Origin: Pseudacidovorax intermedius
Lineage (GTDB): Bacteria; Pseudomonadota; Gammaproteobacteria; Burkholderiales; Burkholderiaceae_C
NCBI RefSeq assembly: GCF_001476815.1
Contig: NZ_LDSL01000151.1
Coordinates: 1 to 34,362 of the forward strand
DNA: 34,362 nucleotides
Direction of reading: 5' to 3'
Positions 1 to 34,362 of this stretch are shown here, one piece after another (within the stretch, counting starts at the first letter, position 1; the number at the start of each line of letters is the position of its first letter). Under the pieces are notes generated by a model that saw nothing but the letters and a program-made list of their open reading frames with translations, was not told the DNA's origin and did no database searches. Position numbers and translations under genes: made by a program.

Positions 1-40
1 CCCTCTCCCCTCGTGGGAGAGGGGTCGGGGGAGAGGGGGC
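1..40. repeat. Interspersed GC-rich palindromic repeat, copy 1
   Basis: An imperfect palindrome of the type CCCTCTCCCC...GGGGAGAGGG lies just downstream of the pseudouridine synthase, which is on the minus strand. Near-identical sequence recurs twice between the mprF and acvB genes (4296-4334 and, inverted, 4377-4413). Its extragenic position and repetition mark it as a dispersed REP-like element. It could also act as a transcription terminator for the neighbouring gene. The left end may continue outside the window. Confidence 0.7.
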
Positions 41-56
41 GCCCGATGAGGCGCGG

Positions 57-1028
57 TCAGTCCGAAGCCGGAACTTCGCTGCCACCCGGCCACGCCAGCG
101 ACAGCCCGCTGCGGAAACAGCGCGCCTCCCCCGTCACCGGATCGTCGAAGCCGATGCCCCGTGCCAGCAGCCGCAACGGCTCGGCGAAGTCGTCCGCGCC
201 TTCGGGCCGCAGCAGCGGATAGATGCCGTCGCCCACGATCGGCACGCCCAGCGCGTGGAGTTGGGCGCGCAGCTGGTGCTTGCGGCCGGTGTGGGGCGCC
301 AGGTCGAGCAGGGCGTGGCCGCCACGCACCTCGCGCACGGCGATGGCCGTCTCTGCATTGGGCTCGCCGTCCACCGTCTCGCTGCGCATGAACACGCTCT
401 CCAGCCGGCTGCGGTAGACCGCCGGCAACGGCGCGGGCGGCGGCCAGCGCACGATGGCCTCGTAGTGCTTGCGCACCGCGCGTTCGGCGAACAGCCGCTG
501 GTAGGCGCCGCGCGTGGCCGGCTGCACGCTGAAGACCACCAGCCCGGCTGTCTCGCGGTCGATGCGGTGCACGGGCACCAGCGTGTCCAGGCCCAGGCGA
601 TGTTTCAGGCGCACCAGCAGCGTCTCGCGCACGTGCCGGCCGCTGGGCATCACGGGCAGGAAATGCGGCTTGTCGGCGACCACCAGCTGTTCGTCCTGGA
701 ACAGCACCGTCTCCTGGAAGGGTACCGGCGCCTCTTCGGCCCATTCGCGGTAGTACCAGATGCGCAGGTCACGGCGGTAGGGCGTGGCGGCATCCAGGCG
801 GCTGCCGTCGCCGGCCAGCACGCGGCCAGCGGCCATGCGGGCCAGCCAGTCGCCGCGTGCGACCATCGGAAAGCGCTCGGCCAGGAAGTCCAGCACCGTG
901 GCCCAGCCGCCCGGCGGCAGCGCCACGCAGCTCGGGCCCAGGCCGCCATCGACGGGCAGGGGCCGCGGCTGGGCAGCGCGGCGCGCGCTGCCGGCACTGC
1001 GGGCGGGGCGGGTGGACATGGGCGGCAT
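57..1028 (-). CDS. RluA-family pseudouridine synthase
   Basis: The protein is about 323 aa and isomerises uridine to pseudouridine in rRNA or tRNA. The RluA-type signature HRIDRETAG is present, with the catalytic aspartate at about residue 157. An upstream 'VVADKPHFLPVMPSG' segment matches the family's 'nKPaGl.vhpg' region, and 'HTGRKHQLRAQLHALGVPIVGD' matches the C-terminal conserved block. No S4 RNA-binding domain is obvious at the N-terminus, which is Ala/Arg-rich. The start at 1028 was chosen over a longer frame reaching 1106. An internal ATG at 1019 is equally possible, and neither has a clear Shine-Dalgarno sequence. The gene stands alone. The exact RNA target (RluA, RluC, RluD or TruC type) cannot be told from the sequence. 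Confidence 0.9.
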   Translation of the reverse strand: MPPMSTRPARSAGSARRAAQPRPLPVDGGLGPSCVALPPGGWATVLDFLAERFPMVARGDWLARMAAGRVLAGDGSRLDAATPYRRDLRIWYYREWAEEAPVPFQETVLFQDEQLVVADKPHFLPVMPSGRHVRETLLVRLKHRLGLDTLVPVHRIDRETAGLVVFSVQPATRGAYQRLFAERAVRKHYEAIVRWPPPAPLPAVYRSRLESVFMRSETVDGEPNAETAIAVREVRGGHALLDLAPHTGRKHQLRAQLHALGVPIVGDGIYPLLRPEGADDFAEPLRLLARGIGFDDPVTGEARCFRSGLSLAWPGGSEVPASD

Positions 1029-1127
1029 TGTCGTGAGGAGCCGGGCGGGCGCTGCCCGGCTTGTAGGCCGAGGGTGAATGCTGTGGCAGCATTGGATGCT
1101 GGACAAGAGGCTGGCTGCGGAGGATCA

Positions 1128-1538
1128 ATGGACGAGTTGAAATTCAAGTCGGACGGGACATCCGTTGTTGCGCGAATGGCCGACTGCCGCATCTCTACCC
1201 CTGATGGTCGACACGTCCTAGAACTACCCTATGACGGCGAGCCACCGCACGGAGACTCATATCACCGCCTCTTGGTCGATGGTCGAGTCTTCCCAGGACG
1301 CGCTTGGGGCTGCAACTTCGCTCTATCCGACCGGTCGCTCCATGTTGCATTCAGCTGGATGCCCGCCATGCTGCAACGCAAGACAGTGGTGCTGAGCCTG
1401 GGCGATTACAGCTACTGCATCCTCCCCAGCTACATCCACGACTTCAGTTTTAGCTGGCCGGCTTTGGTCGGCGTGGGCCACCTGTCGCGGAATCAAGGGT
1501 TCGTGTTTACCGGCGAAGAGAGCTGGCAAAGGTTCTGA
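1128..1538 (+). CDS. Orphan hypothetical protein, 136 aa
   Basis: I do not recognise this protein. It begins MDELKFKSDG and has a good Shine-Dalgarno (GGAGG at 1119-1123, 4 nt before the ATG), which is the reason for this start; the frame itself is open much further upstream. The sequence is rich in aromatic and beta-prone residues, has two Cys and no signal peptide or membrane segment, and looks like a small globular cytoplasmic protein. Codon use and base composition are clearly less GC-biased than in the neighbours, suggesting acquisition by transfer. Small orphan proteins of this kind are sometimes immunity proteins, but nothing here proves that and no toxin gene is adjacent. Confidence 0.65.
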   Translation: MDELKFKSDGTSVVARMADCRISTPDGRHVLELPYDGEPPHGDSYHRLLVDGRVFPGRAWGCNFALSDRSLHVAFSWMPAMLQRKTVVLSLGDYSYCILPSYIHDFSFSWPALVGVGHLSRNQGFVFTGEESWQRF

Positions 1539-2054
1539 ACGACGAACACCGACCAGAGCGGCCATCGTTCCACCGCAACGAACTTGGACGGGATCTGGGG
1601 ATCCAGCACGCGCAAACAACGTCCACAGCGTCAGGTCGCCTCGCGGCGCAGGTTTGATGCGTTGACCAAAGTTCTGTTTCCCAATGAGAACTGCTTCACG
1701 CGACTAGGCATCGGCAAAGGCGTTGAAACGGATTTTTCGTGACTTGATGACTGATTGCTGCGGCCGTTTTCCTCCCTGAAAGCACCATATTCCGTGACTT
1801 TTGTAGCTCTTCAACCGCGTCGTCGGCCGAGCAGGTTTACCAGACGTCGTGCCGGTGCGGTTTGAGGGCCATTTCGAAAGAAATCTTTCGAAGGCCGTTG
1901 GTCGAGTCCGCCGACGGCTAGATTGCGATCGGCTGCAACTTGTCTAACCAACCTTCCGACTCGACGGGCGCGATGTCCCAATCGTCAATAGGCGGAATCT
2001 TTTTCGATGGATCTCAAATTGCTTGATTCCCCTGCTAAACGCGCGTTTCCGACA
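1539..2054. other. Gene-free lower-GC stretch
   Basis: About 500 bp without a credible gene on either strand. It is much less GC-rich than the surrounding DNA. The only structure seen is the inverted repeat at 1873-1892 and a weaker GCCGT...ACGGC pair just after it. No transposase remnant, tRNA or attachment site was recognised. The promoter of the next gene must lie here, but I see no convincing -35/-10 pair. Confidence 0.5.
1873..1892. repeat. Perfect short inverted repeat TTCGAAAG/CTTTCGAA
   Basis: Eight complementary bases flank a 4-nt AAAT loop, with GGCC on both outer sides (1868-1871 and 1893-1896) adding partial pairing. There is no following T-tract, so it is not a typical intrinsic terminator. 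It could be an operator or the end of a decayed mobile element. Confidence 0.45.
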
Positions 2055-2558
2055 ATGTTCAAAAAAATCGCTACCTCTTTCTCTTTTGCATTGCTTCTTT
2101 CGTGTTTGACGCAAGCTTATGCCGCTTCGCCGGAAGATGAAGCAATGGGTAGCCGTGCAGGCACGCATGTCGCCGAGTTGCTAGTCGAGTCACGTAAATT
2201 ATCGACTGAGGAGCAATTCCGCTCGTTCAACTGCAGGGCCCTAGATTACGCAGAATTGATGACCACCGCCAAAATCGCTTTCAATTCATCCGAAGAGTGG
2301 ATATGGTGGGGTGCGGCGATCGGCGGTATGAACGTCATGCAGACAAAGCTCTGCGCCGCCATGACAGAAAAGGATCAAGACTCGGCAAAGGTGATGGAAT
2401 ACAGCCGGGCTTGGAAAACATCGCTGCGTGTTCTCAATGAAATAGTTCAGGATTGGCAGCAGTCTGGAAAATCTCGAAAGTATTACCAGCAGGCTTTCGT
2501 CAAGCATGAACAAGAAATGAAGCCCGTCATCGACGTGATCGATTCGCTTACTCCATGA
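2055..2558 (+). CDS. Exported hypothetical protein, 167 aa
   Basis: This is an unrecognised protein with a clear Sec signal peptide. It starts MFKKIATSFSFALLLSCL and has a likely cleavage after AYA or AAS near residue 21-24. An upstream ATG at 2007 would add 16 residues before the signal, so 2055 is preferred although neither has a strong ribosome binding site. The mature part is mostly helical, charged, and has two cysteines (in FNCRA and TKLCAA) that could form a disulfide in the periplasm. Low GC content and AT-rich codons set it apart from its neighbours. It shares the inset with the 1128-1538 gene, but a 516-bp gap argues against one operon. Confidence 0.7.
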   Translation: MFKKIATSFSFALLLSCLTQAYAASPEDEAMGSRAGTHVAELLVESRKLSTEEQFRSFNCRALDYAELMTTAKIAFNSSEEWIWWGAAIGGMNVMQTKLCAAMTEKDQDSAKVMEYSRAWKTSLRVLNEIVQDWQQSGKSRKYYQQAFVKHEQEMKPVIDVIDSLTP

Positions 2559-2565
2559 AGATAAA

Positions 2566-2580
2566 GTTTTCTCCGAAAAC
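2566..2580 (+). terminator. Weak hairpin after the exported protein gene
   Basis: GTTTTC, a 3-nt loop and GAAAAC form a 6-bp AT-rich stem 7 bp past the stop codon at 2558. There is no clear T-tract, so its role as a terminator is tentative. Confidence 0.3.
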
Positions 2581-2679
2581 CTCAAAAGAAACGAGCCGTT
2601 TTGCTCCTGCTCGCCATGTCCGAATTTACGGTAAGGCGTTGTAATTCGGCTTCCTGCAACTGGCCGGGCCATAGGGTCA

Positions 2680-2696
2680 TGGCGCCGTCGGCGCCA
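2680..2696. terminator. GC-rich hairpin between convergent genes
   Basis: TGGCGCC, GTC loop and GGCGCCA form a perfect 7-bp stem between the end of the gene at 2558 (+) and the end of the acvB-like gene at 2754 (-). Its location between convergent genes suggests a transcription end point. The T-run on either side is poor. Confidence 0.4.
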
Positions 2697-2753
2697 AGTC
2701 AGCCGGCGGCGCGGCGTCGGTGCTTTGGCATGTTTGATTTTGTCTAGGCCCTG

Positions 2754-4232
2754 TCAGCGCCCAGCCGGCGCCGCCTGCAGCACCTTCGCCGCCAGGTCCT
2801 CGTAGTTCTCGCCCAGGTGGTGCCCGCCCGGCATGGGCAGCACCTTCACCTGCGCCGCATCCAGCTTCGGGCAGAGCGAGTCGGCCTTTTCCTCGGTGCC
2901 GTAGACGCACAGCATCAGGCCCGGCGGCAGGCGCCTGGCCTCCGGGGCGATGGGCTGGTCGCCGCTCTTGCCGATCCAGTTGCTGACGTGGAATTCGAAG
3001 GCGGCCTTCTCGCCGGGGCCGAGCAGGCCCAGGAGCTTGACGCTGGCGCGGGTGCGCTCCGGCAGGCGGTTGTAGGCGAAGGGCAGCACGTCGGCGCCCT
3101 GCGAATAGCCGAGCAGCAGCACCTCGCTGCGGCCCCAGCGGGCGGCGTAGTAGCGGATCACGCGGTCCAGGTCGGCGGCCACGCCCTCGGGCGTGCGGCG
3201 GGTCCAGAAGTAGCGCAGCGAATCGAGGCCGGCGACCGGCACGCCGTCCTTGGCCAGGGCGGCGGCCAGGCGCTTGTCGATGCTGGCCCAGCCGCCGTCG
3301 CCCGACACCAGCACGGCGAAGCGCTTGCCGGGCCCCTGCACGGGCACCTCGGTGATGGGCAGGTCCGACAGCTGGCTGGGCGGCAGGGCCAGGCCGGCGC
3401 GCTGCGCGGCCATCTGGGCGAAGGTGGCATCGAAGCCGGGCGGCGGCGCATCGGCCGAGGCGGCGGCGGCCGGCGCGACCCAGCGGGCGCCGGGCACCTG
3501 GGCGGTGAACTGGGCGGGCGAGGCGGCACCGGCGGCGCAGGCGGGGCCGCGGGGGTCGGCGCCCATGGCGGTCCAGGCGCCGGCCAGGCGGGACGCCGGC
3601 TGCAGATCGAAGGCGGTGTCGGCGGGCTTGCCGCCGGTGGCGCTGCCGGCCACGGGGCGGCTCTTGAGGTTCTCGTCGCCGCACAGGGGCAGCGGCAGGG
3701 CGATGCGCGGGCAGAAGTCCAGCGACAGCGCGCCGGTGTAGGTGTCGGCGGGCGACTGGGCGAGCAGGCCGTAGGCCAGGGCACCCGTGCCGCCGCTGCC
3801 GACCAGAATGGGTTCGATGTAGGTGGGCAGCTTCTCGCCGGCCTGCACGAAGCGGGCGAAGTGCTCCAGCGCGCCGGGGCCGTGCACGCATTGCTGGCTG
3901 ACGGCCGCCAGGCTGCGGTAGAAGCCCGGGCCGTTCACGGCCAGCACCATGGCGCCCTGGGCGGTCATGGCCTGCACCAGACGCAGTTCGCGCGGGGAGG
4001 GCGCGTCCGCGTTCATGAGCAGCACCACGAACTGCTGCACCGCGCCGGCGGGGCGGTAGAGCGGCACGTCCTTGAAGATCTCGCGGGTGATGCGCTTGGC
4101 GGGCTGGGGCAGGGCGGCGGTGGCGGAGGGCGTCGCGACGGGCGCGGCAGGCTGGGCCAGGGCCGTGCCCGCCATGACGAGGGCGGCAGCACCAGACAGG
4201 GCGCGGCGCAGGAGCTTGGAGCGGACGGTCAT
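2754..4232 (-). CDS. acvB: AcvB/VirJ-family periplasmic hydrolase
   Basis: This 492-aa protein has an N-terminal signal peptide (Arg/Lys start, hydrophobic AAALVMAGTALA, cleavage after ALA near residue 26). The C-terminal half carries the VirJ-type alpha/beta-hydrolase hallmarks: GDGGW, a SLRYFW segment, the nucleophile elbow GYSQGAD with Ser at about residue 377, and a C-terminal GGHH with the likely catalytic His. The N-terminal half looks like a degenerate second copy, as in Agrobacterium AcvB, which is about twice VirJ size. AcvB of Agrobacterium is known to remove lysine from lysyl-phosphatidylglycerol in the periplasm. The gene directly upstream on the same strand is mprF, the synthase/flippase for that lipid, so the same role is inferred here. 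The 196-bp gap between them holds a palindromic repeat pair. Confidence 0.88.
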   Translation of the reverse strand: MTVRSKLLRRALSGAAALVMAGTALAQPAAPVATPSATAALPQPAKRITREIFKDVPLYRPAGAVQQFVVLLMNADAPSPRELRLVQAMTAQGAMVLAVNGPGFYRSLAAVSQQCVHGPGALEHFARFVQAGEKLPTYIEPILVGSGGTGALAYGLLAQSPADTYTGALSLDFCPRIALPLPLCGDENLKSRPVAGSATGGKPADTAFDLQPASRLAGAWTAMGADPRGPACAAGAASPAQFTAQVPGARWVAPAAAASADAPPPGFDATFAQMAAQRAGLALPPSQLSDLPITEVPVQGPGKRFAVLVSGDGGWASIDKRLAAALAKDGVPVAGLDSLRYFWTRRTPEGVAADLDRVIRYYAARWGRSEVLLLGYSQGADVLPFAYNRLPERTRASVKLLGLLGPGEKAAFEFHVSNWIGKSGDQPIAPEARRLPPGLMLCVYGTEEKADSLCPKLDAAQVKVLPMPGGHHLGENYEDLAAKVLQAAPAGR

Positions 4233-4295
4233 GCGGAAAGGAACGTTTGGATGACGGGACAGGTGACGAAGGACCAGCGCCGAGGAACCGAAAGC

Positions 4296-4334
4296 CCCTC
4301 TCCCCTCGCGGCAGAGGGGTCGGGGGAGAGGGGG
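4296..4334. repeat. Interspersed palindromic repeat, copy 2
   Basis: This sequence is closely similar to the element at 1-40 (CCCTCTCCCCTCG...GGGGGAGAGGGGG). It forms the left arm of a larger inverted pair with 4377-4413, which lies between mprF and the acvB-like gene. Folding of the transcript here could attenuate acvB relative to mprF. Confidence 0.7.
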
Positions 4335-4376
4335 TGCTCGCGCGCCACGTTTGGCAGGCTTGCGCGAATGCCGGCG

Positions 4377-4413
4377 CCCCCTCTCCCCGGCCCTCTCCCG
4401 CGAGGGGAGAGGG
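4377..4413. repeat. Interspersed palindromic repeat, copy 3 (inverted)
   Basis: This is the inverted partner of 4296-4334, running CCCCCTCTCCCC to CGAGGGGAGAGGG. It sits 15 bp downstream of the mprF stop codon in the direction of transcription. The two arms are about 42 bp apart and can pair over most of their length, as well as fold individually. Confidence 0.7.
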
Positions 4414-4428
4414 AGAGACGAGCGCCGT

Positions 4429-7092
4429 TCACTTGCCCGCCTCGAACTTGCCGATCACGCCCTTGGCGCCGCCGCCGATCAGCGCCGCCAGGTCCAGCAG
4501 CACGAACAGCGGCGCGACGCCGCCGGGCGCGGCCAGGTAGCGGGGCTCCCACACGGGCTCGAACTTGTCCTTGAAGCTGCGCAGACCGCGGAAGTTGTAG
4601 AAGCGCTCGCCATGCTCGTAGAGCAGCCGGCCGAGCCGCTGCCAGCGCGGCGCATGCCGGCGCTCGGCCATGCCGGCCATGGGCGCCATGCCCAGGGCGA
4701 AGCGCTGGAAGCCGCAGTCCTTCAGGTGCAGCAGCACCTTGGCGAACAGGAAGTCCATGGTGCCGGGCGGCGCATCGGGCAGGTGGCGCATCAGGTCCAC
4801 CGCGGCCTCCTCGGCCGGGGCGGTGATCAGCAGGTTGGCGAAGGCGAGGATCCGGCCCTCGCGCCGGGCCACGGCCACGGGCAGGCGGCGCAGGTAGTCC
4901 TCGTCGAAGCGGCCGACCGAGAAGCGCTTCTCGCGCGTCTTCTGCTTGCCGAGCCAGGCGTCCGAGACGGCGCGCAGTTCGGGCAGCGCGGCGTCGAGCG
5001 CAGGGCCTTCCAGCACCTCGAACACCAGGCCCTCGCGCTCGCCGCGGTTCATGCCCGAGCGCAGGTTGGCCCGCTTGGCGCCCTTGAGGTTGAACTCGGG
5101 CAGTTCGATGTGCGCATGCTCGCCCAGCTTGAAGGCCTGCAGGCCGCAGTCCAGGTACAGCGGCAGGCTGGCCGGGCGTACCTGGTAGAAGGCCGGCCGG
5201 CCGCCGTGCTCCCGCGCCAGCTCGACGAAGCGCCAGGCCAGGTCGGCCATTTCCGCCCGGTCGCCGACGGGGCCGTACAACGCGATCCACGAGCGGTTCT
5301 GCTTGCCGTACATGAGGAAGCTGCGGCCGGAGGGCGAGAACAGCAGGTGCTTGTCGCCCGTGAGGGCGAAGCAGGCTTCGGCGCGCGGATTGGCGGCCAC
5401 GATGGCGGCGGCGCGGTCCAGTTCTTCCCGGGACGGCTCGGCCGCCTGGCCCGAGGGCGGGCGCAGCAGCTGCCACAGGCCGAAGGCCATGGCCGCCAGC
5501 GCCACGCCCAGCAGCGCCCGCAGCGAGCGCGGCGCCTGCGCGTCCAGCTCGAACTGCCACCACAGGCGATGGCTGTAGGCCACTTCCTGGTAGGCGAAGA
5601 ACAGCAGCCACAGCGAGCCGGCCAGCACCGCGCCCAGGGCCAGCAGCCAGCCGGGCTCCAGCCGCATGGCCAGCAGGGAGGAGCGGCGGTCGAACTGCTT
5701 GCGCGAGGCCACCAGCAGCAGCGCCAGCGTGGCCAGCAGCCCGGCCTCGTGCAGGGCGATGCCCTTGGGCAGCGCCAGCACGGCCGACACCAGCGCCAGC
5801 ACCAGCGCCGCCCACCAGGCGGCATCGAGCCGGTGGAACAGGCCGCGCGCCACCAGGAGCAGGCCCAGGCCCGCCACGCTGCCCAGGAAGTGCGAAGCCT
5901 CCACCAGCGGCAGCGGCACCTTGAGCGTGGCGAGCATCTCGCGCGCGTCCTCGGTGAAGGGCGTCACGCCCGAGGCGATGAGCCACAGCCCGGCCACCAG
6001 CGTCAGCGCGGCCAGCAGGCGGGGGCTCAGGCGGGTGGCGGCGCGGGCGATGGGCGTGCCGACGCCGCTCTTCAGCTCCCAGCCCAGCACCAGCGCCGTC
6101 GCCGCCACCAGCGGGATCACGTAGTAGATGCCGCGGTACAGCACCAGCGCGGCCAGCATGCTTTCGGCCGGCACCTGCTCGCGGGTGGCGGCCAGCATGA
6201 CGGCCTCGAACACGCCCACGCCGCCCGGCACGTGGCTGATGATGCCGGCCACGATGGCGATGGCATAGAAGGCCGTGAAGGCGGGCAGGTCCATGCGCTC
6301 GCCGGGCAGCAAAAACCACAGGGCCGCCGCCGAGGCCATCAGCTCGAAGGCGGAGATCACCAGCTGCTGCACCGCCAGCCCGGCCGGCGGCAGCCGCAGG
6401 CGCCAGCGGCCGCCCAGCTGCAGCGTGCGCTGGCGCCGGCACAGCAGCAGGAACACCGCCACGCCCAGCAGCAGCGCCGCCGCGCCGGCCTGCAGCAGGG
6501 TCGCCGGCAGGTGCAGGAGCTCGGCCACGTCCGGCGCGCCCCACAGCAGTGCCCCGGCGCCGAAGGCCAGGATGCCGAGCGCGAAGGCCGCCGCGTTGAA
6601 CACCACCACCTGCGCCACCTGGTGCGCCTTGAGGCCCGCCGCCGTGTACAGCCGCGTGCGCACCGCGCCGCCGGTCAGCGGCCCCAGGCCGATGGTGTTG
6701 GACAGGGCATAGGCGGTGAACGAGGTCAGCAGCACCGTGCCGCCGTTCACCCGCGCCCGCGCATAGGCCAGGGCGGAGAAGTCGTAGCCGGTCAGGATGA
6801 GGTAGCTGGCCGCCGTGGCCATCAGGGCCAGCAGGATGTCCAGCTCATGGGTGGCGGCGATGGCCTGCATCACCTCGTCATAGCGCACCTGGCCGGCCAG
6901 GCCGTGCAGGGCGGCGGCCAGCAGCAGGCACATCAGCACGGCGGCGAGTGCGATCAGCCACGGCTTGGCGCGCTGCCAGCCGCGGGCGACGGCCTCCGTC
7001 GGGGCGGAGCGCGCGTGCGGGCGCGCGGTATCGGGGGAAGTCGGGGAAAGCTCGGTCACGGTGTACAAACAGGGGCGCGGCGGCCCACGCAT
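4429..7092 (-). CDS. mprF: Bifunctional phosphatidylglycerol aminoacyl-transferase/flippase MprF
   Basis: This protein of about 887 aa has two parts. The N-terminal 550 or so residues form many membrane segments (first near 'PWLIALAAVLMCLLLAAAL') with the flippase-type 'YALSNTIGLGPLTGGAVRTRLY' and 'SHVPGGVGVFEA' motifs. The C-terminal 300 or so residues form the cytosolic synthase (DUF2156, GNAT-like fold), with 'FNLKGAKRANLRSGMNRGEREG' and 'FYNFRGLRSFKDKFEPVWEPRYL' as family signatures. MprF transfers lysine or alanine from aminoacyl-tRNA to phosphatidylglycerol and flips the product outward, lowering membrane negative charge and raising resistance to cationic peptides and acid. The start is uncertain: ATG 7092 is used, and GTG 7059 would remove 11 residues. 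It is divergent from the malonyl-CoA decarboxylase gene and followed by an acvB-like gene. Confidence 0.93.
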   Translation of the reverse strand: MRGPPRPCLYTVTELSPTSPDTARPHARSAPTEAVARGWQRAKPWLIALAAVLMCLLLAAALHGLAGQVRYDEVMQAIAATHELDILLALMATAASYLILTGYDFSALAYARARVNGGTVLLTSFTAYALSNTIGLGPLTGGAVRTRLYTAAGLKAHQVAQVVVFNAAAFALGILAFGAGALLWGAPDVAELLHLPATLLQAGAAALLLGVAVFLLLCRRQRTLQLGGRWRLRLPPAGLAVQQLVISAFELMASAAALWFLLPGERMDLPAFTAFYAIAIVAGIISHVPGGVGVFEAVMLAATREQVPAESMLAALVLYRGIYYVIPLVAATALVLGWELKSGVGTPIARAATRLSPRLLAALTLVAGLWLIASGVTPFTEDAREMLATLKVPLPLVEASHFLGSVAGLGLLLVARGLFHRLDAAWWAALVLALVSAVLALPKGIALHEAGLLATLALLLVASRKQFDRRSSLLAMRLEPGWLLALGAVLAGSLWLLFFAYQEVAYSHRLWWQFELDAQAPRSLRALLGVALAAMAFGLWQLLRPPSGQAAEPSREELDRAAAIVAANPRAEACFALTGDKHLLFSPSGRSFLMYGKQNRSWIALYGPVGDRAEMADLAWRFVELAREHGGRPAFYQVRPASLPLYLDCGLQAFKLGEHAHIELPEFNLKGAKRANLRSGMNRGEREGLVFEVLEGPALDAALPELRAVSDAWLGKQKTREKRFSVGRFDEDYLRRLPVAVARREGRILAFANLLITAPAEEAAVDLMRHLPDAPPGTMDFLFAKVLLHLKDCGFQRFALGMAPMAGMAERRHAPRWQRLGRLLYEHGERFYNFRGLRSFKDKFEPVWEPRYLAAPGGVAPLFVLLDLAALIGGGAKGVIGKFEAGK

Positions 7093-7153
7093 CAGAGCAC
7101 AACGCCGCCCGGCGCCCAAGCGTTGGCCCGGCGCCCCAAATTTTGTGAATCGC

Positions 7154-8635
7154 ATGTCCAAGACTCCCCCCGAATCGCCGGTGCGGGCCGCAGTCGCTGG
7201 CCCCGCTTCCACCTCGGCCGCGCCCGCTGCCGCCTTCCCGCCACCCACCGCCGATGCCCCGGCGCCCACCACGGGCGACGGCCGGCCGCCCCGCACCCTG
7301 TCCGAACGGCTGGACGCCACGCTGCGCCGCCACGGCGAGGCCCTGCCGCCACGCGGCCTGCGCCGCTTGCTGGAGGCGCTGCAGGGCGTGGTCGACAGCC
7401 GCATCAGCGAGGTCGAGGCCGGCCGCCGCGCCCATGCCGTGATGGAGAGCTACCAGGCCCTCGCCGCCGAGGAGCGCCGCGACGTCTGGCTGCTGATGGC
7501 CGAATGCTTCGCCCCCGACGGTGCCAGGCTGCGCGCCGCCCGCCAGCAGTACGAGGCGGCCGAGCCCGGCTCGCCCGAGCAGGCCCAGGCCGAGGCGAAG
7601 CTGCGCAGGGCCTCGGCCTCGCCGCGCGCCCGGCTGCTGCAGCGCTTCGCCATTCCGGAGGACGGCCTGGGCTTCCTGGTCGGGCTGCGGGCCGACCTGC
7701 TGCCCGTGGTGCGCAAGGACCGGCGCCTGGCCGCCCTCGACGCCGAGCTGGAACAGCTCTTTTCCACCTGGTTCGACGTCGCCTTCCTCACGCTGCAGCG
7801 CATCAGCTGGGATTCGCCGGCCTCGCTGATCGAAAAGCTGATCCAGTACGAGGCGGTGCACGACATCAAGGGCTGGTCGGACGTGAAGAACCGGCTGGAC
7901 GACACCGACCGGCGCTGCTACGGCTTCTTCCATCCGCGCCTGCCCGGCGTGCCGCTGATCTTCGTGGAGGTGGCGCTGACCGACGCCATCAGCGACGCCG
8001 TCGCTCCCCTGCTGGACGAGGCGGCCGCCGCCACGCCGGCGCACAAGGCCAGCACCGCCATCTTCTATTCCATCAGCAACACGCAGACGGGCCTGCGCGG
8101 CGTGAGCTTCGGCGATTCGCTCATCAAGCGGGTGGTGGAGACGCTGCGGGAGGAGTTTCCCAAGCTCAAGCACTTCGCCACGCTCTCGCCCATGCCCGGC
8201 CTGCGCCACTGGCTGGGCGAGCAGGCCGCCAGCCTGCTGCCGCGCCTGCCCGACAGGCAGGCCCAGGCCCTGGGCCGCCACCTGGGCAGTCTGCCGCCCA
8301 CGGCCGACCGGTTGCTGGCGGCGCTGGACGATGCGCCCGCGCTGGGCGAGCGCTCGCCGCTGCGCCAGGCGCTGCTGCACCTGGCGGCCGAGTACCTGGG
8401 CAGGGTCGGCCAGGATGGCAAGCCCGCCGACCCGGTGGCACGCTTCCACCTCGGCAACGGCGCGCGGGTCGAGCGGCTCAACTGGGCGGCCGACCTGTCG
8501 CCCAAGGGCCTCAAGCAGTCCTGGGGCCTGATGGTCAACTACCTCTACGACCTCAAGCGCCTGGACAAGCACCGCGCCCTGCTGGCCGACGGCAGGGTGC
8601 CGGTGTCGGGCGACATCGAGGGGCTGATGCTTTAG
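7154..8635 (+). CDS. Malonyl-CoA decarboxylase
   Basis: This 493-aa enzyme converts malonyl-CoA to acetyl-CoA and CO2. A Pro/Ala-rich, probably disordered leader of about 45 residues is followed by a helical N-terminal domain and then the catalytic GNAT-like domain. Conserved blocks are 'YEAVHDIKGWSDVKNRL', 'CYGFFHPRLPGVPLIFVEVALT', 'SISNTQTGLRGVSFGDSLIKRVV', 'FATLSPMPGLRHWL' (Ser at about 345) and 'FHLGNGARVERLNWAADLS' (His at about 432). The last two match the regions carrying the catalytic Ser and His in characterised malonyl-CoA decarboxylases. It heads a four-gene plus-strand cluster with a malonyl-CoA synthetase, like the rhizobial matAB genes, so it probably works in malonate use or malonyl-CoA detoxification. 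No mitochondrial-type or secretion signal is seen. Confidence 0.93.
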   Translation: MSKTPPESPVRAAVAGPASTSAAPAAAFPPPTADAPAPTTGDGRPPRTLSERLDATLRRHGEALPPRGLRRLLEALQGVVDSRISEVEAGRRAHAVMESYQALAAEERRDVWLLMAECFAPDGARLRAARQQYEAAEPGSPEQAQAEAKLRRASASPRARLLQRFAIPEDGLGFLVGLRADLLPVVRKDRRLAALDAELEQLFSTWFDVAFLTLQRISWDSPASLIEKLIQYEAVHDIKGWSDVKNRLDDTDRRCYGFFHPRLPGVPLIFVEVALTDAISDAVAPLLDEAAAATPAHKASTAIFYSISNTQTGLRGVSFGDSLIKRVVETLREEFPKLKHFATLSPMPGLRHWLGEQAASLLPRLPDRQAQALGRHLGSLPPTADRLLAALDDAPALGERSPLRQALLHLAAEYLGRVGQDGKPADPVARFHLGNGARVERLNWAADLSPKGLKQSWGLMVNYLYDLKRLDKHRALLADGRVPVSGDIEGLML

Positions 8636-8727
8636 GACCCCAGGGCCGCCTGCCGATCCCCGGGCCGATCCCTCCCACAAGCGCCGCCGGCCCCGGCGCA
8701 TTCCACGACAAGAGACGGAGACACGCC

Positions 8728-9717
8728 ATGACCCCCCCACCGATCCCTCGGCGCAGCCTGCTGCGCCTGGCCGCCGCGGGCGCGGCCGCCGCCTGCGCCG
8801 GCGTGCGCGCCCAGACGTCCTGGCCCAGCCGGCCCGTGACGCTGGTCGTGCCCTTTCCGGCCGGCGGCGGCACCGATGCCTTCGCCCGGCCGCTGGCGGC
8901 CCAGTTCAGCAAGGTGACCGGCCACACGCTGGTGATCGACAACCGCGGCGGCGCCGGCGGCACCGTGGGCGCCAGCATCGCGGCCAAGGGCGCGCCGGAC
9001 GGGCACACGCTCTTCATGGGCGCGGTGCACCACGCGATCGCGCCGGCCATCTATCCCAGGCTGGACTACGACATCGAACGCGACTTCGTGCCCCTGATGC
9101 TGCTGGCCAACGTGCCGCAGGTGGTGGTGGTCAATCCGCGTCGCGTCACCCAGCCGGGCGTCAAGGAATTCATCGCCTATGCGAAGCAGAACCCCGGCAA
9201 GCTCAACTACGCCTCGGCCGGTGCCGGCACCTCGCACCACCTGGCGGGCGAGCTCTTCAAGCTGCAGACCGGCACCTTCATCACCCACATTCCCTACCGC
9301 GGCGCCGGCCCCATGCTGCAGGACCTGATCGCCGGCAACGTGGACTGCGGCTTCGACGGCCTGGGCTCCTCGGCCCAGCACATCAAGGCCGGGCGCATCA
9401 AGGCGCTGATGGTCTCGGGCGCGCAGCGCAACGCTGCCTTCCCGGACGTGCCCAGCGCCAGCGAATCGGGCCTGCCCGACTACACCGTCACCACCTGGTA
9501 CGGCCTGTGGGCGCCCAGGGGCACGCCGCCCGAACTGGCGGCGCGCATCACCGAGGACATGCGCCGCACCCTGGCCGCCGACGAGCTCAAGACCATCTGG
9601 GCCGCCAACGGCTCGGAGATTCCCAACGTCACCGGCGCGGCCTACGGGCAGTTCGTGTCCGCCGAAGTCCGGCGCTGGGCGGCGGTCGTCAAGGCCTCCG
9701 GCGCCAAACTCGAATAG
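8728..9717 (+). CDS. Bug-family (TctC-like) periplasmic solute-binding protein
   Basis: This 329-aa protein has a twin-arginine-like or Sec signal (PRRSLLRLAAAGAAAACAGVRA, cleavage near residue 29). The mature start WPSRPVTLVVPFPAGGGTDAFAR, and later 'GASIAAKGAPDGHTLFMG', 'YASAGAGTSHHLAGELFK' and 'IPYRGAGPMLQDLIAGNVD', are classic of the Bug/tripartite tricarboxylate receptor family, which binds carboxylates by backbone and water contacts. No TctA/TctB membrane subunits are encoded nearby, as is usual for the many orphan Bug proteins of Burkholderiales. Its place between the decarboxylase and the synthetase suggests malonate or a related dicarboxylate as ligand, but that is inference. The gap to the next gene is only 10 bp. 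Confidence 0.92.
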   Translation: MTPPPIPRRSLLRLAAAGAAAACAGVRAQTSWPSRPVTLVVPFPAGGGTDAFARPLAAQFSKVTGHTLVIDNRGGAGGTVGASIAAKGAPDGHTLFMGAVHHAIAPAIYPRLDYDIERDFVPLMLLANVPQVVVVNPRRVTQPGVKEFIAYAKQNPGKLNYASAGAGTSHHLAGELFKLQTGTFITHIPYRGAGPMLQDLIAGNVDCGFDGLGSSAQHIKAGRIKALMVSGAQRNAAFPDVPSASESGLPDYTVTTWYGLWAPRGTPPELAARITEDMRRTLAADELKTIWAANGSEIPNVTGAAYGQFVSAEVRRWAAVVKASGAKLE

Positions 9718-9727
9718 ATTGCGGGGC

Positions 9728-10504
9728 ATGAGCGACAAGAACGACGCGATCGAGGTCTCGCGCGAGGGCGCCATCGCCGTCCTCACCCTGCGCCATCCGG
9801 GCCGGCTCAATGCCATGACCCGGGGCATGTGGCGCAGCCTGCGTACCGCCGCCGAGGGCCTGGCGGCCGACCCCAGCCTGCGCTGCGCCATCGTGCGCGG
9901 CGAGGGCGGCGCCTTCTGTGCCGGCGGCGACATCTCGGAATACCCGGCCTTCCGCTACGACGCCGGCAGCCTGCGCACCTTCCACGAGGAAGAGGTCTGG
10001 GGCGCCCTGGCGGCCCTGCTGGCCTGCCCGGTGCCGCTGGTGGCGCAGATCGAGGGTGCCTGCATGGGTGCCGGCCTGGAAATCGCCGCCTGCTGCGACA
10101 TCCGCCTGGCCGGCGCCGGCGCCCGCTTCGGCGCGCCCATCGCCAGGCTGGGCTTTCCCATGGCGCCGCGCGAGGCGGTCCTGGTGCGCAGCCAGATCGG
10201 CGACACCCTGGCGCGCGACATGCTGCTGGCCGCCGGCGTGCACGACGCGCCCCGGCTGTTGGCGGCCGGCTTCCTGCTCGCCGTGCTGCCCGACGCCGAA
10301 GTGGCCGACGCCGCCTGGCGCCATGCCCGCCGCATCGCCGAGCTGGCGCCGCAGGCCGCTCGGCTCAACAAGGCCACGCTTCGCGCGCTGGCCGCCGGAG
10401 AACTTCACAGTCTGTTGGCCGGCGCCTACGACTATGCCGACTCGGGCGAGCATCGCGAGGGCATCGACGCCTTCCTGGCCAAAAGGCCGCCCCGCTTCGG
10501 CTGA
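9728..10504 (+). CDS. Enoyl-CoA hydratase/isomerase (crotonase) family protein
   Basis: This 258-aa protein has a single crotonase domain: 'HPGRLNAMTRGMW', the oxyanion-hole block 'FCAGGDISE', 'GACMGAGLEIAACCDIRLAG' and 'ARFGAPIARLGFPMAPRE'. The first catalytic glutamate of hydratases aligns with Glu118 (in GLEIA). The second, normally in 'GxPEI', is replaced by Ile138, so ordinary enoyl-CoA hydration is doubtful. An isomerase, hydrolase or decarboxylase-like reaction is possible. The start is ATG 9728, 10 bp after the preceding stop; a TTG at 9719 would add three residues. Context suggests an acyl-CoA linked to malonyl-CoA metabolism. The substrate is unknown. Confidence 0.88.
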   Translation: MSDKNDAIEVSREGAIAVLTLRHPGRLNAMTRGMWRSLRTAAEGLAADPSLRCAIVRGEGGAFCAGGDISEYPAFRYDAGSLRTFHEEEVWGALAALLACPVPLVAQIEGACMGAGLEIAACCDIRLAGAGARFGAPIARLGFPMAPREAVLVRSQIGDTLARDMLLAAGVHDAPRLLAAGFLLAVLPDAEVADAAWRHARRIAELAPQAARLNKATLRALAAGELHSLLAGAYDYADSGEHREGIDAFLAKRPPRFG

Positions 10505-10573
10505 TTTTGTGAATACTCGGCCCCTGTCCCTCCACCCCGGCCCCGCGCCGTGCCTCCTCGCCTTCCGCCCTTC

Positions 10574-12121
10574 ATGAGCCCAACGCCCAACGCCAACCTC
10601 TTTGCCGCGCTGCGCGCCGCCTTCCCGCATGACCTGGACGAGATCGCCGTCGAGACCGACGGTGGCTTGGCCTACTCCTGGCGCGACCTGGAGCGGGCCA
10701 GCGCCATGATCGCCAACCTGCTGGACAGCCTTCAGCTGCAGCCGGGCGCGCGCATCGCGGTGCAGGTCGAGAAGTCGGTGGAGGCCATGCTGCTGTACCT
10801 GGCCACGCTGCGCGCCGGCTACGTCTTCCTGCCGCTGAACACCGCCTACCAGCGTGCCGAGATGGAATACTTCCTCGGCAACGCCGAGCCCGAGGTCGTG
10901 GTGTGCACCAGCACCAGTCTCGAATGGGTGGAGCCCATCGCCAGGGCGGCCGGCACGCGCTGGGTGTTCACGCTGGACGACGACCGCACCGGCAGCCTGC
11001 TGGGCCATGCCGCCACCTGCAGCGCCGAGCACGAGATCGCCCGCAAGGCCGACGACGACCTGGCCGCCATCCTCTACACCAGCGGCACCACCGGCCGCAG
11101 CAAGGGCGCGATGCTGTCGCACCGCAACCTGCGCAGCAATGCCGAGGTGCTGAAGGCCTACTGGGGCTGGACGCACGGCGACGTGCTGCTGCATGCGCTG
11201 CCCATCTTCCACGTGCACGGCCTGTTCGTGGCCATCCACGGCGCGCTGCTCAACGGCAGCAAGATGCTCTGGTTCGGCAAGTTCGACCCGAAGCGCGTGA
11301 TCGCCAAGCTGCCCGAGGCCACGGTCTTCATGGGCGTGCCCACACTCTACGTGCGCATGCTGGCCGAGCCCTCGCTGGGCCTGGCGGCCTGCGACAACAT
11401 GCGCCTGTTCATCAGCGGCTCGGCACCGCTGCTGATCGAGACCTTCAACGACTGGCAGAAGCGCACCGGCCACACCATCCTGGAGCGCTACGGCATGAGC
11501 GAGACCATCATGCTCACCTCCAATCCCTACACCTCGGTGCAGGGCGCGCGGCGGGGCGGCACGGTGGGCTTTCCGCTGCCGGGCGTCAAGCTGCGGGTGC
11601 GCGCCTACGAGGACGGCAAACCGCCGCGCGACTGCGAACGCGACGAGATCGGCAACATCGAGGTCAGCGGTCCCAACGTCTTCGCCGGCTACTGGCGCAT
11701 GCCCGAGAAGACCAGGGAAGAGTTCACCCCCGACGGCTTCTTCAAGACCGGCGACGTGGGCAAGGTCGACACCATGGGTTACGTCACCATCGTCGGCCGC
11801 AGCAAGGACCTGATCATCAGCGGCGGCTACAACGTCTACCCGGCCGAGATCGAGGGCTACATCAACGAGATGCCCGGCGTGGCCGAAAGCGCCGTGGTGG
11901 GCGTGCCCCATCCGGACTTCGGCGAGGTGGGCGTGGCCGTGGTGGTGGGCAAGCCGGGCGCGGCGCCGGACGGCGATGCCATCGTGGCCGAGCTCAAGTC
12001 CAAGCTCGCCAACTTCAAGATTCCCAAGCGCTGCTTCGTGGTCGACGAACTGCCCCGCAACCAGATGGGAAAAGTGCAGAAGGCGCTTCTGCGCGATCAG
12101 CACAAGGCCCTGTTCACCTGA
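10574..12121 (+). CDS. matB: Malonyl-CoA synthetase (acyl-CoA/AMP-forming ligase family)
   Basis: This 515-aa adenylate-forming ligase is predicted to make malonyl-CoA from malonate, ATP and CoA. Motifs in order: P-loop 'LYTSGTTGRSKGAMLSHRNL' near residue 165, 'LPIFHVHGLFVAIHGALLNGSKM', 'ERYGMSETIMLTSNP', 'FFKTGDVGKVDTMGYVTIVGRSKDLIISGGYNVYPAEIE' and the C-terminal lysine in 'PRNQMGKVQKALL'. The 'RYGMSET' plus 'HVHGLF' pattern is that of MatB-type malonyl-CoA synthetases, and the nearby malonyl-CoA decarboxylase supports this. The ATG at 10574 is chosen over an in-frame GTG at 10550, which would add eight residues. It is the last gene of the module, followed by three hairpins. Confidence 0.9.
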   Translation: MSPTPNANLFAALRAAFPHDLDEIAVETDGGLAYSWRDLERASAMIANLLDSLQLQPGARIAVQVEKSVEAMLLYLATLRAGYVFLPLNTAYQRAEMEYFLGNAEPEVVVCTSTSLEWVEPIARAAGTRWVFTLDDDRTGSLLGHAATCSAEHEIARKADDDLAAILYTSGTTGRSKGAMLSHRNLRSNAEVLKAYWGWTHGDVLLHALPIFHVHGLFVAIHGALLNGSKMLWFGKFDPKRVIAKLPEATVFMGVPTLYVRMLAEPSLGLAACDNMRLFISGSAPLLIETFNDWQKRTGHTILERYGMSETIMLTSNPYTSVQGARRGGTVGFPLPGVKLRVRAYEDGKPPRDCERDEIGNIEVSGPNVFAGYWRMPEKTREEFTPDGFFKTGDVGKVDTMGYVTIVGRSKDLIISGGYNVYPAEIEGYINEMPGVAESAVVGVPHPDFGEVGVAVVVGKPGAAPDGDAIVAELKSKLANFKIPKRCFVVDELPRNQMGKVQKALLRDQHKALFT

Positions 12122-12198
12122 TTCGGCAAGCGGCCCGCCAAGCATGGAACCGGCGCAGCCCGATTGATCGAAGGGCCGCGGCGCAGGCCATGCGGGAG

Positions 12199-12233
12199 CA
12201 CCCGAGGAACTGGCTTTGCCAGGCCTCTGGGTG
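12199..12233. terminator. Strong stem-loop at convergent gene end
   Basis: CACCCGAGG and CTGGC pair with GCCAG and CCTC(T)GGGTG around a TTT loop, giving about 14 base pairs with one bulge. It lies 78 bp after the malonyl-CoA synthetase stop and before the convergent usp gene. No T-tract follows, so it could be a bidirectional or Rho-assisted terminator. Confidence 0.5.
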
Positions 12234-12235
12234 CG

Positions 12236-12282
12236 CCCCCCCGCCAAGCCGAAGGCGCAAGAGCGGGGGGGCCGCGAAGCGG
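12236..12282. repeat. Two consecutive GC hairpins, REP-like
   Basis: CCCCCCCGC (12236-12244) pairs with GCGGGGGGG (12263-12271). It is followed at once by CCGC-GAA-GCGG (12272-12282). With the preceding stem-loop this makes three hairpins in 84 bp between convergent genes. The composition suggests a dispersed palindromic element, but no second copy is present in the window. Confidence 0.5.
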
Positions 12283-12302
12283 CATGGGGGGGTGGCGCAG
12301 GT

Positions 12303-12728
12303 TTACTGGACCAGCAGCACCGGCAGGTCGCTTTCGGCGATGACCTTGGTGGCCACCGAGCCCATCAGCGCACGGCCCAGGGCGCCCTGGCCGCGGGTGC
12401 CCATCACCACCAGACCTGCGCCGGCTTCCTTGGCGGCGCGCACGATCTCCTCGGCGGCCTGGCCGTGGCGGGTCTGCACCGCGGCATTGGCGATGCCGAG
12501 GCCCTGCAATTGCTGCTTCACCGGCTCGATCACCTTGGCGCCTTCTTCGTTGTAGTACTCGGCCAGGGTGTCCTTCGCGATGTGGCGGCTGGCATGCGGC
12601 GGCAGGCCGGGGCACACGTGCACCAGCAGCAGCTCGTGGCCATCGACAAACATGCTTCGCTGGGCGGCGATGTAGTCCAACGCCTTGCGTGTGAACTCGC
12701 TGCCATCCACGGCGACGACAATCTTCAT
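12303..12728 (-). CDS. Universal stress protein (UspA family)
   Basis: This 141-aa protein has one Usp domain: 'MKIVVAVDGSEFTRKALDYI' at the N-terminus and the ATP-binding motif 'VVMGTRGQGALGRALMGSVATKVI' (G2xG9xG[S/T] type) near the C-terminus. The start at 12728 has a GGAG-containing leader 8-12 nt upstream. It is the second of two usp genes in tandem on the minus strand, 74 bp after the first. Usp proteins help survival during growth arrest and oxygen limitation. Location next to the cbb3 oxidase and an FNR box suggests induction under low oxygen, perhaps by read-through from the upstream usp gene. Confidence 0.93.
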   Translation of the reverse strand: MKIVVAVDGSEFTRKALDYIAAQRSMFVDGHELLLVHVCPGLPPHASRHIAKDTLAEYYNEEGAKVIEPVKQQLQGLGIANAAVQTRHGQAAEEIVRAAKEAGAGLVVMGTRGQGALGRALMGSVATKVIAESDLPVLLVQ

Positions 12729-12802
12729 TGCTCTTGCTCCTTTTCTGGTTGAAGACATGCGCAAATGCATGCGCGGTCCAGTGTGGTGGCAATGCGGCGG
12801 AG

Positions 12803-13246
12803 TCAGCGCAATACCAGCACGGGCCATGTGGAATGGGTCAGCACGTGCTGCGTCTCGCTGCCCAGCAGCAGGCGCTTGAGGCCCTTGCGGCCGTGCGAGG
12901 CCATGACGATGAGGTCGGCCTTGTGCTTGCGCGCGGCGGCGATGATCGACTCGGCCACCAGGTCGGACCGGATCACCGCGGCACGCGCCTTCACGCCCCC
13001 GGCCTTCGCCTCGGCCACCGCCGCGTTCAGCCGCTCGCGGGCGGCGTCCATCCACTGCTGCTCGATGCGGGCGATGTCCTGCGCCTCAAACACGGCGGCG
13101 CCTTCGAGGTAGCTCACGGGGTAGCGCGGCACGGCGGTGAACACCACCAGCTCGGCACCGCAACTGCGGGCGAGGGCGATCGCATGCTGGAGGGCCTTTT
13201 GCGACAGCGGCGAGCTGTCGGTGGGAATGAGGATGCGCGTGTACAT
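12803..13246 (-). CDS. Universal stress protein (UspA family), FNR-box promoter
   Basis: This 147-aa protein is a single Usp domain: 'MYTRILIPTDSSPLSQKALQHAIALA' and the nucleotide-binding 'IVMASHGRKGLKRLLLGSETQHVL'. The start ATG at 13246 is followed by the standard beta-strand. The open frame extends far upstream on the antisense of ccoI, but that part is a shadow. An FNR box (13304-13317) is centred about 41 bp from a putative start site at about 13270, and a TANNNT-type -10 (TACGCT at 13282-13277) fits a class II activated promoter. It is divergent from ccoI. Confidence 0.93.
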   Translation of the reverse strand: MYTRILIPTDSSPLSQKALQHAIALARSCGAELVVFTAVPRYPVSYLEGAAVFEAQDIARIEQQWMDAARERLNAAVAEAKAGGVKARAAVIRSDLVAESIIAAARKHKADLIVMASHGRKGLKRLLLGSETQHVLTHSTWPVLVLR

Positions 13247-13303
13247 GGCAGCTGGCTCCGAGTGACGATGCAGCCAGCGTAGGACCGGCGCACATCCGCG
13301 GGC

Positions 13304-13317
13304 TTGATGCCGGTCAA
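13304..13317. promoter_or_regulatory. FNR/ANR binding site between usp and ccoI
   Basis: TTGATGCCGGTCAA matches the FNR consensus TTGAT-N4-ATCAA at 9 of 10 specific bases. For the usp gene on the minus strand it sits at the class II position (about -41) relative to a TACGCT -10. It also lies 35 bp before the ccoI ATG on the plus strand, so one dimer could serve both genes. Confidence 0.8.
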
Positions 13318-13351
13318 GGCGCCGCGCGGCGGCTGCGCGCAGCATCCGGGC

Positions 13352-15712
13352 ATGCAAGCTGCCCTTCCTATCGGCGCCGCCGGCGCGCCCACCGAGGCCG
13401 ACGTGCAGGCCCGCGCCGCCCTCGACGATCCCGCCGAATGGCCCGCCTTCGGCCGCCGGCTGCCCTCCGGCGACTGGGAGTCGCAGGTGGCGGTGGCGGG
13501 CATCCATTGCGCGGCCTGCGCCTTCACCATCGAGGACGCCCTCTTGCGCCTCCCCGGTGTGCGCCGCGTGCAGGTGCAGGTCGCGAGCCGCCGCGCGCGC
13601 GTGGTGTGGTCGCCCGGGCAGGCGCCGCCCTCGCGCTGGTTCACCGCCGCGGCCGGGGCCGGCTACCGTTTCGCGCCCGCGGCCGATGCCTCGCTGCGCC
13701 TGGTGCGGCAGAAGGCGGCGCGGCGCGCGCTCTTCCGCTGGCTGGTGGCGGGCCTGTGCATGATGCAGGTCATGATGTACGCCGTGCCCGCCTACGTGGC
13801 CGGCGCGGGCGACATGACGCCCGACATCGCGCTGCTGCTGCGCTGGGCCAGCTGGGTGCTCACCCTGCCGGTCATGGCCTTCGCCTGCGGCCCCTTCTTC
13901 GGCAGCGCCTGGCGCGACCTGCGCCACGGCCGCATCGGCATGGACGTGCCCGTGGCGCTGGGCATGGCCCTGGCCTTCGTGGTGAGCACGGCCGGCACCT
14001 TCGATCCCTCGGGGCCGCTGGGCCGCGAGGTGTATTTCGACTCGCTCACCATGTTCGTCTTCTTCCTGCTCACCGGCCGCTGGCTGGAGTCGCGCCTGCG
14101 CGACCGCACTGCCGGTGCGCTCGACGCGCTGGCCGGTCAGTTGCCCGAGACCGCCGAGCGGCGCAACGACGACGGCGGCTTTGCCCGCGTGCCGCTGCGT
14201 CGCCTGCGCGCCGGCGACGTGCTGCGCGTGCGGCCGGGCGAGGCCTTCGCGGCCGATGGCGAGGTGATCGAGGGCGACACGCTGGCCGACGAGGCGCTGC
14301 TGACGGGCGAGTCGCGCCCCGTGCCCAAACCACCCGGCGCGGCCGTGCATGCGGGCAGCCACAACCTGGCGGCGCCGGTGCTGGTGCGCGTCGCGCAGGT
14401 GGGCGCCGGCACGCGCTTCGCGCAGATCGTGGCTCTGATGGACAACGCCGCCCTGCAGCGGCCGCGCCTGGCCGCCATGGCCGACCGCATCGCGCGGCCC
14501 TTCCTGCTCGCCGTGCTGCTGGCGGCCGCCGGGGCGGCGGCGTGGTGGTGGCCGGTGGACCGCGGCCATGCGCTGATGGTGGCGGTGTCGGTGCTCATCG
14601 TCACCTGTCCCTGCGCACTCTCGCTGGCCACGCCCGCCGCCATGCTGGCCAGTGCCGGCGCGCTCGCGCGGCGCGGCGTGCTGGTGGCGAACATGCAGGC
14701 GCTGGAGGCGCTGGCCAGGGCCGACACGGTGGTGTTCGACAAGACCGGCACGCTCACCCGCAGCCTGCCGCGGCTGGACCGGGTGTACAGCCGGCGCGGC
14801 CTGCCGCCCGGCGATGCGCTCGCGATGGCCGTCGCCCTGGCCGACGGTTCGCTGCACCCCGCCGCGCAGGCGCTGCGGCAGGCCTGGCAGGCGCAGCACC
14901 GCGTGCCGCCCGGCTGGCAGGCCACGGACGTGCACGAGCGCGCCGGCCAGGGCCTGGAAGGCCATCTGCAGCCACGCATCGGCCGTGCGCCAGGCCGCCG
15001 CGTGCGGCTGGGCCAGGCCGGCTTCTGCGGCGTCGCGGCCCTGCACACGGATGCGCTGCAGGTGCACCTGAGCGACGACGAGGGCTGGGCCGCCAGCTTC
15101 GTGCTGGCCGAGGACCTGCGGGGCGAGGCACCGGCCGCCATCGCGCAGTTGCGGGCCCAGGGGCTCGACGCGCAACTGCTGTCCGGCGACCGCGAGGCGG
15201 CGGCGCAGCGCCTGGCCGCACAGGCCGGCATCGCCCACGCCCGCGGCGCCTGCAGCCCCGAGGACAAGCTCCACGCCATGCGCACGCTGCAGGCGCAGGG
15301 CAGGGTGGTGGCCATGGCGGGCGACGGCCTCAACGACGGGCCGGTCATCGCGCAGGCCGATGCCTCCTTCGCCTTCGGCCATGCAGTGCCGCTGACGCAG
15401 GCGCGCGCCGACTTCGTGGTGCTGGCCGATTCGCTGCGGGCCGTGCCCGACACGGTGGCCCAGGCGCGGCGCACGCTGCGCGTCGTGCGGCAGAACCTGG
15501 CCTGGTCCGCGGCCTACAACGCGGTCTGCGTGCCGCTGGCCGTGGCGGGCTGGCTGCCGGCCTGGCTGGCGGGACTGGGCATGGCGGCCAGCTCGCTGGT
15601 GGTGGTGCTCAACAGCGCGCGGCTCGCGCGCGGCCCTGCCGCGCGAAGCCAGGCGGCAGTGGCGTCCCGCGGCGATGGTGCGTCCGTCGCCGCCCTGGCG
15701 GCACGAGGCTGA
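13352..15712 (+). CDS. ccoI: cbb3 oxidase-associated copper-transporting P1B-type ATPase CcoI
   Basis: This 786-aa ATPase delivers copper for assembly of the CuB centre of cbb3 oxidase. The N-terminal metal-binding domain has Cys53-Ala-Ala-Cys56 (GIHCAACAF). The transmembrane CPC motif is at 419-421 (TCPCALS), phosphorylation Asp463 lies in DKTGTL, and the hinge 'GDGLNDGPVIAQADASFAFG' is present. About eight membrane segments are seen, with the actuator motif 'LTGES'. Only one N-terminal CxxC is present. The start at 13352 is used because an upstream in-frame codon at 13304 would lie within the FNR box. It is followed 11 bp later by ccoS, and the ccoS ribosome binding site (GAGG) overlaps its stop codon. 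Confidence 0.93.
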   Translation: MQAALPIGAAGAPTEADVQARAALDDPAEWPAFGRRLPSGDWESQVAVAGIHCAACAFTIEDALLRLPGVRRVQVQVASRRARVVWSPGQAPPSRWFTAAAGAGYRFAPAADASLRLVRQKAARRALFRWLVAGLCMMQVMMYAVPAYVAGAGDMTPDIALLLRWASWVLTLPVMAFACGPFFGSAWRDLRHGRIGMDVPVALGMALAFVVSTAGTFDPSGPLGREVYFDSLTMFVFFLLTGRWLESRLRDRTAGALDALAGQLPETAERRNDDGGFARVPLRRLRAGDVLRVRPGEAFAADGEVIEGDTLADEALLTGESRPVPKPPGAAVHAGSHNLAAPVLVRVAQVGAGTRFAQIVALMDNAALQRPRLAAMADRIARPFLLAVLLAAAGAAAWWWPVDRGHALMVAVSVLIVTCPCALSLATPAAMLASAGALARRGVLVANMQALEALARADTVVFDKTGTLTRSLPRLDRVYSRRGLPPGDALAMAVALADGSLHPAAQALRQAWQAQHRVPPGWQATDVHERAGQGLEGHLQPRIGRAPGRRVRLGQAGFCGVAALHTDALQVHLSDDEGWAASFVLAEDLRGEAPAAIAQLRAQGLDAQLLSGDREAAAQRLAAQAGIAHARGACSPEDKLHAMRTLQAQGRVVAMAGDGLNDGPVIAQADASFAFGHAVPLTQARADFVVLADSLRAVPDTVAQARRTLRVVRQNLAWSAAYNAVCVPLAVAGWLPAWLAGLGMAASSLVVVLNSARLARGPAARSQAAVASRGDGASVAALAARG

Positions 15713-15723
15713 GGACAAAGACC

Positions 15724-15861
15724 ATGGACATCCTCTTCGTGCTGGTGCCGCTGTCGGTGCTGCTGGTGCTGCTCATCATCGCGGGCCTGTGGTGGGCCGT
15801 GGAGCGCGGGCAGTTCGACGACGTGGAGCAGGAAGGCGCGCGCATTCTGCAGGGCGATTGA
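15724..15861 (+). CDS. ccoS: cbb3-type cytochrome oxidase assembly protein CcoS
   Basis: A 45-aa protein with one N-terminal membrane helix ([24 protein letters not shown]) and a short acidic tail '[15 protein letters not shown]', the typical CcoS pattern. CcoS is needed for insertion of haem and copper cofactors into CcoN. The ATG has GAGG about 9 nt upstream. Its stop codon lies within the FNR box that precedes ccoN, so the end of this gene doubles as a regulatory site. Confidence 0.93.
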
Positions 15862-15871
15862 TCTTCGTCAA
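15858..15871. promoter_or_regulatory. FNR/ANR binding site of the ccoNOQP promoter
   Basis: TTGATCTTCGTCAA matches the FNR consensus at 9 of 10 positions. Its centre (15864.5) is about 41 bp before a putative start site near 15906, with a weak -10 (GACACT, 15894-15899) between. This is the standard geometry for FNR activation of ccoN. Confidence 0.82.
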
Positions 15872-15928
15872 TCGCCAATGAGGAGTGGGGTCGGACACTG
15901 CCTGCAAGTCCTCAACCCGGATCCCACG

Positions 15929-17368
15929 ATGCAGTCCTCCCACTCACCCGCAGCGCAGTACAACGACACGGTCGTGCGCCAGTTCTCGCTGATGGCCGTG
16001 GTCTGGGGCGTGGTCGGCATGCTCGTCGGCGTGGTCATCGCCGCGCAGCTGACCTGGCCCGAACTCAACCTCGGCATCCCCTGGCTGAGCTACGGCCGGC
16101 TGCGGCCGCTGCACACCAATGCCGTCATCTTCGCCTTCGGCGGCTGCGCGCTCTTCGCCACCAGCTACCACGTGGTGCAGCGCACCTGCCAGACGCGGCT
16201 GTTCGCGCCGGGCCTGGCGGCCTTCACCTTCTGGGGCTGGCAGCTGGTGATCGTGGCCGCGGCGATCACGCTGCCGCTGGGCTACACCACGGGCAAGGAA
16301 TACGCCGAGCTCGAATGGCCCATCGACATCCTCATCACGCTGGTGTGGGTGTCGTACGCCATCGTGTTCTTCGGCACCGTGGGCACGCGCAAGGTGCGGC
16401 ACATCTACGTGGCCAACTGGTTCTACGGCGCCTTCATCATCGCGGTGGCGCTGCTGCACGTGGTCAACAGCGCCGAGGTGCCCGCGGGCTGGATGAAGAG
16501 CTACTCGGCCTATGCCGGCGTGCAGGACGCGATGGTGCAGTGGTGGTACGGCCACAACGCGGTGGGCTTCTTCCTCACCGCCGGCTTCCTGGGGATGATG
16601 TACTACTACATCCCCAAGCAGGCCGAGCGGCCGGTCTACAGCTACCGGCTGTCGATCGTGCACTTCTGGGCGCTGATCTTCACGTACATGTGGGCGGGCC
16701 CACACCACCTGCACTACACCGCCCTGCCGGACTGGACCCAGTCGCTGGGCATGGTGTTCTCTCTGATCCTGCTGGCGCCCAGCTGGGGCGGCATGATCAA
16801 CGGCGTGATGACGCTGTCCGGCGCCTGGCACAAGCTGCGCACCGACCCCATCCTGCGCTTCCTGATCGTGGCCCTGTCCTTCTACGGCATGGCCACCTTC
16901 GAGGGGCCGATGATGTCCATCAAGACGGTCAATGCCCTGAGCCACTACACCGACTGGACCATCGGCCACGTGCATGCCGGCGCGCTGGGCTGGGTGGGGC
17001 TGATCTCCATGGGCTCGCTGTACTACCTGATCCCGCGCATGTGGGGCCGCACCACCATGTACAGCGTGCGCGCCATCGAGCTGCATTTCTGGACGGCCAC
17101 CATCGGCATCGTGCTCTACATCGCCGCCATGTGGATCGCCGGCGTCATGCAGGGCCTGATGTGGCGCGCCATCAACCCCGACGGCACGCTCACCTACACC
17201 TTCGTCGAAGGCGTGAAGGCCACCTTCCCCTTCTACGTGGTGCGCCTGCTGGGCGGCCTGCTGTACCTGGGCGGCATGCTGGTGATGGCCTGGAACGTAT
17301 GGATGACCGTGATCTCGGGCCGCGCCGTGCGCGCCACCATTCCGGCCCCGCAAGTGGCCCACGCCTGA
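15929..17368 (+). CDS. ccoN: Cytochrome c oxidase cbb3-type subunit I CcoN
   Basis: This 479-aa integral membrane subunit carries the low-spin haem b and the haem b3-CuB site where O2 is reduced. Conserved ligands are visible: His62 (RPLHTN) for low-spin haem, His209 (WWYGHNAV) and His259-His260 (AGPHHLHY) for CuB, and His347 and His349 (IGHVHAG) for the haems. About twelve membrane helices are predicted. ATG 15929 gives the usual family length of about 475; an in-frame ATG at 15878 would add 17 unlike residues. An FNR box lies upstream, and ccoO follows 19 bp after the stop. Confidence 0.97.
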
Positions 17369-17387
17369 ACGGATGGAGCACACGACC

Positions 17388-18026
17388 ATGAGCCAGACGA
17401 CCCCCTCCACCTCCACCGCCACCGGCTTCTCGCACGAGAAGGTCGAGACCCACAACTTCCTGATGATCGTGCTCATCCTGCTGGTCGTCGCCGTCGGCGG
17501 CCTGGTGGAGATCGTGCCGCTGTTCTTCCAGAAGTCCACCACGGAGCCCATCGCCGGGCTCAAGCCCTACACCGCGCTGCAGCTGGCCGGCCGCGACATC
17601 TACCTGCGCGAGGGTTGCTACAACTGCCACTCGCAGATGATCCGGCCCTTCCGCGCCGAGACGCTGCGCTACGGCCACTATTCGGTGGCCGGCGAGTTCG
17701 TCTACGACCATCCCTTCCAGTGGGGCAGCAAGCGCACCGGCCCCGACCTGCAGCGCGTGGGCGGCAAGTACAGCGACGAGTGGCACCGCATCCACCTGAA
17801 CAACCCGCGCGACGTGGTGCCCGAGTCCAACATGCCGGCCTACACCTGGCTGGAGAAGAGCCCCGTCGATGCCGCCGCCCTGCCGGCCCACATGCGCGCG
17901 CTGCGCAAGGTGGGCGTGCCCTACACCGACGAGGACATCGCCGGCGCCCAGGCTGCCGTGGAGGGCAGGACCGAAATGGACGCCACCATCGCTTACCTGC
18001 AGTCGCTGGGCCGTTCGCTCAAGTGA
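17388..18026 (+). CDS. ccoO: Cytochrome c oxidase cbb3-type subunit II CcoO
   Basis: This 212-aa mono-haem cytochrome c has one N-terminal membrane anchor ([24 protein letters not shown]) and a periplasmic domain. The haem c motif Cys77-Tyr-Asn-Cys80-His81 is followed by '[18 protein letters not shown]', typical of CcoO. The distal Met ligand is probably in '[10 protein letters not shown]'. The ATG at 17388 is preferred because GGAG lies 9 nt before it; ATG 17373 would add five residues. It passes electrons from CcoP to CcoN. Confidence 0.96.
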
Positions 18027-18047
18027 CGCACCCGGAGTAGCCCCGCC

Positions 18048-18185
18048 ATGGACCTCACCTTTCTGCGCTCCGCCGCCACCGTCGTGTGCTTCCTGCTCTT
18101 CCTGGGCATCGTGGCCTGGGCCTTCGCCGGCCGCAACCGCGCCGGCTTCGAAGAGGCCGCGCGCCTGCCCTTCGAGCAGGACTGA
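18048..18185 (+). CDS. ccoQ: cbb3-type cytochrome oxidase subunit CcoQ (FixQ)
   Basis: A 45-aa single-helix membrane protein (AATVVCFLLFLGIVAWAFAG) ending in 'FEEAARLPFEQD', the CcoQ/FixQ pattern. It lies between ccoO and ccoP with short gaps (21 and 30 bp), as in other cco operons. It stabilises the oxidase complex. The gene is short and easily missed. Confidence 0.93.
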   Translation: MDLTFLRSAATVVCFLLFLGIVAWAFAGRNRAGFEEAARLPFEQD

Positions 18186-18215
18186 AGCGCGCATCCAACG
18201 AACGAGGGACCCCCG

Positions 18216-19142
18216 ATGAGCGACTTCATCAGCGACTTCTGGTCGAACTACGTCATCGCCGCCACGGTGCTGAGCATCCTGGGCTGCGCCATCCTGCTGT
18301 GGCTCACGGGCCGCAAGCGCGTGGTGGCCGATGCGGACAACACCACCGGCCACGTGTGGGACGGCGACCTGCGCGAGGCCAACAACCCGCTGCCGCTGTG
18401 GTGGGTGGGCCTGTTCGTCATCACCATCGTGTTCGCGGTGGGCTACCTGGTGTTCTTCCCGGGCCTGGGCGGCACGCAGGGCCGGCTGGGCTGGAGCGCC
18501 GCCGGCGCATACCAGGCCGAGGTGCAGAAGGCGAATGCCGAGCTGGCCCCGGTGTATGCGCGCTTCGCGCAGGCGCCGGTGGAACAGGTCGCGGGCGACC
18601 CGGCCGCGCACGCCATCGGCGAGCGGCTCTTCATGAACAACTGCGCCCAGTGCCACGGCTCGGACGCGCGCGGCAGCAAGGGCTTTCCCAACCTGACCGA
18701 CAAGGACTGGCTGCACGGCGGCACGCCCGAGAAGATCATCGAGACCATCACCCTGGGCCGCGTGGGCACCATGCCGCCCATGGCCGCCGCCGTGGGCAGC
18801 GCGGACGACGTGAAGAACGTCGCCAACTACGTGCTGAGCCTGTCGGGCAGCCCGCACGATTCGGTGCGCGCGGGCCTGGGCAAGCCCAGGTTCGCGGTCT
18901 GCGCCGCCTGCCATGGCGCCGACGGCAGCGGCAACCAGGCCCTGGGCGCGCCGCGCCTGAACGACAACATCTGGCTGCATGGCTATGGCGAGGCCGCCAT
19001 CGTGGCCATGATCAACAACGGCAAGCAGAACGTCATGCCCGCGCAGCAGGACCGCCTGACCGAGGCGCAGATCCGCGTGCTGGCGGCCTATGTGTGGGGC
19101 CTGTCGAACGTGCCAGCGACCACCGCATCGGCCAAGCCGTGA
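18216..19142 (+). CDS. ccoP: Cytochrome c oxidase cbb3-type subunit III CcoP
   Basis: This 308-aa di-haem cytochrome c has two N-terminal membrane segments (about residues 10-32 and 58-82) and two haem c motifs: Cys143-Ala-Gln-Cys146-His147 and Cys229-Ala-Ala-Cys232-His233. Met ligands are probably in 'GTMPPMAAAVG' and 'QNVMPAQQDRL'. 'NPLPLWWVGLFVITIVFAVGYL' is characteristic of the family. It accepts electrons from soluble cytochrome c and hands them to CcoO. It is the last structural subunit gene of ccoNOQP. Confidence 0.97.
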   Translation: MSDFISDFWSNYVIAATVLSILGCAILLWLTGRKRVVADADNTTGHVWDGDLREANNPLPLWWVGLFVITIVFAVGYLVFFPGLGGTQGRLGWSAAGAYQAEVQKANAELAPVYARFAQAPVEQVAGDPAAHAIGERLFMNNCAQCHGSDARGSKGFPNLTDKDWLHGGTPEKIIETITLGRVGTMPPMAAAVGSADDVKNVANYVLSLSGSPHDSVRAGLGKPRFAVCAACHGADGSGNQALGAPRLNDNIWLHGYGEAAIVAMINNGKQNVMPAQQDRLTEAQIRVLAAYVWGLSNVPATTASAKP

Positions 19143-19194
19143 GGCGCGCCGCCCATCGCCCGACGCAGCGGCGCCGCCGCCACTGCCGAATGCC

Positions 19195-20655
19195 ATGACC
19201 GCCACGTCCGCATCCTCCCGCCACGGCGCGCTGCCGGCTCCGCAGCGCGTCATCCCGATCGCGGCCGAGCCGCAGGGTGCGGCCACGGTGTCGCTCTATG
19301 CCGCCAGCCGCAAGATCTATCCGCGCCCGGTGTCCGGCGTGTTCTCGCGCTGGCGCTGGGCGCTGGTGTTCGCCACCCAGCTGGTGTTCTACGGCCTGCC
19401 CTGGCTGGGCTGGGGCCAGCGCCAGGCGGTGCTGTTCGACCTGGCCGCGCGGCGCTTCTACCTCTTCGGCCTGGTGCTCTATCCGCAGGACCTGATCTAC
19501 CTGTCGGGGCTGCTGGTGCTGTCGGCGCTGGCGCTGTTCCTCTTCACGGCGGTGGCGGGCCGGCTGTGGTGCGGCTATGCCTGCCCGCAGACGGTGTACT
19601 CGGAGATCTTCCTGTGGGTGGAGCAGAAGATCGAAGGCAGCCGCGCCGCGCGCATGCGGCTCGACGGCGAGGCGATGTCGCTGGAGAAGGGCGTCAAGAA
19701 GGTCTACAAGCACATCGTGTGGATCGGCATCGCGCTGTGGACCGGCTTCAGCTTCGTCGGCTACTTCACGCCCATCCGCGAACTGGGACTCGCCTTCCTG
19801 CAGACGCGGATGGGCTCGTGGGAAGTGTTCTGGGTCTTCTTCTACGGCTTCGCCACCTACGGCAATGCCGGCTTCATGCGCGAGCAGGTGTGCAAGTACA
19901 TGTGCCCTTACGCCCGCTTCCAGAGCGCGATGTTCGACCGCGACACGCTGATCGTCAGCTACGACCCCGGCCGCGGCGAGCCGCGGGCGCCGCGCGGGCG
20001 CAGCGTGGACGCCAGGGCCCGCGGCCTGGGCGACTGCATCGACTGTGGCCTGTGCGTGCAGGTGTGCCCGACGGGCATCGACATCCGCCAGGGCCTGCAG
20101 TACGAATGCATCGGCTGCGGCCAGTGCGTGGACGCCTGCCGCACGGTGATGCAGAAGATGGACTACCCCACGGGCCTGATCCGCTACGACACCGCCAACG
20201 GCATGGCGCAGGGCTGGCGGCGCGCGCAGCTGTGGCGGCGCGTGCTGCGGCCGCGGGTGCTGGTGTATGCCGGCGTACTGCTGCTGCTGTCGGCCGGCAT
20301 GCTGGCGAGCCTGGTGGTGCGCACGCCGCTCAAGGTGGACGTGGTGCGCGACCGCGCTGCGCTGGCACGCATCGCCGAGGGCGGGCGGCTGGAGAACGTC
20401 TACCGCCTGCAGATCATGAATGCCAGCGAGCAGCCGCAGCGCTACCGGCTGAGCGCCGAGGGGCTGGACGGCATCGCCGTCTCGCCGGACACGCCGGTCG
20501 AGGTCGGCCCCGCCGAATCGCGCTGGGTGGCGGTGCGCCTGAGCATTCCCTACGGCAGCGTGGCCCCCGGCTCGCACGGCGTGCACATCACCGTGGCGCA
20601 GGAGGGCGGCAGTGCCCAGGTCGTCGAGAAGGCCGCCTTCCTGGTGCCGCGCTGA
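19195..20655 (+). CDS. ccoG: Cytochrome oxidase accessory protein CcoG (polyferredoxin)
   Basis: This 486-aa membrane protein has about five membrane segments. It has a membrane cysteine motif 'WCGYACPQTVYSEIF', a second 'CKYMCPYARFQ' and a double 4Fe-4S ferredoxin cluster ('CIDCGLCVQVCPTGIDIR' and 'CIGCGQCVDACRTVMQ'). A C-terminal IgG-like FixG domain (about 400-486) lies in the periplasm. CcoG reduces copper for cbb3 oxidase assembly. It starts 52 bp after ccoP, probably in the same transcript, and is followed 47 bp later by a ccoH/fixH-like gene. Confidence 0.96.
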   Translation: MTATSASSRHGALPAPQRVIPIAAEPQGAATVSLYAASRKIYPRPVSGVFSRWRWALVFATQLVFYGLPWLGWGQRQAVLFDLAARRFYLFGLVLYPQDLIYLSGLLVLSALALFLFTAVAGRLWCGYACPQTVYSEIFLWVEQKIEGSRAARMRLDGEAMSLEKGVKKVYKHIVWIGIALWTGFSFVGYFTPIRELGLAFLQTRMGSWEVFWVFFYGFATYGNAGFMREQVCKYMCPYARFQSAMFDRDTLIVSYDPGRGEPRAPRGRSVDARARGLGDCIDCGLCVQVCPTGIDIRQGLQYECIGCGQCVDACRTVMQKMDYPTGLIRYDTANGMAQGWRRAQLWRRVLRPRVLVYAGVLLLLSAGMLASLVVRTPLKVDVVRDRAALARIAEGGRLENVYRLQIMNASEQPQRYRLSAEGLDGIAVSPDTPVEVGPAESRWVAVRLSIPYGSVAPGSHGVHITVAQEGGSAQVVEKAAFLVPR

Positions 20656-20702
20656 GACACGTCGACGCCCACCCGGCATCACGAGAGAAAGACGAGGACC
20701 CG

Positions 20703-21008
20703 ATGAACGATCCGACGACTGCGGTTGCCACGGTGCCGCCCGCCGAGGTGCCCAGCGGCCCCTGGTGGCGGCACCCGCTGATGTGGCTGGTGGTGGGCGG
20801 CCCGGCGGTGGTGGTGGTGGCCGGCTTCGCCACGCTGTGGCTGGCCATCCGCCTGCCCGATCCGGTGGTGGAGGCCGACTACTACCGCCAGGGCATCGAG
20901 ATCAACCGCACTTTGGCCGCGCAGCGCGCCCTGGCGCCGGCCCAGCAGGCGCGCAACCATGTGACCACGCCGGCGCAGGACCTGCCCATGCCGCGTGCGG
21001 CGCGATGA
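20703..21008 (+). CDS. ccoH: FixH/CcoH-family protein
   Basis: This 101-aa protein has one membrane helix (PLMWLVVGGPAVVVVAGFATLWLAI) followed by the family motif 'DPVVEADYYRQGIEINRTL'. CcoH is needed for stable cbb3 oxidase assembly. The predicted periplasmic domain is shorter than the 150-160 aa of typical FixH, so only the anchor and the first conserved segment remain. It shares ATGA with the next gene (stop codon at 21006-21008, next start at 21005), indicating translational coupling. Confidence 0.85.
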   Translation: MNDPTTAVATVPPAEVPSGPWWRHPLMWLVVGGPAVVVVAGFATLWLAIRLPDPVVEADYYRQGIEINRTLAAQRALAPAQQARNHVTTPAQDLPMPRAAR

Positions 21009-21379
21009 AGCGGCGACCGCGCGCCCGGCCGGCCCGCGCGGCGTCGGCGAGGCTGGCGCAACGGCTGGCGGAACGGCCTTCGGCGCGCGCACCCTCGGCA
21101 GTGGCGGGCCAGACGCTGATGGCCATCGCCTGGCCCGCCTTCCTGGCGGCCTGCCTGCTCGAGTTTCTGGTCTTCGCCCTGGTCGATCCCGCCGACCTGC
21201 ATCTGGCCGGCCATGCGCTGGCCCTGCCGCGCCAGGCGGTCTACGCCCTGGGCTTCTTCGGCTTCTGGATCGTTGCCGTGGTGTGCAGCGCCACCACGGC
21301 CCTGCTGATGCGCACGCCGGCGCAGGTCAATGAACAGCCGGGGCCGGCCGGGTCATGGGAAGTGAAGGAGGAGGGCTGA
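21005..21379 (+). CDS. Small two-helix membrane protein in cco cluster, unknown function
   Basis: A 124-aa protein with an Arg/Ala-rich cytoplasmic N-terminus (about 35 residues, strongly positive) and two membrane helices ('LMAIAWPAFLAACLLEFLVFAL' and 'AVYALGFFGFWIVAVVCSATTALLM'). No known domain was recognised. It is translationally coupled to the ccoH-like gene by a 4-base overlap and is the last gene before the convergent fnr. A role in cbb3 oxidase assembly or copper handling is suggested only by position. Confidence 0.8.
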   Translation: MKRRPRARPARAASARLAQRLAERPSARAPSAVAGQTLMAIAWPAFLAACLLEFLVFALVDPADLHLAGHALALPRQAVYALGFFGFWIVAVVCSATTALLMRTPAQVNEQPGPAGSWEVKEEG

Positions 21380-21392
21380 CGCACGCGCATGC

Positions 21393-21422
21393 CCCGGCTT
21401 CGACAGGCTCGGCCCGAACGGG
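21393..21422. repeat. REP-like palindrome CCCGGCTTCGACAG...CGAACGGG
   Basis: Partial dyad symmetry (CCCG/CGGG and TTCG/CGAA) lies between the convergent ends of the small membrane-protein gene and fnr. The CTTCGACAGGCTCGGCCCGAAC core resembles a palindrome that is common between genes in many Burkholderiales. That recollection is from general knowledge, and no second copy is seen here. It may act as a terminator for both genes. Confidence 0.5.
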
Positions 21423-21478
21423 TATGGGCGAACCGCACCTTGGCGACGCCCAGGGGCCTGCCCCCGCCCGCACGGCCT

Positions 21479-22198
21479 TCAGGTGCACACCGTCGGGTTC
21501 ACCATGCGCCGCAGCGCCTCCGAATCGAGGATGCGCACATGCCGCTGGTTTACCTCCACGATGCCGTCGTCGACGAACTTGGACAGCGTGCGGCTCACCG
21601 TCTCCAGCTTGAGGCCCAGGTAGCTGCCGATCTCCTCGCGCGTCATGCGCAGCACCAGCTCCGAGGCCGAGAAGCCGCGCGCATGCAGCCGCTGCACCAG
21701 GTTCAGCAGGAAGGCCGCCAGCCGCTCCTCGGCGCGCATGCTGCCCAGCAGCAGCATCACGCCGTGCTCGCGAACGATCTCGCGGCTCATGATCTGGTGC
21801 ACGTGGCGCTGCAGCGCCGACACCTCGCGCGACAGCTCCTCGATGCGCTCGTAGGGCATCACGCAGACCTCGGAATCCTCCAGCGCCACCGCGTCGCAGG
21901 TGTGGCGGTCGTTGACGATGCCGTCCAGCCCGATGATCTCGCCGGCCATCTGGAAGCCCGTCACCTGGTCGCGGCCGTCCTCGGAACTCACCCGCGTCTT
22001 GAACACGCCGGTGCGGATGGCGTAGAGCGAGGTGAAGGTCTCGCCGTTGTGGAACAGCATCTCCTTGCGGCGCACCTTGCGGCGCGTGGCCACCAGGGAG
22101 TCCAGGCGCACCAGTTCGTCGTGCGACAGGCCCACGGGCATGCACAGCTCGCGCAGGTTGCAGTTGGAACAGGCGACTTTGATGGATTCGGGTGTCAT
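21479..22198 (-). CDS. fnr: FNR/ANR-type oxygen-responsive transcription regulator
   Basis: This 239-aa CRP/FNR protein has all four cysteines needed for an oxygen-labile 4Fe-4S cluster: Cys10, Cys13, Cys19 (CSNCNLREL C pattern) and Cys101 (DRHTC). The cyclic-nucleotide-like beta roll spans about 30-125, a dimerisation helix 'LSREVSALQRHVHQIMSREI' follows, and the C-terminal helix-turn-helix has 'LETVSRTLSKF', whose Glu, Ser and Arg read TTGAT half-sites. This agrees with the three TTGAT-N4-(A/G)TCAA sites in the window. It is divergent from hemN, and an FNR box in the shared region suggests autoregulation. It converges on the cco cluster. Confidence 0.96.
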   Translation of the reverse strand: MTPESIKVACSNCNLRELCMPVGLSHDELVRLDSLVATRRKVRRKEMLFHNGETFTSLYAIRTGVFKTRVSSEDGRDQVTGFQMAGEIIGLDGIVNDRHTCDAVALEDSEVCVMPYERIEELSREVSALQRHVHQIMSREIVREHGVMLLLGSMRAEERLAAFLLNLVQRLHARGFSASELVLRMTREEIGSYLGLKLETVSRTLSKFVDDGIVEVNQRHVRILDSEALRRMVNPTVCT

Positions 22199-22306
22199 GG
22201 TGGCCGGCTTCTCGGGCGGATGGTGGGCGGAGTCCGGTCTGTGCCGTGCGCCTCTGTCCTGAAGTCTCCCTGACGCCGGATTTTCCGACAGCGATCAAGT
22301 TTCCGC

Positions 22307-22320
22307 TTGATGTGGATCAA
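22307..22320. promoter_or_regulatory. Consensus FNR/ANR binding site between fnr and hemN
   Basis: TTGATGTGGATCAA is a perfect match to TTGAT-N4-ATCAA. For hemN a weak -10 (CACATT, 22343-22348) would put transcription start near 22355, giving an FNR centre near -41. For fnr it would be about 110 bp before the ATG, compatible with autoregulation. A further inverted pair ATCAAG (22294-22299) and CTTGAT (22306-22311) overlaps it with the wrong spacing for FNR. Confidence 0.85.
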
Positions 22321-22440
22321 GCGCATGCCTCGGCATCCGCCGCACATTAGGGATGCGCCCCGCGACTGCGCGTGCCATGGCCAGTCGTGAAGGGCGTTCC
22401 CCGAGCCTACAACCCAGGCGCCCATGGCGCCCCTGCCGCG

Positions 22441-23865
22441 ATGAGCTCCCTGCCGATTCCTGCTTCTGCTGCTCCGGCGCCGCCCGCGCTGCTGTCCGCC
22501 TCGCTGCTGCGCCGCTTCGACGTGCCCGGCCCGCGCTACACCTCCTACCCGACGGCCGACCGCTTCGTCGAGGCCTTCGGCGCCGAGGAGCATGCCCAGG
22601 CCCTGCGGCAGCGGCGCGACGCGGCGGGCCCTCGCGCGCTGCCGCTGTCGATCTACGTGCACATCCCTTTCTGCGAGTCGCTGTGCTACTACTGCGCCTG
22701 CAACAAGATCGTCACCCGCCACCATGCGCGCGCGGCCGAATACCTGCAGGACCTGCTGACCGAGCTGCGCCTGCAGGTGGACCTGCTGGGCCGCGGCGCC
22801 CCGGTGAGCCAGCTGCACCTGGGCGGCGGCACGCCCACCTTCTTCAGCGACGAGGAGCTGGGCATGCTCATGGCCGCGTTGCGCGAGGCCTTCGACTTCC
22901 TGCCCGGCGCCGAATGCGCCATCGAGGTCGATCCCCGCACCGTGGACGAAGCCCGCCTGGCCCGCCTGGCGGCGTTGGGCTTCAACCGCCTGAGCCTGGG
23001 CGTGCAGGATTTCGACGCGCAGGTGCAGAAGGCCGTGCACCGCATCCAGCCCGCGGCGCAGGTGTTCGCGCTGACCGAGGCGGCGCGCCGGCTGGGCTTT
23101 TCCTCCATCAATGCCGACCTGATCTACGGCCTGCCGCGGCAGAGCCGCGCCTCCTTCGAGCGCACGCTGGCGCAGGTGGTGGCGCTGCGGCCCGACCGCA
23201 TCGCGCTCTACGCCTATGCGCACCTGCCCGAGCGCTTCAAGCCGCAGCGGCGCATCGTGGCGGAGGAACTGCCCGACGCCGCCACCAAGATCGACATGCT
23301 GGCGCGGGCCATCGAGCGCCTGGGCGAGGCCGGCTATGCCTACATCGGCATGGACCATTTCGCGCTGCCCGAGGACCCGCTCGCCGTGGCGCGGCGCCAG
23401 GGCCGGCTGCACCGCAACTTCCAGGGCTACAGCACGCAGCCGGACTGCGACATCGTGGCGCTGGGCGTGTCGGCCATCGGCCGCGTGGGCGCGAGCTACA
23501 GCCAGAACGCCAAGACGCTGGACGACTACCGCGACCGGCTGCGCCAGGGCCGGCTGCCCGTGGTGCGCGGCCTGGCGCTGGGCCGCGACGACGTGGTCCG
23601 CCGCAGTGCCATCATGGCCGTGATGTGCCAGGGCCGCATCGACTTCGAGACCATGGGCGCGGCCAACCTGATCGACTTTCCGCGCTACTTCGCGGCCGAA
23701 CTGCAGGCCCTGCAGCCGCTGGCCGCGCAGGGGCTGGTGCGGCTGGACGCGCACGAACTCGAGGTCACGCCCGCCGGCTGGTACGTGGTGCGCGCCATCG
23801 CGATGGTGTTCGACCGCTATCTGCAAGCCGACCGCTTGCGGACGCGCTTTTCGAAAATCATTTGA
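22441..23865 (+). CDS. hemN: Oxygen-independent coproporphyrinogen III oxidase HemN
   Basis: This 474-aa radical SAM enzyme decarboxylates coproporphyrinogen III to protoporphyrinogen IX without O2, in the cytoplasm. The radical SAM motif is Cys78-x3-Cys82-x2-Cys85 followed by Cys87 (FCESLCYYCACNKI), the exact HemN pattern that separates it from HemW. 'GPRYTSYPTADRF' near the N-terminus and 'HLGGGTPTFF' are family blocks, and the C-terminal HemN domain is complete. ATG 22441 is chosen; an in-frame GTG at 22372 would add 23 unlike residues. An FNR box upstream fits low-oxygen expression that matches haem supply to cbb3 oxidase. Confidence 0.96.
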   Translation: MSSLPIPASAAPAPPALLSASLLRRFDVPGPRYTSYPTADRFVEAFGAEEHAQALRQRRDAAGPRALPLSIYVHIPFCESLCYYCACNKIVTRHHARAAEYLQDLLTELRLQVDLLGRGAPVSQLHLGGGTPTFFSDEELGMLMAALREAFDFLPGAECAIEVDPRTVDEARLARLAALGFNRLSLGVQDFDAQVQKAVHRIQPAAQVFALTEAARRLGFSSINADLIYGLPRQSRASFERTLAQVVALRPDRIALYAYAHLPERFKPQRRIVAEELPDAATKIDMLARAIERLGEAGYAYIGMDHFALPEDPLAVARRQGRLHRNFQGYSTQPDCDIVALGVSAIGRVGASYSQNAKTLDDYRDRLRQGRLPVVRGLALGRDDVVRRSAIMAVMCQGRIDFETMGAANLIDFPRYFAAELQALQPLAAQGLVRLDAHELEVTPAGWYVVRAIAMVFDRYLQADRLRTRFSKII

Positions 23866-23933
23866 GATGCACGGCGTCGTTGTCGCTGTTGCGCTTTCGG
23901 TGACCGAGGCGGCACGCAACGAATGGTGGGCCG

Positions 23934-24671
23934 ATGACCGGTAGCCTCGTTCTCTCGGCCCTGCTGATGGGCCTGGCCGGCACGCCGCACTGCGTGGCCA
24001 TGTGCGGCGCGGCCTGCGGCGGGCTGCTGGGGATGGCATCGCCGGAAAGTGCGCCGCCGGGCGGGCAGGGCGGCGCGGCGGTCGTCAGCTGGATGCGTCC
24101 GCGCGCCCACGCCTGGGCGTCGCCGCTGGCCTTCCAGCTCGGCCGCACCGCGGGCTATGCGGCGGCCGGAGCGGGGGTGTCGGCCGTCTTCGGTGGGCTG
24201 GCCCTGCTGGGCAGCCAGGTGCAGGCGCTGCGGCCCTTCTGGATGCTGCTGCAGGCGGCCATCCTGGGCTGGGGGCTGGTGCTGATGCTGGCCGGCCGGC
24301 AGCCGCTGTGGGCCGCGCGCCTGGGGCTTGCGGCCACGCGCCGGCTTCAGCCCTGGGCGGCCAGTGCGCCGCGCCGGCTGCTGCTGGGCGCGGCCTGGGC
24401 GCTGATGCCCTGCGGCCTGCTGTATTCCGCGCTGATGCTGGCGGCCCTGGCGTCCAATCCGGCGGAGGGCGCGGGCGTGATGGCGCTCTTCGCCCTGGGC
24501 AGCGCCCCGGGCCTGCTGGCCGCGCCCTGGCTCTGGCAGCGCTTGCGGCAACGGCTGGATGGCCTGCGGCGCGAACTGGGCAGCCGCATCGCCGGTGCCC
24601 TGCTGGCGGCGGTGGCGGCCCAGGCACTGTGGATGGACCTGCGGATGGACATCGCGCGCTGGTGCGCCTGA
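23934..24671 (+). CDS. SafE/DsbD-type membrane protein near cbb3 oxidase genes
   Basis: This 245-aa protein has about six membrane helices and the N-terminal cysteine signature 'GTPHCVAMCGAACGGLLG' of the urease-accessory-like/DsbD_2 membrane family. A second 'LMPCGLLYSAL' supplies a Cys in a Pro-Cys-Gly motif. Members of this family are often encoded with cco genes and annotated as sulfite exporter TauE/SafE proteins. The paired cysteines suggest metal (copper) or thiol handling rather than sulfite export. It begins 68 bp after hemN and may be co-transcribed. Function is inferred from context only. Confidence 0.85.
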   Translation: MTGSLVLSALLMGLAGTPHCVAMCGAACGGLLGMASPESAPPGGQGGAAVVSWMRPRAHAWASPLAFQLGRTAGYAAAGAGVSAVFGGLALLGSQVQALRPFWMLLQAAILGWGLVLMLAGRQPLWAARLGLAATRRLQPWAASAPRRLLLGAAWALMPCGLLYSALMLAALASNPAEGAGVMALFALGSAPGLLAAPWLWQRLRQRLDGLRRELGSRIAGALLAAVAAQALWMDLRMDIARWCA

Positions 24672-24881
24672 ATGGTAAGCGCGCGGTAATCCCGTCTTGA
24701 TTTGCCGCCATGTTGTACCCATGACGATGGTAGTCAGTCACTAATTTACCGCCGCTGCCTCCCGTCACGGAAGTCATTAACCTGAAGAACCTCGACAGTG
24801 ACAAAGTCGGCGTCCGCTCGGGCCGCCACACTCGCGCTGAAGCGCGCCACTCTCTTGCTTAGATCACAGCGACCACTAAAG

Positions 24882-25637
24882 ATGTGGCGGTTTGCGAAGA
24901 CATATGTTGCTCCGATGGCCTCATCGCCTTTGTCGCTCTTCGACTACCTTTTTTTGATTCTGCCAGCGGGCATGCTCGCGTTGGTTCTGCTGATGGCCAT
25001 TCCGCGCGTGCTGGGTCGCGCGCGGCTTGCGGTGCACGTCCTATTCTTCATCTTCGCGCGGGATGCGATGAGCCCCGCGGGCTTCTGGCAAATTGATGCG
25101 GGTTCTATGCGGCTGACCGCGCCAGTGCCCGTGCTGTTTGCGTTGGCGGGCATGTCGGTCGCGTTGCTAGTGGGCGTCGCCTCGCTCGAGCGGGTGGAGT
25201 GGTGGCGGGGAGTGCGTCCTGTGGCGTCGGTGGTGTGGGGTGGGCTTGGCGCGGCGACCATCACCGTGGCGGCTGCAGCGCTGAAGATGGCACTTAGGTT
25301 GCCATCCCTTCCGAAGCCTGATGCGGCCCTGCTTGGGCCGATCACCGTTTTCGCACTTTTGGGCAACGCTTATGAAGAATTGCTGTTTCGGGCCATGCTT
25401 CAGCAGCGTTTGGCGGAGCACATGACACCGATGCGCGCGGCGGTCGTGGCGGCAGTGCTGTTCAGCCTGTGTCATGCGTGGCTGGCGACGATCGTCACGC
25501 GCGTAGGCTTACCAGTGCTGGTTTTTACATTGATCGAAGGGCTGATCGCCGGACTCGTGTACCGGCGTGCCGGCCTGCCTGCCGCGTCGCTGGCTCATGG
25601 CCTGGCCATCGCAGCACTGGCGAGTGGACTGTATTGA
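24882..25637 (+). CDS. CPBP-family intramembrane metalloprotease homologue
   Basis: This 251-aa protein is mostly membrane helices. It has the three CPBP (CAAX protease/bacteriocin-processing) motifs: 'NAYEELLFR' (Glu165-Glu166, EExxxR), 'FSLCHA' (His198) and 'SLAHGLA' (His239). Family members cleave prenylated or other membrane proteins, or give self-immunity to bacteriocins. No bacteriocin gene is seen nearby. The start is uncertain: ATG 24882 is used, ATG 24915 is possible, and a GTG at 24798 opens the frame. Base composition is lower in GC than the flanks, so the gene was probably gained by transfer. Confidence 0.75.
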   Translation: MWRFAKTYVAPMASSPLSLFDYLFLILPAGMLALVLLMAIPRVLGRARLAVHVLFFIFARDAMSPAGFWQIDAGSMRLTAPVPVLFALAGMSVALLVGVASLERVEWWRGVRPVASVVWGGLGAATITVAAAALKMALRLPSLPKPDAALLGPITVFALLGNAYEELLFRAMLQQRLAEHMTPMRAAVVAAVLFSLCHAWLATIVTRVGLPVLVFTLIEGLIAGLVYRRAGLPAASLAHGLAIAALASGLY

Positions 25638-25734
25638 CGGTCTCCTTTTCCGTGTACCTGTTCACTTCCATCCCTCTAGTGAGTCCAGGTTTCAGAATTC
25701 AGGCCATCGCCGTGGATACGAGCATCCACATTCG

Positions 25735-25755
25735 GTCACCGAACTTCAAGGTGAC
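25735..25755. terminator. Possible hairpin between convergent genes
   Basis: GTCACC (25735-25740) and GGTGAC (25750-25755) form a 6-bp stem with a 9-nt loop between the CPBP gene and the convergent TauE gene. No T-tract follows, so support is weak. Confidence 0.3.
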
Positions 25756-25835
25756 TGGGCCGAAGACGTAACCCTAAACGGGCGCGCGCGACGGGCCGAA
25801 GTCCTGGTACGAGCCGTGCGGCGGCCAGCCTGGAA

Positions 25836-26651
25836 TCAGGCCGTCAGGCCCTTCCAGAGCATGTAGGCGGCCAGCAGGTAGAGCACGCTGGCGAACACGC
25901 GCTTGAGCTTCTTGACCGGCAGCGCGTGCGCCGCGCGGGCGCCCAGCGGGGCCATCAGCACGCTGCACACCGCCACCACGCCCAGTGCGGGCAGCCAGAT
26001 GTAGCCGAAGGCGCCGGCCGGCAGGCCCTGCACCGACCAGCCGCTGATGACGTAGCCGACGACGTTGGCCACCGCGATGGGGAAGCCCAGCGCCGCGCTG
26101 GTGGCCACGGCCGCATGGATGGGCACGTTGCACCAGGTCATGAAGGGCACGCTGATGAAGCCGCCGCCCGCACCCACCAGCCCCGACAGGAAGCCGATGA
26201 CGCCGCCCGCCGCCAGCTGGCCGCCGGTGCCGGGCATCTGGCGCGTGGGGGCCGGCTTCTTGTCCAGGAACATCTGCGTGGCCGAGAAGCCCACGAACAG
26301 CGCGAAGAAGATGGCCAGCACCGAGCCCTTGAGCAGCGCGAACACGCCCAGGCTGCCGACCAGGCTGCCGATGACGATGCCGGGCGCCAGCCGGCGCACG
26401 ATGTCCCAGCGCACCGCGCCCCGCTTGTGGTGGGCGCGCACGCTGCTGATGGAGGTGAACATGATGGTCGCCATCGAGGTGGCGATGGCCATCTTCACCG
26501 ACAGGTCGGCCGGCGCGCCGCGCGTGCTCATGATGTAGGTGAGGAAGGGCACCATCACCATGCCGCCGCCGATGCCCAGCAGGCCGGCCAGGAAGCCGGC
26601 GCCCAGGCCGAGCAGGCCGAGTTCGACGATCAGCAGGGGTTCGATGCTCAT
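25836..26651 (-). CDS. TauE/SafE-family membrane permease
   Basis: This 271-aa protein has about eight membrane helices in two repeats. Each repeat has the Gly-rich family motif: 'GAGFLAGLLGIGGGMVMVPFL' near the N-terminus and 'GFLSGLVGAGGGFISVPFM' in the second half. The family exports sulfite or other sulfur-containing organic anions. The substrate is unknown here. The start ATG 26651 is preferred over a longer frame to 26723; GGAGG lies about 14 nt upstream. It lies downstream of the 6S RNA and zapA on the same strand. It is distinct from the SafE-like protein at 23934. Confidence 0.9.
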   Translation of the reverse strand: MSIEPLLIVELGLLGLGAGFLAGLLGIGGGMVMVPFLTYIMSTRGAPADLSVKMAIATSMATIMFTSISSVRAHHKRGAVRWDIVRRLAPGIVIGSLVGSLGVFALLKGSVLAIFFALFVGFSATQMFLDKKPAPTRQMPGTGGQLAAGGVIGFLSGLVGAGGGFISVPFMTWCNVPIHAAVATSAALGFPIAVANVVGYVISGWSVQGLPAGAFGYIWLPALGVVAVCSVLMAPLGARAAHALPVKKLKRVFASVLYLLAAYMLWKGLTA

Positions 26652-26726
26652 GGGAAGAAGGCCTCCGGGTCGTTGTTGTGCGTCATGCCCGGCCGCGCCG
26701 CGCACTGCGAAGGGCCCGGACATGAC

Positions 26727-26749
26727 AACGGCCCCGCGCAGGGGCCGTT
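26727..26749 (-). terminator. Strong hairpin downstream of 6S RNA
   Basis: AACGGCCCC and GGGGCCGTT form a perfect 9-bp stem with a 5-nt loop. On the minus strand it follows the predicted 6S RNA 3' end by about 12 nt and precedes the TauE gene, so it is a likely terminator for the RNA. The T-tract is poor (TTGTC). Confidence 0.6.
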
Positions 26750-26760
26750 GAAGAATTAGG

Positions 26761-26933
26761 TGTCTGCGAATGCGACCGGACCGTCATCCTGAACGCAGGG
26801 TTCAGGTGGGCGAGGGCAGCATGGCATTGGGTTCATCTGACGCGAGATGATCACGCTTGCCAAGCGATGTACCAAGCCCGGGCTCCATAGAGCATTGGTT
26901 CAAGGAAATATAAAGCCCGGCGGCACCGCAGAC
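26761..26933 (-). ncRNA. ssrS: 6S RNA candidate
   Basis: A gene-free 530-bp stretch lies directly downstream of zapA, the conserved place of ssrS in proteobacteria. On the minus strand a 173-nt segment is closed by GTCTGCG...CGCAGAC, extended by GTGC/GCAT with one bulged U. Near the 3' end is a hairpin CCTGAAC-CCTGC-GTTCAGG, like the 3'-side stem 'CCUUGAACC...GGUUCAAGG' of E. coli 6S RNA. TAGAAT at 26945-26940 is a good -10 ending 6 nt before the RNA. 6S RNA imitates an open promoter and holds RNA polymerase with the housekeeping sigma factor in stationary phase. Ends are approximate. Confidence 0.75.
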
Positions 26934-26939
26934 GAGTTC

Positions 26940-26945
26940 ATTCTA
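26940..26945 (-). promoter_or_regulatory. -10 element of the 6S RNA promoter
   Basis: TAGAAT on the minus strand differs from TATAAT at one base and lies 6 nt before the predicted 6S RNA 5' end. A -35 about 17 bp upstream is weak (CTGCCG-like). Confidence 0.55.
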
Positions 26946-27184
26946 TGCCCGCGAAATCGGCCTGCGGCAGAGTCCCGTGCCGCATGTTGGCCTTGTGCCG
27001 GCGCACTTGCAGTGCGGCCGAAGAAGTGCCTGGAAAGTGCAGTGCGGCGCGTGTTCGCGCAGCGTCTGCGGCAGGCCTGGCGCGGCGGCCTGCGCCTTGG
27101 CTGCTTGCGTGCGGAGAAGGCTTGGAGTAGGGCATTCGCAGCCCTTCGCCGCGCGGCCCGCCAAGGCCCGACGCGGACGCCGCG

Positions 27185-27511
27185 TCAGAGCAGCAGGCCG
27201 TCGCCCGCCAGTGCCTGGTCGAGCCGCTGCACCAGGCGCTCGGCGCGTTCGTCGTCCCCTTCGCTGCCGGTCGTGGCTGCCGGTGCTGCGGCCGCGGGCG
27301 TCGGTGCGGCTTCGCGCTGGATCAGATCGTAGGCCAGGTTGAGCGCGGCCAGCACGGCGATGCGCTCGCGGGCCTTGACGCGGCCGGCATCGCGGATGCG
27401 GCACATGGCCTCGTCGACGCGCGCGACGGCCTCGCGCAGGGCGGCTTCGCCGTCGTCGGGGCTGGCGAGCAGGTAGCTCTGCCCCATGATCCGGACCTCG
27501 ATCTGATTCAT
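27185..27511 (-). CDS. zapA: Cell division protein ZapA
   Basis: This 108-aa protein binds FtsZ and bundles its protofilaments at mid-cell. The N-terminal 'MNQIEVRIMGQSYLLASPDDGEAALREAVARVDEAM' and 'ERIAVLAALNLAYDLI' are typical of ZapA. A Pro/Ala-rich linker (about residues 70-85) separates the globular part from a charged C-terminal helix. Its start overlaps the stop of the upstream zapB-like gene by 4 bases (27508-27511). The 6S RNA follows. Confidence 0.93.
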   Translation of the reverse strand: MNQIEVRIMGQSYLLASPDDGEAALREAVARVDEAMCRIRDAGRVKARERIAVLAALNLAYDLIQREAAPTPAAAAPAATTGSEGDDERAERLVQRLDQALAGDGLLL

Positions 27512-27741
27512 GGCGTCGGCGTGATGGAAGAGGAGGTGCCGGAGTCGGCGGGCAGCCGTTCGAGCATGGCATCGATGCGCGTGCGGGCGGTGGAGAGCCG
27601 TGCACGCAGCGCGTCGCGTTCGCGGGTGAGCGCCTCGACCTGCTGCTGCAGCAGCGCATTGGTGCGCCGCACTTCCTCGTGGCGCACGAGCAGGCGCTCC
27701 ACGCGGTCGGCGATCTGATCGATGGGGCTCGGTGCAGACAT
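27508..27741 (-). CDS. zapB: Small coiled-coil protein, ZapB-like
   Basis: This 77-aa protein is nearly all coiled coil: 'IDQIADRVERLLVRHEEVRRTNALLQQQVEALTRERDALRARLSTARTRIDAMLERLP' shows heptads, and a short Ser/Thr/Pro tail follows. It overlaps zapA by 4 bases, so the two are translationally coupled. The pairing and size match the small coiled-coil proteins upstream of zapA in betaproteobacteria, which are annotated as ZapB-like or DUF904/TIGR02449. It probably cooperates with ZapA at the division ring. Confidence 0.85.
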   Translation of the reverse strand: MSAPSPIDQIADRVERLLVRHEEVRRTNALLQQQVEALTRERDALRARLSTARTRIDAMLERLPADSGTSSSITPTP

Positions 27742-27791
27742 GGTCGGCGATTGTAGGCGGGCAGCTTGCGGCGTCTGCCTACAATGCGCGC

Positions 27792-28095
27792 CGTTGTTGG
27801 TGCTCGCGGCGCGGTTCGCGCGTCGCAGTTCAACGGGAAGCAGGAGCCGGCGCATGCCTCGGGTGTGCGCTTCGGCTGCGGACCACCGCCACTTTTCTCG
27901 CCTCGCGGCGCGGGATCGTGCGGCCACCGGTCCGCAGCCTGGCCAGCCTGCGCTGCCCCCGCAACGGTGAAGCAGCCGGCGCACGTGGACCTCCACGTGC
28001 GCCACGCCGTCCACGCAAGCCACTGGGTGCCGTCGAAACGCGGTGCCTGGGAAGGCGGCCGGCGCGCGCTGCCAGCCCGGATACCGGCCAACACA
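27792..28095 (+). promoter_or_regulatory. Cobalamin (AdoCbl-type) riboswitch with expanded arm
   Basis: The conserved cobalamin riboswitch blocks occur in order: an early GGTGC (27799-27803), ACGGGAAGC (27833-27841), GCTGCCCCCGCAAC (27952-27965), GCCACTG (28019-28025), GGGAAGGC (28049-28056) and the B12 box AGCCCGGATACCGGCC (28074-28089). It sits about 110 bp upstream of btuB. The distance between GGGAA and GCTGCCCC is 112 nt instead of the usual 20-25. The insert contains an 11-bp stem GGCTGCGGACC (27874-27884) / GGTCCGCAGCC (27929-27939). Binding of B12 should repress the downstream btu/cob operon. Confidence 0.93.
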
Positions 28096-28202
28096 GGCGG
28101 CTGCCGCATCGTGGAGAAGCGATTCGCGCAGCCATGACGTCCCATCGCCGGCGGGGAGGCCGGCCAGGGACATGCTTCACGAAGCCCCGGCTTCCACATT
28201 CC

Positions 28203-30118
<1,916 letters not shown>

Positions 30119-30134
<16 letters not shown>

Positions 30135-31507
30135 ACGCCGCAGCCACGCCAGAGCCGCCGCACGCGGCGGTGGCGCGCACCTGCGCGGCCGTGCTGGTGT
30201 CGGCCCCGGCCTCGGGCCAGGGCAAGACCACCGTGGCCGCGGCCCTGGCCCGCCTGCATGCGCGGCAGGGCCGCCGCGTGCGGGCCTTCAAGTGCGGGCC
30301 GGACTTCCTCGATCCGCAGTGGCTGGCCCTGGCCACCGGCGCGCCGGTGCACGGGCTGGACCTGTGGATCAACGGCGAGGCGGACGTGCGCGCGCGCCTG
30401 CATGCCGCCGCCGGCGAGGCCGACCTGATCGTCGTCGAAGGCGCCATGGGCCTGTTCGACGGCGAAACCAGCGCCGCCGATCTGGCGCGCCGTCTCGGCC
30501 TGCCGGTGGTGGCGGTGATCGATGCAGGCGCCATGGCTGGCACCTTCGGCGCGCTGGCGCACGGCCTGCAGCACTACCAGGACGGCCTGCCCTGGGCCGG
30601 CGTGCTGGCCAATCGCGTGGCGAGCGAGCGCCATGCCGGCATGCTGCGCGGCGCGCTGCGCGATCCGGGCCACTGGCTGGGTGCACTGCCGCGCAGCGCG
30701 GACTTTGGCCTGCCCGAACGCCACCTCGGCCTGGTGCCCAGCGCCGAACTCCGCGATGCGCTGGCCCGCCTCGACGCGGCAGCCGATGCCCTGGCCGCCA
30801 CGCCTCTGGGCCAGCGCGCGCCCGCCGCGCTGCCGCAGGTGGAATTCACAGCGCCCCCGCCGGCCGCGCCGCTGCCGCCGCTGCTGGCGGGCCGCACCAT
30901 CGCCGTGGCGCGCGATGCGGCCTTCTGCTTCGTCTACGAGGCCAACCTCGACCTGCTGCGGGCCCTGGGTGCGCGGCTCGCCTTCTTCTCGCCCCTGGCG
31001 GGCGATGCGCTGCCGGCCTGCGATGCGCTGTGGCTGCCCGGCGGCTATCCCGAGCTGCATGCCGCCCGCCTGGCCGAACGCACCGACCTGCGCGACGCGC
31101 TGCAGGCCCATGCCGCCGCGGGCCGTGCCATCTGGGCCGAGTGCGGCGGCATGATGGCGTTGTTCGACGAACTGGTGGACAAGGCCGGCACCGCCCATCG
31201 CCTGTGGGGCCTGCTGCCCGGCCGCACCGTGATGCAGGCGCGCCTGGCGGGCCTGGGGCCGCAATGGCTGGCGGTGGAGGACGGCACGCTGCGCGGCCAC
31301 ACCTTCCATTACTCGCGCTGCGAGACGGCCTTGCCGGCCGCGGCCCGCAGCGCCCGGCCCGGTGCCGCGCCGCAGCCGGATGCCGGCGAAGCGCTGTACG
31401 GGCAGGGCCCGGTACGCGCGAGCTACTTCCACGCCTGGTTCCCGTCCGAGCCCGCCGCCGCGGCGCGCCTCTTCGACGGCGCGCCCCTGCGAACATCGGC
31501 GGCATGA
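30119..31507 (+). CDS. cobB: Cobyrinate/hydrogenobyrinate a,c-diamide synthase
   Basis: This protein of about 462 aa amidates the a and c side chains of cobyrinate or hydrogenobyrinate, using glutamine and ATP. The N-terminal dethiobiotin synthetase-like domain has the P-loop 'SAPASGQGKTTV', 'RVRAFKCGPDFLDPQ' and 'VVEGAMGLFDG'. The C-terminal class I-like glutaminase domain has the catalytic Cys342 in 'WAECGGMMAL' and His in 'LRGHTFHYSR'. The start is not certain: GTG 30119 overlaps btuB by 16 bases, GTG 30170 is an alternative, and no ATG is available. It shares ATGA with the following cobU. Confidence 0.93.
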
Positions 31508-32082
31508 GCACGATGCCCGTCCACGAATTCATCCTCGGCGGCCAGAAGAGCGGCAAGTCCCGCCGCGCCGAAGCCGCCGCCGGCCGCTGGCTGGCCGCGG
31601 CGCCCGACCGGCGCGCCGTGCTGCTGGCCACCGCCCAGGCCTGGGACGGCGAAATGGCCCGGCGCATCGAACGCCACCGCCAGGAGCGCGCCGAGCGCGT
31701 GCCCGGCCTGGAGACGGTGGAAGAGCCGTTGCGCCTGCCCGAGCTGCTCGGCGCCCTGAGCCAGCCGGACACGCTTCTGGTGGTCGACTGCCTCACGCTG
31801 TGGCTCACCAACCTGCTGATGCCGCCCGAGCTGGACCCGCAGCGCGCCCCGCTGCCCGACTGGCGCACCCAGTCGCTGCTGCTGGTGGCGGCGCTGGAGC
31901 GGGCGCCGGGGCCGGTGGTGCTGGTCGGCAACGAGATCGGCCTGGGCGTGATCCCGCTCGGCGAGGAGACCCGCGCCTTCGTCGACGCCCTGGGCCAGCT
32001 CAACCAGCACGTCGCCGCCGCCTGCGGCCGCGTGACGCTGATGGTGGCCGGCCTGCCCCTGACCGTGAAGGAGACCGCATGA
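31504..32082 (+). CDS. cobU: Adenosylcobinamide kinase/adenosylcobinamide-phosphate guanylyltransferase
   Basis: This 192-aa bifunctional enzyme (CobU, also called CobP) phosphorylates adenosylcobinamide and then adds GMP to give GDP-adenosylcobinamide. The Walker A motif is 'GGQKSGKS' at residues 12-19, His58 in 'RIERHRQER' matches the guanylylated histidine of Salmonella CobU (His46), and 'LLVVDCLTLWLTNLL' matches the family's Walker B region. The start ATG overlaps the cobB stop (ATGA at 31504-31507), and its stop overlaps the btuF start in the same way, so all three are translationally coupled. Confidence 0.95.
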   Translation: MSTMPVHEFILGGQKSGKSRRAEAAAGRWLAAAPDRRAVLLATAQAWDGEMARRIERHRQERAERVPGLETVEEPLRLPELLGALSQPDTLLVVDCLTLWLTNLLMPPELDPQRAPLPDWRTQSLLLVAALERAPGPVVLVGNEIGLGVIPLGEETRAFVDALGQLNQHVAAACGRVTLMVAGLPLTVKETA

Positions 32083-32981
32083 AGTTCCGGCGCATCCTGC
32101 AAGCCTGCAGCGCCTTCAGGCGGGCCGTGACCGCCCTGCTGCTGGCCGCCGCGCTGCCGGCCCTGTACGCCGCCCCCGTCGAGGTGGTGGACGAGCGCGG
32201 CGCCACCGTGCGCCTGGCCCAGCCGCCGCAGCGCATCGTGGCGCTGCTGCCTTCGCTGACCGAAACGGTCTGCGTGCTCGGCGCCTGCGAGCGCCTGGTC
32301 GGCGTGGACCGCTATTCCAACTGGCCCGATCCGGTGCGCAAGCTGCCCCAGGTGGGCGGCGGCATCGATCCCAACGTCGAGGCCGTGGTCGCGCTGCGGC
32401 CCGACCTGGTGCTGGCCGCCAAGTCCTCGCGCGTGGTGGAGCGGCTGCAGGCCCTGGGCCTGACGGTGGCCGTCCTCGAGCCCAAGACCCAGGCCGACGT
32501 CGAACGCGTCATGGTGAAGGTCGGCACGCTGCTGGGCGTGGAGGGCGCGCCCGTGCTCTGGAAGCGGTTGCAGGCCGACCTGGACGCCGCCGCCCGCTCG
32601 GTGCCCGAAGCCCGGCGCGGTCAGCGCGTGTATTTCGAGGTCAACAACGGCCCCTACGCGGCCGGCGAGAGCTCCTTCATGGGCGAGACGCTGACCCGCC
32701 TGGGCGCGCGCAACATCGTGCCGGCGGCGATGGGGCCCTTTCCCAAGCTCAACCCCGAGTTCGTGGTGCGGGCCGACCCGGACCTGATCATGGTCGGCGC
32801 CCGCAGCGCCGTCGGCCTGGAGCAGCGGCCCGGCTGGGCCGGCATCCGCGCCGTGCGCGACGGCCGCATCTGCCGCTTCAGCGCCGCGCAGTCCGACGTG
32901 CTGGTGCGCCCCGGCCCGCGCCTGGGCGAGGCCGCGCGGTTGATGGCCGACTGCCTGGCCGGCCGGCCGCTGGCGGACTGA
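32079..32981 (+). CDS. btuF: Cobalamin ABC transporter periplasmic-binding protein
   Basis: This 300-aa protein has a signal peptide (cleavage after LYA near residue 31) and the class III (helical-backbone) binding-protein fold: 'PQRIVALLPSLTETVCVLGACERLVGVDRYSNWP' in the first lobe and 'PEFVVRADPDLIMVG' in the second. Among corrinoid/iron receptors, context with btuCD and the riboswitch supports vitamin B12. The start overlaps cobU by four bases. The permease gene follows after 19 bp. Confidence 0.9.
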   Translation: MKFRRILQACSAFRRAVTALLLAAALPALYAAPVEVVDERGATVRLAQPPQRIVALLPSLTETVCVLGACERLVGVDRYSNWPDPVRKLPQVGGGIDPNVEAVVALRPDLVLAAKSSRVVERLQALGLTVAVLEPKTQADVERVMVKVGTLLGVEGAPVLWKRLQADLDAAARSVPEARRGQRVYFEVNNGPYAAGESSFMGETLTRLGARNIVPAAMGPFPKLNPEFVVRADPDLIMVGARSAVGLEQRPGWAGIRAVRDGRICRFSAAQSDVLVRPGPRLGEAARLMADCLAGRPLAD

Positions 32982-33000
32982 TTCCCTGCGCCATCCGTCC

Positions 33001-34002
33001 ATGCCGAACACCCGCCGCGCCCCCTTGCTGATGCTGGCCCTGCTCGCGGCCGCGCTGCTGCTGGGTCTGCTGGGCGCGGCCGTCGGCAGCACCGGCGCCG
33101 AGCGGCTGTGGCAGCTGGCCCACGACCCGGTGGCCTGGCAGATCGTGCGAGACATCCGCCTGCCGCGCACCGTGGGCGCGTGGCTGGCGGGCGGGCTGCT
33201 CGGGCTGGCCGGTGCGGTGGCGCAGGGCCTGTTCCGCAATCCGCTGGCCGACCCCTGGCTGCTCGGCAGCGCCTCCGGAGCCGGCCTGGGCGTGGCGCTG
33301 GCGCTCACGGCCATCGGCGGCCCGCCCGCGGCGGCGGCCTGGGGCGTGCGCCTGGGCCTGACCGGGGCCGCCTTCGCCGGCGCCGTCGCCGCCGTGCTGC
33401 TGACCCTGACGCTGGCGCGCGGCGCCCAGCAGACGCTGCGGCTGCTGCTGGCCGGCGTCATCGTCGGCATGGTGCTGGGCGCCGCCAAGGACCTGCTCAC
33501 CCTGGCCGAAGCCGACGTGCTGCAGGCCCTGGTGGTCTTCATGCTGGGCAACACCGCGCTGGTGGGCTGGACGGCCTGCGGCGTCATGGCCGTGGCGCTG
33601 GCCGTGTGCCTGTTCGCCGCGCGGCTGCTGGCGCCGGTGCTCGACGGCCTGGCCCTGGGCGAGGCCACCGCCGCCAGCCTGGGCCTGCCGCTGCCCGCCA
33701 TGCGCGTGGCGCTGGTGGCCGTGCTGTCGCTGGCCACCGGCGCCGCCGTGGCGCAGACCGGGCTGATCGCCTTCGTCGGCCTGGCGGCGCCGCACCTGGT
33801 GCGCTCCATGGTCAAGACCACCCACGGCTGGCTGCTGATGCTGTCGGCCTTCATGGGCGGGCTGCTGCTGATGGCGGCCGACCTGCTGGCCCGCTGGCTG
33901 ATCGCGCCGCAGGAACTGCCGGTGGGCGTGCTGACGGCGGTGCTGGGCGGCAGCTACCTGCTGGTGCTGATGCACCGGCGCACGCGGAGCGGCGCGGCAT
34001 GA
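33001..34002 (+). CDS. btuC: Cobalamin ABC transporter permease (FecCD family)
   Basis: This 333-aa protein has about ten membrane helices. FecCD-family blocks are present: 'RLPRTVGAWLAGGLLGLAGAVAQGLFRNPLADPWLLGSASGAGLG' near the N-terminus and 'TGLIAFVGLAAPHLVRSMV', with the cytoplasmic coupling loop, towards the C-terminus. It forms the B12 channel with BtuD. Its stop shares ATGA with the ATPase start (33999-34002). Confidence 0.94.
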   Translation: MPNTRRAPLLMLALLAAALLLGLLGAAVGSTGAERLWQLAHDPVAWQIVRDIRLPRTVGAWLAGGLLGLAGAVAQGLFRNPLADPWLLGSASGAGLGVALALTAIGGPPAAAAWGVRLGLTGAAFAGAVAAVLLTLTLARGAQQTLRLLLAGVIVGMVLGAAKDLLTLAEADVLQALVVFMLGNTALVGWTACGVMAVALAVCLFAARLLAPVLDGLALGEATAASLGLPLPAMRVALVAVLSLATGAAVAQTGLIAFVGLAAPHLVRSMVKTTHGWLLMLSAFMGGLLLMAADLLARWLIAPQELPVGVLTAVLGGSYLLVLMHRRTRSGAA

Positions 34003-34362
34003 CGGGCGCGGCGCCATGGCCCGGTGCAGCGGCTGCCGATCCGTCGCCCGTGCTGGCGCTCCAGTGCGTGGACGCCAGCCTGGGCCGCACGCCCGTGCTG
34101 CACGGCATCGATTTGGCGCTGCGCGCCGGCCGCTGGACCAGCGTCGTCGGCCCCAATGGTGCCGGCAAGTCCACGCTGCTGCGGCTCATGGCCGGGCTGC
34201 TGGCGCCCACGGCCGGATCGGTGCGGCTGGACGGCCGGCCGCTCGCGCAGTGGCCGCACCGCGCCCGCGCCCGGCGCCTGGCCTGGCTGGCCCAGGGCGG
34301 GGCGGCCGACCCGGCGGCGGACGACCTGCTGGCCTACGACGTCGCCATGCTCGGCCGCCTGC
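33999..34362 (+). CDS. btuD: Cobalamin ABC transporter ATP-binding protein, partial
   Basis: The first 121 codons of an ABC ATPase are present and the gene runs off the end of the window. The Walker A motif 'VVGPNGAGKSTLLRLMAGLL' is complete, and a Q-loop glutamine follows in 'LAWLAQGG'. An unusual N-terminal extension 'MTGAAPWPGAAAADPSP' precedes the domain. The signature motif and Walker B lie outside the window. The overlap with btuC and the operon context support a role in B12 import. Confidence 0.9.
   Translation, partial: MTGAAPWPGAAAADPSPVLALQCVDASLGRTPVLHGIDLALRAGRWTSVVGPNGAGKSTLLRLMAGLLAPTAGSVRLDGRPLAQWPHRARARRLAWLAQGGAADPAADDLLAYDVAMLGRL

Follow-up and report, generated by a model that had tools for sequence, protein, structure and literature searches.

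A predicted branched P4 arm in the btuB cobalamin riboswitch of a Pseudacidovorax clade

Is the leader that precedes a btuB-type gene of Pseudacidovorax intermedius a cobalamin riboswitch, with an arm of 112 nt between two of its conserved blocks, and if it is, what does this arm represent: a tolerated outgrowth, an accessory domain with a function of its own, a dispersed repeat, or an accident of base composition? The locus lies on contig NZ_LDSL01000151.1, in a stretch of 34,362 nt analysed here as a whole and referred to as the window, whose numbering is used throughout.

The riboswitch and the genes downstream

The element in question occupies positions 27781-28106 of the forward strand and matches the Rfam cobalamin model RF00174 at 28.2 bits (E 7.8e-5, covariance-model search of a 1.7-kb stretch), with all 189 model positions (1-189) aligned in 5'-to-3' order; the match is the best of its clan and is kept after comparison within the clan in an Rfam scan. 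The blocks that the original prediction had described as present and in order can each be located in this alignment: GGGAA at 27835-27839, the P5/L5 segment GCTGCCCCCGC at 27952-27962, which provides one of the two partners expected in the kissing loop, and a B12 box whose limits we take to be 28074-28089. The 16 letters of this box are identical in all 13 btuB leaders compared, the same letters having also served to find these leaders. In the P6 extension, a peripheral hairpin, GGCGCACGTGG-ACCT-CCACGTGCGCC, is recognized at 27978-28003 from the sequence and from the fold of the leader.

The score is below the RF00174 gathering score of 31.5 bits, which is a curated cut-off and not a structural trait, and a scan of the whole 34-kb window at gathering scores returns no match. 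Genome-wide, the element is the sole RF00174 match with E < 1 (two others have E 2), the best E for it being only 0.366 under stricter filters. A match to the model is found in all 15 genomes of the genus, the one analysed here included, and 14 of them score above the cut-off, the long-armed relatives at 31.7-38.9 bits (5/5) and the short-armed ones at 46.2-57.2 (9/9). Judged by its sequence, the element is a cobalamin riboswitch, filed as such because it is homologous to relatives that pass the cut-off and not on its own score, the low value of which is most likely due to the lineage-specific insert. For annotation, this means that an apparently genuine btuB riboswitch falls below the Rfam cut-off.

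The genes downstream, all on the strand of the riboswitch, are of types connected with B12 uptake or synthesis. They comprise a btuB-type TonB-dependent receptor at 28203-30134 (Pfam Plug and TonB_dep_Rec_b-barrel), whose start at 28203 coincides with an aligned start codon in five of five long-armed relatives, a cobB/cbiA-like amidotransferase at 30137-31507 (GATase_3, CbiA), a cobU-like gene at 31438-32082 (CobU), a gene for a btuF-like periplasmic binding protein at 32079-32981 (Peripla_BP_2), the starts of these last three being approximate, and a btuC-like permease at 33001-34002 (FecCD). The 16 BtuB relatives fetched include five from Pseudacidovorax (84-85% identity), eight Xenophilus and other records (57-66%) and three weak ones (29-36%). 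The originally predicted setting, a comamonad btuB leader with a cobalamin riboswitch, is borne out by the RF00174 match, by these relatives and by the Pfam assignments of the neighbouring genes.

The expression platform looks ordinary. A P13 hairpin at 28139-28171 on the forward strand (28147-28164 if delimited more narrowly) carries the loop GGGGAG (28153-28158), able to pair with the run of C that L5 offers, and is recognized by eye in 13 btuB leaders, long-armed or short-armed, with a loop GGGGA(A/G) and a stem that varies with its pairing kept; a role for it as the kissing-loop partner of L5, that is, as L13, is predicted by analogy with PMC10653944. In the cobalamin riboswitches covered in the accessible text of PMC10653944, ligand binding leads to the L5-L13 kissing loop and to stabilization of P13, resulting in the off state, and one activating cobalamin riboswitch is described there as well. 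A search of 27600-28250 gave no terminator-like site, which makes a block of translation more likely than termination; no clear ribosome-binding site for btuB could be pointed to. The ligand and the class are presumably AdoCbl and class I, an assignment that we infer. Class names follow the accessible text of PMC11260477. A different ligand class was also considered, with no positive evidence emerging: L5 and the B12 box are identical to those of the relatives, and the flanking aptamer is 90-100% identical to that of the long-armed relatives. Nor did the sequence comparison of long- and short-armed relatives reveal a sign of changed ligand choice or of a changed platform. The original suggestion that the extension might alter folding speed, ligand class preference or tertiary contacts thus gained no evidence on any of the three counts.

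Two other elements of the neighbourhood deserve mention. Between the start of a zapB-like gene (27741, reverse strand) and the riboswitch, a perfect 9-bp inverted repeat, ATTGTAGGC/GCCTACAAT, is found at 27750-27758 and 27777-27785, each half having an outward-facing TACAAT; it may represent a pair of divergent -10 elements, or else an operator, a promoter scan at the repeat giving no full site. Further upstream, positions 26757-26937 of the reverse strand resemble 6S RNA (RF00013, 26.0 bits with a cut-off of 46.4, E 0.0074 in 1.7 kb), downstream of zapA and the zapB-like gene (28.1 bits, below the Pfam cut-off of 31.5) and on the same strand as these. This is probably a genuine but divergent ssrS of the lineage.

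Predicted fold of the arm

The distance of 112 nt originally noted between GGGAA and GCTGCCCCCGC holds, and the enlarged arm extends from 27840 to 27951. The RF00174 alignment places GCAGG (27840-27844) and CCTGC (27947-27951) as the two strands of P4 and treats most of what lies between them as inserted into the loop of this helix, and not as normal consensus positions. The pairing at the base of the arm had thus been correctly foreseen, as CAGG with CCTG, with only its length misjudged, the helix having five pairs. The same P4 letters are found in the six long-armed and in the nine short-armed genomes of the genus, a count to be read with the fact that the search pattern itself required these letters (0 of 18 rows failed). 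Past P4, an A faces three nucleotides in an internal loop, followed by a 3-bp stem in which GCC (27846-27848) pairs with GGC (27941-27943), and then by a junction from which two branches are predicted to emerge, a hairpin, P4a (27849-27871), and a long stem, P4b (27874-27939). At the base of the latter lies the perfect 11-bp stem of the original prediction, GGCTGCGGACC/GGTCCGCAGCC (27874-27884 with 27929-27939), which is present in the minimum-energy fold.

Folding of the arm by minimum free energy and by centroid gives concordant structures, and its energy of -66.2 kcal/mol (z -3.34) is equalled by none of 200 dinucleotide shuffles. The arm takes the same shape within the 346-nt leader, by minimum energy as well as by centroid, although the leader as a whole has only a slight advantage over its shuffles (z -1.70, 3/100 as good). 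None of 4227 Rfam families searched at E up to 10 overlaps the insert (27840-27951) besides Cobalamin. With a G+C content of about 75%, the arm could be thought of as a chance fold within a decaying riboswitch, an explanation with which the modest standing of the whole leader and the RF00174 score below the gathering value would agree. Such an accident, however, would have to produce a fold unmatched among 200 shuffles, compensatory changes in the arm (see below), intact conserved blocks and P13, and the same arm in five relatives that all score above the RF00174 cut-off, and we give it next to no credence.

Conservation in the genus and occurrence elsewhere

Among the 15 genomes of the genus, the arm measures 112 nt in the window, 108, 108, 109, 109 and 109 nt in five others, and 39-41 nt in the remaining nine. 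The 20-25 nt originally assumed for a usual arm are therefore an underestimate for this genus, and a pattern allowing 13-73 nt is matched by at least 164 of 300 genomes sampled from the order. A tree built from 14 BtuB rows groups the six with long arms in a single clade (support 100/99), with one change of state. An earlier BtuB tree, which had the long arms in two places, was dropped, since at least two of its proteins were wrongly cut and others shortened. The short arms, those of Xenophilus and of the other genomes of the same genus, share with the long arm of the window the ends GCAGGAGC...CCTGC in most cases, as well as the B12 box and P13 in the leaders compared, but where the window has the fork they are predicted to form a single small hairpin. 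The clade of 108-112 nt arms, beside its sister species with arms of 39-41 nt, offers a clean natural pair for weighing the costs and benefits of large peripheral insertions to riboswitch function.

The same fork is predicted for all six long arms, and the four that were compared with shuffles gave z values of -3.3 to -5.0, each of them folding better than all 200 of its shuffles. The sequence of the arm has changed more than that of its surroundings: identity between the window and the five relatives is 68-73% over the ungapped columns of the arm, 98-100% for the 50 nt before it and 90-92% for the 146-149 nt after it. For 21 homologous pairs (those of P4, of the 3-bp stem and of P4a, plus pairs 1-7 of P4b), comparison of the window with its relatives finds 16 unchanged, four changed on both sides, one changed on one side and none broken in the window. 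All the changes fall in the 13 distal pairs, again with none broken: the six pairs of P4a show one two-sided and one one-sided change, and the first seven pairs of P4b show three two-sided changes. One relative has a single C-U mismatch in P4b. The evidence for covariation that these changes provide is moderate, not strong, because the register was chosen by hand from two folds and in effect two lineages are compared. The original prediction of a structured extension is supported, the stem being kept in the five close relatives with compensatory changes. Its perfection over 11 bp is special to the window, the consensus fold of the relatives having seven pairs, a mismatch and further pairs.

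Automated comparisons are less favorable. An RNAalifold run on the six arms as aligned by MAFFT yields a covariation term of +1.12, slightly unfavourable and hence no support; two-sided changes affect five of the 40 pairs, and several P4b pairs are broken. We put these breaks down to misalignment, as the P4b strand of the window appears to sit a few columns off in this alignment. A covariance model built from the five relatives ranks the arm of the window first in the 34 kb (26.4 bits, E 0.0019), with an unrelated G+C-rich repeat at 4354-4451 close behind (25.0 bits), and this model was set aside as a proof of homology, its top match being correct but hardly above a chance match. A search at E up to 0.001 returned eight matches, the five training arms and three minus-strand matches to those, without the arm of the window, and a sequence-only model from the relatives missed it at E up to 10. 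With model scores this weak, the homology of the arms rests instead on their position, ends and shape.

Long arms are also found outside the genus. Of 399 genomes searched in the family, among which the genus of the window has only six, 23 match a pattern allowing 65-125 nt, and the arm is readable at 21 of these loci: eight arms measure 66-112 nt, two 62 nt and 11 only 30-45 nt, the last two groups having been caught because the match started at a GGGAA further upstream; two loci gave no arm. The eight arms of 66-112 nt are those of the window, of one genome of the same genus, of five genomes of one other genus, and one more. These five (L097-L101), with arms of 66-70 nt, make up a second lineage with enlarged P4 arms in the same family. 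Across the order, at least 164 of the 300 genomes match the 13-73 nt pattern and 14 match one allowing 63-123 nt, the window and 13 others, at least two places (G542 and G594) being matched by both patterns. The 14 long arms measure 68-112 nt, and 12 of them have a B12 box by a simple pattern. Besides the window, whose arm is the longest read, they include G496 with 108 nt and G635 with 99 nt, both from another family, the latter value taken from the length of the match, as the arm-reading script began at an upstream GGGAA, two of 86 nt (G476 and G547) and nine of 68-81 nt. All 13 others are predicted to fold, 11 as rods and two (G546 and G098) as forks; in G520 the five-pair P4 is not formed in the minimum-energy fold. 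These arms share with that of the window the insertion site between GGGAA and L5 and a predicted fold, but they belong to other families, are dissimilar in sequence by eye and are mostly rods. Arms of 123-183 nt were sought in the same 300 genomes and no true one was found, the two matches being rejected, as the same places carry a shorter arm. All these counts are lower bounds, because the patterns demand one exact L5 sequence and leave out riboswitches with another L5. As similar inserts recur in the order, scans at gathering scores may miss some riboswitches.

Origin and significance of the insert

A dispersed element could have supplied the insert. The palindrome CCCTCTCCC-N5-GGGAGAGGG, a REPIN-like family, occurs in the window at 1-23, the contig starting inside this copy, and at 4391-4413, with a degenerate partner near 4297-4320; it has 108 sites in the genome, and among those listed it is often paired about 90 nt apart. 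In another family, the long arms of G635 and G496 (loci L118 and L119) contain short CAGGATTGAGGATTGAG-type repeats, which hint at growth of these two arms by repeat expansion. The abundance of the palindrome and the repeats in the G496 and G635 arms would fit the landing of a mobile or dispersed repeat of REPIN-like type in P4. The insert is without the palindrome, however, and no clear second copy of it is found in its own genome (next best E 0.08 of 40 matches, E up to 10), and the short arm of the relatives already has a hairpin at this site, growth from which is an equally good origin; the landing of a repeat thus appears very improbable.

A better case can be made for a functional accessory domain, one that would speed or order the co-transcriptional folding of P4 and P5, or would make a new tertiary or protein contact by which the switch is tuned. 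The same length class and the same fork in all six genomes of the clade, in the face of a divergence of 27-32% between the window and its relatives over aligned columns, and the stable fold of all four arms tested would agree with such a domain. The terminal loops of P4a and P4b, however, differ between the window and its relatives, with no conserved docking loop to be seen by eye, and the aptamer beside the arm is nearly unchanged. That the arm might pair with the expression platform was considered and rejected, since for each of the six sequences 80-91 of 100 mononucleotide-shuffled arms reach the same complementarity. We therefore regard an accessory function of this sort as unlikely. A more specific version, somewhat less likely again, is that the forked P4 is a clade-specific functional add-on selected for its shape, for example as a folding chaperone acting in cis or as a landing site for a protein. 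If this were true, Pseudacidovorax would tune B12 uptake in a way unseen in other cobalamin riboswitches.

Starting from the homology of the riboswitch, the position of the arm, its predicted fold and its conservation in six genomes of one clade, all documented here, the reading that we prefer, with a probability of roughly 80%, is that of a class-I AdoCbl riboswitch that represses the btuB operon and carries a tolerated branched domain where the tip of P4 would otherwise be. Repression would proceed via the ordinary L5-L13 kissing loop. The domain, of about 100 nt and folding on its own, would trace back to a single gain or enlargement in the ancestor shared by the Pseudacidovorax clade, at a site known to accept helices in cobalamin riboswitches. 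Lying outside the ligand-binding core, it would be mostly a stable, tolerated and near-neutral outgrowth, with selection, perhaps weak, keeping it folded and the core undisturbed as its sequence drifts. The length and the branching kept in all six genomes could instead reflect a real function.

How does this arrangement compare with what is known? A limited literature search found no paper that combines Pseudacidovorax with riboswitches and, among the matches listed, no title on a cobalamin P4 extension. With the cobalamin riboswitches described by RF00174, the riboswitch of the window shares the ordered 189 positions, GGGAA, L5, the B12 box, P13 with its putative L13 and the btuB context, and it differs in the 112-nt P4 arm with its branched insert and in the score, 28.2 versus 31.5 bits. 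Insertions in P4 are on record: according to the accessible text of Barrick and Breaker (2007; PMC2258182), the P4 loop of AdoCbl riboswitches resembles a T-loop, sometimes with a base-paired helix interrupting it, such inserts being variable insertions and the stem-loop having exactly five pairs. The arm of the window resembles this description in the five pairs of P4, in the insert within the terminal loop, in a stable predicted fold (the leader and arm folds, and the four shuffle-tested arms, predict that the insert folds apart from the core) and in the undisturbed aptamer on either side. It departs from the described T-loop in that the U-A pair is absent from the long- and short-armed members of the genus whose arm ends were compared; at this site there is an A on the 5' side, opposite C in the window or A in the relatives, followed by AG or GG before CC, and the two-nucleotide 3' bulge of the T-loop may remain in the genus. 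A second departure is the size and shape of the insert, forked and of about 100 nt. Going by that text, insertion at P4 is a kind already described, represented here by a large and branched form fixed in one clade.
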